From NCBI RefSeq assembly GCF_900101045.1, contig NZ_FNFN01000007.1, forward strand, positions 186,001-250,000: DNA of 64,000 bases. Reading direction: 5' to 3'. The stretch comes from Nocardioides sp. YR527 (lineage in GTDB: Bacteria; Actinomycetota; Actinomycetes; Propionibacteriales; Nocardioidaceae). Made by a program: the position numbers and the translations under genes. The notes under the pieces were generated by a model. That model made no database searches and was not told the DNA's origin. It was given only the letters and a program-made list of their open reading frames with translations. This document shows, in pieces, positions 1 to 64,000 of this stretch (position 1 is its first letter; every line of letters starts with the position of its first letter).

Positions 1-292
1 GGACGCTGTCCACGTCAGTCACTATGTCACTGCTGTGCCGTGCACCTCAGCACCCCCTCCGACGGGGGTTCGTTTCTTGTGAGCCACCGCACCTCGGCCG
101 GTAGCGGACGCGAAAGAAACCCGGCCGCCCTGGGCTCGAGGTCACGACCGCGGGGGGATGATCGCGACCTCGAGTCCGGGACGGCCGGGCTCCGTAGGCC
201 TTCGTGCCACCAGGGCCGCATGCAGATGGGGGAGCTGATGCGGCGACCTGGTGTCACTCAGTGCTGCACAGGCCGAGGAGAACCTCAGCCCG

Positions 293-308
293 TGAGATCA
301 CTATCTCA
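293..308. promoter_or_regulatory. Dyad TGAGAT-CACT-ATCTCA
   Basis: Perfect 6-bp arms around a 4-base spacer, about 150 bases before the LuxR-type gene. It is a candidate operator; the binding protein is unknown. Confidence 0.35.
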
Positions 309-342
309 TCATCCTGGTCCAGACGTTGCGGTCTCGGGCGGA

Positions 343-363
343 CTGTTTACGTACTGTAAACAG
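343..363. promoter_or_regulatory. Dyad CTGTTTAC-N5-GTAAACAG
   Basis: Perfect 8-bp arms around GTACT, 92 bases upstream of the GTG start at 456. The AT content and symmetry stand out from the GC-rich surroundings. It is a strong operator candidate for the regulator gene downstream, possibly autoregulatory (inference). Confidence 0.45.
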
Positions 364-455
364 GTAACCTGCGTATCAGTAGACCTAATACGCGGGCGAT
401 ACAGCGTCTCCACAGAAAATCAGGTATGCATTTGGATGTACCTTGAGGTGGGGGG

Positions 456-3026
456 GTGACCATGTCGGATCGCGAAGGTGTCCTCGCGCGGGTCGTCGAC
501 GAGGTCATCGACTACGTCGGCGCGGGCCTGAGCGTCCATCTGGTGGGACCCCGCGGATCCGGACGCAGCGAGCTCTGCTCCCTGGTCGCCAACCGCCTCG
601 AGGACGAGGGCCGGTCCGTGCTCCAGATCAGCGGCCACCGCGCCTGGCAGAACGAGCCGTTCGCCGCGCTGACCGCAGCCGGCATCGGCAGCGCGACCCC
701 CACCGGCCCCCGCCGCACCGTCGGCGAGATGACCACGGCGCTGAGCAAACAGCTCGGCAACGGCACGGTGCTGGTGGTCGATGACGCCGACGCGCTCGAC
801 ACCTACTCGGTCGGCGCCCTGCGCAACATCCACCGCCAGCGACGTCTCCTGGCCCTGACCAGCAGCCGCCATCAGCACCCCGTCGCCGAGAACACGCTGA
901 TGCTCGGCATCGCCCCGTCGGTCCAGGTGCGCTCCCCCGCGCTCGAGGTCGACGACGTGCACGAAGTGTGCCGGGAGATCCTCGGCAGCCCGGTGGAGGC
1001 CGGGTCCCTGGCCCGGATCGCGATGGCGACCGGCGGCCTGCTCGGCCTGGTCCGGGCCATCGCCACGGTCGGGCCGTGGGCAGGGGTGCTGGAGCAGCTC
1101 GACGGGCTGTGGCGGCTGCCGCGGCGTACGGGCTGGGCTCCGGAGCTGGCCTCGGCCGTCGAGCCGCTCGTCGCCGGGCTCGACCAGGACGCCTGGGACG
1201 GCGCCACCGCGCTCGCGGTGACCGGCCCGGTGCCGTTGGACGAGGCGGAGAAGCTGCTCGAGCGCAACGTGCTCGACTCGCTCTTCGCCCACGGCTTGGC
1301 GCGACACAGCGAGGACGGCCCGGGCAGCGGGGTCGTGGGCCTCTACCCGCCGCTCATCGGCGACTACCTGATCACCGAGGGCTCGGCGTTCGGGCTGGTG
1401 ATCGCCCGCAACCACCTCGCCGCCGAGCAACCGCTCCTCGACTACACCAACCACCGCCCTCGCGGCGCCGACGCCGCCCTGCTCCACCAGCGCTCGCTGC
1501 GCCAGATGGCCGACGAGGTGACCCGCGCGCGCCGGTCCTGGACCGAGATGCCCTCGGCAGAGACGGCGCTGCCGCTGCTGGTCGCGCTCCGCAACACGGC
1601 CGCGCCCAGGGACCAGATCGAGGAGGTCGAGCGGCGCACGCCGCTGACCGACACCCAGGAGTCGGCCTGGATGCTGGCCTGGTTCGCCACCTGGAAGGCG
1701 GTCGAGCTGGGCGACCTGAACGCCGCCAAGGCGGTGCTCGACGACGGGCTGAAGCGGCTGCCCACCTTCGCCGCGACGCTCGAGGCCTCCCGCGCCCATC
1801 TGCAGTTCCAGACGGAGTACGTCCCCGAGGTGCCCACCGTCGAGCCCGACCCGCGCGACACGGTCGGTCCCGAGATGCTCGGCGTCGTCGCCGCCGAGCG
1901 CCTCCTCGCCGCCGGGATGGTCGAGCAGGCGCGCAACCTGCTGGAGACCCAGCACCCACAGAACCCGCAGCCCGCAGGGCTGCATGCCTTCCTCATCGGC
2001 CTCGCCGACATGCTCGGCGGCGACCTGGAACGCGGCATCGACTTCGCCCGCGATCAGCTCGAGGCCGCCAACCAGAGCTCGAGCGCCATGCTCATCCAGG
2101 CGCACGCCTACCTCTGCGTACTCGGTCTGAGCATCGCCGGCCGGCTGACCGAGGCGAGCCAGGCGGCGTTCCAGAGCCTCTCCTCCTCGAGCGTCGCCGC
2201 CTACCGCGACGTCGCCCACACCGGCATCCTGACCCTCGGCGCCGAGATCGCGATGGCGCAGGGCCGCCCGGAGTACGCCCGCAGCCTCGCCTCCCAGATC
2301 GGCGGCGCGAAGGTCGCCTTCGGTCCCTGGCCCGGGATGGTGGCCAGCATCATGGCGCCGGCCAGCGGCCGGATGCCGAGCCTCAAGGAGCTGTGCGAGC
2401 TCGTCGGCCAGCGACTCGACGCCGGCTACATCACCGGCGGCATCTTCCTCGCCGTGGAGGCGGTCGAGCGCGGTGCCAACGAGAACAAGCACATCACCCG
2501 GGCCGCCGGCCTCGCGGCCGGCACCGAGAGCCCGCTGCTGCAGGGCATGGGGGCGTACGCCGCGACCACCGCGGCCGGCGACATCGACGGCCTCCGCGAG
2601 GCGATCGTGAAGCTCGCCGATGCCGGCGCCCTCGTGTTCGTGACCAGGGCCGCGATCTCCCTGGCGATCCTGCAGCGCGAGGCCGGCGACCTGGCCGGCG
2701 CCGCCGAGACGCTCGACATCGCGTGGGAGCGCTCCGAGATCTCCGGCAGCCGAGCCGGCATGTTCCGTCGCGCGGCCACCCATATCGGGCTCTCCGGGCG
2801 GGAGAGCGAGGTGCTCCGGCTGCTGCCCGAGGGCCCCACCACCGCCTCGCTGGCCGCGGACCTCGAGATGAGCACCCGCACCGTGGAGACCCACCTGCAC
2901 AACATCAGCCGCAAGACCGGGGTCTCCGGTCGCGAGGACCTCGCCCGGGTGGCCAACACCTGGCTACGACCGGCGCCGAACGGTGACTACTCAGCCGGCG
3001 ACAGGCACTTCACCAGCGGCTCGTAG
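456..3026 (+). CDS. Large LuxR-family transcriptional regulator with N-terminal ATPase
   Basis: Predicted cytoplasmic transcription factor of 856 residues. The N-terminus has a Walker A motif GPRGSGRS (about residues 31-38) and Walker B VLVVDD (105-110). A long helical middle region follows, as in STAND/LAL-type regulators. The C-terminus is a LuxR helix-turn-helix (LSGRESEVLRLL ... RTVETHLHNISRKTG, about 785-840). Such proteins usually couple nucleotide and ligand binding to DNA binding; the ligand here is unknown. GTG at 456 has GAGG seven bases upstream; ATG at 462 is the alternative. It stands alone behind a region with two dyads. Its last 40 bases overlap the convergent lipoprotein gene. 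Confidence 0.85.
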   Translation: MTMSDREGVLARVVDEVIDYVGAGLSVHLVGPRGSGRSELCSLVANRLEDEGRSVLQISGHRAWQNEPFAALTAAGIGSATPTGPRRTVGEMTTALSKQLGNGTVLVVDDADALDTYSVGALRNIHRQRRLLALTSSRHQHPVAENTLMLGIAPSVQVRSPALEVDDVHEVCREILGSPVEAGSLARIAMATGGLLGLVRAIATVGPWAGVLEQLDGLWRLPRRTGWAPELASAVEPLVAGLDQDAWDGATALAVTGPVPLDEAEKLLERNVLDSLFAHGLARHSEDGPGSGVVGLYPPLIGDYLITEGSAFGLVIARNHLAAEQPLLDYTNHRPRGADAALLHQRSLRQMADEVTRARRSWTEMPSAETALPLLVALRNTAAPRDQIEEVERRTPLTDTQESAWMLAWFATWKAVELGDLNAAKAVLDDGLKRLPTFAATLEASRAHLQFQTEYVPEVPTVEPDPRDTVGPEMLGVVAAERLLAAGMVEQARNLLETQHPQNPQPAGLHAFLIGLADMLGGDLERGIDFARDQLEAANQSSSAMLIQAHAYLCVLGLSIAGRLTEASQAAFQSLSSSSVAAYRDVAHTGILTLGAEIAMAQGRPEYARSLASQIGGAKVAFGPWPGMVASIMAPASGRMPSLKELCELVGQRLDAGYITGGIFLAVEAVERGANENKHITRAAGLAAGTESPLLQGMGAYAATTAAGDIDGLREAIVKLADAGALVFVTRAAISLAILQREAGDLAGAAETLDIAWERSEISGSRAGMFRRAATHIGLSGRESEVLRLLPEGPTTASLAADLEMSTRTVETHLHNISRKTGVSGREDLARVANTWLRPAPNGDYSAGDRHFTSGS

Positions 3027-3388
3027 AGCTCCTTGCTGGCCTTCTGGTCCGCCTTCGAGAGATCCTCCGGGCTGATCGTGGAGACGTCCTCGGCCTCGAC
3101 CAGAAGGCGTACCGCCTCGTCGGAGAGGTCCGACTCGTAGTAGGTCTTCGCCAGGCACGTCGCCTGCTTCTCGCTCACCTGGTCGCCGCTGCTCTGGGTG
3201 ATCTGTCCCTCGATGTCACCGATGCTCGGCCGATCACCGCCGCTGCTCTCGCCACCGCCACCGCCACATGCGGTCAGGGAGAGCACAGTGATCACAGAGG
3301 CCGCAGCAATCGTTGCAAAGCGCCCAGAAGCGCTTCGGCCGCAACAAATGCCTCGGGCTCCGCTTCGGCGGTGGGGGTTCGCCATCAT
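2987..3388 (-). CDS. Small secreted lipoprotein, function unknown
   Basis: 133 residues. A basic n-region and a hydrophobic stretch (about 25-38) end in the lipobox LTAC, with the lipidated cysteine at 41. A Gly/Ser linker and a short acidic domain follow, the latter with two cysteines (CLAKTYYE and VKCLSPAE) that could form a disulfide. The protein is probably anchored on the outer face of the membrane. I do not recognise the domain. The start is uncertain: two ATG codons (3388, 3385) have no clear ribosome binding site. A 23-base repeat shared with position 32321 lies inside the 5' end. Its 3' end overlaps the regulator gene tail to tail. Confidence 0.65.
   Translation of the reverse strand: MMANPHRRSGARGICCGRSASGRFATIAAASVITVLSLTACGGGGGESSGGDRPSIGDIEGQITQSSGDQVSEKQATCLAKTYYESDLSDEAVRLLVEAEDVSTISPEDLSKADQKASKELYEPLVKCLSPAE
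3349..3371. repeat. 23-base exact repeat, copy 1
   Basis: Identical to 32321-32343 on the same strand. This copy lies in the signal-peptide coding part of the lipoprotein gene. A diverged version occurs near 15268. Confidence 0.5.
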
Positions 3389-3590
3389 GACGACGAATCA
3401 TGACGTACGCGGCACCGACCCGCCACTTGACCACCCACCGGTGCTCGCCATCGACGTGACAGGTACGGGAAGAGTACGGGAACCCGGATCACGCGAACAC
3501 CGGTACGTTCCAGAAGTTCAGCGCAAACAGAGGCGCGCTTATTCGTTCAAAAGGACTTTCGCCCCATCAAACGGATTGGAATTGATTCGA

Positions 3591-4340
3591 ATGGATGAAA
3601 ACCGGTTCTCCCGCAGCTCGACGTCGCGGTCGCCACAGTCGATCCTGTCGCGATGGTCGTCAGGGCGCAGAGCGCGGACCATGCTCGTCACCGGCACGTT
3701 GATGGTGGCAGCGCTCGTCCCGTCGCTGGTCGCGATCTCGCCTGCGCAAGCTGAGCCCACCTACACGCGATCGTTCTCGTCGTCGGTCTCACACGTCGTC
3801 GCCGGGCGCTGCGTCATCGCCACCCTGTCAGGTCAGATGCGGTTCCAGCTCGACTCCATCACCGGCAGAGGGGTGACGGCGCGGTTCTACGTGAACCGCA
3901 AGGTCCGCTATCCCAAGGTCGTCGTGAAGACGTACAGAGCGCCTTGCAGAAGTGGAAACGCCCGCCGCGCGATCACCAAGCTCCAGATCACCCAACGCTG
4001 GAGTGACCACAACTGCAACGGAAATCTCTCCGTCTCGGTCGGTGTTCCCTGGAGTCTCAGCGTCGGCGCAACTCCGTCTTGCGGACGCGAAGAGCGTGCG
4101 GTCCGATCCACCACCTACGAGGCCAACGCCTCCTACTACTCCCAGAAGAACAGCGACACCGTCGTCTCGTACGCGAACAAGGGCTCGATCCACGACCCGC
4201 AGGCCGGCAGCTCCGGTCCGGGTGGCACCAATCGAATCCCCCTGTGCCAGACCGCGCAGGTCCAGTTCGTCCTCTACCCGACAAGGTCGACCTCGGACTC
4301 CTGGACCCGCACGTTCACGCCGTGCGTCAAGTGGTGGTGA
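3591..4340 (+). CDS. Secreted six-cysteine protein, function unknown
   Basis: I take ATG at 3591 (249 residues); the frame is open further upstream but without protein-like content. The basic N-terminus (SRWSSGRRART) and hydrophobic core (about 31-50), with a cleavage-like site after SPAQA, make a signal peptide. ATG at 3681 would be a shorter alternative. The mature part has six cysteines (RCVIA, APCRS, NCNGN, SCGRE, LCQTA, PCVKW), enough for three disulfides, and is rich in Ser/Thr/Arg, suggesting a compact beta-rich exported protein. The sequence before the start (about 3535-3600) is unusually AT-rich. It converges with cbs, 9 bases away. No family is recognised. Confidence 0.6.
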   Translation: MDENRFSRSSTSRSPQSILSRWSSGRRARTMLVTGTLMVAALVPSLVAISPAQAEPTYTRSFSSSVSHVVAGRCVIATLSGQMRFQLDSITGRGVTARFYVNRKVRYPKVVVKTYRAPCRSGNARRAITKLQITQRWSDHNCNGNLSVSVGVPWSLSVGATPSCGREERAVRSTTYEANASYYSQKNSDTVVSYANKGSIHDPQAGSSGPGGTNRIPLCQTAQVQFVLYPTRSTSDSWTRTFTPCVKWW

Positions 4341-4349
4341 AACCCTGCC

Positions 4350-5750
4350 TCAGGAGCTGGTCAGGAAGAAGAGCAGGTCCTGGCGGGTGAGGACACCGAC
4401 GGGCTTGCCGTCCTCGTGCACCAACAGCGCGTCGGAGGAGCCCAGGGTGTGGGCGGCGTCGTGCGCGTCGGCGCCGGAGCCGATCGAGGGCAGCGGCGGG
4501 GACATGTGCTCCTCGACGGAGTCGGTGAGCTTGGCCTTGCCGGTGAACAGCGCCTCCAGCAGGGTCCGCTCCGAGACCGAGCCCGCGACCTCGGCGGCCA
4601 CGATCGGCGGCTCGGCGCGGACGACGGGCATCTGCGAGACGCCGTACTCCTGCAGGATGTGCACCGCCTCGGCGATCGTCTCGCCGGGGTGGGTGTGCAC
4701 CAGGTCGGGCAGCCGGCCGGACTTGCCACGCAGCACGTCGCCGACGGTCTGCTTGCCGACCTCACCGGTCGCGAAGCCGTACTGCGCCAGCCACTCGTCG
4801 TTGAACACCTTGGTCAGGTAGCCACGCCCGGAGTCGGGCAGCAGCACGACGATCACGGCGTTCTCGCCCTCCGGCGTGCCGGCCAGCTCCGCGGCGAGCT
4901 GCTTGGCGGCGTACGCAGCCATGCCGGCGCTGCCTCCGACGAGCATCTGCTCCTCGCGGGCGAGCCTGCGGGTGTAGGCGAAGGAGTCGGCGTCGGAGAC
5001 CTCGATGATCCGGTCGGCGACATCGCGGTCGTACGTCTCCGGCCAGAAGTCCTCACCGACACCCTCGACCAGGTAGGGCCGGCCGCTGCCGCCGGAGTAG
5101 ACGCTCCCGGCGGGGTCGGCGCCGATCACCTGGACGTCGGGGTTCTGCTCCTTGAGGTAGCGGCCGATCCCGGAGATCGTGCCGCCGGTGCCGACACCGG
5201 CGACGAAGTGGGTGATCTTCCCCTCGGTCTGGCGCCAGATCTCGGGGCCGGTCTCCTCGTAGTGGGAGCGCGGGTTGTTGGGGTTGGCGTACTGGTTCGG
5301 CTTCCAGGCCCCGGGCTGCGAGGCGAGCCGGTCGGAGACGTTGTAGTAGGAGTCGGGGTGCTCCGGCGGCACGGCCGTGGGCGCGACGACGACCTCGGCG
5401 CCGTAGGCCTTGAGCACGTTGCGCTTGTCCTCGCTGACCTTGTCAGGGCAGACGAAGATGCACTTGTAACCCTTCTGCTGGGCGACCATCGCCAGGCCGA
5501 CACCGGTGTTGCCGGAGGTGGGCTCGACGATCGTCCCGCCGGGCTTCAGCTCACCGGAGGCCTCGGCCGCCTCGATCATCGGGGTGGCGATGCGGTCCTT
5601 CACCGAACCGCCCGGGTTGAGGTATTCCACCTTGGCCAGAACCAGCGGTCCTTCACCGGGTTTCGAGGCCCCGGCGCCGTCCAGTGCACGCCCCAGCCGC
5701 ACGAGCGGAGTGTTGCCGATAAGGTCGAGAAGCGAGTCCACGTACTCCAT
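4350..5750 (-). CDS. cbs: Cystathionine beta-synthase
   Basis: PLP enzyme condensing serine and homocysteine to cystathionine in reverse transsulfuration. At 466 residues it matches actinobacterial CBS. The fold type II core is clear: NPGGSVKDRIA with the PLP lysine at 51, the phosphate loop TSGNTG (79-84), and GVGTGGTISGIGRY. The C-terminal 120 residues form a Bateman pair of CBS domains (VGDVLRGKSGRLPDLV... and ...VGVLTRQDLLFFL). Cysteine synthase is the alternative, but the C-terminal CBS pair favours this call. It is divergently placed from the SGNH esterase, as I recall for the mycobacterial neighbourhood. Confidence 0.93.
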   Translation of the reverse strand: MEYVDSLLDLIGNTPLVRLGRALDGAGASKPGEGPLVLAKVEYLNPGGSVKDRIATPMIEAAEASGELKPGGTIVEPTSGNTGVGLAMVAQQKGYKCIFVCPDKVSEDKRNVLKAYGAEVVVAPTAVPPEHPDSYYNVSDRLASQPGAWKPNQYANPNNPRSHYEETGPEIWRQTEGKITHFVAGVGTGGTISGIGRYLKEQNPDVQVIGADPAGSVYSGGSGRPYLVEGVGEDFWPETYDRDVADRIIEVSDADSFAYTRRLAREEQMLVGGSAGMAAYAAKQLAAELAGTPEGENAVIVVLLPDSGRGYLTKVFNDEWLAQYGFATGEVGKQTVGDVLRGKSGRLPDLVHTHPGETIAEAVHILQEYGVSQMPVVRAEPPIVAAEVAGSVSERTLLEALFTGKAKLTDSVEEHMSPPLPSIGSGADAHDAAHTLGSSDALLVHEDGKPVGVLTRQDLLFFLTSS

Positions 5751-5837
5751 GCCGACAGCGTATGTCCACTAGGTGAGATCCCCTATATCCCGATACTGAG
5801 TGCCCGGTAGTGGGGCAAAGACTTTAGAGTGGTCCCC

Positions 5838-6857
5838 GTGGCGAAGAAGAGTCTGGCTCGCAAGACCGCGTACGCCGGCGGTGGAGTTCTGGCCGCGACG
5901 GCCGCGTTCGCCGGGGTCCTCGTCGCGGAAGCGGCGCTTGCCGTCCGGGCGACGCACCAGGTCAAGATGCCGGTGGCACCCTCCCCGACCGGGTGGTACG
6001 GAGCGCGGCATCCGGGACGCCCGATCAGTATCGCGCTGCTCGGCGACTCGAGCGCCGCGGGCTATGGGATGACCGAGGTCGAGGACACGCCCGGCGCCGT
6101 CCTCGCCTCCGGGGTCTCCGAGAAGGCGCGCCGGCCGGTGCGTCTGCACGACCTCTCCGAGATCGGCGCCAAGTCCTCCGACCTGCACCCGCAGGTCGAG
6201 AAGGCGATCGCCGCCGACGCCGACATCGCGGTCATCCTGGTCGGCTCCAACGACGTGATCCGCCGGGTGCGCCCGCGGGTCGCGGTGAGCCACCTCGCCC
6301 AGGCCGTCATCCGGCTCCAGGAAGCCGGCGTGCCGGTGCTCGTCGGCACCGTTCCCGACCTCAGCACCGCCACCCCGATCCTGCCGCCGCTGCGGTCGAT
6401 CATGCGGGCCTGGTCGATCCGTATCGCCGCCGGGCAGATCTTCCACGTCATCCGCGCCGGTGGCCACACCGTGTCGCTGGGTGACGTCCTCGGGCCGGCC
6501 TTCAAGGCCACCCCGGCGTTCTGGTTCGGCGCCGACCAGTTCCACCCCTCCGCCGCCGGCTACCACGCCCTCGGCGAGGTGCTGGTGCCCCCGACGCTCT
6601 CCGTGCTCGGCCTCGTCGGCGACGAGAACGCCATCCTGGAGACCTACAACGGCAAGCAGGTCATGCCGCTCGCGGCAGCCTCGCTCCGTGCCGTCATCCG
6701 GCCTGGAACCGAGATCGACCCCGCCCCGCGCCCCCGTGGACGCGTCGGCCGCAACTGGGCCCGCGCCCGTTCCTTCGAGAACGAGCAGCGTGAGCCGCGC
6801 CGGGGCGAGCGCCCCGCCGAGACTCCCCCGCTAGCCGAGCCCCACCACGCTCGCTGA
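5838..6857 (+). CDS. SGNH/GDSL-family esterase, membrane-anchored
   Basis: Predicted carboxylesterase on the outer side of the membrane. An N-terminal hydrophobic segment (about residues 9-33) acts as anchor or signal. Block I is LLGDSSAAGYG with the nucleophile Ser, block III is GSNDV, and block V is DQFHPSAAGYH with the catalytic Asp and His. The length (339 residues) fits actinobacterial exported esterases of this type found next to cbs. GTG 5838 has AGAG eight bases upstream; GTG 5829 would add three residues. The Arg/Pro-rich tail is probably disordered. Physiological substrate unknown. Confidence 0.85.
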   Translation: MAKKSLARKTAYAGGGVLAATAAFAGVLVAEAALAVRATHQVKMPVAPSPTGWYGARHPGRPISIALLGDSSAAGYGMTEVEDTPGAVLASGVSEKARRPVRLHDLSEIGAKSSDLHPQVEKAIAADADIAVILVGSNDVIRRVRPRVAVSHLAQAVIRLQEAGVPVLVGTVPDLSTATPILPPLRSIMRAWSIRIAAGQIFHVIRAGGHTVSLGDVLGPAFKATPAFWFGADQFHPSAAGYHALGEVLVPPTLSVLGLVGDENAILETYNGKQVMPLAAASLRAVIRPGTEIDPAPRPRGRVGRNWARARSFENEQREPRRGERPAETPPLAEPHHAR

Positions 6858-6867
6858 CCCCCTCCCC

Positions 6868-6939
6868 GCCGAGGCGTCACGTACGTCGGCCGAGTTGGCA
6901 TCGGCGTGCCATCTCGACCGGCGTACGTGACGCCTCGGC
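6868..6939. repeat. Palindromic repeat family B, complete copy
   Basis: Outer arms 6868-6889 and 6918-6939 pair over 22 bases with one mismatch and contain the core GTCACGTACG/CGTACGTGAC. An inner hairpin is built from TTGGCA/TGCC. Related copies are at 18727-18821 and, as a half, 13605-13636. The stem could form in RNA or in single-stranded DNA. Confidence 0.75.
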
Positions 6940-6946
6940 AAATCTG

Positions 6947-6985
6947 AACCGCCCCGCACCAAAGAGGTGCGGGGCGGTTGTTGCT
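6947..6985. terminator. Bidirectional intrinsic terminator
   Basis: 14-bp perfect stem (6947-6960 with 6966-6979), loop AAAGA, followed by TTGTTG. It lies between the convergent SGNH esterase and Bax-inhibitor-like genes. Confidence 0.8.
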
Positions 6986-6991
6986 GGTCGA

Positions 6992-7840
6992 TCAATCCTG
7001 CTGGAAGATCGCCAGGAGGCGGAGCAGGTTGGTGTAGATCCACACCAGGCTGACGGTCAGGCCGAAGACGGCGCGCCACGACTCACGCTCAGGGAGCTGG
7101 GCGCGGACGCCCTGCTCGATCTGGTCGAAGTCGAGGATCAGCATGAACACACCGAGCGCGAGGCCGGCGATGGCGGTGATCATGCCGAGCGTGCCGAAGC
7201 CGAACAGGCCGAAGCTGGCACCGAACATGCCGAGCACGAGCTCCATCAGGCTCAGGCCCACCATGCCGAACATGGCGGCGATCACGAAGGTGCGGAACTT
7301 GCTGCCGACCTTGATGTTGAAGAACTTGTACGCAGCCAGGGTGCCCGCGAACGCGGCGAAGGTGCCGATCACGGCCTGGACGACGATGCCGCCGCCGAAC
7401 ATGGCGTCGAAGGTCTTGCTGAGCGCACCCAGGGCGATGCCCTCGGCGAGAGCGAAGGCCAGGACGAGCGCCGGGCTGACGATGCGCTTGAACGAGTTGA
7501 CCAGCGACAGGATGAACGCCGCACCGGCACCGAGCGTCGCGGCCAGGTAGAGCGGCGCGAGGTTGGCGCCGGAGGTGATGTCGGGGGTCATGACCCACGT
7601 CGCGATGGCAGCCAGGAAGACCACGCCGAGCGTGATCGCGCCCTTCTGCACCACCGAGTCGATCGTCATGGGGGCGCCCGTGGTGGGAGCCGCGGGGCCG
7701 CCGGTCGACCACTGGCTCGGGTCCTGCCCGTAGCCGGCGTACGAAGCCCCGTTGCCACCGTAGGTCGCGTTGCCGTAGGCGTTCTGCGACGGCTGCCCGA
7801 AGCCCTCTGCCCTACGGAACACCGGGTTGTTGCTCTGCAT
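6992..7840 (-). CDS. Bax inhibitor-1/YccA-family membrane protein
   Basis: About 282 residues from the ATG at 7840, which is preceded by GAGGAG at good distance; the frame open upstream of this is non-coding. The first 65 residues are polar and rich in Gly, Asn, Tyr and Gln (NAYGNATYGGNGASYAGYG) and probably cytoplasmic and disordered. The rest is about seven transmembrane helices. Family members act as membrane channels or leak pathways and in protein quality control; the role in actinobacteria is not established. It stands alone between a terminator and a tRNA. Confidence 0.85.
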   Translation of the reverse strand: MQSNNPVFRRAEGFGQPSQNAYGNATYGGNGASYAGYGQDPSQWSTGGPAAPTTGAPMTIDSVVQKGAITLGVVFLAAIATWVMTPDITSGANLAPLYLAATLGAGAAFILSLVNSFKRIVSPALVLAFALAEGIALGALSKTFDAMFGGGIVVQAVIGTFAAFAGTLAAYKFFNIKVGSKFRTFVIAAMFGMVGLSLMELVLGMFGASFGLFGFGTLGMITAIAGLALGVFMLILDFDQIEQGVRAQLPERESWRAVFGLTVSLVWIYTNLLRLLAIFQQD

Positions 7841-7966
7841 CTGGGGGTCACTCCTCGAAAGCGACGTGAAAGGTTCCGCCACGGTGGCGGCTCCTGTGGC
7901 CAGCGTACCGGCCCTGTGTCTCACTCAACGTCCGGGACAACCCTGATGTTCCGCGGATCGCGGGAG

Positions 7967-8041
7967 TGCCCCGGGTGGGACTCGAACCCACACTGAAGCG
8001 TTTTTAAGACGCCTTCCTCTGGCCGATTGGGATACCGGGGC
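7967..8041 (-). tRNA. tRNA with anticodon UAA (formally Leu), short variable arm
   Basis: On the minus strand the acceptor GCCCCGG pairs with CCGGGGC, followed by discriminator A and no encoded CCA. The anticodon arm is GGCGT-CTTAAAA-ACGCT, so positions 34-36 read UAA (codon UUA). The T arm is GTGGG-TTCGAGT-CCCAC. Only five bases separate anticodon and T stems, so this is a type I tRNA, whereas bacterial tRNA-Leu normally has a long variable arm. The D stem is weak (three pairs). The fold is clear; the amino acid is not. Transcribed toward the Bax-inhibitor-like gene and just downstream of def. Confidence 0.8.
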
Positions 8042-8059
8042 GCGCGGCCGACCTTAGCG

Positions 8060-8617
8060 TCATAAGTACGTCTGGCGCTGGTGCAGCGCGTGGGCGCCCG
8101 CGACGCGGTCGATGAACAGCAGGCCGTTGGTGTGGTCGATCTCGTGCTGCAGGCAGCGGGCCTCGAAGGCGTCGGTGACGATCTCGACGGTCTCGCCGGT
8201 GACCGGGAGCTGGCCGCGTACCGTCAGCCGGGAGGCCCGCTTCACGTCACCGGTCAGGTCGGGGACGGACATGCAGCCCTCGCGCGCCTTCTCGTTGCGG
8301 CTGGCCTCGACGACCTCCGCGTTGCACAGGACGTACGTCCCGTGGTGGGTCTTCGTCTTGACGTGGGTGGAGACGTCGACGCAGAAGACCCGGGCCGAGA
8401 CCCCGACCTGGTCGGCGGCCAGGCCGACGCAGCCGGGCGAGACCCGCATCGTGGCGATCAGGTCGGCGGCGAGCTGGACGGTCTCGGGGGCGGCGGGGTC
8501 GACGTCCTTGCCCGGCACGGAGAGGACCTGGGCGGGAGCGCGGACGACGTCGAGGACCTTGCCCTCGACGCCCAGCTCGGCCTCGGTCCAGGACAAGACT
8601 CGTTCGTTGACGCTCAC
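8060..8617 (-). CDS. def: Peptide deformylase
   Basis: Removes the formyl group from the initiator methionine of nascent proteins. The 185-residue protein shows the three family motifs: GCVGLAADQVG (motif 1, with Asp where many enzymes have Pro), EGCMSVP with the metal-binding Cys, and QHEIDHTNG with the two metal-binding His and catalytic Glu. The start overlaps the stop of the upstream ACT-domain gene as ATGA, implying translational coupling. Confidence 0.93.
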   Translation of the reverse strand: MSVNERVLSWTEAELGVEGKVLDVVRAPAQVLSVPGKDVDPAAPETVQLAADLIATMRVSPGCVGLAADQVGVSARVFCVDVSTHVKTKTHHGTYVLCNAEVVEASRNEKAREGCMSVPDLTGDVKRASRLTVRGQLPVTGETVEIVTDAFEARCLQHEIDHTNGLLFIDRVAGAHALHQRQTYL

Positions 8618-9132
8618 AGGTCGTCGGCCTCGATCGGCCGCAGGGTGGCGTCGACGCCGAGCTCCAAGGTGACCCGCTTGATCGACGCCTCGAGCACTGC
8701 GACGTCAGCGTCCGCCGGCAGCTCGAGCTCGGCGACGACGACATAGAGATCCCCGGAGAGGCGGGTGGTGAGGTCGGTGATGTTGCCGCCGACGGCGGCG
8801 ATCTCGGCGGTCACGGTGGAGACGATGCCCGGGCGGTCACCGCCGTGGACGGAGAGTACGAAGAGCTGGCCGGCGCCGGCCGGTGCCTGCTCCTCGGGGA
8901 GCTCGTAGACCGTGACCGTCAGGGTGCCGTCGGCCGCGATCGGCCCGAGATCGGCCTGGATGGCCTCAGTGGTCGCCTCGCCCGCGCAGAGCAGCGTCAT
9001 CGCGAAGTGACCGCGGAGCCGGGTCATCGTCGAGTCCTCGAGGTTGAGTCCGAGTCCGGCCAGACGGGCGGTGGTGTCGGCGATGATCCCCGGGCGGTCG
9101 TGTCCCAGGACGGTGATGGCGTGGATGGTCAC
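8614..9132 (-). CDS. Tandem ACT-domain protein (GcvR-like)
   Basis: 172 residues containing two ACT domains: MTIHAITVLGHDRPGIIADTT at the N-terminus and LFVLSVHGGDRPGIVSTVT from about residue 90. This is the layout of GcvR-type amino-acid-sensing regulators, which bind small molecules such as glycine and act on partner proteins; no DNA-binding domain is visible. It is the first gene of a two-gene unit with def. The specific ligand is not evident. Confidence 0.8.
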   Translation of the reverse strand: MTIHAITVLGHDRPGIIADTTARLAGLGLNLEDSTMTRLRGHFAMTLLCAGEATTEAIQADLGPIAADGTLTVTVYELPEEQAPAGAGQLFVLSVHGGDRPGIVSTVTAEIAAVGGNITDLTTRLSGDLYVVVAELELPADADVAVLEASIKRVTLELGVDATLRPIEADDL

Positions 9133-9141
9133 CGATCCATT

Positions 9142-9178
9142 GTCACCCGCGGCCCGCCGATGGCGGACCGCGGGTGAC
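9142..9178. terminator. Hairpin, possible terminator
   Basis: 17-bp stem with one mismatch (9142-9158 with 9162-9178) and a 3-base loop, between the 9220-9879 gene and the ACT-domain gene. No T-tract follows on the minus strand, so termination would be Rho-independent only in the U-less manner proposed for some actinobacteria. Confidence 0.5.
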
Positions 9179-9219
9179 TCAGATGGCCCCGCTATGACAG
9201 ATCAGCGTCTTGCCGCAGC

Positions 9220-9879
9220 TCAGCCGCGGAACCACTTGTCCTTCTCCTCCTCGGAGGAGTCGACCGGCTCGGGAGCGAACTCGGGCGTGCCCTCCGAGGT
9301 GGGCTTGACCGCGGTGTCGCCACCGCCCAGGTCGTCGTAGGACGCCTGGTCGGGGTCGGCCGGCGGGGGCGGCGGGACCTCGGCGGCGTACGGGTCGGCC
9401 GGGGCGATCGGGTCGGTGAGCGGGTCACCGGTGACCCCGGCCTGCGGGGCGGACGGCGCCGGCGGAGCCGGCGGGTAGCCGCCGTACTCGCTGCTCGAGG
9501 ACGAGCCCGTGGTCGATCCCGGAGCGGCGGGCTCTGATGCGGCCTCCGGGGTGGACTCCGAGGTGGAGCCGTTGAGGTGCAGCTTCTCGGAGGCGACCCC
9601 GGCCGCGGCCGAGACCTTCTCCTTGGCCTGCTCCGCGTAGGGACCGGCCTTCTCCTTCACCGTGGCGGCGTAGGGACCGGCCTTGGCCTTGGCGGCCTCG
9701 GCATAGGGAGCAGCCTTCTCCTTGATGGGCGCCGCCTTCTCCGAGGCGGTCGCGAGGGCCGACTGGACGCGCGGGTCATGGGTGACCTTGTTCGCGCCGG
9801 CCTTCAGCTGCTCAGACTTGTTCTTGACCAGCACGCCGACACCAGCGGCAGCGATGGCAAGCAGGATGAGCTTTTTCAC
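9220..9879 (-). CDS. Membrane-anchored Ala/Lys/Pro-rich repeat protein
   Basis: I choose GTG at 9879 (VKKLILLAIAAAG...) because GGAAGG lies seven bases upstream. The result is 219 residues. Residues 3-18 form a hydrophobic anchor. A helical region follows with imperfect 11-residue repeats around KEKAAPYAEAAKAK / KEKAGPYAEQAKEK, then a Ser/Pro/Gly-rich disordered half ending in an acidic stretch (EPVDSSEEEKDKW). It recalls YtxH-like stress or envelope proteins, but I cannot assign a family. It is monocistronic. Confidence 0.7.
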   Translation of the reverse strand: MKKLILLAIAAAGVGVLVKNKSEQLKAGANKVTHDPRVQSALATASEKAAPIKEKAAPYAEAAKAKAGPYAATVKEKAGPYAEQAKEKVSAAAGVASEKLHLNGSTSESTPEAASEPAAPGSTTGSSSSSEYGGYPPAPPAPSAPQAGVTGDPLTDPIAPADPYAAEVPPPPPADPDQASYDDLGGGDTAVKPTSEGTPEFAPEPVDSSEEEKDKWFRG

Positions 9880-9978
9880 TTCTTGACCTTCCGAGAGACA
9901 GCATTTGGTTCGGTTTGATGGGATACGCCGGTGAACCAAACCTAGGCGTCAAACACAAGATCAAGTCCCCCGACATGC

Positions 9979-10902
9979 CTAGTCTCTAACGGACCAGGCG
10001 ATTCCGTCGAGGATGTCGGACTCGGAGACCAGCAGAGACTCGACGTGCGAGCGCCTCAGGATCCGGCTGAGGATCACTCCACCGGCGGCGATCACGTCGG
10101 CGCGGCCGGGATGCATCCAGGGCAGCGCCAGCCGCTCGTCGACGGTCATCGCCAGCAGGCGGTCGACGAGCCGGTAGACGTCGGCGGGCGCGACCTCGGC
10201 GTGGTCGGTGGCGGTGCGGTCGTACGCAGCCAGCTCGAGCAGTCCCATGGCCAGCTGGATCATGGTGCCGCCGACGGCGACCACGGTGTTGGCGGTGGCC
10301 GGGTCGACGGGGCAGTCGTCGAGGTGCGCGTCGATGTCGCGTACGCAGGCCTCGATCTCCTCCCGCGTGGGCGGGTCGGAGCGCAGGTGGCGCTCGTGGA
10401 GGCGCACCGAACCGATGTCCATGCTGTCTGCCTCGCCGACGATCGGCGTCGGTCCGTCGCCGAGGATCAGCTCGGTCGACCCGCCGCCGATGTCGATGAC
10501 CAGCACCGGCGGCTCGTGGGTGCCGCGCAGGTTGCGGACCGCGCCGCCGAAGGAGAGGGCCGCCTCTTCCGCCCCGGTCACGACCTCCGGGGTGACCCCG
10601 AGCCGAGCGCGTACGCCGTCGATGAAGGTCGCCGCGTTGGCAGCGTCCCGGGTGGCCGAGGTGGCCACGAAGCGCACCTTCTCGACACCGTGCTCGCGGA
10701 TCAGCGCGGCGTACTCGTCGATGGCCGCGAAGGCGCGCTGCAGGGCCTCCTCCGCGAACAGGCCGGTGCGGTCGACACCCTGGCCGAGGCGGACCATGCG
10801 GGCATCGCGTACGTCCTCGTTCAGGCCCTCGGGAGTGACCGTCGCGATCAGGAGCTTGATGGTGTTGGTGCCACAGTCGATGGCAGCAACCCGCCGGGTC
10901 AC
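9979..10902 (-). CDS. Ppx/GppA-family exopolyphosphatase
   Basis: Predicted to release phosphate from polyphosphate or pppGpp. GTG at 10902 overlaps the DUF501 stop (GTGA) and gives 307 residues. The ASKHA-type motifs are AAIDCGTNTIKLLI at the N-terminus, TSATRDAANA, and the phosphate loop VIDIGGGSTELILGD. This short two-domain form lacks the C-terminal HD-like part of E. coli Ppx. It is the last gene of the FtsB-like/DUF501/Ppx operon, an order also found in mycobacteria (the Ppx2 locus). Confidence 0.88.
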   Translation of the reverse strand: MTRRVAAIDCGTNTIKLLIATVTPEGLNEDVRDARMVRLGQGVDRTGLFAEEALQRAFAAIDEYAALIREHGVEKVRFVATSATRDAANAATFIDGVRARLGVTPEVVTGAEEAALSFGGAVRNLRGTHEPPVLVIDIGGGSTELILGDGPTPIVGEADSMDIGSVRLHERHLRSDPPTREEIEACVRDIDAHLDDCPVDPATANTVVAVGGTMIQLAMGLLELAAYDRTATDHAEVAPADVYRLVDRLLAMTVDERLALPWMHPGRADVIAAGGVILSRILRRSHVESLLVSESDILDGIAWSVRD

Positions 10903-11408
10903 TGTTCCTCGTCCTCGAGCTCGAGGTCCACGCAGGGGCCGGACTTCCACCACTCACCGAGGCGCTCGAGCACCTCGTCACCGAGCGGGTTGACGCCGGG
11001 GCCCTGGGCGAGCGCCTGGCCGGCGAGGACGTGCAGGCACTTGACCCGATTCGGCATCCCACCTGCGGAGATGCCGTGGATCTCGGGCGGGTCGCCGAGC
11101 TCGTAGCGCGCTTCGAGATAGGCCTCGTGGGCCTTGGCGTAGGCGGCGGCGAGCTCCTCGTCGGTGGCCAGCCGCGCCTCCATGTCCTTCATCACGTGGG
11201 TGCCCTCGAGGGTGCCGATCTTCGAGGCGGCACGCGGGCAGGTGAGATAGAAGGTCGTCGGGAACGGGGTGCCGTTGGGCAGCCGCGGCTCGGTGGTCAC
11301 CACATCGGGCAGCGAGCACGGGCAGCGGTGCCCGACCTCGTGGATCCCCCGTGGCTCGCGTCCCAGCTGTGCCGTGATCGCGGCCACGTCCTTGGGATCG
11401 ATCGCCAT
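10899..11408 (-). CDS. DUF501-family protein
   Basis: 169 residues from the ATG at 11408. Conserved actinobacterial protein of unknown function with cysteine-containing motifs HRCPCSLPDVV, YLTCPRAAS and RVKCLHVL, suggestive of a metal or redox site (inference). It lies between the FtsB-like gene (4-base gap) and Ppx (GTGA overlap). Constant linkage to cell-division and phosphate genes is its main functional hint. Confidence 0.85.
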   Translation of the reverse strand: MAIDPKDVAAITAQLGREPRGIHEVGHRCPCSLPDVVTTEPRLPNGTPFPTTFYLTCPRAASKIGTLEGTHVMKDMEARLATDEELAAAYAKAHEAYLEARYELGDPPEIHGISAGGMPNRVKCLHVLAGQALAQGPGVNPLGDEVLERLGEWWKSGPCVDLELEDEEQ

Positions 11409-11412
11409 GTCT

Positions 11413-12027
11413 CTAGTCTTTCTTCTTCTGCTTGGGCGGGTCGATCTCCGACTCCGGCCCGTTCCCTGTCTGCTCCGGCGGGTCACCGGCCAGCAGCACG
11501 GAACCCCACGCATCGTCCCACCATGCCTTCGGCTGCTCCGCACTGCCCACCTTGCCGGGGTCGGTGAGCTCCGGCTCGGTCTGGATGCGCTCGCCGTTCT
11601 CGTCGAGGGCGACGTACGCCGTCTCCCCCGGCATCACGAACCCGAACCGCTCCCGGGCCTGCTGCTGGACGTAGGCGGGGTCATCCCAGCGACGGGTCTG
11701 CTCCTCGAGCTGCTTGATGTGTTCCTTGCGCTCGGCGATCTCGGTCTGGAGGGCGTTGATGTCGTGGCGCTGCTGCAGATAGGCGCGCAGCGAGGAGGCG
11801 TAGGAGATCACCATCACGGCGGCCACGACCATGATCATCATCGCCCGGCCGGTCAGCTTGGGCCGGCGCAGCCGCTTGCGCAGCGCCTCGATGCCGTTTC
11901 CGACCGGCGGGCGGGCAGGGATCGGGGCACGTGGGCGCCGCCCCGGACCCTGCTGGGCCCGTGGACCGCGTACGCGCTTGCTCTGACCGGGTCCCTGCGT
12001 TGACACGTCGCTCATCCTCCCATCCAC
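11413..12027 (-). CDS. FtsB/DivIC-type septum formation initiator
   Basis: Bitopic division protein expected to work with FtsQ and FtsL at the divisome. A 55-residue Pro/Arg-rich cytoplasmic N-terminus is followed by one transmembrane helix (AMMIMVVAAVMVISYASSL) and a coiled coil (YLQQRHDINALQTEIAERKEHIKQL). The DPAYVQQQARERFGFVMPGE motif is typical of the family. GTG at 12027 is well supported by GGAGG six bases upstream; ATG at 12015 has no spacing for its GGGAGG. The Asp/Lys-rich C-terminal tail is likely disordered. Confidence 0.88.
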   Translation of the reverse strand: MDGRMSDVSTQGPGQSKRVRGPRAQQGPGRRPRAPIPARPPVGNGIEALRKRLRRPKLTGRAMMIMVVAAVMVISYASSLRAYLQQRHDINALQTEIAERKEHIKQLEEQTRRWDDPAYVQQQARERFGFVMPGETAYVALDENGERIQTEPELTDPGKVGSAEQPKAWWDDAWGSVLLAGDPPEQTGNGPESEIDPPKQKKKD

Positions 12028-12060
12028 GACCTACCTCCTGGCGGCAGACGCGCGCGGTGG

Positions 12061-12190
12061 CGCTGGTCGAGCCGCCGGAGCCGCTAGGCGGAGGCGTGTC
12101 GAGACCAACACGGTCCTATCGAGCGCCGAAGGGACGGTGTTGGTCTCGACACGGGTTCGCTCGTTCCTCACGAACCCGGCTCGACCAGCG
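12061..12190. repeat. Palindromic repeat family A, copy 1
   Basis: Begins CGCTGGTCGAGCC and ends GGCTCGACCAGCG. The nested inner arms GTGTCGAGACCAACACGG and its complement pair, and each outer arm has its own small hairpin. It sits between the FtsB-like gene and eno, ending 2 bases from the eno stop codon, so it could act as a transcript end or mRNA-stability element. Other copies are at 30403, 36149, 50679 (half) and 56070. Confidence 0.85.
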
Positions 12191-12191
12191 G

Positions 12192-13592
<1,401 letters not shown>

Positions 13593-13604
13593 TCACCCGG
13601 GAGT

Positions 13605-13636
13605 CGGCCGGCCGCAACGTACGTGATGCCTCGGCG
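13605..13636. repeat. Palindromic repeat family B, half copy
   Basis: Contains CGTACGTGATGCCTCGGC, matching the right arm of the complete copy at 6868-6939; no left arm is seen. It lies in the 220-base gap between eno and the divergent phytase-like gene. Confidence 0.55.
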
Positions 13637-13692
13637 CGGAATGCCACCGAGATCGTTCGTCCCGGTAATGATTTTCCGAGAGGAACCCCGAC

Positions 13693-16068
13693 ATGCAACT
13701 CCTGCACAACAGATTCACGCTGGCCGGCATCGGCGTCCTGGCCATCGGGGGCCTGGGCGTCTCGATGGTGACCGTCCTCGGCGGCACCGCCGCCGCCGGC
13801 CCTGACCGGCACGGCGAGTTCAGCCGGCTCGCGACCTACCCGGTCTTCCAGAACGTACCTGCCGGGGTGGACCCGGCCGACCCCACCGTCGCCGAGATCT
13901 CTTCCGTCTCCGAGGACGGGAGGACGCTGGCCTACACCGACGCGCTCGGCGGCCGGATCGGCTTCCTGGACATCACCAAGCCCTCGGCCCCGAAGGGGCT
14001 CGGCAGCCACGACGTCTCCGGCGGCAAGGGCGGGTCGCCGACGTCGGTCTCGATCGTGGGCGACTACGCGCTCGTCGTCGTCGACGAGTCGACCTACCCG
14101 GGTCTCGAGGACACCGAGTGGGAGGACGAGGAGCCGGCCGTCGGCAGCCGCGACGGGCGGATCGACGTCATCTCGCTGGCCGCCCCGCACGACGAGGTCG
14201 CCTCCTACGACCTGGGCGGCCAGCCCGACTCGATCGCGGTGAGCCCCGACGGGACGTACGCCGCGATCGCGATGGAGAACCAGCGCAACGAGGCCGTCAC
14301 ACCTGCCGGTGGCGAGGAGGGCGACCTGCCCCAGGCGCCGGCCGGATCGGTCACGATCGTCGGCCTCGACGGCGGGCCGGCCGAGTGGTCGATCACCGAC
14401 GTGGCGCTGCCCGCCTCGTTGCTCGACGGGTTGGACACGCCGGAGGACGCGGAGCCGGAGTACGTCGACATCAACGCCGACAACCAGCTCGCGCTCACGC
14501 TGCAGGAGAACAACGGCGTCGCGATCATCGACCTTCCCTCCGCGACCGTCGAGACGGTGTGGAGCGCCGGGAACGCGGTCGTCTCCGGGGTGGACACGAG
14601 CAAGAACGGGCTCTTCGACCCGGTCGACACCATCGACGTGCCCCGCGAGCCCGACGCGATCCAATGGGTCGGCCGCGGTCTCGTGGCGACCGCCAACGAG
14701 GGCGACTGGAAGGGCGGCAGCCGCGGCTGGACCGTCTTCCGCGCCGCGACCGGCGAGGTCGTCTGGGACGCCGGGTCCTCCTTCGAGGACCTCGCCACGA
14801 AGTACGGCCTGCACAACAACGACCGCGCCGCCAAGAAGGGCGCGGAGCCCGAGGGGCTCGCCTTCGAGACCTTCGGCGGCGTCCCGTACGCCTTCGTGGG
14901 CTCCGAGCGCAGCAACTTCGTGGCCGTCTACGACATGCGTACGCCCTCGTCCCCGAAGTTCAAGCAGGTGCTGCCGGCGACGAACGGGCCGGAGGGGCTG
15001 CTGCCGATCCCCTCGCGCAACCTGCTGGCGATCTCCTCGGAGGAGGACTCGGCCGAGGACCTGGTCCGGGCGTCGGTCTCGCTCTACGGGTTCGGGCGGA
15101 AGGCCTCCTCGTTCCCGACCGTCGAGTCGGCCTCGACGAAGGGCAAGCCGATCGGCTGGGGTGCGCTGGGTGCGCTCTCGAAGGTTCCCGGAGAGCCCGG
15201 CAAGCTCTACGCCGCCAGCGACGCCGCATACGCCACCGGCCGGATCTACACCCTGTCGATCGCTTCGGGCTCCGCTTCAGCAGGTGACGTCCGCCGCTCC
15301 CCGGCCGTGATCCGCGACGTGCTCGAGGTCACCGACTCCTCCGGGGCGGTTGCCGACGGGTTGGACATCGAGGGCCTGGCTGCTCGCCGCGGCGGTGGCT
15401 TCTGGGTGGCGAACGAAGGCGCCACCGGCGCCGGGAACGCGCTGCTCCGCCTCGACCGCGACGGCCGGATCGCCGAGACGGTGCCGCTGCCCACGAAGAT
15501 CGCCGAGAAGGTCGGCAAGTGGGGCCTCGAGGGTGTCACGGTGAGCGGTGAGCGCCGCTCGGAGAAGGTGTACGTCGCGCTCCAGCGCCCGCTGTGGGCC
15601 GACTCGACCGCGAAGAAGCCCGGTGTGGACGGCGCCTCGACCGCTCGGATCGGTCGCTACACCCCGGCGACGGGCGAGTGGGAGTGGTTCGGCTACGGCC
15701 TGGAGACGTCTGCCGTGAAGGGCGACTGGCTCGGGCTCTCCGAGATCACCGCCGTCGACGAGGACACCATCGCCGTCATCGAGCGCGACAAGCAGAACGG
15801 CACCACTGCGGCGATCAAGCGGGTCTACACGGTCGACGTCCCCCGTCACGGCACCACCGGGCTGGTTCCGGTGACCCCGCTGCGCAAGCGCCTGGCGTAC
15901 GACCTGCTGCCTGCGCTGCGGGCCACCAACGGATGGACCCAGGAGAAGCTCGAGGGCTTCACCATCGGCGCCGACGGGCACGCCTACGCGGTCACCGACA
16001 ACGACGGCCTCGCGGACGCCACCGGGGAGACGGTCTTCCTCGACCTCGGCCGGGCCTTCAAGCGCTGA
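13693..16068 (+). CDS. Secreted beta-propeller / esterase-like phytase-domain protein
   Basis: 791 residues with a signal peptide (hydrophobic about 10-32, ending GGTAAAG). The first two thirds read as a beta-propeller (GRTLAYTDALGGRIGFLDI, DSIAVSPDGTYAAIAMENQ, PEGLAFETFGGVPYAFVGSERS). The C-terminal third matches the esterase-like phytase domain (VADGLDIEGLAARRGGGFWVANE, GLEGVTV, KLEGFTIGADGHAYAVTDNDG). It probably hydrolyses phosphate or other esters outside the cell. GAGAGGA precedes the ATG, and a strong terminator follows. Confidence 0.8.
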   Translation: MQLLHNRFTLAGIGVLAIGGLGVSMVTVLGGTAAAGPDRHGEFSRLATYPVFQNVPAGVDPADPTVAEISSVSEDGRTLAYTDALGGRIGFLDITKPSAPKGLGSHDVSGGKGGSPTSVSIVGDYALVVVDESTYPGLEDTEWEDEEPAVGSRDGRIDVISLAAPHDEVASYDLGGQPDSIAVSPDGTYAAIAMENQRNEAVTPAGGEEGDLPQAPAGSVTIVGLDGGPAEWSITDVALPASLLDGLDTPEDAEPEYVDINADNQLALTLQENNGVAIIDLPSATVETVWSAGNAVVSGVDTSKNGLFDPVDTIDVPREPDAIQWVGRGLVATANEGDWKGGSRGWTVFRAATGEVVWDAGSSFEDLATKYGLHNNDRAAKKGAEPEGLAFETFGGVPYAFVGSERSNFVAVYDMRTPSSPKFKQVLPATNGPEGLLPIPSRNLLAISSEEDSAEDLVRASVSLYGFGRKASSFPTVESASTKGKPIGWGALGALSKVPGEPGKLYAASDAAYATGRIYTLSIASGSASAGDVRRSPAVIRDVLEVTDSSGAVADGLDIEGLAARRGGGFWVANEGATGAGNALLRLDRDGRIAETVPLPTKIAEKVGKWGLEGVTVSGERRSEKVYVALQRPLWADSTAKKPGVDGASTARIGRYTPATGEWEWFGYGLETSAVKGDWLGLSEITAVDEDTIAVIERDKQNGTTAAIKRVYTVDVPRHGTTGLVPVTPLRKRLAYDLLPALRATNGWTQEKLEGFTIGADGHAYAVTDNDGLADATGETVFLDLGRAFKR

Positions 16069-16082
16069 GGTTCACCGTCAAA

Positions 16083-16123
16083 CCGGCCCGCCACCGTCTC
16101 GGTGGCGGGCCGGGCTGATTTTC
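16083..16123. terminator. Intrinsic terminator
   Basis: 13-bp perfect GC stem (16083-16095 with 16101-16113), 5-base loop, then GATTTTC. It serves the phytase-like gene and may also serve the convergent HxlR gene. Confidence 0.8.
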
Positions 16124-16131
16124 AGAACCGG

Positions 16132-16485
16132 TCAGTCCTCGGCGCAGCGGTCGACCGGAAGGTGCGTGCCCGCCCACTCGGTGAGCGCACCGAGGGTCGG
16201 CGCGAGCGCGGCACCGGATCCGGTGAGCGCGTAGCGGACGGCCACCGGCGGGCCGGGGTCGACCTCGCGGGCGAGCAGGCCCAGACCGGCCAGCTCGCTG
16301 AGCCGCTCGGAGAGCATCGAGTCACTGATGCCCGACACCGCCCGCTTGAGCTCCGCGAAGCCGAGCGGACCCTGGGTCAGGCTGCCGAGGATCACGCCGT
16401 TCCAGCGCTTGCCGAGGAAGTCGAAGGCCCGCACGAGCGCGGCATTGCACACCTGCGGATCGTGGGCGGGCTTCGTCGCAGGCAT
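16132..16485 (-). CDS. HxlR-family winged-helix regulator
   Basis: 117 residues from ATG 16485. The family pattern is clear: an N-terminal cysteine before the helix (QVCNAALVRAFDFLGKRWNGVILGSL), recognition region FAELKRAVSGISDSMLSERLSELAGLGLLAREVDPGPPVAVRYALT. HxlR proteins respond to aldehydes, quinones or redox stress through such cysteines. It is divergent from the nitroreductase gene, 93 bases away, and is its likely regulator. Confidence 0.85.
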   Translation of the reverse strand: MPATKPAHDPQVCNAALVRAFDFLGKRWNGVILGSLTQGPLGFAELKRAVSGISDSMLSERLSELAGLGLLAREVDPGPPVAVRYALTGSGAALAPTLGALTEWAGTHLPVDRCAED

Positions 16486-16523
16486 ACATCCCAGCGTACA
16501 GGAGTTGCCTGAATCCTGAGGAA

Positions 16524-16559
16524 CTACTATTTTCGAAGTAACCGGAATATTCCTAGTAG
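16524..16559. promoter_or_regulatory. Candidate HxlR operator
   Basis: AT-rich stretch in the divergent gap holding nested symmetry: outer arms CTACTA (16524-16529) and TAGTAG (16554-16559) and an inner perfect palindrome GGAATATTCC (16544-16553). Position between the two divergent starts suits shared control. Confidence 0.45.
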
Positions 16560-16578
16560 CCACGGAGTTCAGAGCGAC

Positions 16579-17202
16579 ATGACCGAGACCACTGCCCTTG
16601 AGACCACCACCCTCGAGAAGCTGGACGACCGCGGCCGCCAGATCGTCTTCACCGGTGCCCGGACGTCCAACACCTTCGCCGAGACGCCTGTCACCGACGA
16701 GGAGCTCGCCGACGTCTGGGAGCTCACCCGCTGGACCCCGACGATGGCCAACACCCAGCCGCTGCGGGTCGTTTTCGTGCGCACGGGCGAGGGCAAGGAG
16801 CGCCTCCTCCCGCACATCGCCGAGGGCAACGTCGAGAAGACCAAGGCCGCCCCGGCGACCGCGATCGTCGCCTACGACAACAACTGGCACGAGGAGATCC
16901 CCAACGTCTTCCCGATCCGCCCGGAGATGAAGGACTACTTCGAGAGCGACGAGACCGCCCGCCACGGCGCCGGCGGCTGGTCCGCGGGCCTGCAGGCCGG
17001 TGCCTTCATCCTCGCCGTCCGCGCGGCCGGCCTGGCCGCCGGCCCGATCGCGGGCTACGACACCGCGGGCGTCGACAAGGAGTTCTTCCCCGACGGTGAC
17101 TGGACCGCCAAGATGATCGTCAACATCGGCCACCCGGGCGAGAACCCGTGGTTCGACCGGCTCCCCCGAGTCGAGACCGAGGCCGCCGTCAAGTGGGCCT
17201 GA
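16579..17202 (+). CDS. Nitroreductase-family protein (RutE/malonic-semialdehyde-reductase-like)
   Basis: Predicted FMN-dependent NAD(P)H oxidoreductase of 207 residues. The sequence WELTRWTPTMANTQPLRVVFVRT is the FMN-binding start of the RutE-like subfamily. GGWSAGLQAGAFILAVRAAGLAAGPIAGYD and the C-terminal NIGHPGENPWFDRLPR also fit. Substrates may be aldehydes, quinones or nitro compounds. It is divergent from an HxlR regulator, a common arrangement for inducible detoxification, and is followed by a terminator. Confidence 0.82.
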   Translation: MTETTALETTTLEKLDDRGRQIVFTGARTSNTFAETPVTDEELADVWELTRWTPTMANTQPLRVVFVRTGEGKERLLPHIAEGNVEKTKAAPATAIVAYDNNWHEEIPNVFPIRPEMKDYFESDETARHGAGGWSAGLQAGAFILAVRAAGLAAGPIAGYDTAGVDKEFFPDGDWTAKMIVNIGHPGENPWFDRLPRVETEAAVKWA

Positions 17203-17221
17203 CCCGCTGAGACACGCGTAC

Positions 17222-17264
17222 GAAGCGCTCGCCTGCCGACAAGACGGGCGAGCGCTTCTGCCTT
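17222..17264 (+). terminator. Intrinsic terminator after the nitroreductase gene
   Basis: 12-bp perfect stem (17222-17233 with 17247-17258) followed by a pyrimidine-rich CTGCCTTCC. Confidence 0.7.
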
Positions 17265-17311
17265 CCGTGATCACGTGGCGGCCATCACGGGCGAAATGAT
17301 TCAGAGAATAC

Positions 17312-17329
17312 AGTTAGCCAAGCTAAACT
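17312..17329. promoter_or_regulatory. Dyad TTAGC-CAA-GCTAA before the MFS gene
   Basis: Perfect 5-bp arms (17314-17326), extended by AGT/ACT with one extra base. It is AT-rich and ends 8 bases before the ATG. It resembles metalloregulator (DtxR/MntR-type) boxes in base content, but spacing does not match the classic iron box, so the regulator is open. Confidence 0.4.
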
Positions 17330-17337
17330 TTGCCTCG

Positions 17338-18807
17338 ATGCCCCCGACCCACGCCAGCCCCCGCCTCACCTTCGCGATCGTCGCCATCGGCGTCTGCTCC
17401 TACTCCCTGCTGCAGTCGGTCTCCGTGCCGACGATGCCGCTGATCCAGACCGAGCTGGAGACCGACCAGGCGACCGCGTCATGGATCCTGACCGCGTTCC
17501 TGCTCTCGGCCTCGGTCGCGACCCCGATCATCGGCAGGATGGGCGACTCCTTCGGCAAACGCCGGATGTACGTGTGGAGCCTGGCCGCCCTCACCGCCGG
17601 CGCCCTCCTCGCCGCCGCGGCCCCCAGCATCGAGGTCATGATCGGCGCCCGGGTCCTGCAGGGGCTGGGCGGCGGCACCTTGCCGCTGGCCTTCGCGATC
17701 CTGCGCGACGAGCTGCCCAAGGAGCGCGTCGCCGGTGCGATCGCGGTGACCTCGTCGCTGCTCTCGATGGGCTTCGCGGCCGGGATCGTGCTGGCGGGCC
17801 CGGTCGCCGCGACGCTCGGCTTCCGGGCCCTGTTCGTGCTGCCCGCGCTGGTCGCAGCCGGCGCCGCGATCGCCGCGCTGCGGATGGTGCCCGAGTCCCC
17901 GGTGCTCACCGGCGAGCCGATCCCCCTGCTCCCGGCCGCACTCCTCGCCGGCTGGCTGGTCGCGCTCCTCCTCGGCGTCAGCCGGGCACCGTCGTGGGGC
18001 TGGACCTCACCCGCCACCATCGGCCTGCTCGGTGCCGCCGTCGTGCTCCTGGCCACCTGGATCCGGGTCGAGTGGACCGCACGGCAGCCGCTGGTCGACC
18101 TGCGTCTGATGGGCCGCCGCGGCGTATGGACCGCCAATCTGGTCGCTCTGCTGATCGGCATCGCGATGTACGCCTCCTTCGGCTTCATCCCGCAGCTCAC
18201 CCAGACCCCGACGTCAGCCGGCTACGGATTCGGCGCATCGGTCACCGTCGCCGGCTACCTGATGCTCCCCACGGCCATCACCTCGTTCCTGTGCGGTCTG
18301 GTCAGTGCCCGGCTCGCCGAGCTCATCGGGATGCGCCGCATCCTGGTCATCGGCGGACTGCTCACCGCGGTCTCCCTGGCCATGGTCGCCTTCGTCCACG
18401 ACGAGCCGTGGCAGATGTGCGTCGCCGCGGGGCTCTCCGGCTTCGGCACCGGCCTGGTCTTCGCCAACCTCGCCAACGCCGTCGTGGCCGCGGTGCCGCC
18501 GGAGCACACCGGCGTGGCCACCGGGATGAACGCCAACATCCGCACCGTCGGCGGCACCATCGGAACCGCGGTCATGACCTCCCTGGTCACCGCCCACACC
18601 CTGCCGTCGGGCTACCCCACCGAGCACGGGTACGTCACCGGCTTCGGCTTCCTCACCGTCGTCGCTCTGGGTGCGGCCCTCGCGGCCATGCTCATCCCCT
18701 CGGCTCCGCGAAAGGTCACCCCCGCCGGCCGAGAAGTCACGTACGCGAGCCGAGGCGTCGCTCCCGTCGGCCGAGACGGCACCGAGATGCCGTGTCGGCC
18801 GACGTAA
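17338..18807 (+). CDS. MFS transporter, DHA2-like drug exporter
   Basis: Multi-pass proton-driven exporter of about 489 residues from ATG 17338. The first helix pair is followed by TELETDQATASWILTAFLLSASVATPIIGRMGDSFGKRR (motif A) and RVLQGLGGGTLPLAFAILRDELPKERVAGAIA (motif C region). Hydrophobicity suggests 14 helices. Substrate unknown. The last 30 or so residues (from about RKVTPAGREVTYASRG) and the stop codon are encoded by a family B palindromic repeat and are polar, so the original C-terminus was probably shorter. Confidence 0.85.
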   Translation: MPPTHASPRLTFAIVAIGVCSYSLLQSVSVPTMPLIQTELETDQATASWILTAFLLSASVATPIIGRMGDSFGKRRMYVWSLAALTAGALLAAAAPSIEVMIGARVLQGLGGGTLPLAFAILRDELPKERVAGAIAVTSSLLSMGFAAGIVLAGPVAATLGFRALFVLPALVAAGAAIAALRMVPESPVLTGEPIPLLPAALLAGWLVALLLGVSRAPSWGWTSPATIGLLGAAVVLLATWIRVEWTARQPLVDLRLMGRRGVWTANLVALLIGIAMYASFGFIPQLTQTPTSAGYGFGASVTVAGYLMLPTAITSFLCGLVSARLAELIGMRRILVIGGLLTAVSLAMVAFVHDEPWQMCVAAGLSGFGTGLVFANLANAVVAAVPPEHTGVATGMNANIRTVGGTIGTAVMTSLVTAHTLPSGYPTEHGYVTGFGFLTVVALGAALAAMLIPSAPRKVTPAGREVTYASRGVAPVGRDGTEMPCRPT

Positions 18808-18821
18808 GTGACGTCTCGGCC
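18727..18821. repeat. Palindromic repeat family B, second copy
   Basis: Outer arms 18727-18745 and 18800-18821 share the GTCACGTACG core with the copy at 6868. An inner hairpin GGCCGAGACGGCA/TGCCGTGTCGGCC has the same architecture. It overlaps the 3' end of the MFS gene and ends 12 bases before the mazG stop. Confidence 0.7.
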
Positions 18822-18832
18822 GACATGGGTGC

Positions 18833-19270
18833 CTATTCGGCGGGGTGGGTCCGCTCGGCGGCCTTGGCGGCCGACCAGAGCTGCTCGACCTCTTCGAGGG
18901 TGTAGCGGTGGCCGGTGCGTACCGCCTCGTCGGCCTCGGGGCCGAAGACGTGCGGGTTGCGGCGCTTCATCTTGGCTGTGAGGCCGGCGATGACGTCGTC
19001 CATGGTGAACTCGCCGGCCTCCTCCGCGATGGCGGCGTGGAAGTAGACCTGGAGCAGCAGGTCGCCGAGCTCCTCCTTGAGGTGCTCGGGGTCGGCCTCG
19101 TCGATGGCCTCGAGCACCTCGTCGGACTCCTCGCGCAGGTACTGCGCCAACGACGCGTGGGTCTGCGACGACTTCCACACGCAGCGCTCACGCATCAGCC
19201 GCATCAGGTCGAGGAACTCGACGAGCCCCTCCCCCGATGCGTACGTCCTGCCCTCGTCGGCTGGGCTCAA
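18833..19270 (-). CDS. mazG: MazG-type nucleotide pyrophosphohydrolase
   Basis: Hydrolyses (d)NTPs to monophosphates, for house-cleaning or ppGpp control. Conserved MazG elements are FLDLMRLMRERCVWKSSQTHASLAQYLREESDEVLEAID (the EExxE site) and KEELGDLLLQVYFHAAIAEE. From a TTG start that overlaps the NUDIX stop (TTGA) it has 145 residues, a single MazG domain, shorter than the roughly 325-residue mycobacterial form. A longer reading frame upstream looks non-coding. It forms a two-gene unit with the NUDIX-like gene. Confidence 0.82.
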   Translation of the reverse strand: MSPADEGRTYASGEGLVEFLDLMRLMRERCVWKSSQTHASLAQYLREESDEVLEAIDEADPEHLKEELGDLLLQVYFHAAIAEEAGEFTMDDVIAGLTAKMKRRNPHVFGPEADEAVRTGHRYTLEEVEQLWSAAKAAERTHPAE

Positions 19271-19848
19271 TCCAGGGCCCCGAACGCGCTCAGGCACTGC
19301 CGCAGCAGTGCGCCCCGACCACCCTCCATGTCGCCGACGACGCTGTCGGAGGCGGCCTCGGCCGGGGTCATCCAGGACAGCTCCAGGGCGTCCTGGCGCG
19401 GCTCGCACTCGCCGGTCACCGGGATGACGTAGACCAGCGAGACCGCGTGCTGGCGCGGGTCCTGGTAGCGCTCGCCGGGCCACGGGAAGTATTCGGCGAC
19501 CGTCACCGGCACCGTGGTCAGCGGCAGGGTCGGGAAGGCGACCGGGCCGAGGTCCTTCTCCAGGTTGCGCATCAGCGCGTCGCGGATCCGCTCACCGTGC
19601 AGCACGCGGCCGGAGACCAGCGACCGGGTGATCGTCCCGGTCGTGGGTGAGCCGCGCAGCAGCAGCCCGACCTCGGTGACCCGGCCGTCGGGGTCGACCC
19701 GCACCGGGACCGCCTCCACGTAGAGGATGGGCACGCGCCCGCGGGTCTCGCCCAGCTCCTCCTCGGAGAGCCACCCGGGCTCGGTGTCCCACTCGTTGCC
19801 GAAGGGCTCCTCAGGGAAGGACTGCTCGCCGAAAGCCTCCATCGTCAT
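19267..19848 (-). CDS. NUDIX-hydrolase-like protein (DUF4916 type)
   Basis: 193 residues from ATG 19848, with AGGA upstream. The sequence (EPGWLSEEELGETRGRVPILYVEAVPVRVDPDGRVTEVGLLLR ... SLVSGRVLHGERIRDALMRNLEKDLG) fits the NUDIX-related family named DUF4916, in which the classic NUDIX box is degenerate, so catalysis is uncertain. It is translationally coupled to mazG, which suggests a shared role in nucleotide sanitation (inference). Confidence 0.75.
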   Translation of the reverse strand: MTMEAFGEQSFPEEPFGNEWDTEPGWLSEEELGETRGRVPILYVEAVPVRVDPDGRVTEVGLLLRGSPTTGTITRSLVSGRVLHGERIRDALMRNLEKDLGPVAFPTLPLTTVPVTVAEYFPWPGERYQDPRQHAVSLVYVIPVTGECEPRQDALELSWMTPAEAASDSVVGDMEGGRGALLRQCLSAFGALD

Positions 19849-19908
19849 GCGTCGATCCTGCCAGACACGGGCGTACGTCATGGAGCAACGGCACCGTAGT
19901 GTGGACTC

Positions 19909-20304
19909 TCACCGACGCAGGAGGAGGAAGCTGTCGGCCTTGAACGCCTTCTCGACCATCCACCAGGAGAAGCCGTCGTAGTAGGGGCGCGCCTCGTCAC
20001 GGCCGAGAATCCGCGGCTGGGTGGCGGCGTGGTCGCGGCCCTTCCACGTGATCGTGCACTCGCCGGCCGCCAGCACGTTGCGGACCCAGTTGGTGCCGGC
20101 ACCCCACGGGAGCGTGATCATGAACTCGTCCTCGGTGTGCAGCAGCGCGACCGGGAGGCTCAGGTCGCGTCCGGTCTTGCGGCCCCGGTGGTGCACCACG
20201 GCCCAGAGCGGGAACAGGCGGCGTCCGGCCATGGTCCGCATCATCGGGGCGGTCGCCTTCGCCATCCGCCAGGAGTCGTTGCTGGGAGTGATCGTCGTCG
20301 TCAT
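19909..20304 (-). CDS. Deazaflavin-dependent nitroreductase-family oxidoreductase (DUF385)
   Basis: 131 residues from ATG 20304. The split-barrel family hallmark is present: PLWAVVHHRGRKTGRDLSLPVALLHTEDEFMITLPWGAGTNWVRNVLAAGECTITW. Such proteins use cofactor F420 to reduce unsaturated or nitro substrates. The conserved WVRNV and GRKTGR segments support the call; the substrate is unknown. No partner gene is obvious. Confidence 0.82.
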   Translation of the reverse strand: MTTTITPSNDSWRMAKATAPMMRTMAGRRLFPLWAVVHHRGRKTGRDLSLPVALLHTEDEFMITLPWGAGTNWVRNVLAAGECTITWKGRDHAATQPRILGRDEARPYYDGFSWWMVEKAFKADSFLLLRR

Positions 20305-20380
20305 GTTCCCCACTGTGCCGGGGGTCGCGGGGCCGTCGCTTCCCGGACAGTGGGCAGTCGGTGTGACGGGTTCCCGTCAG

Positions 20381-21421
20381 TCAGTCGGCGCCGTTGCGGA
20401 TCGCCCAGGCGGTGGCCTCGGCGCGGCTGCGTACGCCGAGCTTGCGATAGAGGTTGGCGGCGTGTCGCTCGACGGTGTGCTCGGTGATGCCGAGGTCTCG
20501 GGCGACCGAGGCATTGGTACGTCCCGTGGCGATCAGCCGCAGCACCTCGTGCTCACGCGTGGTCAGCGCCGTCGCCGCGCCCGGGGTGGGCACGGACCCG
20601 CGGTGCACCTCGCCGGTCAGGAACCAGCTGCTCGCCATCGCGAGATCCTGGGCCCCGCCCTCGACGAACAGCGTCGGCGTACTGCCCTCGAGCTCGACCA
20701 GCGTTCCGTTCCGGAGGCCGTCGGCCAGGCGCCGGGAGACCTCGACCGGGATCTGGCTCGCCGCCTGCCGGTGCAGTACGAGCGTCGGCGCCACCACCTG
20801 GTCGAGCAGCTCGCTGACGTCCATCCTAGCGGCCTCCGCGAACCAGTCGCGGGCGACCGCTGGGGTCGCGGCGGTGCGGAACGCCTCGGCGACCCGACCG
20901 GCGTTCTCACCCGACCCCCACCCCAGCCAGGCGGTCGCGGCGGCATCGGCGAAGAGGTCCCAGTCCTGCTCGACCAGCGACAGCAGCGCCTGCGTCTGCG
21001 CCGGGCTCATCGCCTCGCGCATCCGCGCCGCACCGCCGAACAGGAGCATCCGGTCGACGCGTTGCGGGTTGGCCGCCGCGTACGCCACCGCGGTCGTGAC
21101 CGCGTGGTAGTAGCCGAGCAGGTTGACCCGGTCGGCGCCGACCGCCTCGATGACGGCTTCCAGATCGCGGACGTGCGCGTCGAGGCCGAGGTCACCGGCC
21201 CGGCGGTCGGAGGAGCCGGTGCCGCGGCCGTCGTAGAGCACGAGCGTCAGATCCTGGCTCAGCCGCTCGTAGGCCATCCGCAGCGCGGGCACCCGCCACT
21301 GCGCCCGGATGTTGCTGAGCGAGGGCATCCAGATCGTCACCGGCCCGCTCCCGACGGCCTGGTAGGCGATCGCGATGTCGTCGCTGGTCTGCGCGTAGCG
21401 CACCTCTGGCTCGCCGCTCAC
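20381..21421 (-). CDS. LuxR-type regulator with alpha/beta-hydrolase sensor domain
   Basis: 346 residues from GTG 21421. Residues 1-265 follow the alpha/beta-hydrolase fold (EVRYAQTSDDIAIAYQAVGSGP; VLYDGRGTGSSDRRAGD; nucleophile elbow LLGYYHAVTTAVAYA; APTLVLHRQAASQIPVEVSRRLADGL). The C-terminal 65 residues are a LuxR helix-turn-helix (LTTREHEVLRLIATGRTNASVARDLGITEHTVERHAANLYRKLG). The elbow has Tyr where the catalytic Ser of GxSxG should be, so the domain probably senses a ligand rather than hydrolysing it. It is divergent from a small unknown gene. Confidence 0.85.
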   Translation of the reverse strand: MSGEPEVRYAQTSDDIAIAYQAVGSGPVTIWMPSLSNIRAQWRVPALRMAYERLSQDLTLVLYDGRGTGSSDRRAGDLGLDAHVRDLEAVIEAVGADRVNLLGYYHAVTTAVAYAAANPQRVDRMLLFGGAARMREAMSPAQTQALLSLVEQDWDLFADAAATAWLGWGSGENAGRVAEAFRTAATPAVARDWFAEAARMDVSELLDQVVAPTLVLHRQAASQIPVEVSRRLADGLRNGTLVELEGSTPTLFVEGGAQDLAMASSWFLTGEVHRGSVPTPGAATALTTREHEVLRLIATGRTNASVARDLGITEHTVERHAANLYRKLGVRSRAEATAWAIRNGAD

Positions 21422-21464
21422 ACGCTCATTCTTGCGTGTGGGTGGTCCCAGTAGCGTCGTCGCC

Positions 21465-21842
21465 ATGAACCGAGTCCTCCTCGTCGGGCTGGCGCCCGAG
21501 TCAGTCGACCTCTCCGACGCACCGATCGACCTGGCCACGCTGAAGGAGCGGATCGCCGTCGGCAACGCGCAGGTCGCCGATGCCGGCTACGACGCGCTCT
21601 CCTGCGAGATCGGCACCGGCGTCGACGACGCCGTCACGCAGGTCCGTCAGGCACTCCAGAAGCAGCCCTGGGACATCGTGATGATCGGCGGCGGGATCCG
21701 GGCGATCCCGGCCCACACCGAGCTCTTCGAGGCGATCGTCAACCTGGTCCACGAGCTCGCGCCGGGCGCCCGCTTCGCCTTCAACGCCGGCCCCGACACG
21801 ACGCTGGCGGCGCTGCGCCGCGCAGCCGACGACCGGGGCTGA
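21465..21842 (+). CDS. Small conserved-looking protein, function unknown
   Basis: 125 residues from ATG 21465. Alternating strands and helices (NRVLLVGLAPESVDLSD, DALSCEIGTGVDDAVTQVRQALQKQPWDIVMIGGGIRAIPAHTELFEAIVNLVHELAPGARFAFNAGPDTTLAALRRAA) suggest a Rossmann-like or response-receiver-like fold, without phosphorylation or nucleotide motifs I can name. It is divergent from the LuxR/hydrolase regulator, 43 bases away, and may be its target. Confidence 0.65.
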   Translation: MNRVLLVGLAPESVDLSDAPIDLATLKERIAVGNAQVADAGYDALSCEIGTGVDDAVTQVRQALQKQPWDIVMIGGGIRAIPAHTELFEAIVNLVHELAPGARFAFNAGPDTTLAALRRAADDRG

Positions 21843-21849
21843 CCCGCCC

Positions 21850-22302
21850 TCAGTCGCGGAGCCGCTTCACGGCGGCGTCGTAGAGCGTCTGCGCCGCCTC
21901 GGCGGCCGCATCGGCGGCGGCGTGCGTCACCGGCTTGCCGAGATAGTTGTTGGCGTTGCGGTCCAGGCGCATCACGTCGTAGTGGGCGGCCGCGTCGCGC
22001 GGCGGCGGAGTGTCGAAGATGGCGGCCAGGAACCTGCCGACCTTCACATGGCCACCGGCGCCGTACGTCGTCTTGTAGCCGTAGCCCGCGAGCACGGCCT
22101 CGCCCACGTCGTGCGCGGCCTTGTAGGCGAGGTTGTAGCGGTTCTCGGTCCGGGTGACGTTGGGTACGTCGGCGAGGGCCGACTCCGCGCCGGCGAGGAA
22201 GGCACGGGCCTTCTTCTCGTCGGGCCTCACGGCGCGCAGGGCGCCGGAGCGTACGAGCGCGTCAACCGTCTTCTGCTGTGCCGGGGTCAGCGGCAGGGCC
22301 AT
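21850..22302 (-). CDS. HEPN-like partner of the upstream nucleotidyltransferase
   Basis: 150 residues; ATG 22302 has GGAGGT eight bases upstream inside the end of the nucleotidyltransferase gene. It is all-helical (TENRYNLAYKAAHDVGEAVLAGYG; HYDVMRLDRNANNYLGKPVTHAAADAAAEAAQTLYDAAVKRL), typical of HEPN proteins paired with MNT nucleotidyltransferases. A possible R-x4-H site (RDAAAH) is present but lies earlier than in HepT toxins, so RNase activity is uncertain. The 41-base overlap with the upstream gene suggests coupled translation. Confidence 0.65.
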   Translation of the reverse strand: MALPLTPAQQKTVDALVRSGALRAVRPDEKKARAFLAGAESALADVPNVTRTENRYNLAYKAAHDVGEAVLAGYGYKTTYGAGGHVKVGRFLAAIFDTPPPRDAAAHYDVMRLDRNANNYLGKPVTHAAADAAAEAAQTLYDAAVKRLRD

Positions 22303-22900
22303 CCGGTCCACCTCCGTAGATCTCGATCACCGGGCTGGCCCGGACCTCCTCGAGGAACCCGGTCTGCTCCTCGGCCTCCTCCGGACTCATGATCGTCGGG
22401 TTGACGATCCGCCCGACGCTGTCGGAGACCTCCCGGCAGACCCGATAGACGGCCCGCGCGTCGGGGGTGCCGATCACCATCAGGTCGATGTCGTTCGGCG
22501 GTGGCCCCGACTCCCCCCTTGCCCGGGCCGCGAACGACCCGAAGAGGAACGCCCGCTCGATCCCGTCGATGTCCTCGAGGGCCTCCCGGAGCAGCACGAC
22601 CGGGCCGGTGACCGTCAGCAGGATCTCCCGCGTAGGCGCGAGCAGCGGGCTCTGCTCGTTGCCCTTCACGAGCCGGGTCCGCCCCACTCGGCGATCGACG
22701 AGCAGCCCCGCGTCGAGCAGCCGCGCGACCTCGCGATGAACCGTCGGATAGGGCAGCCCAGCCCGCTCGGCGAGCTCGGTCATGCTCATCTCCTCGGCCG
22801 GGAGCAACAGCTCCGAGAGCAGCAGCGCCTGCGCCTCCGACCGGAACAGAGGCGCGAGCACCGGAGCCTGGTTTCTCACAAAATGGATAATAACCTCCAT
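22262..22900 (-). CDS. Winged-helix / MNT-type nucleotidyltransferase fusion
   Basis: 212 residues. Residues about 25-80 form a winged helix (MTELAERAGLPYPTVHREVARLLDAGLLVDRRVGRTRLVKGN). Residues about 100-165 form a minimal nucleotidyltransferase (LFGSFAARARGE...NDIDLMVIG) with catalytic Asp 137 and 139. MNT partners adenylylate HEPN toxins, so this may be a self-regulating antitoxin for the following HEPN gene. ATG 22900 has no Shine-Dalgarno; it sits inside a perfect dyad, suggesting leaderless, autoregulated expression. GTG 22879 is an alternative start. It begins 18 bases after mfd. Confidence 0.75.
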   Translation of the reverse strand: MEVIIHFVRNQAPVLAPLFRSEAQALLLSELLLPAEEMSMTELAERAGLPYPTVHREVARLLDAGLLVDRRVGRTRLVKGNEQSPLLAPTREILLTVTGPVVLLREALEDIDGIERAFLFGSFAARARGESGPPPNDIDLMVIGTPDARAVYRVCREVSDSVGRIVNPTIMSPEEAEEQTGFLEEVRASPVIEIYGGGPDGPAADPGTAEDG

Positions 22901-22906
22901 TTTGTG
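22877..22906. promoter_or_regulatory. Operator dyad CACAAAATGGA-N8-TCCATTTTGTG
   Basis: 11-bp perfect arms (22877-22887, 22896-22906) covering the ATG at 22900 of the winged-helix/MNT gene. TACATAT a few bases upstream could be a -10 element. A winged-helix protein bound here would block its own leaderless transcript. Confidence 0.65.
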
Positions 22907-22918
22907 GATATGTAACCC

Positions 22919-25900
22919 CTAGGTGAGCGGGTCGATGATGGCGTCGATGACGACCCGGGCCCAGTCGAGGAGATCCGGGCCGTCGAGGGGCTTGGCGGGG
23001 AAGCCCGAGGAGACCGGGCGCGGGACCATGATGGTGTCCAGCTGCGGCTTGACCAGGGACTTCGGGTACATCCGGTTCAGCCGGACGACACGGGAGTCGG
23101 GCAGCGAGACCGGGTGGAAGCGTACGTTCTTGCCGGCCAGGGTGACCTCGGAGACGCCGGCCTGGCGGGCGCGGGCGCGGAAGCGGGCGACCTGGAGCAG
23201 CGAGGAGACCTCCGCGGGCGGCTTGCCGTAGCGGTCGAGCAGCTCGGCGGCGACCGACTCCACATCCTCGTCGGAGCGGACCTCGGCCAGGCGCTTGTAG
23301 ATCTCCAGCCGCAGCCGCTCGGAGGGGATGTAGTCGTGGGGCAGGTGGGCGTCGACGGGGAGCTCGATGCGTACCTCGTTGAGCTCCTCGGCGGCGCCGT
23401 CGGGGCCGGCCTTGAACTCGGCGACGGCCTCACCGACCAGCCGTACGTAGAGATCGAAGCCGACGTCGGCGATGTGGCCGGACTGCTCGCCACCGAGCAG
23501 GTTGCCGGCGCCACGGATCTCGAGGTCCTTCATCGCGATCGCCATGCCGCCACCGAGGTCGGAGTGTTGCGCCAAGGTCGCGAGCCGCTCGTGGGCGGTC
23601 TCGGTCAGCGGCTTCTCCCCGGGGTAGAGGAAGTAGGCGTAGGCGCGCTCGCGGGACCTTCCCACACGGCCGCGCAGCTGGTGGAGCTGGGACAACCCCA
23701 GCGTGTCGGCGCGCTCGATGATCATCGTGTTGGCGTTGGAGACGTCGAGGCCGGACTCGACGAGCGTGGTGCAGACGAGCACGTCGAACTCCTTCTCCCA
23801 GAAGTCGACCATCACCTGCTCGAGCTGCTTCTCGTTCATCTGGCCGTGGGCGACCGCGACCCGCGCCTCCGGCACCAGCTCGCGGATCCGCGCGGCCGCC
23901 TTCTCGATCGAGTTGACCCGGTTGTGGATGTAGAAGACCTGCCCCTCGCGGAGCAGCTCACGCCGCACCGCGGCGACGATCTGGCGGTCCTCATAGGCCC
24001 CGACGTACGTCAGGACCGGGTGTCGCTCCTCGGGCGGTGTGGTGATCGTGGACATCTCCCGGATGCCGGTGATCGACATCTCCAGGGTGCGTGGGATCGG
24101 GGTCGCGGACATGGACAGGAAGTCGACGGAGGTGCGCAGGCGCTTCATCGCCTCCTTGTGCTCGACGCCGAAACGCTGCTCCTCGTCGACGATGATCATG
24201 CCGAGGTCCTTGAACCGGATGTCCTTGTTGAACAGGCGGTGGGTGCCGACCACGATGTCGATGGTGCCGTCGGCGAGGCCGGCCATGACCTCGGCGGCCT
24301 CCTTGTCGGTCTGGAAGCGGGACAGGCCGCGTACGTTGACCGGGAACCCGGACATCCGCTCCATGAAGGTCGACAGGTGCTGGGAGACCAGCAGCGTCGT
24401 CGGCACCAGCACGGCGACCTGCTTGCCGTCCTGGACCGCCTTGAACGCCGCGCGCACCGCGATCTCGGTCTTGCCGTAGCCGACGTCACCGCAGACCAGC
24501 CGGTCCATCGGCACCGGCCGCATCATGTCCTGCTTGACCTCGTCGATGACGGCGAGCTGGTCGGCGGTCTCCTGGAACGGGAAGGCGTCCTCGAGCTCGC
24601 GCTGCCAGGGGTTGTCGGGGCCGAACTGGAAGCCCTTGGTGGCCTGCCGGGCGGCGTAGAGCTTGATCAGCTCGGCGGCGATCTCTCTTACTGCCTTGCG
24701 GGCGCGGGCCTTCCGCTTCTGCCAGTCGGCACCGCCGAGCCGGTCGAGGCTCGGCTGCTCGCCGCCGACGTACCTGGTCACCTGGTCGAGGGCGTCGGCC
24801 GGGACGTAGAGCCGGTCGGCCGGCCCGCCGCGCTTGGAGGCGCCGTACTCCAGGACGAGGTATTCGCGGGTCGCGCCCTGCACCTCGCGCTGCCTCATCT
24901 CGATGAACTGGCCGACGCCGTGCTGCTCGTGGACGACGTAGTCGCCGGGCTTGAGCTCGAGCGGGTCGATCTGCTTCTTGCGCCGCGCCGGCATCTTGAC
25001 CATGTCGCGCGTGGACGACTTCTGCCCGGAGATGTCCTCGCCGGTGAGCACCACGAGCTGGTTGCCCTCGTCGAGGAAGCCGTGGGTCAGGCGGGCATGG
25101 ACGACGGTGACGGTCTTGTGGACGGGCTTGGCGGTCTCGGGGTCGTCCTCGGCGAGGCGGGCCGGGACGTCGCGCTCCCCCAGGGCCTCGACCGTACGCT
25201 GCGCCGTGCCGTGCGCGGGCTGGACCACGACCACGCGATAGGAGTCGTCGCGCCAGCTCTCGATGTCTGTCAGCGCGGCCGCGGTGTCGCCGCGGTAGGC
25301 CTTCGCCGGCTGCCAGTCGATCTTGCGGGCGGGGACGCCGACGACGTCCGGGTCGGTCTCGGCCGCCTGGTCGTCGAGGCCGAACGGGCTGACCGACCAC
25401 CACGGCTTGCCCAGGGCGATGGCGTGGGCGCGTACGTCGGCGAGGTCGCGGTAGGAGGCCGCGGAGAGGTCGATCGGGGCGACTCCCCCGCTGGCCGCGG
25501 CGGCCCAGGAGGCACCGAGGAACTCCTCGGCGGTGGCGACCAGGTCGTGGGCGCGGCTGCGGATCCGCTCGGGGTCGAGCAGCAGGACGTGGCTGTCCTC
25601 CGGGATCAGGTCGAGCAGCAGCTCCATGTCGTCGACGAGCGCGGGCGCGAGCGACTCCATGCCGTCGACCGCGATCCCGGCGGCGATCTTGTCGGTGAGC
25701 TCGATCAGGGTGGGGTGGGCCTCGCCCAGCTTTCGCGCTCGGTCGCGGACCTCCGGGGTGAGCAGGAGCTCGCGGCACGGCGGCGCCCACAGCCGCTCGG
25801 TCTCGCCGCCGTGCTCGGCGGGGATGGCGCGCTGGTCGGCGACCGCGAAGTGGCGGATCGAGTCGACCTCGTCGCCCCAGAACTCCACACGGACCGGGTG

Positions 25901-26500
25901 TTCCTCGGTCGGCGGGAAGACGTCGACGATGCCGCCGCGGACCGCGAACTCGCCACGCTTCTCGACCAGGTCGACGCGGGAGTAGGCCGCGTCGGCGAGC
26001 TTCACGACGACGTCGTCGAGACTCGCCTCCTGACCCTTGATCAGCTCCACCGGCTCCAGGTCGCCGAGGCCCTTGACCTGCGGCTGCAGCACGCTGCGGA
26101 CCGGGGCGACGACCACCTTCAGCGGGCCGTGCACCCCGTCGGCGTCCGGGTGGCGGAGGCGGCGGAGCACCGCGAGCCGACGCCCGACCGTGTCGCTGCG
26201 CGGGGAGAGCCGCTCGTGCGGCAGCGTCTCCCAGCTCGGGTAGTAGGCGACCGTGTCGGGCGGCAGCAGGTCGGTCAGGTCGTTGACCAGGTCCTCGGCC
26301 TCGCGCGAGGTGGCGGTGACCGCGAGGACGGTGCGCTCCTGACGTACGAGACCGGTGACCACGAACGGGCGCAGCGCCTCCGGCCCGGTGACGTCGAGCG
26401 CCAGCATCCGGCCGCCCTTGGCCTCCGCCATCACCTCGCTCAGGGCAGCATCGCGCAGGACGAGATCGGCGAGCGGGGCGAGGATCACGGGTGGCTCCAT
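22919..26500 (-). CDS. mfd: Transcription-repair coupling factor
   Basis: ATP-dependent translocase that removes stalled RNA polymerase and recruits UvrA. 1193 residues from ATG 26500, a normal length. In order: UvrB-like N-terminal module (PPDTVAYYPSWETLPHERLSPRSDTVGRRLAVLRRL), CarD-like RNA-polymerase-interacting domain (LELKPGDYVVHEQHGVGQF, about 515-575), RecG-like helicase with GDVGYGKTEIAVRAAF (about 670), DEEQRFG, SATPIPRTLEM and GRVGRS, and a C-terminal TRCF domain (LPHDYIPSERLRLEIYKRLA). No good ribosome binding site precedes the start, and an upstream extension is not excluded. Confidence 0.96.
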   Translation of the reverse strand: MEPPVILAPLADLVLRDAALSEVMAEAKGGRMLALDVTGPEALRPFVVTGLVRQERTVLAVTATSREAEDLVNDLTDLLPPDTVAYYPSWETLPHERLSPRSDTVGRRLAVLRRLRHPDADGVHGPLKVVVAPVRSVLQPQVKGLGDLEPVELIKGQEASLDDVVVKLADAAYSRVDLVEKRGEFAVRGGIVDVFPPTEEHPVRVEFWGDEVDSIRHFAVADQRAIPAEHGGETERLWAPPCRELLLTPEVRDRARKLGEAHPTLIELTDKIAAGIAVDGMESLAPALVDDMELLLDLIPEDSHVLLLDPERIRSRAHDLVATAEEFLGASWAAAASGGVAPIDLSAASYRDLADVRAHAIALGKPWWSVSPFGLDDQAAETDPDVVGVPARKIDWQPAKAYRGDTAAALTDIESWRDDSYRVVVVQPAHGTAQRTVEALGERDVPARLAEDDPETAKPVHKTVTVVHARLTHGFLDEGNQLVVLTGEDISGQKSSTRDMVKMPARRKKQIDPLELKPGDYVVHEQHGVGQFIEMRQREVQGATREYLVLEYGASKRGGPADRLYVPADALDQVTRYVGGEQPSLDRLGGADWQKRKARARKAVREIAAELIKLYAARQATKGFQFGPDNPWQRELEDAFPFQETADQLAVIDEVKQDMMRPVPMDRLVCGDVGYGKTEIAVRAAFKAVQDGKQVAVLVPTTLLVSQHLSTFMERMSGFPVNVRGLSRFQTDKEAAEVMAGLADGTIDIVVGTHRLFNKDIRFKDLGMIIVDEEQRFGVEHKEAMKRLRTSVDFLSMSATPIPRTLEMSITGIREMSTITTPPEERHPVLTYVGAYEDRQIVAAVRRELLREGQVFYIHNRVNSIEKAAARIRELVPEARVAVAHGQMNEKQLEQVMVDFWEKEFDVLVCTTLVESGLDVSNANTMIIERADTLGLSQLHQLRGRVGRSRERAYAYFLYPGEKPLTETAHERLATLAQHSDLGGGMAIAMKDLEIRGAGNLLGGEQSGHIADVGFDLYVRLVGEAVAEFKAGPDGAAEELNEVRIELPVDAHLPHDYIPSERLRLEIYKRLAEVRSDEDVESVAAELLDRYGKPPAEVSSLLQVARFRARARQAGVSEVTLAGKNVRFHPVSLPDSRVVRLNRMYPKSLVKPQLDTIMVPRPVSSGFPAKPLDGPDLLDWARVVIDAIIDPLT

Positions 26501-26619
26501 GGTGGTGGGACAAGCACGAGAGCCCCCGGCCAGCGACGGCAGGGGGTGCGGGACCAGTCTAGGAGACGTACGTAAAGACGTTTGACTTCGAGCGCACACC
26601 AAGCCGGAGCGTGGGTCTC

Positions 26620-27630
26620 ATGCGATACACGACCATCGGATCAGGCGCCGGCGCACGGCGCGTCAGCAAGCTCGCGCTCGGCGTGATGCGGTTCGGGACG
26701 GACACGGACGTCGAGACGTCGTACGCGATCCTCGACCGCTTCGTCGAGGCCGGCGGCACCTTCGTCGACACCTCCAACAACTACGCCTACTGGGCCAACG
26801 GCACCCAGGGCGGCGAGAGCGAGACCGTGCTCGGGCAGTGGCGCCGCGACCGCGGGATCGGCGAGGAGCTCGTCATCTCCACCAAGGTCGGCGCCCGCCC
26901 CACGGACGTCGTCGAGCGCGTCGAGAACGGCTGGGAGAACCAGCGGACCCGGCGCTGGGAGGGGCTCGCGCCGCAGAACGTACGCGAGCAGGCCGACCGC
27001 TCCCGCGAACGCCTCGGCGTCGAGCGCCTCGACCTCTACTACGCGCACGTGCCGGACATGAACGGCGTACCGCTGGAGGAGTACGCCGCCGGCTTCGCCG
27101 CCCTCGTCAAGGACGGTGTCATCGGCCAGTTCGGGCTGAGCAACCACTGGTCCTGGCAGGTCGAGCGGGCGCGGGCGGTCAACCCGGAGGAGGCTCGGCC
27201 GAGCGTGCTGCAGTACCACCACACCTACCTGCGTCCGCGGACGGACATCCCCGACCCGCGGCTCTCGGTCGACGGCGAGATCGGGGTCGCCGACGCCTCT
27301 CTGCTCGCCTACCTGAGGGCGACGCCGGGGCTGACGCTGGTGGCCTACACGCCGCTGCTCGCCGGGGCGTACACGAATCCTTCGAAGCCGCTCGATCGGG
27401 CCTATGACCACCCGGGGACGACCGCGCGGCTCGCGGTGCTCGACGAGGTCGCCGCCGAGACAGGCGCGACCCGCAACCAGGTCGTGCTCGCCTGGATGCT
27501 CGGCGACGTCCTCCCGGTGATCCCGCTGGTCGGGGCCTCCTCGGTGACTCAGCTCGAGGAGAGCCTGGCCGCGGTCGACCTCGAGCTCAGCGAGGAGCAG
27601 AGGGCGCGGCTCGACGCTGCTGGGCGATGA
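26620..27630 (+). CDS. Aldo/keto reductase
   Basis: NAD(P)H-dependent carbonyl reductase, 336 residues. TIM-barrel family features: LALGVMRFGT, FVDTSNNYAYW with the catalytic Asp and Tyr, VISTKVGARP with the catalytic Lys, VERLDLYYAHVPD, GQFGLSNHWSWQ and the C-terminal VIPLVGASSVTQLEESLAAVDLELS. GGAG precedes the ATG by ten bases. Its last 44 bases overlap the convergent MerR gene. Confidence 0.87.
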   Translation: MRYTTIGSGAGARRVSKLALGVMRFGTDTDVETSYAILDRFVEAGGTFVDTSNNYAYWANGTQGGESETVLGQWRRDRGIGEELVISTKVGARPTDVVERVENGWENQRTRRWEGLAPQNVREQADRSRERLGVERLDLYYAHVPDMNGVPLEEYAAGFAALVKDGVIGQFGLSNHWSWQVERARAVNPEEARPSVLQYHHTYLRPRTDIPDPRLSVDGEIGVADASLLAYLRATPGLTLVAYTPLLAGAYTNPSKPLDRAYDHPGTTARLAVLDEVAAETGATRNQVVLAWMLGDVLPVIPLVGASSVTQLEESLAAVDLELSEEQRARLDAAGR

Positions 27631-28030
27631 GCTCGGCGTCCGGGTCGGTCTCCCCCACGGCGGCGGCGTAGTAGGCGACCTTGAACTCGATCGCGTCCAG
27701 ATGGGCGGCCGTCTCCTCCAGCTGCGCGCGCACCCGGTCGCGGTGTGCGCGCAACAGCTCGAGGCGGGCTTCCTCGTTGCCCTCGCCGGCCCGGACCATC
27801 TCGGCGTAGCGCCGGATCTCCCGGATCGGCATCCCGGTGGAGCGCAGTCTGGTGATCAGCGTGATCCAGCCGAGGTCGCCCTCGGTGTAGGCGCGGTGGC
27901 CCGATCCGTTGCGGCCGACCCCGAGCATCAGCCCGTCGCGCTCGTAGTAGCGCAGCGTGTGCGCGGTCAGGCCGGTCCGATCGGCCACCTCGGCGATGCT
28001 GAGCCCGTTGCTGTGCGCCTGCGTCGTCAT
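27587..28030 (-). CDS. MerR-family regulator
   Basis: 147 residues. The N-terminal MerR helix-turn-helix and wing are clear (LSIAEVADRTGLTAHTLRYYERDGLMLGVGRNGSGHRAYTEGDLGWITLITRLRSTGMPIREIRRYAEM), followed by a dimerising coiled coil (RAHRDRVRAQLEETAAHLDAIEFKVAYYAA). No metal-binding cysteines are present, so it probably senses an organic ligand. A typical MerR promoter precedes it. Likely targets are itself and the neighbouring reductase genes. Confidence 0.9.
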   Translation of the reverse strand: MTTQAHSNGLSIAEVADRTGLTAHTLRYYERDGLMLGVGRNGSGHRAYTEGDLGWITLITRLRSTGMPIREIRRYAEMVRAGEGNEEARLELLRAHRDRVRAQLEETAAHLDAIEFKVAYYAAAVGETDPDAELIAQQRRAAPSAPR

Positions 28031-28037
28031 GGACCCC

Positions 28038-28068
28038 AGTGTCCTGGTTCGAGTGCACTCGAAGTCAA
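28038..28068 (-). promoter_or_regulatory. MerR-type promoter with 19-bp spacer and palindrome
   Basis: On the minus strand, -35 TTGACT (28063-28068) and -10 GACACT (28038-28043) are separated by 19 bases. Between them is a perfect 16-base palindrome TTCGAGTGCACTCGAA (28048-28063). The overlong spacer with central dyad is the classic MerR-activated layout. It drives merR itself, 8 bases further on. Confidence 0.75.
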
Positions 28069-28073
28069 GCGAC

Positions 28074-28844
28074 TCAGAGCGCCGATCCTCCGGTCACGTC
28101 GAGGGTCTCGCCGGTGACCCAGCGCGCCTGGGGTGAGGCGAGGAAGCCGACCGCGTCGGCGACGTCCTCCGGCGTGCCGATCCGGCCGAACACCGACAGC
28201 CCCTCGGCCTGTGCTCGCGGGCCGGGCAGGTCGATCCAGTCGGCGTTGATGTCGGTCTCGATCACGCCCGGAAGGACCGCGTTGACCGTCACACCGCGCG
28301 CGGCGAGCGGGGCGGCCAGCGATCGGGTGAGGTTGTTGATACCGGCCTTGGATGCGGCGTACGTGAGGTGGGTCGGCGCCGCCACTCGGGTGTATCCGGT
28401 CGACACGTTGATCACGCGGCCGCCCTCGCGCAGGTGCGGAGCGACCGCCTGAGTCAGGAACATCGGCGCGATCAGATTGACCTCGAGGACGCGTCGCGCG
28501 GTGGCCGGGTCGAGCTCGTGGAGCTCTTGGTTGCCGTTGATGCCGGCGTTGTTGACCAGGATGTCGAGGCCGCCATGCTCATCGAGCACGGTCTCATCGA
28601 GCGCTGCCGCGGTCCACGCCTCCGCGATCTCGGCGGCGGCCTTCGCGCCGTCCTCGCCGAGGTCCGCCTCGATCAGGACCGCCCGGGCCCCGGCGGTCTC
28701 GACGAGCCGCGCGGTCTCCTCGGCAGCCGCGCGGTTCGAGCCGTAGTGGATGCCGATGAGGCCGACACCGTCGGCGGCCAGACGTACGGCGATGGCGCGG
28801 CCGATCCCGCGCGAGGCTCCGGTGACGAGTGCGTTGCGGGTCAT
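28074..28844 (-). CDS. Short-chain dehydrogenase/reductase
   Basis: 256 residues. Classical SDR: TGASRGIGRAIAVRLA (cofactor loop), DILVNNAGINGN, INVSTGYTRV and the YxxxK site in TYAASKAGINNLTRSLA; C-terminal WVTGETLDVTGG. NADPH preference is plausible from the loop but unproven; the substrate is unknown. It is divergent from a TetR regulator, which probably controls it, and lies 43 bases upstream of merR. Confidence 0.9.
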   Translation of the reverse strand: MTRNALVTGASRGIGRAIAVRLAADGVGLIGIHYGSNRAAAEETARLVETAGARAVLIEADLGEDGAKAAAEIAEAWTAAALDETVLDEHGGLDILVNNAGINGNQELHELDPATARRVLEVNLIAPMFLTQAVAPHLREGGRVINVSTGYTRVAAPTHLTYAASKAGINNLTRSLAAPLAARGVTVNAVLPGVIETDINADWIDLPGPRAQAEGLSVFGRIGTPEDVADAVGFLASPQARWVTGETLDVTGGSAL

Positions 28845-28877
28845 CTCGGGCTCATTTCTGTAGTAGTCGCTAAATAA

Positions 28878-28903
28878 TGATCCAGGAGTTAATGTAGGGA
28901 TCA
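28878..28903. promoter_or_regulatory. Candidate TetR operator TGATCC-N14-GGATCA
   Basis: Inverted repeat in the 61-base divergent gap between the SDR and tetR genes, AT-rich inside, three bases from the tetR start. Suitable for autorepression and SDR control. Confidence 0.45.
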
Positions 28904-28905
28904 CT

Positions 28906-29499
28906 ATGGAAATGCGCAAGCCCTCCCGCGGACGACCGCGCTCCTTCGACGAGGACGCGGTGCTCGACGCGGTGATGCGGGCGTTCTGGGAGCACGGGTA
29001 CGAAGGCACGAGCGTCGCGACGCTCGAGGCCGCGACCGGCCTGAAGGCACCCAGCCTCTACGGCGCGTTCGGCTCCAAGGAGGTGCTCTACCGGACAGCA
29101 CTGGAGCGCTACGCCAGTGAGCACGGCACGGTGCTCCGGCCCGACGGACCGGCTCGCGAGGCCATCTCGGAGTTCCTGTACGAGGCGGCCGACCGGTTCA
29201 GCGAGAGCGGGCTGCCGCCGGGCTGCATGGTCTCGACGGCCGCGCTCGCGCTGGGCACCGCCCAGCGCGCCGTCGCCACCCGCCCGGCGAGGATGCGCTC
29301 GGAGACGCTCGCGGGGATCGAGCAGCGGTTGCGGACGGCGGTCACTGAGGGCGAGCTGCCGGCCGGGACCGATGCCGGCGCCCTCGCTCGGCTCTTCGGA
29401 GCGGTGATCCAGGGCATGTCGGTGCAGGCGATCGACGGCGCCACCCGGCAGGAGCTGCGCGGGCTCGCCACGGCCGCGATGGCTGCGTGGCCGCGATGA
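28906..29499 (+). CDS. TetR/AcrR-family repressor
   Basis: 197 residues. N-terminal helix-turn-helix: GRPRSFDEDAVLDAVMRAFWEHGYEGTSVATLEAATGLKAPSLYGAFGSKEVLYRTALERY, followed by an all-helical ligand domain containing GLPPGCMVSTAALALG. GGGA lies shortly before the ATG; a second ATG at 28912 is possible. It is divergent from the SDR gene (likely target) and translationally coupled (ATGA) to the M15 peptidase gene, an odd pairing. Confidence 0.88.
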   Translation: MEMRKPSRGRPRSFDEDAVLDAVMRAFWEHGYEGTSVATLEAATGLKAPSLYGAFGSKEVLYRTALERYASEHGTVLRPDGPAREAISEFLYEAADRFSESGLPPGCMVSTAALALGTAQRAVATRPARMRSETLAGIEQRLRTAVTEGELPAGTDAGALARLFGAVIQGMSVQAIDGATRQELRGLATAAMAAWPR

Positions 29500-30392
29500 C
29501 GCCGTGCGGATCTGTGAGTGTCAGAACGTACGTCGCCGGGGTGGCTGCCCTCCTGCTCGCGCTCAGCGCGTGCGGCGGGGCGCCCGAGGCCGGCCCGTCG
29601 CCGGCCACCAGCGCCGTGGCTCCCTCGACCTCGGCCGAGCCGTCACCCAGCGACGTACCTTCGTCTTCTCCTGCTGCGGCGAAGCCGGGGTCGGTGCCGC
29701 CGCCGTGGCTCGGGACCCGGGTGCTGAAGGAGGACGCGGAGGGATACGGGATCGCGGGGCCCACGCCGAAGGAGCTGCGCCACCGGGCATGGACGCTGCC
29801 GGACATGATGCCGATGCTGCCCGGTGACGGCTTCACGGCCGAGGTCGACATCGCACCGGACGACGTGATCGCGCGCTCGACCTGGGTTCCGGGATGCCCG
29901 GTCTCGCGCCGGGAGCTGGCCTGGGTGCGGATGACGTTCTGGGGCTTCGACGGCGAGCGTCACACCGGCGAGATGCTGATCAACGCCCGGGTCGCCGAGG
30001 ACGTCGTCGGCGTCTTCCGGAAGCTCTACGAGGCGAGGTTCCCGATCGAGCAGATGGACATCGCCACGAAGGCGTCCCTGGACGCTCCGCCGACCGGCGA
30101 CGGCAACGGCACCGGCGGCTTCGTCTGCCGCCCCACGGTCGGCCAGACCTCGTTCTCCCAGCACGCCTACGGCCTGGCGATCGACATCAACACCTTCCAG
30201 AACCCCTACGTCAAGGGCGACCGCGTCATCCCCGAGCTCGCCCGCTGGTATCTCGACCGGTCCCGGAAGGCGCCCGGGATGATCCACGCCGACGACGTCG
30301 TCGTCCAGGCCTTCGCCGACATCGGCTGGGGCTGGGGCGGCGACTGGAACTCTCTGAAGGACTACCAGCACTTCAGCGAGAACGGCACCTGA
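29496..30392 (+). CDS. Lipoprotein M15-family D-Ala-D-Ala carboxypeptidase-like
   Basis: 298 residues. Signal peptide with lipobox LSAC (Cys26), Pro/Ser-rich linker to about residue 70, then a zinc peptidase domain. The ligands are seen in SFSQHAYGLAIDINTFQNPY (His and Asp) and DYQHFSENGT (His) near the C-terminus. It probably trims peptidoglycan peptides outside the membrane. ATG overlaps the tetR stop (ATGA). A family A repeat follows 10 bases after the stop. Confidence 0.82.
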   Translation: MTPCGSVSVRTYVAGVAALLLALSACGGAPEAGPSPATSAVAPSTSAEPSPSDVPSSSPAAAKPGSVPPPWLGTRVLKEDAEGYGIAGPTPKELRHRAWTLPDMMPMLPGDGFTAEVDIAPDDVIARSTWVPGCPVSRRELAWVRMTFWGFDGERHTGEMLINARVAEDVVGVFRKLYEARFPIEQMDIATKASLDAPPTGDGNGTGGFVCRPTVGQTSFSQHAYGLAIDINTFQNPYVKGDRVIPELARWYLDRSRKAPGMIHADDVVVQAFADIGWGWGGDWNSLKDYQHFSENGT

Positions 30393-30402
30393 CGCCCGGC
30401 AC

Positions 30403-30529
30403 CGCTGGTCGAGCCGCCGGAGGCGCTAGGCAGAGGCGTGTCGAGACCAACACGGTGAGGTCCGCGCTTGGTCGCACCGTGTTGGTCTCGACACGCTCGG
30501 CCGCAGGCGGCCTCGCGGCTCGACCAGCG
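30403..30529. repeat. Palindromic repeat family A, copy 2
   Basis: Same ends (CGCTGGTCGAGCC...GGCTCGACCAGCG) and inner arms as copy 1; the right-hand small hairpin is different (CGGCCGCAGGCGGCC type). It lies between the convergent M15 peptidase and siderophore-interacting genes. Confidence 0.85.
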
Positions 30530-30545
30530 GGGATGGCGGCTCGGG

Positions 30546-31331
30546 TCAGGCGGACTCGGCCTCGGCGAGCTCGCGCTTCCAGTCGCGGAAGGTCTCCTCG
30601 GTGCGGCCGCGGCGCCAGTAGCCGGAGATGGAGACGTCGGCCTTCGGGACGCCGCGCTCCTTGAGGAGGTAGGGGCGGATGCCGTGCATGGTGACCGCGG
30701 CCTCCCCGTGGACGAAGGCGTGGACGCGGCCGTCGAGCCACTTCAGGTCGCGGATGGCGGTGACGAGCGGCTGCTCGTGGCCCTCGGCGTCCTCGGCGGC
30801 GTGGTGGGTGTGGCCGCCGGTGACCAGCCAGGTCACCTCGACGCCGTCGGGGTGGTCGAGGGGCTGCTCGTGGCCGGGCGCCGGGATGTCGATGACGGCG
30901 TAGCCGCGGGCGTCGGCGGGCAGCGCGGCCAGGGCCGCGCGGATGGCTGGCAGGGCGGTCTCGTCGCCGGCGATCAGGTGCCAGTCGGCCTCAGGGGCGG
31001 GCGAGTAGGCGCCGCCCGGACCGCGAGCCGCGAGGGTGTCTCCGGGCTTGGCCGCGGCGGCCCAGGGACCGGCGTACCCCTCGGTGCCGTGGACGACGAA
31101 GTCGATGTCGAGGGTGCCGTCCGCGACCGAGGGGTTCAGCGCGGTGTAGGTGCGCACCACCGGGTCATCGTCCTTCTGAGGAAAGACCAGCTTCACGTAG
31201 CGGTCGGTGAAGAGGCTCGACGAGAACGCGCTCAGGTCCTCGGAGCGGAAGCTGACTCGGATCATCGTCGGACTGAGCCGCTCGGTGGCGGTGACGACGA
31301 GGATGGTCTCAGGCTTCGCGGGACGACTCAT
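30546..31331 (-). CDS. Siderophore-interacting protein (FAD-dependent ferric-siderophore reductase)
   Basis: Releases iron from siderophores by reduction in the cytoplasm. 261 residues with the family FAD site RTYT (60-63), the NAD-domain stretch HLIAGDETALPAIRAAL, and the hallmark SGYWRRGRTEE near the C-terminus. An iron-box-like sequence abuts the start codon, fitting iron-repressed expression. No siderophore biosynthesis or uptake gene is adjacent. Confidence 0.9.
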   Translation of the reverse strand: MSRPAKPETILVVTATERLSPTMIRVSFRSEDLSAFSSSLFTDRYVKLVFPQKDDDPVVRTYTALNPSVADGTLDIDFVVHGTEGYAGPWAAAAKPGDTLAARGPGGAYSPAPEADWHLIAGDETALPAIRAALAALPADARGYAVIDIPAPGHEQPLDHPDGVEVTWLVTGGHTHHAAEDAEGHEQPLVTAIRDLKWLDGRVHAFVHGEAAVTMHGIRPYLLKERGVPKADVSISGYWRRGRTEETFRDWKRELAEAESA

Positions 31332-31348
31332 GTAGGCAACCCTAACTT
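31332..31348 (-). promoter_or_regulatory. Iron-box-like site upstream of the siderophore-interacting gene
   Basis: On the minus strand the sequence reads TTAGGGTTGCCTA, which matches the DtxR/IdeR core TTAGGTTAGCCTA in 11 of 13 positions. It lies directly before the ATG, so binding would block expression. Confidence 0.5.
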
Positions 31349-31380
31349 GCGTTCAAATGGACCGCAGTGAACCGGCGGGG

Positions 31381-32085
31381 TCAACCCGCCGACCGGGTGG
31401 AGTGCGTGGACCGGGGCTGGGTGGACTCGGCAGGAGCAGCGGGCGAGGGGATGGCGGGAGCGGGGCGCTGGGGCTGGGCGACCAGCGACAGGCTCGGCTC
31501 GAGCACCCGCAGCAGCGTCTCGACGTGGCCACGGGCCTCGGTCACCAGCCGCCGGGCCTCGCGCGGGGACCGCTTCCGCAGGTCCTGGAGGTCGTCGTCG
31601 GCCGGCCGCCGGACTCGTCGCCGGGCCTTCTCCAGCGGCGCGAGCTGGACGAGCGTACGCAGCCGGGTGGCCGCGTCCGCCTCCGAACCCGCGGGGCCAC
31701 CCAGGGCCGTACGTCCCAGCAGGTCGCCGAGCGCGGCGATCTCGATGAGCGTGAACGTGCGCTTGACCGCGGAGGGCACCAGCCGGGCGACCTCGCTGCG
31801 GTGGGAGCGTTCGGCGGTGATGATCAGGTCGGCGCTCTCGATATCGTCGACGTCGAGCGGATAGGCCTGGTGCCTGGTCAGCCGGACCCCGGCGAGAGCG
31901 ACCTCGGAGGCGATCATCGGGTCCATGTCGTAGCCCTCGAGCGCTTCGCTGCCGGCCGAGATCACCGTGATGCCGTGGCGCGCGAGCCCACCGACCTGCC
32001 CGACGCCCTCACGGAGCATCGCCTCGACGGCCGGCGATCGTCGTACGTTCCCGGTGCAGACGACCAGGATCGTCGCGGTGTCCAT
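31381..32085 (-). CDS. Low-molecular-weight protein-tyrosine phosphatase, EPS-associated
   Basis: 234 residues. P-loop VCTGNVRRSP (catalytic Cys10, Arg16) and the downstream DADLIITAERSHRSEVARLVPS region fit LMW-PTPs of polysaccharide loci, which dephosphorylate the BY-kinase. The classic late Asp-Pro general acid is not obvious. The C-terminal 70 residues are an Arg-rich helix and a Pro/Ala/Ser tail not usual in the family. It is divergent from the kinase gene with two EPS dyads between. Confidence 0.8.
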   Translation of the reverse strand: MDTATILVVCTGNVRRSPAVEAMLREGVGQVGGLARHGITVISAGSEALEGYDMDPMIASEVALAGVRLTRHQAYPLDVDDIESADLIITAERSHRSEVARLVPSAVKRTFTLIEIAALGDLLGRTALGGPAGSEADAATRLRTLVQLAPLEKARRRVRRPADDDLQDLRKRSPREARRLVTEARGHVETLLRVLEPSLSLVAQPQRPAPAIPSPAAPAESTQPRSTHSTRSAG

Positions 32086-32216
32086 CCCTGCCTACCTTCG
32101 AACAGTTGCCTGCCGATTCTCGAGCGCGGATCTCACATCCACGCGGCCAACCCCCCGAACGTGACGGACAGACATTACGCAATCGAGGTACGGGTCCCGA
32201 AACCGACGGCAGATCA

Positions 32217-32234
32217 ATCCCCCATTTGGGGGAA
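32217..32234. promoter_or_regulatory. EPS dyad 1 (ATCCCC-N6-GGGGAA)
   Basis: Matches the AT-N-CCC-N6-GGG-N-A pattern. It lies 131 bases before the phosphatase start. Confidence 0.6.
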
Positions 32235-32257
32235 CGGGTCGGCCGCTCGGCCCTGTC

Positions 32258-32275
32258 ATCCCCACAATCGGGTGA
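32258..32275. promoter_or_regulatory. EPS dyad 2 (ATCCCC-N6-GGGTGA)
   Basis: Second copy in the divergent gap, 117 bases before the BY-kinase start; spacer ACAATC. Confidence 0.6.
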
Positions 32276-32320
32276 GGATGTGCGATGGCCCCGTGGACCT
32301 GCCCTGACGGCGGCATGCAT

Positions 32321-32343
32321 TGCCTCGGGCTCCGCTTCGGCGG
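32321..32343. repeat. 23-base exact repeat, copy 2
   Basis: Identical to 3349-3371, here non-coding, 50 bases before the kinase start. Confidence 0.5.
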
Positions 32344-32392
32344 ATGAGTCACGGACGAGCAGCCTGGCAAAGACATCGGATGGAGTGACCTG

Positions 32393-33814
32393 TTGGACCT
32401 GCGCGACTATGTCGCTGCCCTGCGAAAGCGCTGGTACATCGTCGCGGTGCTCGCGATCATCGGTGCCGGCGCGGCCTTCGCGCAGGCGCACGCGAGCCCG
32501 CCGCAGTACCGCGCGCAGAGCACCGTCTTCGTCTCGATCGCGCGCGGCGCGACGACCCAGGAGCTGGTCCAGGGCTCGACGTTCACCCAGGACATCGTCC
32601 AGTCGTACGCCAAGCTGGCGACGATGCCGGTCGTGCTCGACCAGGTCATCTACGACCTCGACCTCGACACGACGTCGAAGGCGCTGGCGGAGGAGATCAC
32701 CGCCGAGAACCCGCTCGACACCGTGATCATCGAGATCGACGCGGTGGCCACGACCAGCACCGGCGCCTCCGACCTCTCCAACGCGGTCGCCGACGAGCTC
32801 ACCACCACGATCACCAACCTCTCCCCCAGCTCCAACAAGAAGTCCGCGGTCGAGGTGACCGTGGTCGCCCGCGCCGACCCGCCGCAGGAGGCGTTCGCAC
32901 CGCGTACGCGGCTGGCCGCTCTGGTCGGCTTCGCCGGCGGCTTCGGCCTCGGCGTCGCCATCGCCGTGGTCCGCGCCCTCCTCGACACCCGGGTCAGGAC
33001 CGCGGCCGAGCTCGAGCAGCTCACCGACATGGGGCTCCTGGGGGCGATCCCCCGGCGCCGGGGCCAGCGGCGCTCGCGCGGCGCGGTGACCGCCATCGAC
33101 CCGCACAACGTCGCGGCCGAGGCCTACCGAAGGCTGCAGACCAATCTGCAGTTTCTCGACGCCTCCTCGAGGGTCCGCTCGATGGTCGTGACCTCCTCGA
33201 TCGGCGGTGAGGGCAAGTCGACCACCTCGATCAACCTGGCGCTGGCGATCGCGGAGCAGGGTCAGCGCGTGCTGCTGGTCGACGCCGACATGCGTCGTCC
33301 CGCGGTCGCCGACTACTGCGGCCTGGAGGGTGCGGCAGGGCTGACGACGGTGCTGATCGGGAAGGCAGAGCTCGGCGACGTCGTCCAGGTCTGGGGCGAC
33401 GCCAACCTGCACGTGCTCACCATGGGTGAGATCCCGCCCAACCCCGCGCAGCTGATCGGCTCGCCGCGGATGGTCGACCTGCTCGCGGAGGCGCGGGCCG
33501 CCTACGACGTGGTCATCCTCGACTCCCCGCCGCTGCTCCCCGTGGCTGACGGCGCGATCCTGTCCCGGCTGACCGACGGTGCCCTGGTGGTCGCCAACTG
33601 CCGTACGATCCACCGCCCGCAGGTGCTCGAGGCCATCGACAGCCTCGAGGCCGTCGACGCCCGGTGCCTCGGCATCGTCGCCAACCAGGTCCGGGACACC
33701 GCCGCCCACACCTACTACGGCCAGCCCGAGCAGGGTTGGTTCGCCCGCCTCCTCTCCGGTCTCGTACGTCCCCGGGAGCCGCGCCAGCACGGCTACCCCG
33801 CCGCCGGAAGCTGA
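32393..33814 (+). CDS. Polysaccharide co-polymerase fused to bacterial tyrosine kinase
   Basis: Controls EPS polymerisation and chain length. The N-terminus has a Wzz-type segment (DLRDYVAALRKRWYIVAVLAIIG, transmembrane about 15-31) and a second helix near 185-205. The cytoplasmic BY-kinase carries Walker A SSIGGEGKSTTS (about 270), Walker A' VLLVDADMRRP and Walker B VVILDSPPLLPVADG. The C-terminal tyrosine cluster is minimal (HTYYGQ and HGYP). The TTG start is supported by GGAG seven bases upstream. First gene of a three-gene run with the ligase-like and acyltransferase genes. Confidence 0.88.
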   Translation: MDLRDYVAALRKRWYIVAVLAIIGAGAAFAQAHASPPQYRAQSTVFVSIARGATTQELVQGSTFTQDIVQSYAKLATMPVVLDQVIYDLDLDTTSKALAEEITAENPLDTVIIEIDAVATTSTGASDLSNAVADELTTTITNLSPSSNKKSAVEVTVVARADPPQEAFAPRTRLAALVGFAGGFGLGVAIAVVRALLDTRVRTAAELEQLTDMGLLGAIPRRRGQRRSRGAVTAIDPHNVAAEAYRRLQTNLQFLDASSRVRSMVVTSSIGGEGKSTTSINLALAIAEQGQRVLLVDADMRRPAVADYCGLEGAAGLTTVLIGKAELGDVVQVWGDANLHVLTMGEIPPNPAQLIGSPRMVDLLAEARAAYDVVILDSPPLLPVADGAILSRLTDGALVVANCRTIHRPQVLEAIDSLEAVDARCLGIVANQVRDTAAHTYYGQPEQGWFARLLSGLVRPREPRQHGYPAAGS

Positions 33815-33816
33815 GC

Positions 33817-35202
33817 GTGGCCGTCGCGACGGCGGTCCGGGTCCGCGCTGGGCGCTCCGGTCGCTCCGGGCGCACTCAGCGCGCCGAGCGCACCGGCTGG
33901 GAGGTGCTCACTGCGCTCCTGGCTGGGGCTGCAGCGTTCCTGGCTGGCACCGACTTCGACCTCGTCCGGGGCCTGACCGTGGGCGGACTGATGGGTGCGG
34001 CGCTGGCCCCGGTCTGGATCCGAGAGGCAAGCCGCTATCGCGGAGCGGCCCTGGGCGGCGTACTTCTTCTCGCCTGCCTCGTCTCCGCGCTGGCGCTCAG
34101 CACGTGGCGCTCGGCGACCCACCCGCCGACCGAGGCCGGGGTGCTGTTCGAGCTGCTGCCGGTGGTCTCGGCCGCGATGTGCGTAGGGGCGCTGCTGTGG
34201 GCGCAGCGGGTGCTGTCACCCGGGGTGGTGGTGTGCCTCTACGCCGTCGGCTCGTTCCTGACCGCGACGATGAACTCCCGGTTCGCCGAGGACCCGTGGC
34301 GGTTCGGGTTCTCGATGCCCGCGACGATGTTGCTGCTGGGAGCCTGCCTGCTCATCCGGCGGCGTCCCCGCAAGAGGCTCCTCGCCGACATGACCGCCCT
34401 CGGGATTCTCACCGCGGTCACCGCACTGTCCGGGGCCAGGTCGATGAGCGCGTTCCTGATCATGACCGCGGTGCTGCTGCTGTGGCAGCACCGACCGCGG
34501 ACCGCCAAACGGACCACCTCGGCGCTGCTCTCGCTGGTGCTGGTGGGCGCGCTGGGGCTCGGGCTCTACCGATCGCTGGAGGGCGCTGCGCTGGACGGCT
34601 ACCTCGGTCAGTCGGCCCAGCAGCGCACCGAGGAGCAGACCCAGGCTGCCGGGTCGCTCATCCTCGGCGGCCGGCCCGAGATCGGGGCCGCGGTCGCGCT
34701 GATGCTGCACGAGCCCCTCGGCTACGGCGCCGGCGTCATGGCCACCTCGACCGACATGCAGGTCGCGAAGCAGGGGATGTCTCGCCTGGGCTATGACCCG
34801 GACAACGGCTACGTCGAGCACTACATGTTCGGCACCCGGATCGAGGTGCACTCCCTGATCGGCGACCTGTGGATCTGGTTCGGGCTCGCCGGGCTGGTGC
34901 TGTCAGGGTGGCTGCTGTGGCTCGCCACCTCGTATCTGGGCCGGAGCATGGCCCACCGCACCGGCACCGCGCTCGGCATCTTCCTCGCCCTGCAGCTCGG
35001 CTGGAACCTCTTCTTCGGTCCGATCATCAGCTCGCTCCCGCCGCTCGCGCTCGCGCTCGGGGTGTTTCTGCTGCAGCGTAAGGAGGCAGCCACCGATCCG
35101 GTGCCGCCCGGGCCGAAGCCGGCGATGCGAAGGCCGCGCCAGGCTCGTCGTGACCAGCGCGCTCGCCGCCGCTACCTCGCCGGAGGGCCCCAACGTGCGT
35201 GA
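33817..35202 (+). CDS. O-antigen ligase/Wzy-polymerase-like membrane protein
   Basis: 461 residues from GTG 33817 (GGAAG six bases upstream; two-base gap after the kinase gene). About ten hydrophobic helices. The large loop after the middle and the segment RIEVHSLIGDLWIWFGLAGLVLSGWLLW recall the HN/HS...G-x-x-G signature of Wzy/WaaL-type proteins. It probably polymerises or transfers repeat units on the outer side of the membrane. The N-terminal 30 residues and C-terminus are strongly basic. Exact activity is inferred from context. Confidence 0.7.
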   Translation: MAVATAVRVRAGRSGRSGRTQRAERTGWEVLTALLAGAAAFLAGTDFDLVRGLTVGGLMGAALAPVWIREASRYRGAALGGVLLLACLVSALALSTWRSATHPPTEAGVLFELLPVVSAAMCVGALLWAQRVLSPGVVVCLYAVGSFLTATMNSRFAEDPWRFGFSMPATMLLLGACLLIRRRPRKRLLADMTALGILTAVTALSGARSMSAFLIMTAVLLLWQHRPRTAKRTTSALLSLVLVGALGLGLYRSLEGAALDGYLGQSAQQRTEEQTQAAGSLILGGRPEIGAAVALMLHEPLGYGAGVMATSTDMQVAKQGMSRLGYDPDNGYVEHYMFGTRIEVHSLIGDLWIWFGLAGLVLSGWLLWLATSYLGRSMAHRTGTALGIFLALQLGWNLFFGPIISSLPPLALALGVFLLQRKEAATDPVPPGPKPAMRRPRQARRDQRARRRYLAGGPQRA

Positions 35203-36217
35203 AGGCTGGATCGACTCCGCGCGGGGCCTGGCGATCATCTTGGTGGTGCTCTTCCACGCCGTGATCAACCTCGATCTGGTCGGCCTCGCCGGCCCCTGGT
35301 CGCGGCTGGCCCACCCGCTCGACACGTTCCGGATGCCGCTGTTCTTCTTCCTCTCCGGACTCCTCGCCCCCTCCTTGCTCGCCCGCCCGCTGCGGGAGGT
35401 GCTACGCACGCGGTGCCTGAACCTGATCTATCTGTACGTCCTGTGGTGCCTGCTCCTCGGCATCTTCCGCGCACTCCTGCCGCATCCGCCGCCCGACGCG
35501 TTCGCCTCCATCGCCCGCATCCTGGTCGAGCCCAACGTCTACCTCTGGTTCCTCTACACGCTGTGCCTCTTCACGCTGGTGGGCTGGCTGACCCGGCGGC
35601 TGCCGGCCTGGCTCGTCGTCGGGACCGCACTGCTCTGCTCCGCGGTCTTCGCCGCCGGGCTCGTCTCCACCGGCGACGTCCCCTGGGACAAGACGTTCCG
35701 CTACTGGTTCTTCTTCGTACTGGCCTCCCGCACAGCACCCACGGTGCGCTCGCTCGTGCCGCGGATGCGGCCGGTCCACGTGGTCGGTGCGGGGGTGGCG
35801 TACGTCCTGACGTTGGGGTTCTTCCTCTACATCGCCGACGACCGGATCCTCTTCGTCCGGCCGATGCTCGGGCTGCTCGCGGTCGCCGCCGGCTGCGGGC
35901 TCGGGGTGTTGATCGCCCGCGTCCCAGCGCTCGGCTTCGTGCGCCACCTCGGCACCCGCACGCTGCCGATCTACGTCGTCCACGCCTTCCCGATCACCGC
36001 CGCCGCAGCCCTGCTCACCGGCCGCGCCATCGACTGGCCCCCGGGCACCGGCCTGATCGCCGTGCCCCTGCTGACCCTCGTCGCGATCCTGTTCGCAATG
36101 GGTCTAGACCGCTTCGTGAGCGGCCGCGTCCACGGCATCTTCGATGCTCCGCTGGTCGAGCCCGCGAGCGCCAGCAAGCGGGCTCGAGACCAACGCATTC
36201 CCCTCGCCCGCCGATAG
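35195..36217 (+). CDS. Acyltransferase-3 family membrane protein
   Basis: 340 residues from GTG 35195, which has GGAGG eight bases upstream and overlaps the previous stop by 8 bases. Family features: WIDSARGLAIILVVLFHAVINLD with the catalytic His, and the RMPLFFFLSGLLAP motif; about ten helices. It probably O-acetylates or succinylates the EPS. The last 20 residues (APLVEPASASKRARDQRIPLARR region) and the stop come from a family A repeat. Confidence 0.85.
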   Translation: MREGWIDSARGLAIILVVLFHAVINLDLVGLAGPWSRLAHPLDTFRMPLFFFLSGLLAPSLLARPLREVLRTRCLNLIYLYVLWCLLLGIFRALLPHPPPDAFASIARILVEPNVYLWFLYTLCLFTLVGWLTRRLPAWLVVGTALLCSAVFAAGLVSTGDVPWDKTFRYWFFFVLASRTAPTVRSLVPRMRPVHVVGAGVAYVLTLGFFLYIADDRILFVRPMLGLLAVAAGCGLGVLIARVPALGFVRHLGTRTLPIYVVHAFPITAAAALLTGRAIDWPPGTGLIAVPLLTLVAILFAMGLDRFVSGRVHGIFDAPLVEPASASKRARDQRIPLARR

Positions 36218-36273
36218 GACCGTGTTGGTCTCGACACGCCTCCGCCCAGCGGCTCCGGCGGCTCGACCACCGG
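36149..36273. repeat. Palindromic repeat family A, copy 3
   Basis: Starts CCGCTGGTCGAGCC inside the acyltransferase gene and ends GGCTCGACCACCGG two bases before the convergent GT2 stop. The left small hairpin is CCGCGAGCGCCAGCAAGCGGG, different from other copies. Confidence 0.85.
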
Positions 36274-36274
36274 G

Positions 36275-37186
36275 TCAGCGGGCGTATTCGGTGACGTAGG
36301 AGCCCCAGGCGCCGCGGAGCATGCCCACGCCCCGAAGCAGGGTGCGGGTGCCGCGGGCGTGGTGGGCCGGTGAGCCGGCGAGGCGACCGAGGACGAGGCG
36401 GGCGGAGCCGCCCAGGACGCGGACGAGACCGCGGACGGTGGCGCGCAGCCGGGCGATCGGACGGCGGCCGGCAGGCGCGAGGTAGACCTGCACGCGGGAG
36501 TCGGAGTTGCCGATGCGGGAGGCGCGGGCGCGTACCCAGGACCGGGTCGCGCGGTCGGCGGGCACCAGGTCGTGGACCGGCGCCTCGTCGCACCACACGA
36601 TCCGGCCGCCGGCCGCCGACAGCGTGCGGGTGAAGACGGTGTCGGAGCCGCCGGAGAGGCCGAAGCCGAGGTCGAAGCGGAGATCGCCGACCCGGGTCAT
36701 GTCGAGCAGCAGATTGTTGGTGGCCGCGGTGGTGACGACGGTGCCGGTGGGGTGCCGCAGCCGCTGGAAGAAGCCACCCGCGGTGATCCAGGGATCCGGG
36801 TCATCGTCGAACGTGGAGAGGACCGGACCGACGACGGCAGCGGCACCGGTCTCCTCCCAGCACGCCAGCAGCGTGGGCAACCACATCTGCGAGGGCTGCT
36901 CGTCGTCGTCGATGAAGACGACGACCGCCTCGGGCCCGGCCTCGGCCAGTGCCCGGTTGCGGGCAGCGGCGATGCCGGGGGTCGGCTCGTGGACGTAGAC
37001 GACGCGTACGTCCCCTCCGGCCGCCTCCACGACCGCGGACGCAGCGCTCGGCTGCTCGTCGTTGTCCACGACGAGCAGCCGAGCGCCAGGAACCAGGTCG
37101 AGCTGGGCCCGGAGCATGCCCACCGCCTCGGCCAACCCCTCGGGGCGCCGATAGGTGAGCATGCCCACCCAGACCGGCTGGGTCAT
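36275..37186 (-). CDS. Family 2 glycosyltransferase
   Basis: 303 residues. GT-A fold: WVGMLTYRRPEGLAEAV, LLVVDNDEQPS, TPGIAAARNRAL, metal-binding VVFIDDDEQPS, and GLSGGSDTVFTRTLSAAG. Cytoplasmic enzyme adding a sugar to the lipid-linked repeat unit; donor unknown. Its ATG overlaps the stop of the propeller gene (ATGA), so a cytoplasmic enzyme is translationally coupled to a secreted protein. Confidence 0.88.
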   Translation of the reverse strand: MTQPVWVGMLTYRRPEGLAEAVGMLRAQLDLVPGARLLVVDNDEQPSAASAVVEAAGGDVRVVYVHEPTPGIAAARNRALAEAGPEAVVVFIDDDEQPSQMWLPTLLACWEETGAAAVVGPVLSTFDDDPDPWITAGGFFQRLRHPTGTVVTTAATNNLLLDMTRVGDLRFDLGFGLSGGSDTVFTRTLSAAGGRIVWCDEAPVHDLVPADRATRSWVRARASRIGNSDSRVQVYLAPAGRRPIARLRATVRGLVRVLGGSARLVLGRLAGSPAHHARGTRTLLRGVGMLRGAWGSYVTEYAR

Positions 37187-38811
37187 CGGATCTTGACCGT
37201 CACCCAGTCAGACCGAGAGATGTTGCCGAGCGGGTCCACTGCCTCGATCTTGTACTTCTGCGACGAGCCGCTGGTGCGGCCGGTGTCGGTGAAGGTCATC
37301 GCGGTGTGCTTCCAGAACGGGGCCGAGACCTTGACGGTCTTGATCGGCGTCGAGTCCAGCGTCCCGCGGTAGAGCTTGTAGGTGACGGTCGCGTTGTCCT
37401 TGTCGGGGTTGCCCGGCCACTTCAGCGTCGCCTTGCCCGCCGACGGCGAGGAGCCGGTCAGCGCCCACGCCGCGCCCTTCAGCGTCGGACCGACCTTGTT
37501 GGCCGCGATGTCCTTGACGGCGAACCGCACCAGACCCTGCTGGGCGACGCCGTTGACCTTGAGGAACTCACCGCCGTAGGTCACGTAGCTGGCGTTGGCG
37601 GTCACGGTCCAGGTCGACTGCTGGGCGCTGGTGTAGGTGCCGTTGGTCCACTTGGGGTACCACTCCAGGAACTCCGGGCGCGGGGTGCCGGGGTGGTCGG
37701 GGTAGTCGTACTTGTCGTCGGCGATGTTGGTGCCGCGTACGTCCTGGGTGACCGCGGTGGCGTGGTACCAGCTGCGCGGCTTGGTCTCGGGGAAGCCGCC
37801 GGAGGTGCCGCAGTGGTGCTTGTGGCTGGCCTGGTAGACGGCGTCGGCGGTCGGCCAGATGGCGTAGGTGTCGCCGTGGCAGTCCTCGAGCCAGGTCAGC
37901 TTGCCGGTGGCCCAGTCGGACTTGAAGGAACCCTCGGAGTTGCCGCCGCTGCCGTAGTTGTAGCCGGTGCCGTAGAAGCTGGTGCCGTCGGACTCCAGGG
38001 AGAGGATCGCCGCCTCGGTGCCGCCGTTGCGGATCTCGTCGTTGACCGGCAGCGCCAGCGAGCTGCCCGAGGAGACCTCGAGACGGGCCAGACCGTAGCC
38101 CGGCTTCGAGGCGCCGTTGACGCTGGTGAACGCGCCGCCGATGACGATCTTGGTGCCGTCGGAGGAGACCACGAGGTCGTTGACGTTGCCGCCGGCGACC
38201 TTCGGGTTCAACGGCAGCAGCTGCGTGCCGGTGTCGCTGGGCTTCACCGCGGCGACCTTCGTGCGTGCCGTGTTGTCGGCAGAGGTGAACACGCCACCGT
38301 AGAAGACCGCGCTGGACGTGGCCGCGACCGCGTTGGTGGTCGAGTTGAAGATCGGCCGGAAGCTCGTCGCCTTGCCGGTGGCGAGGTCGATCGCCGCGCC
38401 CCGGTAGCGGTTGACGCCGTCGACCTGGGTGAAGCCGCCCGCGACGTAGAGGAGCTTCTTGTCGGGCGAGAGCGCCATGTCCTTGACCTGGCCGTTGAAC
38501 TTCGGCGCGAAGGTGGTGATCAGGTTCCCGGTGGAGAGCCGGTAGGCCAGCATGTTCGACCGCGCGGTCTCGCTGGTGCCGGCCGCGGCGCCCGCCGGAC
38601 GGGCGGAGGTGAAGCTGCCGCCCACGTAGACGATGTCGCCGACGATCACCTGCTTCCAGGCGACGCCGTTGATCTGCACGGTGGGAAGGACGTCGGCGGA
38701 GACCGTCTTCGGGAGGTCGGTATCGATCGGCGCGGTGTCCGCGGATGCGGAGGTCGTCGCCAGGGTCAGGCTCGTTGCCACGAGCGCCAGCACAGCCAGG
38801 ATCGGCTTCAT
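37183..38811 (-). CDS. Secreted beta-propeller protein with FN3-like C-terminus (shorter paralogue)
   Basis: About 542 residues from ATG 38811 (GAGAG upstream; ATG 38823 also possible). Signal peptide ending TTSASA. A propeller built of VYVGGSFTS / LLYVAGGFTQVDGVNRYRGAAID / AVFYGGVFTSADN / KIVIGGAFTSVNG blades follows. It has a conserved DCHGDTYAIWPT...SHKHHCG pair of cysteines, then a C-terminal FN3-like domain (TLKWPGNPDKDNATVTYKLYRGT). It is closely similar throughout to the 39575-41875 product. Likely cell-surface or matrix protein of the EPS locus; activity unknown. Confidence 0.8.
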   Translation of the reverse strand: MKPILAVLALVATSLTLATTSASADTAPIDTDLPKTVSADVLPTVQINGVAWKQVIVGDIVYVGGSFTSARPAGAAAGTSETARSNMLAYRLSTGNLITTFAPKFNGQVKDMALSPDKKLLYVAGGFTQVDGVNRYRGAAIDLATGKATSFRPIFNSTTNAVAATSSAVFYGGVFTSADNTARTKVAAVKPSDTGTQLLPLNPKVAGGNVNDLVVSSDGTKIVIGGAFTSVNGASKPGYGLARLEVSSGSSLALPVNDEIRNGGTEAAILSLESDGTSFYGTGYNYGSGGNSEGSFKSDWATGKLTWLEDCHGDTYAIWPTADAVYQASHKHHCGTSGGFPETKPRSWYHATAVTQDVRGTNIADDKYDYPDHPGTPRPEFLEWYPKWTNGTYTSAQQSTWTVTANASYVTYGGEFLKVNGVAQQGLVRFAVKDIAANKVGPTLKGAAWALTGSSPSAGKATLKWPGNPDKDNATVTYKLYRGTLDSTPIKTVKVSAPFWKHTAMTFTDTGRTSGSSQKYKIEAVDPLGNISRSDWVTVKIR

Positions 38812-38835
38812 CACATCTCTCATCGTGGGGGACGG

Positions 38836-39456
38836 TTATCGCTGGGGTCGGCCCTTGAAGACCACCACGTCGGCGCCGTTGCCCAGATCGAGCTCGACGC
38901 GTACGGGGCGGGCTTCCTCGGGGATCTGGAAGACGTAGATGCCCTTGGCCGACTCACCGTCCGCGACCGAGGCCGGGAACGGCACCTCGCCGTCGGAGGC
39001 GACGCTGACCGCGGGGGTGCGCTCGGGACCGTAGTAGGCGTTGACCACACCGAGCGCCAGGTCGAGCTTCTTCCCGGTCTGGTTCTTCACCTTCACGGTG
39101 ATCGCGAGCGCGGGGCCGCCGATCTCACCGGGCAGGCTCGCCGTGGCCTGGACCGAGTCGATCCGGGCCAGCCGGGCGGTCACGCCCGGGGACGTGGTCG
39201 CCACGGCCTTCAGACCGAGCGCGCGGTTGCCGTCCGACTTCTCCGTCTCATCGTCCTCGGAGTCGGAGGACGATGAGGACTCCTTCTCCGACGGGGTCGC
39301 CGTCGGAGACGGGGCGGCGGCCACCGTCGAGTCCGACCCGGCAGCGTCCGGGACGAACGGGTTGCGCAGGACGAGCACGACCGCGACGCTCACCAGGACG
39401 ACGGCAGCGACAGCTGCCGCGACGTACATCCTCGTACGCGGGACTTGACTGAGCAT
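38836..39456 (-). CDS. Membrane-anchored protein with DUF4352-like domain
   Basis: 206 residues from ATG 39456, with GGAAGA upstream. One transmembrane helix (YVAAAVAAVVLVSVAVVLVL), then a Ser/Glu/Asp-rich linker. An immunoglobulin-like beta domain follows (ALAITVKVKNQTGKKLDLALGVVNAYYGPERTPA... KGIYVFQIPEEARPVRVELDLG). That pattern fits DUF4352-type exported proteins. EPS dyad 3 precedes it by 95 bases, and it is followed by the shorter propeller gene, probably co-transcribed. Confidence 0.75.
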   Translation of the reverse strand: MLSQVPRTRMYVAAAVAAVVLVSVAVVLVLRNPFVPDAAGSDSTVAAAPSPTATPSEKESSSSSDSEDDETEKSDGNRALGLKAVATTSPGVTARLARIDSVQATASLPGEIGGPALAITVKVKNQTGKKLDLALGVVNAYYGPERTPAVSVASDGEVPFPASVADGESAKGIYVFQIPEEARPVRVELDLGNGADVVVFKGRPQR

Positions 39457-39551
39457 GGGGGATCTTCCGCGGGCGGATCGGACAAAGACATTGAGTTGAG
39501 ACGGTGCATTCAAGCCCAAGTCGGCCGCCCGTGGGTGGATCCGAACACCCA

Positions 39552-39569
39552 CTCCCCAAGATCGGGTAT
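39552..39569. promoter_or_regulatory. EPS dyad 3 (CTCCCC-N6-GGGTAT)
   Basis: Spacer AAGATC. It lies 95 bases before the DUF4352-like start and 5 bases after the longer propeller gene. Confidence 0.65.
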
Positions 39570-39574
39570 GCCTT

Positions 39575-41875
39575 CTACTCCTCCGTCACCGAAAGGTCGT
39601 CGTAGCCGACGCGGACCGGCGTGGTGCCGATCGTCGAGGAGCCGAAGCTGCGCAGCATCACCCCACCCGCGACCTGGTTCGCGAGAGTCGAGTCGGAGAG
39701 CTCGTACGTCCAGCCCGACGGCTCCGCGGAGCCGGCCGGCCACACCTTGGTGCGCACGGTCGCCGGCGAGGTGCCGGTGACCTGGAGGCGGACCATCAGC
39801 CGGTCTCCCGCGGCGACGCTCAGGCCCGGAACGGCGTTGGCGCCGACGACCGGGGTGCCGCTGCGGACGAGATGGACGCCGACGGTGCCGTCCGGGTTGA
39901 ACCGCAGCCGCGAGGCGTAGTGGTCGGTGCCGGAGACGCGGGCGCCGAGGATCGACCAGACGTAGCCCGCATCGGGGAGCCGGGAGACCCCGACGCTGAC
40001 GGTGGCGTCGACATCGGTCGCGGAGACCTCGCCGAGCCTTGACTCGGTGGTGCCGCCGGGAGCGACCGAGTGCCAGCCGCGGCCCTCGGAAACCGAGAAG
40101 TTGCCGGCGACGCCCGTGCTGCGCGCCCAGGTGCCACCGGTCTCGGCGGTGCCCCAGCCGCTGGTCTCGGCACGCTCGAAGGTGTCCTCCGCGATGGTGC
40201 CCTCGGCCGGCGGGACGGGCTCGCCGTCGACGTCGACAGTGACCCATTCGGTGGGCGACTGGTTGCCGAACGCGTCCTCGGCGACGACCCGGTAGCTCTG
40301 GGTGGTGCCCGGCGGCGCCTCGATGTCGAGGAAGCTCTGCGTGGTCTGCTTCCAGAAGGCCGCGGTGACCGGCTTGGTGTGGATCGGAGCCACGTCGGTC
40401 GAGCCGCGGTAGACCTTGTAGGTCACGGTCGCGTTGTCCTTGTCCGCGTTGCCCGGCCAGGTCAGCCGGACCTGACCGTCGGCGGGCGAGGTCGCGGTGA
40501 GGCCGAACTCCGCGCCGGACAGGCCCGGGCCGACCTCGTTGGGCGCGATGTCCTTGACGGCGAACCGCACCAGCCCCTGCTGAGCCACCCCGTCGACCTT
40601 GAGGAACTCTCCGCCGTAGACGACGTAGTCGTCGTTGGCCGCCACCGTCCACGGCGCCTGGTTGGCGCCGGTGAAGGTGCCGGGGGTCCACTTCGGGTAC
40701 CACTCCAGGAACTCCGGTCGCGGGGTGCCGGGGTGGTCGGGGTAGCCGTAGATGTCGCGGGTGTTGGTGCCGCGTACGTCCTGGGTGACCGCGGTCGAGT
40801 GCTGGAAGCTGCGCGGGCTGGTCTCCGGGAAGCCGCCGGAGTTGCCGCAGTAGTGCTTGTGGCTGGCCTGGTAGACGACGTCGTCGGTCGGCCAGATGGC
40901 GTAGGTGTCGCCGTGGCAGTCCTCGAGCCAGGTCAGCTTCCCGGCGGCCCAGTCGGCCTTGAAGGAGCCCTCGACATTGCCGCCGCCGCCGTAGTGGTAG
41001 CCGGTGCCGTAGAAGCTGGTGCCGTCGCTCTCCAGGGAGAGGATCGCCGAGCTGGATCCGCCGTTGCGGACCTCGGAGTTGACCGGCAGCGACATCGAGG
41101 CGCCGGTCGCGACCTTGATCCGGGCCAGTCCATAGCCCGGGTTGGAGGAACCGTTGACCTTGGTGAAGTTGCCGCCGATCACGATGTCGGCACCGTCGGG
41201 CGAGACCACCAGGTCCTGCACGGAGCCGTTGGAGACCGTCGGGTTCATCGACAGCAGCTGGGTGCCGGTGTCGTTCGGTCGGACGGCGGCCACCTTCGTA
41301 CGCGCGGTGTTGTCGGCGGAGGTGAACACCCCTCCGTAGAAGACCGCGTCGGCGGTGGCCGCGACCGCGTTGGTCGTCGAGTTGAAGATCGGCCGGAAGC
41401 TCGTCAGCGCGCCGGTGGCCAGGTTGATCGCGGCGCCGCGGTAGCGGTTGACGCCGTTGACCTGGGTGAAGCTGCCGGCGAGGTAGAGCAGGGACTGGTC
41501 GGGCGAGAGCGCCATGTCCTTGACCTGGCCGTTGAGCGTCGGCGCGAAGCCGTCGATCAGCTCACCGGTGGAGAGCCGGTAGGCCAGCAGGTGGGTCCGC
41601 GGCGTCTCGTCGGTGCCGGCCGCGGCGCCCGCCGGACGAGCCGAGGTGAAGCTGCCCCCGACGTAGACGATGTCGCCGACGATCACCTGCTTCCAGGCGA
41701 CCCCGTCGATCTGCACCGTCGGAAGTACGTCCGCCGAGACCGTCTCCGGCAGCTCCGGGTCGACCGGAGCCGTGTCCGCCGTCGCCCCTCCCGACATGAC
41801 CAGGCTGCTCACCCCGAGAACAGCTGCGACCGCCCCGGCCGCCAGCAGACGCCATTCGTGAATCCGCGTCATCAT
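39575..41875 (-). CDS. Secreted beta-propeller protein with FN3 and LamG-like domains (longer paralogue)
   Basis: About 766 residues. Signal peptide with basic start (MTRIHEWR) and cleavage near GGATA. Residues about 30-420 are the same propeller as the neighbouring paralogue, including the DCHGDTYAIWPT...SHKHYCG cysteines. An FN3-like domain follows (LTWPGNADKDNATVTYKVYRGS). The extra 200-residue C-terminal domain (IAEDTFERAETSGWGTAETGG ... SAEPSGWTYELSDSTL ... VRVGYDDLSVTEE) reads as a concanavalin/LamG-type sugar-binding fold. Probably a surface or matrix protein that binds the EPS (inference). Confidence 0.8.
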   Translation of the reverse strand: MMTRIHEWRLLAAGAVAAVLGVSSLVMSGGATADTAPVDPELPETVSADVLPTVQIDGVAWKQVIVGDIVYVGGSFTSARPAGAAAGTDETPRTHLLAYRLSTGELIDGFAPTLNGQVKDMALSPDQSLLYLAGSFTQVNGVNRYRGAAINLATGALTSFRPIFNSTTNAVAATADAVFYGGVFTSADNTARTKVAAVRPNDTGTQLLSMNPTVSNGSVQDLVVSPDGADIVIGGNFTKVNGSSNPGYGLARIKVATGASMSLPVNSEVRNGGSSSAILSLESDGTSFYGTGYHYGGGGNVEGSFKADWAAGKLTWLEDCHGDTYAIWPTDDVVYQASHKHYCGNSGGFPETSPRSFQHSTAVTQDVRGTNTRDIYGYPDHPGTPRPEFLEWYPKWTPGTFTGANQAPWTVAANDDYVVYGGEFLKVDGVAQQGLVRFAVKDIAPNEVGPGLSGAEFGLTATSPADGQVRLTWPGNADKDNATVTYKVYRGSTDVAPIHTKPVTAAFWKQTTQSFLDIEAPPGTTQSYRVVAEDAFGNQSPTEWVTVDVDGEPVPPAEGTIAEDTFERAETSGWGTAETGGTWARSTGVAGNFSVSEGRGWHSVAPGGTTESRLGEVSATDVDATVSVGVSRLPDAGYVWSILGARVSGTDHYASRLRFNPDGTVGVHLVRSGTPVVGANAVPGLSVAAGDRLMVRLQVTGTSPATVRTKVWPAGSAEPSGWTYELSDSTLANQVAGGVMLRSFGSSTIGTTPVRVGYDDLSVTEE

Positions 41876-41961
41876 CCATCCCTGCACAAGGCGGCCACCT
41901 CGGCCGCGACACGGCAGTGTCGCGGACACCTGTGGTCATCCGCCCGTCAATCGCACACTCC

Positions 41962-41979
41962 ATCCCCTGAATCGGGTAT
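41962..41979. promoter_or_regulatory. EPS dyad 4 (ATCCCC-N6-GGGTAT)
   Basis: The copy closest to consensus, with spacer TGAATC. It lies between the divergent longer propeller gene (87 bases) and the beta-helix gene (93 bases). Confidence 0.7.
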
Positions 41980-42072
41980 GTCTTGGACCCAGGAGCCCAA
42001 CCCGCGCAAACTGCCTGGTGCAGACTCCGGCACCGTCAGTAGGCTGCCCAGTCCACAGGAAGGCGTACGTCT

Positions 42073-43158
42073 TTGGCTGTCCCGTCCCCGATCCGCCTCG
42101 GCATCTCCGCGGTCCTCACCGTGGTCGCACTGGGTTCGACCTACGCGTTGACCACAGGTGCCGCGCAGGACCGCGCACCGCGTGCGGAGAGGAGCTACGG
42201 CGATCTGCCGCCCGACGACTTCGGCGGCCCGGCGACCGTGTCGCCGTCGCCGTCGGTCTCCCCGTCCGCCTCCTCCACGCGCATCCCGAGCCCGTCGGCG
42301 AGCCCGAAGCCGAGGAAGCGGTCGACCGAGTCGGCGCAGCCGAACCGTTCCGGGGACCGTCCGGACGAGCCCGTCGAGGCCGAGCCGCTGGCTGCGACTC
42401 CGGGAGCCGGCGTACCTGCGAACAAGAAGCTGCGCGTCCACCGGGGCGACCTGGTGATCCGGACCGCCGGGAAGGTCGTCGACGGGCTGGAGGTGCACGG
42501 GCGGGTCAGCGTCGAGGCGCCGAACGTGACGATCCGCAACACCCGGGTGATCGTGCCGACCGGGTCCGAGACGGCCGGGATCTCCAACAACAACGACAGC
42601 GGCGCGGGGATGCTGGTCAGCAACGTCGAGGTGCTCGCCGCGAACGCCGCGCCGGGGGTCAACGGCGTGGTCGGCCACGACTTCACCTTGCAGAGCTCCG
42701 AGATCCACCACGTCACCGACCAGGTGCACATCACCGGCAGCAACGTGACCGTGCGCGACAACTGGTTTCACCACAACTATCACTTCGGGAGCGACCCCTA
42801 CCAAGGCGGCGGTGCCTCGCACGACGACTCGATCCAGATCATCGGCGGCGGCAACATCACGATCGCGGGCAACCGCTTCACCGGCGCCTACAACGCCGGC
42901 GTCATGATCACCCAGAGCATCAGCGACGTCGACGGGGTCACGATCCGCGACAACCTCCTCGGCGGGGGCGGCTGCACCGTCAACATCTCCGAGAAGGGCC
43001 GCGGCCCGGTCGACGGCCTCGTGATCCGCGACAACCGGTTCCTCAGCGACCAGCGGATCGACGGCTGCGCGATCATCCACCCGTCCTCGACGAACGTCAC
43101 CCACTCGGGCAACGTCTGGGACGACACCGGCCGCCCGGTCGCGCTCAGCCGCGGCTGA
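42073..43158 (+). CDS. Secreted right-handed beta-helix protein
   Basis: 361 residues from a TTG start with GGAAGG nine bases upstream. Signal or anchor helix about 8-27, Pro/Ser-rich wall-spanning linker (about 50-115), then a parallel beta-helix (RVSVEAPNVTIRNTRVIVP, NNDSGAGMLVSNVEV, HITGSNVTVRDNWFHHNYH, GNITIAGNRFTG, GVTIRDNLLGGGG, GLVIRDNRFLSD). Such folds occur in pectate-lyase-like polysaccharide lyases or epimerases. The HHNYHFGSD...HDDSIQI segment could be catalytic. It may trim or modify the EPS. A related protein begins at 62763. Confidence 0.8.
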   Translation: MAVPSPIRLGISAVLTVVALGSTYALTTGAAQDRAPRAERSYGDLPPDDFGGPATVSPSPSVSPSASSTRIPSPSASPKPRKRSTESAQPNRSGDRPDEPVEAEPLAATPGAGVPANKKLRVHRGDLVIRTAGKVVDGLEVHGRVSVEAPNVTIRNTRVIVPTGSETAGISNNNDSGAGMLVSNVEVLAANAAPGVNGVVGHDFTLQSSEIHHVTDQVHITGSNVTVRDNWFHHNYHFGSDPYQGGGASHDDSIQIIGGGNITIAGNRFTGAYNAGVMITQSISDVDGVTIRDNLLGGGGCTVNISEKGRGPVDGLVIRDNRFLSDQRIDGCAIIHPSSTNVTHSGNVWDDTGRPVALSRG

Positions 43159-44626
43159 GGCGGTCCTCGATCGCGCCTCGCACGGTCTCCGCCAGGGAGA
43201 TCACGTCGCGGCGGATCGAGGGGACCAGCAGCATGACCGCGTACGCCGCGATCCCGGCCAGCACGCAGACCGGCACCGTCACCGCGGGGTTCAGCCCGTG
43301 GAGAGCGGCGGCGGTGGCGTAGGCGGCCGCGGCGACCGATCCCGCGACCAGCAGGATGCGGGCCGCGCCCAGGTAGAGCCGGCCGACGTGGAGCTGGGTG
43401 CGGCGGGAGAGCCACCACAGCGACAGCGGCCACTCGAGCAGATGCGCGATCGCGTAGCCGGCCGCGACGCCGGTGATCCCGTAGCGCACCCCGACCAGGA
43501 TGCAGATGACCTTCAGGGCCGAGGCGACCAGGGTGTAGTGGCGCAGCTCGGTGGTCAGCCCGTGGGCGAGATAGACCCAGTAGCCGACGTAGGCCAGGGT
43601 CTGGAACAGACCGCCGCAGGCGAGCAGCGCGAAGACCCCGGCGACGTCCCAGCCGGGACCGAGGAAGAGCGCACAGACCGGGACCGCGGCGCCGGCGACC
43701 AGACCCAACCCGGCGCCGAGGCTGTAGCCGAGCGCGAGCTGGCCGCGCTCGACGAAGCGCTGGGTGAGCGCAGCGTTGTCGCGGATGCGGCTCAGCACCG
43801 GCAGCGCGACCGTCGTGGTCGGGCTGCGCAGCTGACCCAGCGGCGTCATCAGCAGCTGCCAGGCGCGGTTGTAGGTGCCGAGCTGGTGGGCGCCCAGACG
43901 GGTGCCGATCAGCACGGAGTCGATGTTGTTGGCGGCGTAGTTGATCAGCTGCGTACTCGCCAGGGACCAGCCGAACCTCAAGAACCCGCCGATCTCGCCG
44001 CCACGCCGCGGCCAGCCGGGGAGCCATCCCGCGCAGGCCCCGGCGACGACGAGCCCGGCCGCGCTCTGGACGAGCTGTTGGACGACCAGGGCCCAGTAGC
44101 CGGCGCCGTTGGCAGCCGCGTACGCCGCCACCCCCAGCGCCAGCAGCGGCCCGGCGGTGTCGGCCGCGACCAGACGGGTGAAGAGCATCCGGCGGGTGAG
44201 GTCCGCGCGATACTGCGCGGCCATGCCGTTGAGCCAGAACATGCCCGCCATCGCGATGGTCAGCGAGGTCAGCGCGGGCTCGTCGTAGAGGGCTGCGATG
44301 AGGGGTGCGACCGCGACCGCGATCAGCGCGAGCGCAGCGCCGATGCCGGTGTTGAGCCACCACAGGTTCGACTGCTGCACGCGGGTGAGCACCTTGGCCT
44401 GGACGGCGGCCGTCGATAGCCCGAGGTCACGGAAGATCTCGGCGAAGGCGATGACCGCCAGCACCATCGCGACCAGGCCGTAGTCGCGCGGGCTGAGCAG
44501 CCTGGACAGGACGACCACGGAGGCGACCTGGACCAGGATGCGTACGCCCTGACCTCCGAGTACGACCAGACCGCCGCGCGTCGCGCTTCTGCCGAGTCCG
44601 GAGTGGGGGTTGTCGATCACCTTCAC
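43145..44626 (-). CDS. Wzx-type polysaccharide flippase
   Basis: 493 residues, about 12-14 helices, MOP/MATE-like. GQGVRILVQVASVVVLSRLLSPRDYGLVAMVLAVIAFAEIFRDLGLSTAAVQ is the characteristic N-terminus; NNIDSVLIGTRLGAHQLGTYNRAWQLLMTPL is a second family signature. It should flip the lipid-linked repeat unit outward. The GTG start overlaps the upstream glycosyltransferase stop (GTGA), and its last 14 bases overlap the convergent beta-helix gene. Confidence 0.9.
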   Translation of the reverse strand: MKVIDNPHSGLGRSATRGGLVVLGGQGVRILVQVASVVVLSRLLSPRDYGLVAMVLAVIAFAEIFRDLGLSTAAVQAKVLTRVQQSNLWWLNTGIGAALALIAVAVAPLIAALYDEPALTSLTIAMAGMFWLNGMAAQYRADLTRRMLFTRLVAADTAGPLLALGVAAYAAANGAGYWALVVQQLVQSAAGLVVAGACAGWLPGWPRRGGEIGGFLRFGWSLASTQLINYAANNIDSVLIGTRLGAHQLGTYNRAWQLLMTPLGQLRSPTTTVALPVLSRIRDNAALTQRFVERGQLALGYSLGAGLGLVAGAAVPVCALFLGPGWDVAGVFALLACGGLFQTLAYVGYWVYLAHGLTTELRHYTLVASALKVICILVGVRYGITGVAAGYAIAHLLEWPLSLWWLSRRTQLHVGRLYLGAARILLVAGSVAAAAYATAAALHGLNPAVTVPVCVLAGIAAYAVMLLVPSIRRDVISLAETVRGAIEDRLSRG

Positions 44627-45744
44627 CCGAGGACCTCGGCGGCGATCTCGTCGCGGTAGCGCTCGGCACCGAAGCGCTCTTCGGCGTCCTTGCGGCCCGT
44701 GGAGGCGAGCTCGGCGGCGAGGGCGGGGTCGGCGGCGAGCCGCTGGATCGCGGTCGCCAGCTCGTGCGCGTCGCCGGGAGTCACGAGCAGTCCGGTCTCA
44801 CCCTCGGTCACGATCTCGGCCAGGCCCTGGACGCGGCTCGCGACCAGCGGCCGCTCGGCGAGCAGCGCCTCGACCGCGACGTTGCCGAACGGCTCGACCC
44901 GCGATGGCACCAGTACGACGTCGGCCTGCTCGAGCTCACGCGCGGGCTCGGCGACGTAGCCCAGGAAGTCGACGCTGCCGGCCAGGTCGCCGGCCTCGGC
45001 CCGGTCGCGGAGCTCCTGCTCGAACCACTCATAGCCCGCGAACACCGACCCGCACACCCGCAGCCGCGCGTCGATCCCCCGCCGGCGCACCTCGGCGAGC
45101 GCCTCGAGCGCCACGTCGGTCCCCTTGCGCGGCGAGAGCCGCCCGACCAGCGCCAGTCGCAGCGGGCCGTTCGGGGTCCTGGTTCGCGCCGCCGCGACGG
45201 ACTCAGGCCCCGGCACCCCGTTGTAGACGACGGTCGTACGCCGTCCGAGCGCGGGCAGCGTCCGGGCGAGGACATCCCGGGATGCCCGCGAGTTGGCCAC
45301 CACGCGGGTGGCCAGCAGGAGCGGAGCGGTCAGGGCGAGGCGTACGGGCTTGGGCTGGTCGTCCTCGGCCTCGTGCACGTGGCAGACCACGGGCACGCGG
45401 GCCGCGCGGGCGACGACGATCCACCACGGGATCGTGACGGTGTTGACCAGCAGCCGGCTCGGGCGGACCCGCCGCCACAGCCGCGCCGCGCGCACCCAGA
45501 AGACCGTCAGCGCCGCGAGCAGCCGGACCAGGCCGGTCGGGCTGAGGTAGGCCTTGCGCAGCACCGGGAACGTCATCACCTCGACGCTCGCACCGGCGGC
45601 CTCGAGCAGCGGGAGGAGCGGTCCGCGCTCGGGTACGACGACCGTGACCCGCTGTCCCGCCTGGTGCAGCCCACGCACCGTCTCGACCAGCTGAAGATCG
45701 GAGCCGTAGACGTCCGGCGACGGGTGGGCGACCAACAAACGCAT
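44623..45744 (-). CDS. Family 4 glycosyltransferase
   Basis: 373 residues from ATG 45744 (TTG 45753 possible). GT-B fold: LLVAHPSPDVYGSDLQLVETVRGL, PVVCHVHEAED, ANSRASRDVLA, LRLALVGRLSPRKGTDVALEALAEV, and the sugar-nucleotide motif VLVPSRVEPFGNVAVEALLAERPLVAS. Cytoplasmic step in repeat-unit assembly, co-expressed with the flippase. Confidence 0.9.
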   Translation of the reverse strand: MRLLVAHPSPDVYGSDLQLVETVRGLHQAGQRVTVVVPERGPLLPLLEAAGASVEVMTFPVLRKAYLSPTGLVRLLAALTVFWVRAARLWRRVRPSRLLVNTVTIPWWIVVARAARVPVVCHVHEAEDDQPKPVRLALTAPLLLATRVVANSRASRDVLARTLPALGRRTTVVYNGVPGPESVAAARTRTPNGPLRLALVGRLSPRKGTDVALEALAEVRRRGIDARLRVCGSVFAGYEWFEQELRDRAEAGDLAGSVDFLGYVAEPARELEQADVVLVPSRVEPFGNVAVEALLAERPLVASRVQGLAEIVTEGETGLLVTPGDAHELATAIQRLAADPALAAELASTGRKDAEERFGAERYRDEIAAEVLG

Positions 45745-45798
45745 GATGGGCAACCGTATGTCACCGGGACGGCCCGGGCCGAAGGTCCTGGCAAAGTC

Positions 45799-45816
45799 CT
45801 ACCCAGATCTGGGGAG
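45799..45816. promoter_or_regulatory. EPS dyad 5 (CTACCC-N6-GGGGAG)
   Basis: Spacer AGATCT. It lies between the divergent GT4 (54 bases) and CDP-alcohol phosphotransferase (99 bases) starts. Confidence 0.6.
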
Positions 45817-45915
45817 CGGACGGTCTCGGCGACCTCGAACGATCGCGGGTCGTCTAGGGTCCCGATGTCACTCCCCTCCCCCACGTGTGCACGTATGAGC
45901 AAAGCAGGATCGAGC

Positions 45916-46683
45916 ATGGCCGCGACCGGCGCCGAACGCGCCCCAGCCGGGTTCCGTGCACATCTGGAGGCGCTGGCTCAGGCACAGAAGCCCTCGCTCA
46001 ACACCGCGGCCTACTCGCGGCTCGTGAACCGGCCCGCCGGCCGGGTCGTCGCCGCGGCCGCGCACACCCTCGGGGCGAGCCCCAACCAGGTGACCGCGCT
46101 GAGCGCGACGCTCTCCGCGGCCGGGTTGGCGGTGCTCGCGCTGGTCGAGCCGCGCTGGTGGAGCGGGGTCCTGGTCGCGGGGCTGCTGGCCGCGGGCTAC
46201 GTGCTCGACTCCTCCGACGGCCAGCTCGCCCGGCTGCGTGGTGGTGGGTCGCGCTCGGGTGAGTGGCTCGACCACACCATCGACTGCTTCAAGACGGCCA
46301 GCCTGCATCTGGCGGTCCTCGTGTCCTGGTATCGCTTCGGTCCGGTCACCGACGGCTGGCTGCTGGTGCCGCTGGGCTTCGAGGTGGTTGCTGTGGTGAC
46401 GTACTTCGGGCTGATCCTGATGCCCACCCTGCGGCCGGCTCCCTTGACCGATCCTCCCGGGTCGCCGGTGGCGGTCCACGAGAACCCGCTGCGCAAGTGG
46501 GCGCTGCTGCCGATGGACTACGGCGCGCAGTGCTGGATGTTCGTGCTGCTCGGCTTCGGGGTGGTCTTCTCCTGGGTCTACGCCCTGGTCTTCGTCTGCA
46601 ATGCCGCCGCGCTGGCCATCGCGCTGCGCAAGTGGTGGCGTGAGCTGCGCGTCCTCGACGGCTCGGTCGAGGTCTCGTCGTGA
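45916..46683 (+). CDS. CDP-alcohol phosphatidyltransferase family protein
   Basis: 255 residues from ATG 45916 (AGGA upstream; ATG 45895 lacks one). The membrane enzyme signature is complete: DSSDGQLARLRGG...SGEWLDHTID, i.e. D-x2-DG-x2-AR-x8-G-x3-D-x3-D. It transfers a phospho-alcohol from a CDP-alcohol. In this context it may make a polyol-phosphate-linked lipid or primer for the glycan rather than a bulk phospholipid (inference). Coupled by GTGA to the next gene. Confidence 0.85.
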   Translation: MAATGAERAPAGFRAHLEALAQAQKPSLNTAAYSRLVNRPAGRVVAAAAHTLGASPNQVTALSATLSAAGLAVLALVEPRWWSGVLVAGLLAAGYVLDSSDGQLARLRGGGSRSGEWLDHTIDCFKTASLHLAVLVSWYRFGPVTDGWLLVPLGFEVVAVVTYFGLILMPTLRPAPLTDPPGSPVAVHENPLRKWALLPMDYGAQCWMFVLLGFGVVFSWVYALVFVCNAAALAIALRKWWRELRVLDGSVEVSS

Positions 46684-48581
46684 GCGAGCTCTCCCGGCTC
46701 GCCGTGGTGGTGGTCAGCTATGGCGATCCCGCACTGCTGGAGCGGCACGCGACCCAGGTCGCCGCCGCGCTCCGGCCCGCCCGGATCGTCGTGGTCGACA
46801 ACCACTCGACCGACACCCACCGGACCGCCGTACGCCGGCTCTGTGAGCGCGAGGGCTGGACCGGTGTCTTCCCCGGCACCAACACCGGCTTCGGCGCCGG
46901 CTGCAACCTCGGTGCCGCGGCCGCGCTGGCCGAGGGTGCCGAGGTGCTGCTCTTCGTCAACCCGGATGCCACGATCGGCGCCGAGTCGGCCGTACGCCTC
47001 GTGGCCGCGGTCGAGGCCGAGCCGCTCCTGCTCGCCGGGCCGACGGTGCTCGGCCCGGACGGGTCGGTCGCCTCTGCGGGCATCGATCTCGACCTGGACA
47101 CCGGGGCGATGCGTCCTTGGCGGCGCCGCGCGGAGCACCCGGGCGCCGAGACGCTGCCCTGGGTCACCGGCGCCTGCTTCGCGGTCACGCGTGAGCTGTG
47201 GGAGCGGCTGGCCGGGTTCGACGAGCGCTACTTCCTCTACTGGGAGGATGTCGACCTGTGCGCCCGGGTCCGGGCGTTCGGCGGCCGGGTCGCGGTCGTC
47301 GACGGGGCCACGGCGGTCCACGCCGGCGGCGGCACCCAGCGCGCCGAGGGATCCCGCGCCAAGTCGCCGGCCTACTACTACTTCAACATCCGCAACCGTG
47401 CCCTGTTCGCCCGGACCTGGCTCAGCCGGGAGCGGGAGCAGGCCTGGCGTCGTGGGGCGGTCGGGGCTGCGTACGAGATCCTGATGCGGGGTGGCCGCCG
47501 CCAGCTCCTGCGCCCGGTGCGACCGGTCTCCGCGGTTCTCCGTGGGCTGCGCGACGGGCGCCGTGACCGGCCGGTCCGGGTCCTGGAGTCGGTCCGGGAG
47601 CTGCGCGCGACGACCAACCCCTACATCGTCCAGCTCGTCGAGACCCTGGGACGGCGAGACGACACAGAGGTCGTGCTGTTCAGCTTCGCCCGGGCCGTCG
47701 CGGGCCGCTACGACGTCTTCCACGTGCACTGGCCCGAGCTGCTGCTGACCTCGGCGCGTACGCCGCTGCGCCGGCTGGCCCGCCGCCTGCTCACCACCGC
47801 GTTCATCACCCGGCTCCGGCTGACCCGGACCCCGGTCGTACGCACCTGGCACAACCTCGTCCGACCCGACGGCCTGAGTCGCTGGGACCACCGGCTCCTC
47901 GACGCCCTCGAGCGGCGCACCAGGCACGTCATCCGACTCACCGACCAGACCGCTCCCCCTCTCGACGTACCGACCTCGACGATCGTCCACGCCCACTACC
48001 GCGACTGGTTCGAGCCGGTGGTCGACGCGTTCGCCGAGCCCGTCGAGACCGTCGACAGGCGGGTGCTCTACTTCGGCCTGATCAAGCCGTACAAGGGTGT
48101 CGAGCAGCTCCTGGAGGCGGTCACCGACAGCCCCGAGGCAGACCTGGACGTACGCCTCGTCGGCTCCCCCTCCGACCCCGCCCTCGCCGACCAGGTCCGT
48201 GCTGCGGCAGCCGCCGACGCACGGGTCAGCGCCGACCTGAGCTACGCCGACGACGCCACCCTCGCCGCCGAGATCGCCGCTGCCGCATTGGTGGTGCTGC
48301 CCTACCGGGCGATGCACAACTCCGGAGCCCTGCTGCTGGCCCTCTCCCTCGACACCCCGGTCCTGGCCCCCGACAACGAGGTCAACCGTCTGCTGGTCGA
48401 GGAGGTCGGCGAAGGCTGGCTCCACCTCTTCGAAGGCGGCCTCGGCATCGAGGACCTGGAGCGTGCGCTGAAGGCCGTCGCCGCCAATCCGCCGGCTGGT
48501 CGTCCTGATCTGTCGGCGCGGGAGTGGCCGGAGTCTGCTGCGCTCCATGCTGCGGTGTTTCGGGCGTCGTTGTATCCCTAG
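46680..48581 (+). CDS. Two-domain glycosyltransferase (GT2-GT4 fusion)
   Basis: 633 residues. The N-terminal GT2 part has VVVVSYGDPALLERHATQV, IVVVDNHSTD, NTGFGAGCNLGAAAAL, LLFVNPDATIG and WVTGACFAVTRELWERLAGFDERYFLYWEDVDLCARV, as in rhamnosyltransferases. From about residue 310, a GT-B domain follows (VETLGRRDDTEVVLFSFA, YDVFHVHWPELLL, VVRTWHNLVRP, LYFGLIKPYKGVEQLLEAV, VVLPYRAMHNSGALLLALSLDTPVLAPDNEV). One protein may add two successive sugars. The GTG start overlaps the phosphotransferase stop. Confidence 0.85.
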   Translation: MSELSRLAVVVVSYGDPALLERHATQVAAALRPARIVVVDNHSTDTHRTAVRRLCEREGWTGVFPGTNTGFGAGCNLGAAAALAEGAEVLLFVNPDATIGAESAVRLVAAVEAEPLLLAGPTVLGPDGSVASAGIDLDLDTGAMRPWRRRAEHPGAETLPWVTGACFAVTRELWERLAGFDERYFLYWEDVDLCARVRAFGGRVAVVDGATAVHAGGGTQRAEGSRAKSPAYYYFNIRNRALFARTWLSREREQAWRRGAVGAAYEILMRGGRRQLLRPVRPVSAVLRGLRDGRRDRPVRVLESVRELRATTNPYIVQLVETLGRRDDTEVVLFSFARAVAGRYDVFHVHWPELLLTSARTPLRRLARRLLTTAFITRLRLTRTPVVRTWHNLVRPDGLSRWDHRLLDALERRTRHVIRLTDQTAPPLDVPTSTIVHAHYRDWFEPVVDAFAEPVETVDRRVLYFGLIKPYKGVEQLLEAVTDSPEADLDVRLVGSPSDPALADQVRAAAAADARVSADLSYADDATLAAEIAAAALVVLPYRAMHNSGALLLALSLDTPVLAPDNEVNRLLVEEVGEGWLHLFEGGLGIEDLERALKAVAANPPAGRPDLSAREWPESAALHAAVFRASLYP

Positions 48582-48986
48582 GTCACGTCTCTCCTGGTCG
48601 GCGATCACACAGGTTGTACGTCGACTGCTGTTGCTGGGTGGTTGGGGTTTGGCGCAGCGGATTCAGTTGGGGCACGGGCTTGGGGCCGTGGGCTGGTCGT
48701 GAGCCGGCGGATCGTGCCTCGTGGGTGCCTACGGCAGTGGGCGCGACCTTGTGAATGGTTCACAAGCGGGCCGTTGTTCCCCATGCTCCGGAGTGTGGGG
48801 AACCTCCGCTGCGGTGGGGAAGTGTTCCCGCCATCAGGGAACGGCGCGCGTGGAGTCGAGAAGGTGGCCGAAAAGCTGGTTGGGCACCAGGACACGCTCC
48901 CTTCAGCGAGAGCCGAGACCGGTCGACGGTGGGGGTCGTCAGGCCCGACGGGCAGGACCGGTGAACTGGATTCCGCACCCGGCCGA
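48582..48986. other. 405-base convergent gap with several perfect dyads
   Basis: No gene is supported. It contains CTTGTGAATGGTTCACAAG (48748-48766), a TTCCCC...GGGGAA dyad around CTCCGGAG (48777-48802), and GGGAAGTGTTCCC (48817-48829). These could be regulatory, a boundary element, or remnants of mobile DNA next to the HNH pseudogene. Confidence 0.5.
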
Positions 48987-50260
48987 TTAGGGGCGGCGGG
49001 TGAACCGGATGGTGCCGTCCGGCAACCGCTCATGAACGTACGCCGCATTGTGGGCCAGGCGGTGATGATGCGGACACAACAACGCCCCGTCCTTCAGATC
49101 GGTCTTCCCGCCGGCGGCCCAGGGGTCGAGGTGGTGGGCATCGCACCATTCCGGTGGCATGTCGCAGCCCTCGGCTTGGCAGCACTTCTGCTGGAGCCGC
49201 AGCGCCTTGCGCTGGATGGGCTGGAAGAACCGACTTGCACGGCCGGCATCGAGGACCTCACCGTCGCCACCCAGCACCCAGGGAATGATCGTGGCGTTGC
49301 ACGCCAACTTGCGTGCCTCGGCCGCGCTGATGGTGGTGCCGTTGGTCTCGTCATAACCCAGGGTGGCAATCCCGAGGTCCTTGCGGAGCTCCTCGAGGGA
49401 GATCACCACGTTGATGGTGGTCGCGTCGCCGCCGTGGCGGGGCAGCCCGGCGGGGTCGACGGTCTCCAACAGGCGGGCGAAGCCTTGGCCCATCAGCCGC
49501 TCCCACGGCGGCAACGCGGCACCCTTGCCGACGAGCTGCTGTTTGCGGGGCTGGGCGTAGGCCTCGACCAGCCGCTTGAACCGCGTCCCCATCGAGGTCG
49601 GCAGGACGCCGTCGAAGCCGATGGTGCCGTCGTGGTTGTCCCAGACCCGCAGCGCGGTCTTCTGCTGAGCACGCTCCTCTTCAGCCAGGAGGGCTTGGGC
49701 TTCGGCGTCGTCGAACCGGGCCGGGTCGATCTCACGCAGGATCCGTTTCCCGACGATGCGGAGCTCGTTGGCGGTCAGACGACCGGCGTAGTCCACGAGG
49801 AGCTTCTCGGCCAACACCAGGTCCTCACTACTGGCGACCGGGTTGGTCTCGATCTGGTCGAGTGCCTGGGTGATCACCCGTGCTTTGTCATGGGACACCA
49901 CGCCTTCAGCCAGGCCGTCAGCGACGAGGTCGTACTTGGTGACCGCAGCCGCAAGCTTGATCTGGGAGCGAGCCACGGCCTTGTCGACCAACAGCTCGGC
50001 ACGCATCCACCCGGATGCGTCCTTAGCGCCGGTCTCCTCGGCGATATCGCCGGCAGAGGCGAGCACCCGAAGTTCAGAGCGGCTTGTTGGGCCTGGAGTT
50101 TCTCCAACCGTTCCAGCAGGTCCTTCTTCTGCTCGGTGCGCCAATAGGCCGGGTCGGTGGCGAGGAGTTCTTGGAGGGCGGTCTCGATGGCGGCAAGGGC
50201 GGCGTCGATCGCGTCGCCAGGGTTGGTGCCCCACGGGTCGATCGAGCGGCCGAGACTCAT
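48987..50260 (-). pseudogene. DUF222/HNH endonuclease gene with a frameshift
   Basis: The N-terminal part (MSLGRSIDPWGTNPGDAIDAALAAIE...LEKLQAQQAALN) starts at 50260 with AGAGGA upstream. The rest (ELRVLASAGDIAEETGAKDASGWMRAELL ... CCQAEGCDMPPEWCDAHHLDPWAAGGKTDLKDGALLCPHHHRLAHN) is in another frame. Adding one G between 50075 and 50076 would restore a single 424-residue protein with DUF222 and a zinc-ribbon HNH nuclease domain. Either a recent mutation or a sequencing error. Such genes are multicopy in actinomycetes and of unknown role. Confidence 0.85.
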
Positions 50261-50495
50261 CGCCGTTCCTCTCTCAGAGGTGTGCTGTGATGGGCTCTAT
50301 TCTACGCCCTCTATATCTGTCTGAACACCTATTTTCCCAGTTCACGTGCTGTTTTCGCGGCGAGCGAACGGCTTCGTATCTGTGGATGGTAAGTGGCCCG
50401 AAGGGCCACCCTTCCACCCCATCAACATCACCCGTCCCAAGCAAGATTCCGCTGCGCCACACCCGGGCCGCCGCCCCGATAGCCAGCCAAGTTTT

Positions 50496-50588
50496 TTCTC
50501 GATCTGGTCCGGAGTCCAGGACCGCCGAAGGCGGCCGGCGAAGCCGGCGGGCCGAAGGCCCGTCCTTGACGCCGGTCCAGATCGAGAA
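50496..50588. repeat. Long inverted repeat with internal small palindromes
   Basis: Arms 50496-50512 and 50572-50588 (17 bases, one mismatch, reading TTCTCGATCTGG...) enclose nested hairpins CCGCCGAAGGCGG, CCGGCGAAGCCGG and GGGCCGAAGGCCC. The structured design suggests a distinct repeat element or RNA structure. Confidence 0.55.
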
Positions 50589-50678
50589 CACCCTCCAAGC
50601 AAGGGTCGGCGGCCCACGCCACCCTCGAGCGAAACGTTCCGGCAGGGAGGGGTCCCGGCACGCCCAACCAGCGAAGGC

Positions 50679-50732
50679 ACCGTGTCGGTCTCGACACGCC
50701 TCCGCCTAGCGGCTCCGGCGGCTCGACCACCG
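50679..50732. repeat. Palindromic repeat family A, half copy
   Basis: Only the right arm is present (GGTCTCGACACGCCTCCGC...GGCTCGACCACC), 30 bases before the MFS gene start. The matching left arm is missing. Confidence 0.7.
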
Positions 50733-50761
50733 AGACGCCAGGTCTTTACTAACCTGAACAC

Positions 50762-51952
50762 GTGCCCCCAGACCCCACACGCCCACCGTTCTGGATCTCG
50801 GTAGCCTCGTTCGTGAGCAGCTTCGACCGATTCGTCGTGAGCCCGATCCTGGTCCTCGTCGCCGCGACGTTCGAGGTCTCGGTGGGGCAGGCGGTGGCGA
50901 TCGCGAGCGGCTACTACCTGGCGTACGGACTGTGCCAGCCGCTGTGGGGTGCCCTCTCGGACAGATTCGGCCGGGTGCGGCTGATGCAGGGCGCGCTGGT
51001 CGGAGCCGGCATCGCCGGACTCGTCTCGGCGGCAGCCCCAAACCTGATCACCCTGGTCGTGATGCGGGTCGTCGCGGGAGCGTTCTTCGGGGCGATCGTG
51101 CCGACCTCACTGACGTACGTCGGGGACACCGTCTCCGACGCCCACCGACAGCGCGCACTGTCCGACCTGATGGCCGCGATGGCGGTGGGTACGGCGCTGG
51201 CCGCCGCCGCGGCGGGGATCACCGGACAGCTGGCGGGGTGGCGGGTCGTGTTCGCGGTGCCGGCGGTCGTGGCCTTGGTCAGCGCCTGGGGTCTGAGGAA
51301 GCTCGCCGAGCCGCCACGAACCACCGGCGGCGGAGTCGCAGCCTCGTTCCGGGCCGCGCTGAGCAACCGCTGGGTGATCGTGGTCGGGCTGCTGGTCTTC
51401 GTCGAGGGCGGCCTCGTCCTGGGGGTCCTCACCCTTCTCGCACCGGCGCTCCAGGCGCAGGGCGTCGACGCCGCGCGAGCCGGGCTGGCGGCCGCTGCGT
51501 ACGGCATCGCGGTCCTGCTCTCCTCGCAGGTGCTCAAGGCTCTGACCCGGCGGCTCCCGCGCTGGGCGCTGATGGGGATCGGAGGCGTCGCCCTGACCGC
51601 CGGGTACGCCGCCGCGACCATGCGCGTCTCGGTGACCACCATCATCGGCATCGTGGTGATGCTGGGGATCACCTGGGCCTTTCTGCACACCTCGCTGCAG
51701 ACCTGGGCCACCTCGATCGTCCCCGAGGCGCGCGGCACCGTCGTCGCCTGCTTCGCCGCCTCGCTCTTCATCGGCAGCTCCGTCGCGGCCGTCGTCGCCG
51801 GCCCGGCGGCCGACCACGACGAATGGCACACCCTGTTCACCGTCTGCGCCGCGACCGCCGCCGTCCTCACCGTGGCCTGCGTGATCGCCTACCGCGCCTA
51901 CACCGCCCGCGAGGAAGCGCCGCGGACCGCGGATGTCCCGACCGATGTCTAG
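50762..51952 (+). CDS. MFS transporter (12-helix)
   Basis: 396 residues from GTG 50762. MFS motif A appears as PLWGALSDRFGRVRLMQGALVGAG; the second half has QVLKALTRRLPRWALMGIGG. Twelve helices are predicted. Substrate unknown: it could be an efflux pump or unrelated to the EPS locus. No Shine-Dalgarno is visible; TACTAA about 13 bases upstream may be a -10 for a leaderless transcript. It lies between a half repeat and the next EPS gene. Confidence 0.85.
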   Translation: MPPDPTRPPFWISVASFVSSFDRFVVSPILVLVAATFEVSVGQAVAIASGYYLAYGLCQPLWGALSDRFGRVRLMQGALVGAGIAGLVSAAAPNLITLVVMRVVAGAFFGAIVPTSLTYVGDTVSDAHRQRALSDLMAAMAVGTALAAAAAGITGQLAGWRVVFAVPAVVALVSAWGLRKLAEPPRTTGGGVAASFRAALSNRWVIVVGLLVFVEGGLVLGVLTLLAPALQAQGVDAARAGLAAAAYGIAVLLSSQVLKALTRRLPRWALMGIGGVALTAGYAAATMRVSVTTIIGIVVMLGITWAFLHTSLQTWATSIVPEARGTVVACFAASLFIGSSVAAVVAGPAADHDEWHTLFTVCAATAAVLTVACVIAYRAYTAREEAPRTADVPTDV

Positions 51953-51958
51953 AAGAGA

Positions 51959-53074
51959 TCAGCGCATGTGGGCGCGGATGAGCTGCTCGTACTGGTCGGT
52001 GATCCGGCTCCAGGTGAACTCGGCGGAATGACGGGCCCGGGCGGCCGAGGAGAGTGACGCCGCGAGGTCGGGCTCGGACAGCAGCCGCTCCAGCGCGGTG
52101 ACGATGCCGGCCTCGTCGGAGAAGTAGAGGGCGGCGGCGTCGGCGACCCAGCGGTTGTAGCGGTTGTCGTGTGCGATCACGGCGTTGCCGCAGCCGAGCG
52201 CCTCGACGAGCGAGGGGTTGGTGCCCCCGACCTGGTGGCCGTGGACGTACGCCACGGAGTGGTAGCGCAGGGCCGAGACGATGTCGGTGTCGTAGATCGC
52301 GCCGAGGAAGACCACTTCGTCGCCGGCCGCCTCCAGGACGGCGCGCTGGTAGGCATCAGCCGGGTCGTAGGACCCCAGCACGACCAGCTTCCGGCCCCAG
52401 CGCCGGCTGGAGAAGGCCCGGACGACCTCGAGGATGCTGTTCTCCGGCACCGGCCGGGCGACCAGGGTGAGGTACGAACCCGGCTCCAGCCCGTGCTCGA
52501 GCACCGCCCGGACCGGCGCGTCGACAACCCGCGGCGCGCCGTAGGCGATCGTGGTGATCTTCTCTGCCGGCACCCGGGTCGCCAGGTGGCGCGCGATCTC
52601 GGGGTGGTCGGCGATGAGGTGGTCGCCCAGCCAGCAGGCGGCCCGCTCCTGGGTCCACAGGAACGCCTTCTCCGGGCCGGACCAACGGGCCCGCTTCCAC
52701 TCGATGCCGTCCATGTTGATGATGTTGGGGACGCGGCGAGAGCGCAGCACGGAGTTGAGCGCGCCGGTGTTGTAGCCGAACGTCACGCACACGCTGCCGT
52801 CCTGCGCGGCCTCGCGGGCGGCGTGCCGCACCGCTCCGACGTCGAACTCGATCGTCCCGCGCGGGCCGTCGTGCCGGGCGGGCACGTGGACGCGCTCGAT
52901 GCCCTTCCACGAGTCGATCCGCAGGTCCGCGGTGGGCTCGTCGTCCTGGCAGTAGACGACGACTCGCCAGCCGCGGTCGACCAGGTCGAGCCCGATGTTC
53001 TCCACAGCGGTCTCGAAGCCGCCGTGAGCAGCCGGGACCCCGCGGGTCCCGAGCATTCTTATAGTTGGGGTCAC
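51959..53074 (-). CDS. Glycosyltransferase with DUF1972 domain (rhamnosyltransferase-like)
   Basis: 371 residues. The N-terminal DUF1972 signature RMLGTRGVPAAHGGFETAVENIGLDLVDRGW is clear. FGYNTGALNSVLRSRRVPNIINMDGIEWKRARW and the GT4 donor site YVHGHQVGGTNPSLVEALGCGNAVIAHD follow. Homologues are Cps2T-like rhamnosyltransferases; the sugar here is unproven. The GTG start is preceded by a GGAG that is part of a small hairpin (53086-53102). EPS dyad 6 lies 104 bases upstream. Confidence 0.9.
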   Translation of the reverse strand: MTPTIRMLGTRGVPAAHGGFETAVENIGLDLVDRGWRVVVYCQDDEPTADLRIDSWKGIERVHVPARHDGPRGTIEFDVGAVRHAAREAAQDGSVCVTFGYNTGALNSVLRSRRVPNIINMDGIEWKRARWSGPEKAFLWTQERAACWLGDHLIADHPEIARHLATRVPAEKITTIAYGAPRVVDAPVRAVLEHGLEPGSYLTLVARPVPENSILEVVRAFSSRRWGRKLVVLGSYDPADAYQRAVLEAAGDEVVFLGAIYDTDIVSALRYHSVAYVHGHQVGGTNPSLVEALGCGNAVIAHDNRYNRWVADAAALYFSDEAGIVTALERLLSEPDLAASLSSAARARHSAEFTWSRITDQYEQLIRAHMR

Positions 53075-53085
53075 GTGGGGGTTGA

Positions 53086-53102
53086 CTCCTAGTTTTTAGG
53101 AG
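53086..53102 (-). promoter_or_regulatory. Hairpin sequestering the ribosome binding site
   Basis: On the minus strand CTCCTA-AAAAC-TAGGAG forms a 6-bp stem whose 3' arm contains the GGAG used by the gene starting at 53074. This could dampen translation. Confidence 0.4.
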
Positions 53103-53178
53103 CCAGAGGCCCCTATTTTCAGCACAAGGAGCCATCCAAGAGGATCCGCGGGGATCACGGTCCAGAAGTCGGGTTCAT

Positions 53179-53196
53179 ATACCCGAAATCGGTTAC
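53179..53196. promoter_or_regulatory. EPS dyad 6 (ATACCC-N6-GGTTAC)
   Basis: Weaker copy, spacer GAAATC. It overlaps the stop codon of the upstream GT4 gene and lies 104 bases before the DUF1972 glycosyltransferase start. Confidence 0.5.
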
Positions 53197-54533
53197 GTCA
53201 CCGCGGGCCCTCGGGTGAGCACGAACTGGCGCAGCGCGTCCGGGTCGTCCAGATCGACGTACTCGAACCCGTCCACCGCCGCCGGCGCCTCCCCGATCGC
53301 GCACATGGAGTCGTAGACCTGCACGTACGCCGCCGACTGCGGGCCCCAGTCGAGCACCTTCGCCGCGCGCTCCCGTGCCCGCAGGGCGAGCTCGACCCGC
53401 AGCTCGGGGTCATCCAGAAGCGACTCGACCGCGTCGGTGAACGCGGCCACGTCCCCGGACGGCACGAAGAGCGCCGCGTCCTCGGCGGAGACCCGGGTCT
53501 CGACCAGGTCGAAGGAGACCGACGGCAGGGCGTACGCCATGTACTCCATCGTCTTGTTCATCGTCGAGACGTCGTTGAGCGGCGTCTTCAGGTCCGGGCA
53601 CAGCCCGACGGCCGCGGCGCTGAGATGCTCGGCGATCAGCGCGGAGCCGGCCCGCCCGGTGAACGTGACCACGTCGTCGAGGCCGAGCTCGGTGCAGCGG
53701 CGCTTGAGGTCCTCGAGGCAGTCGCCGAAGCCCATCAGCACGGCGTCGACGTCGGTGCGGCCGCGCCGGTGGACGAGCTCCTCCATCACCTCCAGCACCG
53801 TGTCGACGCCGTCCTGCGGACCCATGATCCCGAGGTAGACCAGGGTGTGGCGCCTGCCCGTGCCATTGTCCAGGGCAACGGCGTCGTGGGGCCGCACCGG
53901 GCGCATCACCGAGGTGTCCGGTCCGCTGCGGACCACGGTCACGTCCGCGGGCGCCATCCCGCCGCGGGTGATCGCGACCTTCCGGTAGGACTCGTTGGTC
54001 GAGATGACCTTGTCGGCGGTGGCGTACGTCTGCTTCTCGAGCCAGCGCAGCGCGGCCAGCTGGGCGCGGCCGGACAGCGACGTCGGCGCACCGAAGCGGG
54101 AGAGGAAGAGCTCGGGGTTGAGGTCATGCTGGTCAAAGACGAACTCGACGCCACGGCGCTTCCAGATGCGGGCGAGCAGCCAATAGGTGTCGGGCGGGTT
54201 GCACGCCTGCATGATCGCGAACGGGCGGTCCCGCCAGACCTTGTTGGCCAGCAGCGCCGTGCGGATCCAGCAGTAGACGAACTCCAGCAGGTAGCCGAGC
54301 ACGCCGCGGGCCTGCGGCGCGGGCCGGTACTTGTAGATGCGTACGCCGCCGAGCTGCTGGCGCCCGGGATCGCCGGGGCCCTTCGGGCAGATCACGCTGA
54401 CCTCGTAACCCCGGGCGACCAGTGCCTGGCACTCCAGCCAGACCCGTCGGTCGAGCGGCACAGGAAGGTTCTGCACGATGATCAGCACGTGCGTCTTTGC
54501 GACGCCTTGTCTCTGCTGGGCTGCGTTGACCAT
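53193..54533 (-). CDS. Family 4 glycosyltransferase (WcaI/WbuB-like)
   Basis: 446 residues from ATG 54533; the longer frame upstream is less likely because it would run through dyad 7. GT-B features: HVLIIVQNLPVPLDRRVWLECQALVARGYEVSVICPKGPGD, DQHDLNPELFLSRFG, STNESYRKVAI, LVYLGIMGPQDGVDTVLEVMEEL, and the donor site PLNDVSTMNKTMEYMAYALPSVSFDLVETR. Resembles fucosamine/aminosugar transferases of capsule loci. The ribosome binding site is poor. Confidence 0.88.
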   Translation of the reverse strand: MVNAAQQRQGVAKTHVLIIVQNLPVPLDRRVWLECQALVARGYEVSVICPKGPGDPGRQQLGGVRIYKYRPAPQARGVLGYLLEFVYCWIRTALLANKVWRDRPFAIMQACNPPDTYWLLARIWKRRGVEFVFDQHDLNPELFLSRFGAPTSLSGRAQLAALRWLEKQTYATADKVISTNESYRKVAITRGGMAPADVTVVRSGPDTSVMRPVRPHDAVALDNGTGRRHTLVYLGIMGPQDGVDTVLEVMEELVHRRGRTDVDAVLMGFGDCLEDLKRRCTELGLDDVVTFTGRAGSALIAEHLSAAAVGLCPDLKTPLNDVSTMNKTMEYMAYALPSVSFDLVETRVSAEDAALFVPSGDVAAFTDAVESLLDDPELRVELALRARERAAKVLDWGPQSAAYVQVYDSMCAIGEAPAAVDGFEYVDLDDPDALRQFVLTRGPAVT

Positions 54534-54584
54534 ATGAGCAGCGTTGAGGAGCCCGGAGACCCCCTCGGCGGGGACGCCCGGCAT

Positions 54585-54602
54585 ATCCCCGAATCCGGGG
54601 AT
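54585..54602. promoter_or_regulatory. EPS dyad 7 (ATCCCC-N6-GGGGAT)
   Basis: The most symmetric copy, spacer GAATCC. It lies between the divergent GT4 (51 bases) and AMP-ligase (54 bases) starts. Confidence 0.65.
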
Positions 54603-54656
54603 CGTGAGCGGTGACGCGGGTGCCGCAGGGCCTCACGGCTCCTAGCGTCGCCTGGT

Positions 54657-56042
54657 GTGAACCCGCTGGCCGAGCGCATCCGTTCCGTACGCACCCGACC
54701 CCGGTCGCACGCCGTGATCGCGGACCGGCGCACGTCGGTCGGCGCGGACGGGCTGGTCGGCGCGGCCGAGGAGCTGCGGCTCGCCCTCGTCGCGGCCGCC
54801 GGTCGCCCGCAGCCGCTGGTCGCGGTGTCGCTGCCGCTGTCCACCGACGCGGTGGTGGCGCTCGTCGCCGCGATCCTCGGCGACCTCTCGGTCTGCTTCG
54901 TGGACCCGTCGGCGTCCGAGGAGCACCGCCGGTCCCTCCTCCAGGCGCTCCATCCCGACGTCGTGCTCGACCGCTCGGGGATCCGGGCAGTCGCGTCGTC
55001 ATCGTCCTCGTCCCGGGAGCCGCTGGAGGCCGGGTACGTCGCGATGTCCTCCGGCTCCACCGGCGGCGGCCCCAAGGGCGTGCTCTCCTCCTGGGCCGGG
55101 ATCGACGCCTTCGTCCCGCACGGGGCGGCCGCGCTCGATCTCGACGCCTCCTCGGCCTGGGCCGAGGTCTCGCACCTCTCCTACGACCTGGCGATGACCA
55201 ACCTGCTCGTGGCCCTGGCCGCCGGCTCCTCCCTCCACCTGTCCGGATCGCTGGGCGACCGGCTCCGGCCGCTCGGCTTCTGCGCCCGGGTCGAGGCGAC
55301 ACACCTGCGACTCGCCCCTCGGTTCATCGACCTCGCTGCCGCCGAGCGGGTCGACGGGGCCCCGCGGAGCCTGCGGGTGTGGGGCTCCGGCGGTGACCGG
55401 CTCTCCGCCGCCGACGCGCAGCGCGTCTTCGACCTGGGCGTCCCGACCGTCGTCAACACCTACGGCACCAGCGAGACGATCGGGTTCGCCAGCGCCGCCC
55501 GGTTCGAGGCCGGTGACGACCTGCCGGCGGTCCACGGCGCGGTCGGGATCGGGCGCGGGGCGGTCGGGGCGTGGCGTACGTCCATGGGGTCGGCGGGCGA
55601 GATGCTGGCCATCGAGTCGCCCCACCTACCCGGCGGCTATCTCTTCGGCTCCCCGAGCGGTGAGTTCCCGCGCTGGGACGGGCCGGAGCGGGTGCTGACC
55701 GGCGACGTCGGGGCCCGGCGCGGCGAGGAGCTCTTCTGCCTGGGCCGCGCGGGCCGCCGGGTGAAGCGCAGCGCGAGCTTCGTCGACCTGGACGCGCTCG
55801 ACGCCGAGGTGAAGCAGGCCTTCGGCCTGGCCACCTTCACGGCCGCCACCCCCGAGGGCGCCCTGGTCAGCCTCGTCGAGGGTCCCGAGGCCCACCTGGA
55901 CGACCTCCGCCGCCGGCTGCCGACGGTGCTGCGGCCCGACTCGGTCCCCGACGTACTCGTCCCCGTCGCCCAGCTCCCCCGCACCGGCAACGGCAAGATC
56001 GACCACGCCGCCGCTCAGGCGCTGGTCTCGACCGCTGGCTGA
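54657..56042 (+). CDS. AMP-forming acyl/aminoacyl ligase, ANL superfamily (first)
   Basis: 461 residues, shorter than the usual 500-550. P-loop MSSGSTGGGPKGV (130-142), A5-like NTYGTSETIG, GDVG and the C-terminal lysine in LPRTGNGKIDH. It should adenylate a carboxylic acid and load it on a phosphopantetheine, most simply the acyl carrier protein 180 bases downstream on the other strand. The N-terminal subdomain is reduced. Substrate unknown. GTG start behind dyad 7. Confidence 0.82.
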   Translation: MNPLAERIRSVRTRPRSHAVIADRRTSVGADGLVGAAEELRLALVAAAGRPQPLVAVSLPLSTDAVVALVAAILGDLSVCFVDPSASEEHRRSLLQALHPDVVLDRSGIRAVASSSSSSREPLEAGYVAMSSGSTGGGPKGVLSSWAGIDAFVPHGAAALDLDASSAWAEVSHLSYDLAMTNLLVALAAGSSLHLSGSLGDRLRPLGFCARVEATHLRLAPRFIDLAAAERVDGAPRSLRVWGSGGDRLSAADAQRVFDLGVPTVVNTYGTSETIGFASAARFEAGDDLPAVHGAVGIGRGAVGAWRTSMGSAGEMLAIESPHLPGGYLFGSPSGEFPRWDGPERVLTGDVGARRGEELFCLGRAGRRVKRSASFVDLDALDAEVKQAFGLATFTAATPEGALVSLVEGPEAHLDDLRRRLPTVLRPDSVPDVLVPVAQLPRTGNGKIDHAAAQALVSTAG

Positions 56043-56069
56043 CCCTGTGGGTCGCCGTCGCTGACCGCC

Positions 56070-56209
56070 CCGCTGGTCGAGCCGCCGGAGCCGCTAGGCG
56101 GAGGCGTGTCGAGACCAACACGGTCCTGGCGAGCGCGGAGGGGACCGTGTTGGTCTCGACACGCTCGCTGGCGCGAGGGTCTGAACGAAGTGGCCCTCGA
56201 CCAACGGGG
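56070..56209. repeat. Palindromic repeat family A, copy 4
   Basis: Full left arm identical in its first 50 bases to copy 1. The right arm is diverged near its end (GCGAGGGTCTGAACGAAGTGG insert before CCTCGACCAACG). It lies between the convergent AMP-ligase and acyl carrier genes. Confidence 0.85.
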
Positions 56210-56217
56210 ATCAGCGG

Positions 56218-56484
56218 TCACCCGACCTGCGCGCGCACGTGGTCGGCCAGGGACCCGACGGACTCGAAGACCTCGGCGTTGATGTCGTCCTCGTCCATCT
56301 CGAAGCCGAAGCGGTCCTCCAGGACCGTGATCAGCTCGACCAGGGCGAGCGAGTCGAGCTCGGGCAGGGAGCCGAAGAGCAGGGTGTCCGCGGCCAGGGT
56401 GCCGGCGCTGTGGTCGGGGCCGATCACCTCGGTGATCGCCTCGGCGACGCTGACGAGGGTCGCGTCGGTCGTGTCGATGGTCAT
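56218..56484 (-). CDS. Acyl carrier protein
   Basis: 88 residues, four-helix carrier protein with the phosphopantetheine site in SLPELDSLALVELI (Ser of DSL). AGGAG precedes the ATG closely. It sits at the end of a run with the PLP decarboxylase, GNAT and GT2 genes and beside two AMP-ligases, so it probably carries an acyl or aminoacyl group for EPS decoration rather than serving fatty-acid synthesis. Confidence 0.87.
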   Translation of the reverse strand: MTIDTTDATLVSVAEAITEVIGPDHSAGTLAADTLLFGSLPELDSLALVELITVLEDRFGFEMDEDDINAEVFESVGSLADHVRAQVG

Positions 56485-56511
56485 GGGACTCCTTGGGTTA
56501 CAGATCGGGTT

Positions 56512-57711
56512 TCAGACGAGAACTTCGAGCGGGACTGGGTGGCTCAGGAAGGCGGTCGGGCTGGCGGTGAGGCCGTACGCCCCGGCCTGGTGCACGACGA
56601 CCAGGTCGCCCACCTCGGCACGCGGCAGGCTCACCTTGTCGCCGAGCAGGTCCAGGGGCGTGCACAGGCAGCCGACGACCTGCACGGTCTCGACCGCAGC
56701 CTCGCCATCACCGGCCACGGCGACCGAGATCGGGTAGTTGCGACGGATGACCTGGCCGAAGTTGCCCGAGGCGGCGAGCTGGTGGTGCATGCCGCCGTCG
56801 ACGACCAGGAAGGTCTTGCCGCGCGAGATCTTGCGGTCGACGACCCTGGTCACATAGACCCCGGCCTCGCCGACGAGATAGCGGCCGAGCTCGATGACGA
56901 CCTGCGCGGACGGCAGCGCAGGACGTACGCGGGTGGCGAGCAGCTCCTCGAGCCGCGCGCCGACCAGCGGGAGGTCGAGCGGCTGATCCTGGGTGTAGTA
57001 GGGGATGCCGAAGCCACCGCCGATGTTGAGGTACGTCATCGGCTCCGCGAGGTCGCCGGACAGCCGCAGGACGAGGTCGACGGTGCGCTCCTGAGCCTCC
57101 GCCAGGATCGAGGCGTGCAGGTTCTGAGAGCCTGAGAAGACGTGGAAACCGGCCACCTCGACGTCGCGGTCGTGCAGCGTCTTGAGCAGCATCGGCACCG
57201 TCTCGGCGTCGACCCCGAACTGCTGGGCGCCGCCGCCCATCCGCATCCCCGAGCCCTTGACCTCGAAGTCCGGGTTGACCCGGACCGCGACCCGCGGCCG
57301 GATCCCGAGCCGTTCGGCGGCCTCGACCAGGCGGTCGGCCTCCAGCGGCGACTCGATCTCGACGAGCACCCCGGCCGCGACGGCCTGGGACAGCTCTCCG
57401 AGCGACTTCCCCGGACCCGCGAAGCTCACCTCTCCCGGAGAGATCCCGGTGTCGAGCGCCACCCGCATCTCGGCCCCCGAAGCGACGTCGAGCGCGTCGA
57501 CGGCCCGAGCCAGGTGCTGGACCACCGCGGGCATCGGGTTGGCCTTGACCGCATAGCTCAGGTGCACGTCACCGGGAAGCGCTGCCCGCAGCGAGGCCAC
57601 CCGGGCGTCGATCGCGGCCCGGTCGTAGGCGAAGAACGGGGTCGAGCCGACCCGCTCGGCCAGCCGTCCCACCGGCACGCCCCCGACAGCCGGTCCACCA
57701 ACGTCGGTCAT
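56512..57711 (-). CDS. PLP-dependent decarboxylase, fold type III (DapDC/ODC-like, EPS-associated)
   Basis: 399 residues from ATG 57711, with GGAG five bases upstream and a one-base overlap with the GNAT stop. PLP lysine in LSYAVKANPMPAV (Lys56), RVNPDFEVKGSGMRMGGGAQQFG, FHVFSGSQN, YLNIGGGFGIPY, ELGRYLVGEAGVYVTRV, and the C-terminal VGCLCTPLDLLGDKV with the active-site Cys. It resembles the decarboxylases of exosortase-associated EPS loci. Probably makes an amine from an amino acid, possibly carrier-bound; substrate unknown. Confidence 0.88.
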   Translation of the reverse strand: MTDVGGPAVGGVPVGRLAERVGSTPFFAYDRAAIDARVASLRAALPGDVHLSYAVKANPMPAVVQHLARAVDALDVASGAEMRVALDTGISPGEVSFAGPGKSLGELSQAVAAGVLVEIESPLEADRLVEAAERLGIRPRVAVRVNPDFEVKGSGMRMGGGAQQFGVDAETVPMLLKTLHDRDVEVAGFHVFSGSQNLHASILAEAQERTVDLVLRLSGDLAEPMTYLNIGGGFGIPYYTQDQPLDLPLVGARLEELLATRVRPALPSAQVVIELGRYLVGEAGVYVTRVVDRKISRGKTFLVVDGGMHHQLAASGNFGQVIRRNYPISVAVAGDGEAAVETVQVVGCLCTPLDLLGDKVSLPRAEVGDLVVVHQAGAYGLTASPTAFLSHPVPLEVLV

Positions 57712-58565
57712 CACCACTCCAGACATGTCAGCTCGCTGTACAGGTAGTCGACCCGCGCGGGGTCGAGGGCCTCGCTGCGCAGCATCTTCGGCCGCGACCG
57801 CGAGAGCCGGTAGGAACCGCCCGGCGCCCCTCCCGCGACCCGGTGCTCGACCAGGGTCGCCGCGGCGCCGTGCTGGGTCAGCAGGTGCGAGGCCAGCCGC
57901 GGCGCGTGCCGCCGGAGCAGCTCCGGGTTGCTCGCGTAGAGGACCGAGGCGAAGGCGCGTACGCCCTTGCGGGTGTCCTTGCGGGCCACGACGTAGCAGT
58001 GCTCGGAGCCCGCGCTCAGCACCACGTGCCGGGCCGCCGCCGCGGCACGGTGGTCGGCATAGAGGTCCCGCTCCTCGCCCTGCAGCACCGAGTCCAGTAC
58101 GTCGGGACGACTGCTCACCCGCACCCCGCGTCGCCCCGGCAGCGCCACCGCGGGCACCAGCGAGGTGGTCGTGTCCAGGTCGGTGAACTTGAGCTTCCGG
58201 TTGAGCGCGATCACGTTGCCGGAGGGCGAGAAGTCGGTGAACTCGTAGCCGGGCTGCTTGAGCAGCGTGGTCAGCAGCCGCAGCCCCTGATGACGGTGGC
58301 TGTCGAGCACGCACCAGGCGCCCAGGTTGCAGACCTGGAGCGTCTCCGCGCCGACCCTCCGGTCGGAGTAGTAGGCGAGGTAGGCCCCGACCACCCGCTC
58401 CCCCTCGGCGAGGAAGAACCCGTGGTTGGGCTGGGGTACGTCCCAGGGCACCCGCAGGGCGTGGGTCCACTCCAGCTCCTGCACCCGCGGGTTCAGCTGC
58501 TCGTGCAGGAACGTCGAGACTGCCGGGAGGTCGTCGGCTGTGATCGGGGCGAGCAGGGCCTTCAT
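57711..58565 (-). CDS. GNAT-fold acyltransferase-like protein
   Basis: 284 residues. An N-terminal GNAT-like domain (LLAPITADDLPAVSTFLHEQL ... GFFLAEGERVVGAYLAYYSDR ... CNLGAWCVLDSHRHQGLRLLTTLLKQPGYEFTDFSPSGNVIALNRKLKF) is followed by a second helical/beta half. Acetyl or carrier-bound acyl transfer to an amino sugar or amine is plausible. ATGA overlap with the upstream GT2 and overlap with the decarboxylase show a tight operon. Confidence 0.7.
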   Translation of the reverse strand: MKALLAPITADDLPAVSTFLHEQLNPRVQELEWTHALRVPWDVPQPNHGFFLAEGERVVGAYLAYYSDRRVGAETLQVCNLGAWCVLDSHRHQGLRLLTTLLKQPGYEFTDFSPSGNVIALNRKLKFTDLDTTTSLVPAVALPGRRGVRVSSRPDVLDSVLQGEERDLYADHRAAAAARHVVLSAGSEHCYVVARKDTRKGVRAFASVLYASNPELLRRHAPRLASHLLTQHGAAATLVEHRVAGGAPGGSYRLSRSRPKMLRSEALDPARVDYLYSELTCLEW

Positions 58566-59524
58566 GCGCTCGCCACCCACTCGGGCCCACGCGGGGCGCT
58601 CATCCGGCGGGGGCTGACCAGGGTGCGGACGGCACGTCGCGACGTCTGCTTGCCCAGCAGCGCCCGGCTGCACTCGCGGGCCAGCACCATCAGCCAGTAC
58701 GCGGCCCCCTGCACCCGCCCGCGGCGGACCGTGAAGAGCCGCACCCGGTTGGCGACCAGGAGTGCCCACAGCCCCGGTGAGGTGGTGGACTCGCCGCCGA
58801 GGTGGACGGCGCGCGCGGCGGGCACGAACCGCACCCGGAAGCCCCGGTCGCGAGCGCGCAGGTGGAACTCGGTCTCCTCGGAGTAGAGGAAGTAGGACTC
58901 GTCCCAGGGGCCGCAGGCCCGCCAGCACTCGGCGCTGATCAGCTGCGTCGACCCCTCGGCCCAGTCGGTGTCCTGGCCGCGGTCGTACTCGGCCGGGTCG
59001 ACCACGACCTCCCCCGCCCACCGGACGCGGCCGGCGCGGTTGGCGCCGACCACGGCGTCGGCGAAGGCCCGCACCAGGCTCGGGGCGCCACGCATCGACT
59101 CGATCAGCCGGCCCTCGGCGTCGACCAGCCGGGGCACGGCCACGCCGACCCCGGGCACGAGCTCACGCGCGAGCGCCGCGACACAGTCCGGCTCGAGGCG
59201 TACGTCCGGGTTCAGGACCAGCACCGCGTCGACGTCCGGATCCGCTGCGAAGGCTGCCGCGACACCCGCGTTGATCCCGGCGGCGTAGCCGCCGTTGCGA
59301 CCGGTCTCGACGACGGTCGCGTCCGGCGCCATGCGGTGCGCGGTCGCCACGGTGTCGTCGGCAGAGGCGTTGTCGACGACCACCAACCGCCACCCGAGGC
59401 CGGCCAGCCCACCCGGCAGAGAGCCGACGAGATCGGCCAGCAGGTGAGCACTGTTATAGGTCACCACCACGACTGCGATGGTTCGGATCGGGAGCGACAC
59501 ATCACGAGTCTCAACGGGGTCCAC
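58562..59524 (-). CDS. Family 2 glycosyltransferase (rhamnosyltransferase-like)
   Basis: 320 residues. IAVVVVTYNSAHLLADLVGSL, LVVVDNASADDTV, GRNGGYAAGINAGVAAAF, VLVLNPDVRLEPDCV, and WAEGSTQLISAECWRACGPWDESYFLYSEETEFHLRARDRGF. Start GTG 59524, or GTG 59500. First gene of the operon GT2 - GNAT - PLP decarboxylase - acyl carrier protein; dyad 8 is 28 bases upstream. Confidence 0.9.
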   Translation of the reverse strand: MDPVETRDVSLPIRTIAVVVVTYNSAHLLADLVGSLPGGLAGLGWRLVVVDNASADDTVATAHRMAPDATVVETGRNGGYAAGINAGVAAAFAADPDVDAVLVLNPDVRLEPDCVAALARELVPGVGVAVPRLVDAEGRLIESMRGAPSLVRAFADAVVGANRAGRVRWAGEVVVDPAEYDRGQDTDWAEGSTQLISAECWRACGPWDESYFLYSEETEFHLRARDRGFRVRFVPAARAVHLGGESTTSPGLWALLVANRVRLFTVRRGRVQGAAYWLMVLARECSRALLGKQTSRRAVRTLVSPRRMSAPRGPEWVASA

Positions 59525-59552
59525 CCCCGCCGGAACCGCCTCCCGACCGCAG

Positions 59553-59570
59553 ATCCCCCGTATGAGGTAG
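59553..59570. promoter_or_regulatory. EPS dyad 8 (ATCCCC-N6-AGGTAG)
   Basis: Spacer CGTATG. It lies between the divergent GT2 (28 bases) and deacetylase (43 bases) starts. Confidence 0.6.
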
Positions 59571-59613
59571 GCCTTCGCAAAGGCGGGCCCGGCGCGGTCT
59601 CCGGATCCCTAGC

Positions 59614-60288
59614 GTGGAGAACATGCCCGCCCACGTGACCAACATCTGCTTCCACGGCATCGGCGAGCCCGAGCGCGAGCTGGAGCCGGGTGAGGACCGC
59701 TACTGGATCAGCCAGGACGCCTACGAGGACATCCTCGATGCCGTCGCCGGCCGCCCCGAGGTGCGAATCAGCTTCGACGACGGCAACCACTCCGACGTCG
59801 CGATCGGGTTGCCGGGCCTGCTGGCCCGCGGCCTGAGCGCGACCTTCTTCGTGCTGGCGGGCCGCTTGGGGAAGCCGGGAAGCGTCGACCGCCTCGACAT
59901 CCGGCTCCTCCGGGTGGCGGGCATGCGGATCGGCACCCACGGCATGGACCATGTCAGCTGGCGCGGCCTCGATCCCGCGGGCGTACGCCGCGAGCTGATC
60001 CAGGCCCGCGAGCAGATCACCATGGCGGCCGGCGAGACGGTGGACGAGGCGGCGCTCCCGCTCGGCCGCTACGACCGCACCACGCTGCGCCACCTGCGCC
60101 GTCTGGGCTACGAGCACGTCTACTCCAGCGACCGCGCTCACGCGGTGGCCGGCGCCTGGCTGCAGCCGAGGTTCAGCGTCACCGCGAACGACGACGGGGC
60201 CAGCGTACGCAGCCAGATCCTGAACGGACAGGGCATCGCCAAGAGGGTGGAACGCCAGGCGGCAGGCCTGGTCAAGCGGCTGCGCTGA
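59614..60288 (+). CDS. Polysaccharide deacetylase (NodB/CE4)
   Basis: 224 residues. CE4 motifs: ISFDDGNHSDVA (catalytic Asp and metal Asp) and GTHGMDHVSW (metal His pair). ALPLGRYDRTTLRHLRRLGYEHVYSSD follows. No signal peptide is visible, so it may act on cytoplasmic or lipid-linked N-acetylated sugars, freeing amines for later acylation. Start GTG 59614 or ATG 59623. Converges with the second AMP-ligase. Confidence 0.88.
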   Translation: MENMPAHVTNICFHGIGEPERELEPGEDRYWISQDAYEDILDAVAGRPEVRISFDDGNHSDVAIGLPGLLARGLSATFFVLAGRLGKPGSVDRLDIRLLRVAGMRIGTHGMDHVSWRGLDPAGVRRELIQAREQITMAAGETVDEAALPLGRYDRTTLRHLRRLGYEHVYSSDRAHAVAGAWLQPRFSVTANDDGASVRSQILNGQGIAKRVERQAAGLVKRLR

Positions 60289-60308
60289 CCTTCAGGACGG
60301 GCTGAGCT

Positions 60309-61892
60309 TCACGACGTCAGCACGCTCAGGATCAGGACCCGGTCGAACTTGCCGTTCGGGGAGCGCGGAAGCTCCGGGCGTACGTCGATGGTCGAGGGAA
60401 CCATGTAGGGCGGCATCGCACGGCGCAGCGCGGTCAGCAGCCGGTCGGCCTCGATCTCCGTCCGACCGGCGGGAGGCGTCACCAGCAGCACGATCCGCTG
60501 CCCGAGCCGGTCGTCGGGCAGGCCGAGCGCCACCGCATCGCGGACCAGGCCGGTGTCGTAGGCGACCTCCTCGATCTCGGTCGGGCTGACCCGGTAACCG
60601 GAGGTCTTGATCATGTCGTCCAGGCGCCCGACGAAGTAGAGGAAACCCTCCTCGTCCGCCACCACCCGGTCCCCGGACCACACGCACAGCTCGGGCGTAC
60701 GCCACGAGGCCTGCTCCCGCGGCAGCGGCCGGAACCGTTCGGCGGTCCGCGCGGAGTCGCCCCAGTAGCCTTGGGCCACCAGTGCGCCGCGATGGACCAG
60801 CTCCCCCTCCTCGCCGGGCTCGCACGGCGTCCCGTCCTGGCGTACGACGAGAACCTCCGCGTTGGGGATGGCCTTGCCGATGGAGTCCGGCCGGCGGTCG
60901 ACCTCGGCCGGGTCGAGATAGGTGGAGCGGAACGACTCGGTCAGTCCGTACATCAGGAAGGGCTGCGCCGCCGGGAAGTGCTCGCGGAGCCGTTGCAGCG
61001 TGGCCCGCGGCATCCGGCCCCCGGTGTTCGCGAAGTAGCGCAGGCGCTCCCGCGCCTCCGGTGGCCACTCGACGCCGGCCAGCTGCAGCCACAGCGGCGG
61101 TACGCAGGTCAGCCCCGTCACGCCGTACTCGGCGCACAGCGCAGGAACCTCGCCGGGCAGCAGATAGTTCATCAGCACCACGTGTGCTCCGACCGCGAAG
61201 GCGGTGGTGATCTGGCTGAGGCCGGCATCGAAGCTGAGCGGGAGCACGGAGAGGATGACGTCCTCGGGCCCGTTGCCGAGATAACTGCTGACGCTCTCGG
61301 CGCCGGCCACGAGGTTGCGGTGGCTCAGCACCACGCCCTTCGGCTTCCCGGTGCTGCCCGAGGTGTAGAGGATGGCGGCAAGGTCCTGGTCGATCGTCGC
61401 GTCGGCAGGCGCGGAGGCGCCGGCCGGGAACACCTCGTCCCAGGCGTGCACCGCGACGTCGAGCGCGATCTCGTCAGGGACCACGGTGCCGGCCCCGGTG
61501 CCGACCAGAACGATGTGCTCGAGCGCCTCGCACCGCTTCAGCTCCTCGCGGAGCAGAACCAGCCGCTCTTTCGAGGTGATGAGCACCTTGACCGAGCAGT
61601 CCTCGAGGATGTGAGCGACCTGGCCGGCCTTGAGCAGCGGGTTGACCGGCACGAAGACGCCGCCCGCGGCCGTGGCCGCGAAGATCGAGGCGACCGTCGC
61701 GGGCCGCTTCTCCAGGAAGATCGCGCAGCGGTCGCCCCGGGCCAGGCCGAGATCGCCGAGTCCGGCGGCGATCGCGCACGCCGAGGCCCAGACCTCGGCG
61801 TAGCTCTGCGTGCTGCCCTTGTAGGAGAGCGCAGGGGCGTCAGGGCGCGCCTCGGCGTGCTCACGCAACAGGGAGTGGAGCACCGTCCTCAT
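60309..61892 (-). CDS. AMP-forming acyl-CoA/acyl-carrier ligase, EPS-associated (second)
   Basis: 527 residues. ANL signatures: LYTSGSTGKPKGVVLSH (about 175-190), MYGLTESFRSTYLDP, GDRVVADEEGFLYFVGRLDDMIKTSGYRVSPTEIEE and the terminal PRSPNGKFDR lysine. The overall sequence recalls the ligases described as exosortase A system-associated. It could activate a fatty, hydroxy or amino acid for transfer to the carrier protein. ATGA overlap with the methyltransferase gene that follows it in the direction of the ligase's upstream side shows co-transcription. Confidence 0.86.
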   Translation of the reverse strand: MRTVLHSLLREHAEARPDAPALSYKGSTQSYAEVWASACAIAAGLGDLGLARGDRCAIFLEKRPATVASIFAATAAGGVFVPVNPLLKAGQVAHILEDCSVKVLITSKERLVLLREELKRCEALEHIVLVGTGAGTVVPDEIALDVAVHAWDEVFPAGASAPADATIDQDLAAILYTSGSTGKPKGVVLSHRNLVAGAESVSSYLGNGPEDVILSVLPLSFDAGLSQITTAFAVGAHVVLMNYLLPGEVPALCAEYGVTGLTCVPPLWLQLAGVEWPPEARERLRYFANTGGRMPRATLQRLREHFPAAQPFLMYGLTESFRSTYLDPAEVDRRPDSIGKAIPNAEVLVVRQDGTPCEPGEEGELVHRGALVAQGYWGDSARTAERFRPLPREQASWRTPELCVWSGDRVVADEEGFLYFVGRLDDMIKTSGYRVSPTEIEEVAYDTGLVRDAVALGLPDDRLGQRIVLLVTPPAGRTEIEADRLLTALRRAMPPYMVPSTIDVRPELPRSPNGKFDRVLILSVLTS

Positions 61893-62554
61893 CGCGTCCG
61901 CACCGCGATCATCGACTTGGTCAGACCGAGGAGCCGCTCCCGGAGGATCTCGGAGTCGGGGAAGTAGGAGCGCATCTCGGTCATCCCGACCAGCTCGGTC
62001 CACTGCACATCGGCCATCGCCTCGGCCCGGGATGCGGGAAGCGTGTGGACCAGCGGCCAGCGCTCGGCGACCCGGGCCCGCAGCGCCATCGGAAGGAACT
62101 GCATCCCGGGGAAGAGCCAGTGCGGCTCGATCGGGAAGTACCGGTAGGGCGTCTGGACCCAGTGCCGTGGCGCGGCCTGACGGATCTGCTCGGCCAGCCT
62201 GGAGCGCTGGGCGTGGCCGCCGACGTGCTCGAGCAGGGAGTTGGAGAACACCAGGTCGTACGCCACCGGCGCCCCCGCACCCTCCAACGCACCGCGTGCG
62301 TCGCAGGCGTCGCCGGTCACCGGCGTCAACCAGCCCTCCTTGCCGGCCCCCGGCTCGGTGAGGTTGAGCACGACGACGTGCGCAGGGCGTACGGGTGCCC
62401 GCAGCCAGGACTCGGTGGTGCCGCCGACGTCGAGCACCTTCATGTCGGCGATGTCGGGGAAGAGCGTCGTGAACCTCTCCCAGCGACGCAGCCGAAGCGT
62501 GGCGCCCAAGGACGCGGGAGAGTCCACCAGTCGGGATCGGAGCTCGAGCTTCAC
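61889..62554 (-). CDS. SAM-dependent methyltransferase (class I)
   Basis: 221 residues from GTG 62554. SAM loop MKVLDVGGTTESWL, then VTGDACDARGAL and DLVFSNSLLEHVGGH (motif like that in sugar and lipid methyltransferases), and a C-terminal region around PYRYFPIEPHWLFPGMQFLP. It probably methylates a glycan or an acyl substituent. First gene of a two-gene operon with the second AMP-ligase; dyad 9 is 50 bases upstream. Confidence 0.82.
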   Translation of the reverse strand: MKLELRSRLVDSPASLGATLRLRRWERFTTLFPDIADMKVLDVGGTTESWLRAPVRPAHVVVLNLTEPGAGKEGWLTPVTGDACDARGALEGAGAPVAYDLVFSNSLLEHVGGHAQRSRLAEQIRQAAPRHWVQTPYRYFPIEPHWLFPGMQFLPMALRARVAERWPLVHTLPASRAEAMADVQWTELVGMTEMRSYFPDSEILRERLLGLTKSMIAVRTR

Positions 62555-62604
62555 CCGACAATCGTCAACGGCGCAGCCGCCCGGCGAACGGCTCCCCGAA
62601 CCCG

Positions 62605-62622
62605 GATCCCCCGTATCAGGTA
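62605..62622. promoter_or_regulatory. EPS dyad 9 (ATCCCC-N6-AGGTAG)
   Basis: Spacer CGTATC, nearly identical to dyad 8. It lies between the methyltransferase (50 bases) and the divergent surface protein at 62763 (140 bases). Confidence 0.6.
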
Positions 62623-62762
62623 GGAGCGGTCGCGCTGTCCGGACAGGTGATCGCCCCGAGAAACATGGCCGACATACCGATTCTGGTGGATGCCCGAACG
62701 CTCCGCATCTGTGCAGGGTCGGTATCGCAACGGTGCTGCCTAGACCTGAACGGTGCAACCAC

Positions 62763-64000
62763 ATGCAAACCTCGGCAAGTCGAACGTCCGGTCCGACTGG
62801 CTCTCGAGGCCATGCCCGAAAACCGATCCTTCTCGTCGGCAGCACCCTGATCACGGTCGTCGCCATTGTCGCCTGGACGATCTGGCCGATCTCGCAGAGC
62901 CAGGCGAAGGCGGTCAGCCTGCTCCCCGACGACGCGGTCCCCGCGATCGTGACCGACCCGGATCGACGTCCGGTCGAGGTGGGCCTGCGCTTCCGTGTGA
63001 CCGAGCCCGCCGAGGCGGTCGCGGTCCAGTTCTACAAGAGCTCGGCGAACGCCGGGCCGCACACGGGCACCCTGTGGTCCGGGCGGGGTCGTGAGCTCGC
63101 CACCGCACGGTTCGGCGACAAGCCTCGGCGTGGCCTCCAGGTGGCCGAGTTCGACCGCACGGTGATCCTGCGACCCGGCCGGGACTACGTCGTCTCCTAC
63201 ACCGCGCCCAAGGGCCGCTACTCCACCGACCAGAGCTACTTCGACAAGCCGGTCTCCAGGGGGCCGATCACCGCCGGGGTCAACGCCGGGGTCTACTCCT
63301 ACCGGCCCGGCTCCTTCCCTACCCAGACCTTCGGAGCCAACAGCTACGCCGTGGACATCGTGGTGCGCCCGACCGGCTCCGGCGGGTCGCCCTCGCCCTC
63401 GCCGTCGTCGTCCCCGTCCTCGGCGACCTCCCCGTCGGCCGGCCCGTCCACCGCTTCACCGAGCCCGTCCCCGAGCTCGCCCCCATCGAAGTCGGCTCCC
63501 GCGACCCCGACCACGCCGCCTCCGAGCTCGTCGTCACCGGAGGTCACCGGCGGCCCGACGCCCCCGACCTCGATACCCGACGGGTTCCCGAACCCGGCGA
63601 CCACCGGGGTGCCCGCGGGCGTACGGCTGACTCCCTACGCGGGACCGTGCAACATCACCAAGCCCGGCACCGTGATCGACGGCAAGATCGTGAACTGCAC
63701 GCTGAACGTACGCGCGGCCGACGTCACGATCCGCAACTCGGTGATCAACGGGACCGTCTACAACGACGAGGGGTCCAACGGGCTCGGGTTCACGATCGCC
63801 GACAGCGAGGTCCGGATCGGCAACCGAGGAGGGACGGGCATCGGCAACGTCGGCTTCACGGCCCTGCGGGTGGAGGTCACCGGAGGCAACCGCTCGATCA
63901 ACTGCTGGCGCGACTGCACCGTGCGGGACTCCTACGTGCACGGCCAGTTCACCGACGTGACCGGCGTCGCCCACGAGTCCGGGATCCGGATGGGTTCGGG
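62763..64000 (+). CDS. Surface protein with DUF4082-like and beta-helix domains (truncated by window end)
   Basis: Open frame from ATG 62763 through the window edge. A basic start and hydrophobic helix (LLVGSTLITVVAIVAWTIW) give a signal or anchor. Residues about 65-190 match the DUF4082 pattern (GLRFRVTEPAEAVAVQFYKS...GPHTGTLWSGRGRELATARF...DYVVSYTAPKGRYS). A long Pro/Ser/Thr linker and then a right-handed beta-helix (VRAADVTIRNSVINGTVYN) follow, similar to the 42073 protein. Probably anchored in the wall and interacting with the EPS. The ribosome binding site is weak. Confidence 0.78.
   Translation, partial: MQTSASRTSGPTGSRGHARKPILLVGSTLITVVAIVAWTIWPISQSQAKAVSLLPDDAVPAIVTDPDRRPVEVGLRFRVTEPAEAVAVQFYKSSANAGPHTGTLWSGRGRELATARFGDKPRRGLQVAEFDRTVILRPGRDYVVSYTAPKGRYSTDQSYFDKPVSRGPITAGVNAGVYSYRPGSFPTQTFGANSYAVDIVVRPTGSGGSPSPSPSSSPSSATSPSAGPSTASPSPSPSSPPSKSAPATPTTPPPSSSSPEVTGGPTPPTSIPDGFPNPATTGVPAGVRLTPYAGPCNITKPGTVIDGKIVNCTLNVRAADVTIRNSVINGTVYNDEGSNGLGFTIADSEVRIGNRGGTGIGNVGFTALRVEVTGGNRSINCWRDCTVRDSYVHGQFTDVTGVAHESGIRMGS

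Follow-up and report, generated by a model that had tools for sequence, protein, structure and literature searches.

The window analysed here is a stretch of 64,000 nucleotides from the soil actinobacterium Nocardioides sp. YR527. Three genes follow one another on its minus strand in the order mfd, M05A and M05B, and a perfect inverted repeat lies at the beginning of M05A. The features of the locus are as follows.

22919 to 26515, minus strand: mfd, with an approximate 5' end and a stop codon at 22921-22919; Pfam domains TRCF, UvrB_inter and CarD_TRCF_RID.
22877 to 22906: dyad CACAAAATGGA-N8-TCCATTTTGTG, a perfect 11+8+11 inverted repeat and predicted operator.
22887 to 22892, minus strand: predicted -10 box TATTAT (TANNNT), 7 nt before the GTG and at the dyad centre.
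22877 to 22879, minus strand: proposed GTG start codon and predicted transcription start (leaderless), from the alignment of starts, the PADLOC model and the stops of relatives.
22262 to 22879, minus strand: M05A, a fusion of a winged helix (wHTH, about residues 1-90) with a minimal nucleotidyltransferase (MNT, about residues 92-190), 205 amino acids plus stop from the proposed GTG; active-site residues G114 S115, D130 and D132, with N160 replacing the third Asp.
21850 to 22302, minus strand: M05B, a HEPN-domain protein of 150 amino acids plus stop; conserved H85, R112, R115 and Y120.

M05B begins with the ATG at 22302, so that it overlaps M05A by 41 bases, and it has its own GGAGG 8 nt before this ATG. 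The 41-base overlap had been noticed in a sequence-only reading of the same DNA, which also placed the pair as an insertion directly after mfd. Both statements were borne out, the latter by the Pfam identification of mfd and by relatives whose mfd loci lack the pair. Over long stretches, the mfd region shares 88.8-95.5% identity with records of Nocardioides luteus and N. turkmenicus. N. turkmenicus carries an Xre/HipA-like pair and a DUF4262 gene in the interval from mfd to the M05 pair (locus L021, 1796-4967), which suggests that the 3' end of mfd takes insertions.

PADLOC matched the two adjacent genes to PDC-M05 (1.2e-99 for M05A and 2.8e-68 for M05B), which makes the pair a member of this candidate defence family of PADLOC-DB, composed of an M05A nucleotidyltransferase and an M05B HEPN protein. 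Gene order and pairing are shared with the family; the promoter-operator architecture, the start codon and the active-site changes described below are not mentioned in the accessible part of its description. The available part of PMC12988326 gives antiphage activity as unconfirmed for the family. In the open-access literature, none of the titles or abstract beginnings among the matches listed dealt with the promoter or operator of PDC-M05 or of wHTH-MNT pairs. The N-terminus of M05A was recognised by Pfam as a winged helix (MarR_2, 1.3e-6; HTH_IclR, 3.3e-6), and the MNT match was weak (Polbeta, 8.9e-4; NTP_transf_2, 1.6e-3), with neither domain reaching the curated cut-off. The nucleotidyltransferase thus carries its own DNA-binding domain, as had been proposed from the letters alone.

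Whole-genome searches together with named loci yielded 123 M05A hits. Removal of four without N-termini and of copies above 95% identity left 99, of which 98 had 300-base flanks; the 75 that were less than 75% identical near the start formed the test set. A phylum-wide search supplied a held-out set of 25 loci (27 for the counts of HEPN partners and of the third Asp).

The sequence-only reading had drawn the fusion as a longer open reading frame, 22262-22900 on the minus strand, starting with the ATG at 22900. Homologues align from the codon for residue 8 of this frame and have an M or V codon there; by rule, the starts picked in the 75 relatives were 56 ATG and 19 GTG. The PADLOC M05A model also starts at the GTG (residue 9 of the frame is model position 2). 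Of the 75 relatives, 24 have a stop in frame no more than 8 codons before the aligned start, and 33 have one within 12 codons; translation therefore cannot begin further up in those relatives. Because of the homologue alignment, the PADLOC model and the 24 relatives with a near upstream stop, the start of M05A is most likely the GTG at 22879-22877, and we set the ATG at 22900 aside as the less likely choice. Since the nearest in-frame stop of the window is 14 codons upstream of the GTG, the frame there leaves room for the ATG, which we regard as an unlikely start. On the coding strand the left arm of the dyad holds this ATG and the right arm holds the GTG. The earlier statement that the dyad covers the ATG start is thus correct for the ATG, and the start itself had probably been misplaced by seven codons. 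In some M05A subfamilies the in-frame residues ahead of the start chosen here are also similar (for example L..GRYxP); conservation of the promoter at the DNA level explains them, and an upstream TTG start is possible in such subfamilies.

The TATTAT at 22892-22887 lies 7 nt upstream of the GTG, a spacing at which the transcript is expected to begin with the start codon. In 53 of the 75 relatives a TANNNT motif precedes the start by 6-7 nt, as compared to 0.38% at other positions; 1000 composition-matched shuffles gave a mean of 5.0 and a largest count of 12 of 75. Of the 24 relatives whose frame is closed by a stop no more than 8 codons upstream, 17 have the motif at this spacing; among all 75, it is missing there in 22. 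Hexamers resembling a -35 box occur in 32 of the 75 relatives vs. 10.6% elsewhere; that of the window (TTACAT, by eye) is poor. Leaderless expression, which the sequence-only reading had suggested, is therefore supported by the TANNNT spacing and the upstream stops, and M05A carries a TANNNT box placed so that its predicted transcript would start at the start codon. Leaderless mRNAs are reported to be over-represented among M. tuberculosis toxin-antitoxin (TA) modules (PMC3898074). Neither the GTG nor the ATG has a Shine-Dalgarno sequence at the usual spacing, in agreement with the earlier reading; there is a GGAGG 14 nt ahead of the GTG. Shine-Dalgarno-like 4-mers precede the start in 2 of the 75 relatives (8.7% elsewhere), close to the 2.7 expected from the AT-rich composition, and we dropped their scarcity as independent evidence for leaderless expression. 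TANNNT was present in 7 of the 25 held-out loci (background 2.1%). The near held-out loci had it in 5 of 7, with a Shine-Dalgarno-like 4-mer in 0 of 7, and the distant ones in 2 of 18, with such a 4-mer in 7 of 18. This contrast therefore assigns the leaderless layout to the near subfamily, the dyad near the start being more widespread.

The perfect 11-bp dyad was confirmed at 22877-22906. Its rarity in the window was rejected as evidence, since 11 perfect inverted repeats of at least 11 bp with a spacer of up to 20 are present there (0-2 in five shuffles). The ten others include those at 6950-6976, 9142-9178 and 37052-37078. Among the relatives, the best dyad centre was at -12.5, on the -10 box (profile z 4.5, n=75), and a second centre was at +38.5 in the coding region (z 3.7). 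At -12.5, at least 9 of 13 positions were paired in 22 of the 75 relatives as compared to 1.3% at other positions; fewer than 8 of 13 were paired in 40 of the 75. Pairing exceeded that of within-sequence shuffles (z 17.9) and of a control in which left halves were swapped between relatives (z 13.3), and therefore the dyad arms covary. The signal persisted in stricter, more divergent subsets of 42, 25 and 33 sequences (z 7.4-13.0), and at least 9 pairs were formed in 6 of the 25 held-out loci vs. a background of 0.5%. By these comparisons, the position and the covariation of the dyad across relatives are far above chance. By eye, several distant relatives (L188-L205) have a start codon surrounded by repeats of the GTAC or GTTCTC type, a different operator layout.

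We then compared distances between operators with distances between protein domains. Operator distance correlated with wHTH distance (0.198, the largest of 500 permutations being 0.169; 0.326 in the 34 strongest dyads). The correlation with MNT-domain distance was -0.085, and 0.128 in the 34 strongest dyads, which is not clear; flanking DNA did not correlate with wHTH distance (0.026; 0.046). At this level of comparison the operator sequence tracks the wHTH domain of M05A and not its MNT domain. An identical block, TATCCACAAAATGGAGGTTATTATCCATTTTGTGAGA, which runs from TATCC through the dyad, is shared by five near-identical loci that fall into four kinds by their upstream sequence, and the block is kept in N. 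turkmenicus, where the HipA-like pair and the DUF4262 gene separate mfd from the M05 genes. The model of the wHTH is similar to ArsR-type repressors (BigR 3pqk, Z 12.9, 94 aligned, 2.9 A). The models of M05A and M05B rest on 4-5 mostly close sequences with a mean pLDDT of 75, and we take them as supporting evidence only, because the sequences are so few and close and because a Z below about 13 between helical bundles may mean little.

The dyad might act in RNA, as a hairpin that hides the GTG on mRNA reading through from mfd and thereby restricts translation to leaderless transcripts. A 72-nt read-through RNA does fold at -27.1 kcal/mol (z -3.4), and in the 34 strong dyads G-T accounts for 0.299 of the non-Watson-Crick cells vs. 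0.218 +/- 0.018 expected. This excess is small, and the T-rich -10 constraint on the right arm may explain it; raw counts show a depletion of G-T as well as of A-C mismatches. Furthermore, since the dyad contains the -10 box, a leaderless transcript would be made without the left arm, and the tracking of the wHTH domain by operator distance also speaks against an RNA element. We consider the hairpin a very unlikely explanation of the dyad; a hairpin role could coexist with an operator role.

M05A probably represses its own gene through the dyad. The promoter and dyad geometry, the covariation of the arms and the coupling between operator and wHTH support the self-repression that the sequence-only reading had proposed. 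At the sequence level, the locus has the operator-like dyad over the predicted promoter of the putative antitoxin gene that is a feature of autoregulated type II TA operons. In mycobacteria, the -10 region is reported to be the usual centre of TA operators (PMC9477884), and the MazE6-type operators of that report resemble the window's site in lying on a TANNNT -10 box; they differ in the DNA-binding fold, and the window's site also spans the start codon. The MNT antitoxin SO_3165 has been reported to bind and repress its own promoter (PMC4621449).

The MNT active site is conserved in part. Among the 99 M05A sequences, the G of the GS motif is present in 99 and the S in 97, and D130 and D132 are each present in 98. 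The third catalytic position is N in 83, Q in 9, S in 5, H in 1 and E in 1; in the near held-out loci (n=9) it is N in 6, D in 2 and Q in 1, and in the distant ones (n=18) N in 17 and V in 1. In MntA the corresponding residue would be Asp71, which binds Mg2+ according to PMC7641770; we infer this correspondence of the N160 column from the VD/VN motif. A profile of the MNT domain gave three weak hits among the sequences of solved structures, with no MNT among them. For this reason hhalign was used to locate the third Asp; it pairs the N160 column with an invariant Asp of seven actinobacterial MNTs (probability 93.9). Other fusions were seen in the searches. A same-genus locus (L158, 1501-1959) joins an HTH, Xre-like by eye, to an MNT which keeps the third Asp, and is a second kind of DNA-binding/MNT fusion. 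A number of genomes of the class-level family f23 have frames of about 490-730 amino acids matching PDC-M05A from position 5 to about 165, and similar long frames occur among order-level genomes (G067, G093, G102); they are perhaps a longer fused relative of M05A.

An open reading frame resembling HEPN lies downstream of M05A in 84 of 99 loci and in 21 of 27 in the second set. The other 15 of the 99 loci have no recognisable HEPN partner, one of them ending 189 bases after the gene. The overlap of the two genes in relatives is most often 4 bases (77 measured). In an alignment of 19 HEPN proteins, H85, R112, R115 and Y120 never vary; across the full set of 90 profile hits, some of them partial, their conservation is 88-90%. 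The Rx4-6H motif was not found in any of the 19, which have R115-x4-Y120 and no H at that place. PF05168 matched 10 of the 19 at E<=0.001 (best 2.4e-12) and 15 at E<=1. M05B of the window gave no Pfam hit, PF05168 included; it matches PDC-M05B and HEPN folds. A search of solved-structure sequences with the HEPN profile returned nothing at E<=1, and Foldseek on the HEPN model returned no hit at E 0.001 or better. The top structural neighbour of this model, subject to the reserve stated above, was AF0298 (2hsb, Z 12.4, 116 aligned, 2.7 A), with lower scores for the HEPN chain of a solved HEPN-MNT system (8xeh_B, Z 8.6) and for AbiV (9bj7, Z 6.9). AF0298-like HEPN-T proteins and AbiV are described as missing the H from the Rx4-6H position and having a conserved H between helices 2 and 3, and an alternative histidine active site has been proposed for the AF0298 type (PMC3710099). 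M05B likewise has no H at Rx4-6H and has a conserved H between helices 2 and 3; it differs from these proteins in giving no Pfam hit.

These residues bear on the assignment of the pair. In a HepT/MntA-like type VII system the MNT would AMPylate and neutralise a HEPN RNase, and the wHTH would merely add regulation. The MNT gene precedes the HEPN gene as it does in HepT/MntA (SO_3166/SO_3165, Class I), GS and DxD are nearly invariant, Y120 is invariant in the aligned HEPN proteins, and the M05A model matches the MNT chain of the solved system (8xeh_E, Foldseek E 9.2e-4) as the HEPN model matches 8xeh_B; autorepression is also on record for SO_3165. On the other hand, the Rx4-6H is absent, the GS-DxD spacer of the window protein is 14 and not 10, and the metal-binding Asp that hhalign places opposite N160 is replaced in nearly all relatives. 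The window pair further differs from HepT/MntA in its DNA-binding domain and its leaderless start, the SO_3165 transcript reportedly starting 30 nt upstream of the gene (PMC4621449). We judge HepT/MntA-type chemistry unlikely. Without RX4HXY in the HEPN protein, and with N, Q or S at the third metal-binding Asp in 97 of 99 sequences, the pair cannot be filed under Class I. The earlier description of a HEPN-MNT TA-like pair thus stands for the HEPN/MNT pairing and not for HepT/MntA-type chemistry. In PMC7641770, Class II HEPN/MNT modules are described as having a PF05168 HEPN without RX4HXY. By its residues the pair appears closest to Class II, sharing the conserved Tyr and the absence of Rx4-6H, with PF05168 matched by 10 of the 19 aligned relatives and not by the window protein; it departs from that class in the winged helix on its MNT, in GSx14DxD instead of GSx10DxD and in the Asn for the third Asp. 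The toxin status of Class II HEPN proteins is unsettled in print, according to the same source.

A homologue is present in 7 of the 36 further genomes of the genus, and PDC-M05A matches, own genome included, in 65 of 391 genomes of the order, 49 of 394 of the class and 52 of 296 of the phylum. In two same-genus genomes (G009, G013) the homologue is far from mfd. Nineteen same-genus mfd loci outside the luteus group were readable. The pair is missing from 18 of these, in which MazG is found no more than 1.5 kb downstream of mfd; the sequence of the 19th stops 79 bases past mfd. In the window MazG is kept apart from mfd by the pair together with several further genes. The comparison among relatives that the sequence-only reading had called for therefore yields an accessory pair and not a universally conserved housekeeping one. 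Horizontal mobility is the natural inference from this patchy distribution. Carriage of the window's own type by viruses or plasmids was rejected: one pattern scan of viral contigs confirmed no relative, and the 23 plasmid records with relatives are all below 60% identity. An M05A 58% identical to that of the window is present in an unannotated faecal 'Bacteriophage sp.' scaffold (MT835496.1, 94049-94609), which may be a mislabelled bacterial scaffold.

M05A could also be a domesticated regulator outside any toxin system, sensing a nucleotide through its MNT fold with the HEPN protein as a co-factor. The replaced third Asp beside a kept GS..DxD and the missing HEPN RNase motif would suit such a role. 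The accessory, patchy distribution does not suit it, nor does the absence of a visible M05A regulon, since the 6.19-Mb genome holds the dyad once, with no second operator copy at up to 3 mismatches. The inner part of the operator has one 1-mismatch match elsewhere in the window, which is at chance level, and a dispersed regulon was rejected on these two grounds. We hold domestication to be quite unlikely.

The reading that we favour, and think probable, is an accessory module of PDC-M05 type, related to Class II, leaderless and autorepressing, with M05A as regulator and the HEPN protein as likely effector. Comparison among relatives speaks for it through the geometry of promoter, start and dyad, the covarying arms, the operator-wHTH coupling, the gene pairing and the accessory distribution. 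M05A would be an antitoxin-like regulator whose winged helix, as a dimer, binds the dyad over the -10 box and start codon, and the bound dimer would block its own leaderless promoter. M05B would be translated from the same mRNA via its overlapping start and own Shine-Dalgarno, and the MNT domain may bind, and perhaps modify, the HEPN protein in a complex. When free regulator drops, the operon would be derepressed, possibly in response to stress or phage. A further reading, which we put forward tentatively and consider rather doubtful, would be a HEPN/MNT family whose MNT, with GS..DxD kept and an Asn for the third Asp, has turned from an AMPylating enzyme into a repressor that binds nucleotide and DNA: occupancy of its nucleotide site, or of the HEPN protein, would set the grip of the wHTH on the -10/start-codon site, a nucleotide- or phage-linked signal would fire a leaderless burst of HEPN, and the HEPN protein would use an alternative His/Arg site.

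From the comparison, a specific putative regulator can be named for a PDC-M05-type family, along with its operator and start site, and autorepression by M05A becomes a question for one gel. A naive annotation would pick what is probably the wrong start codon for M05A. The active-site changes predict that the MNT chemistry would differ from that of MntA. The layout is common to many related modules, so that a poorly studied class of suspected TA/defence pairs is made testable.
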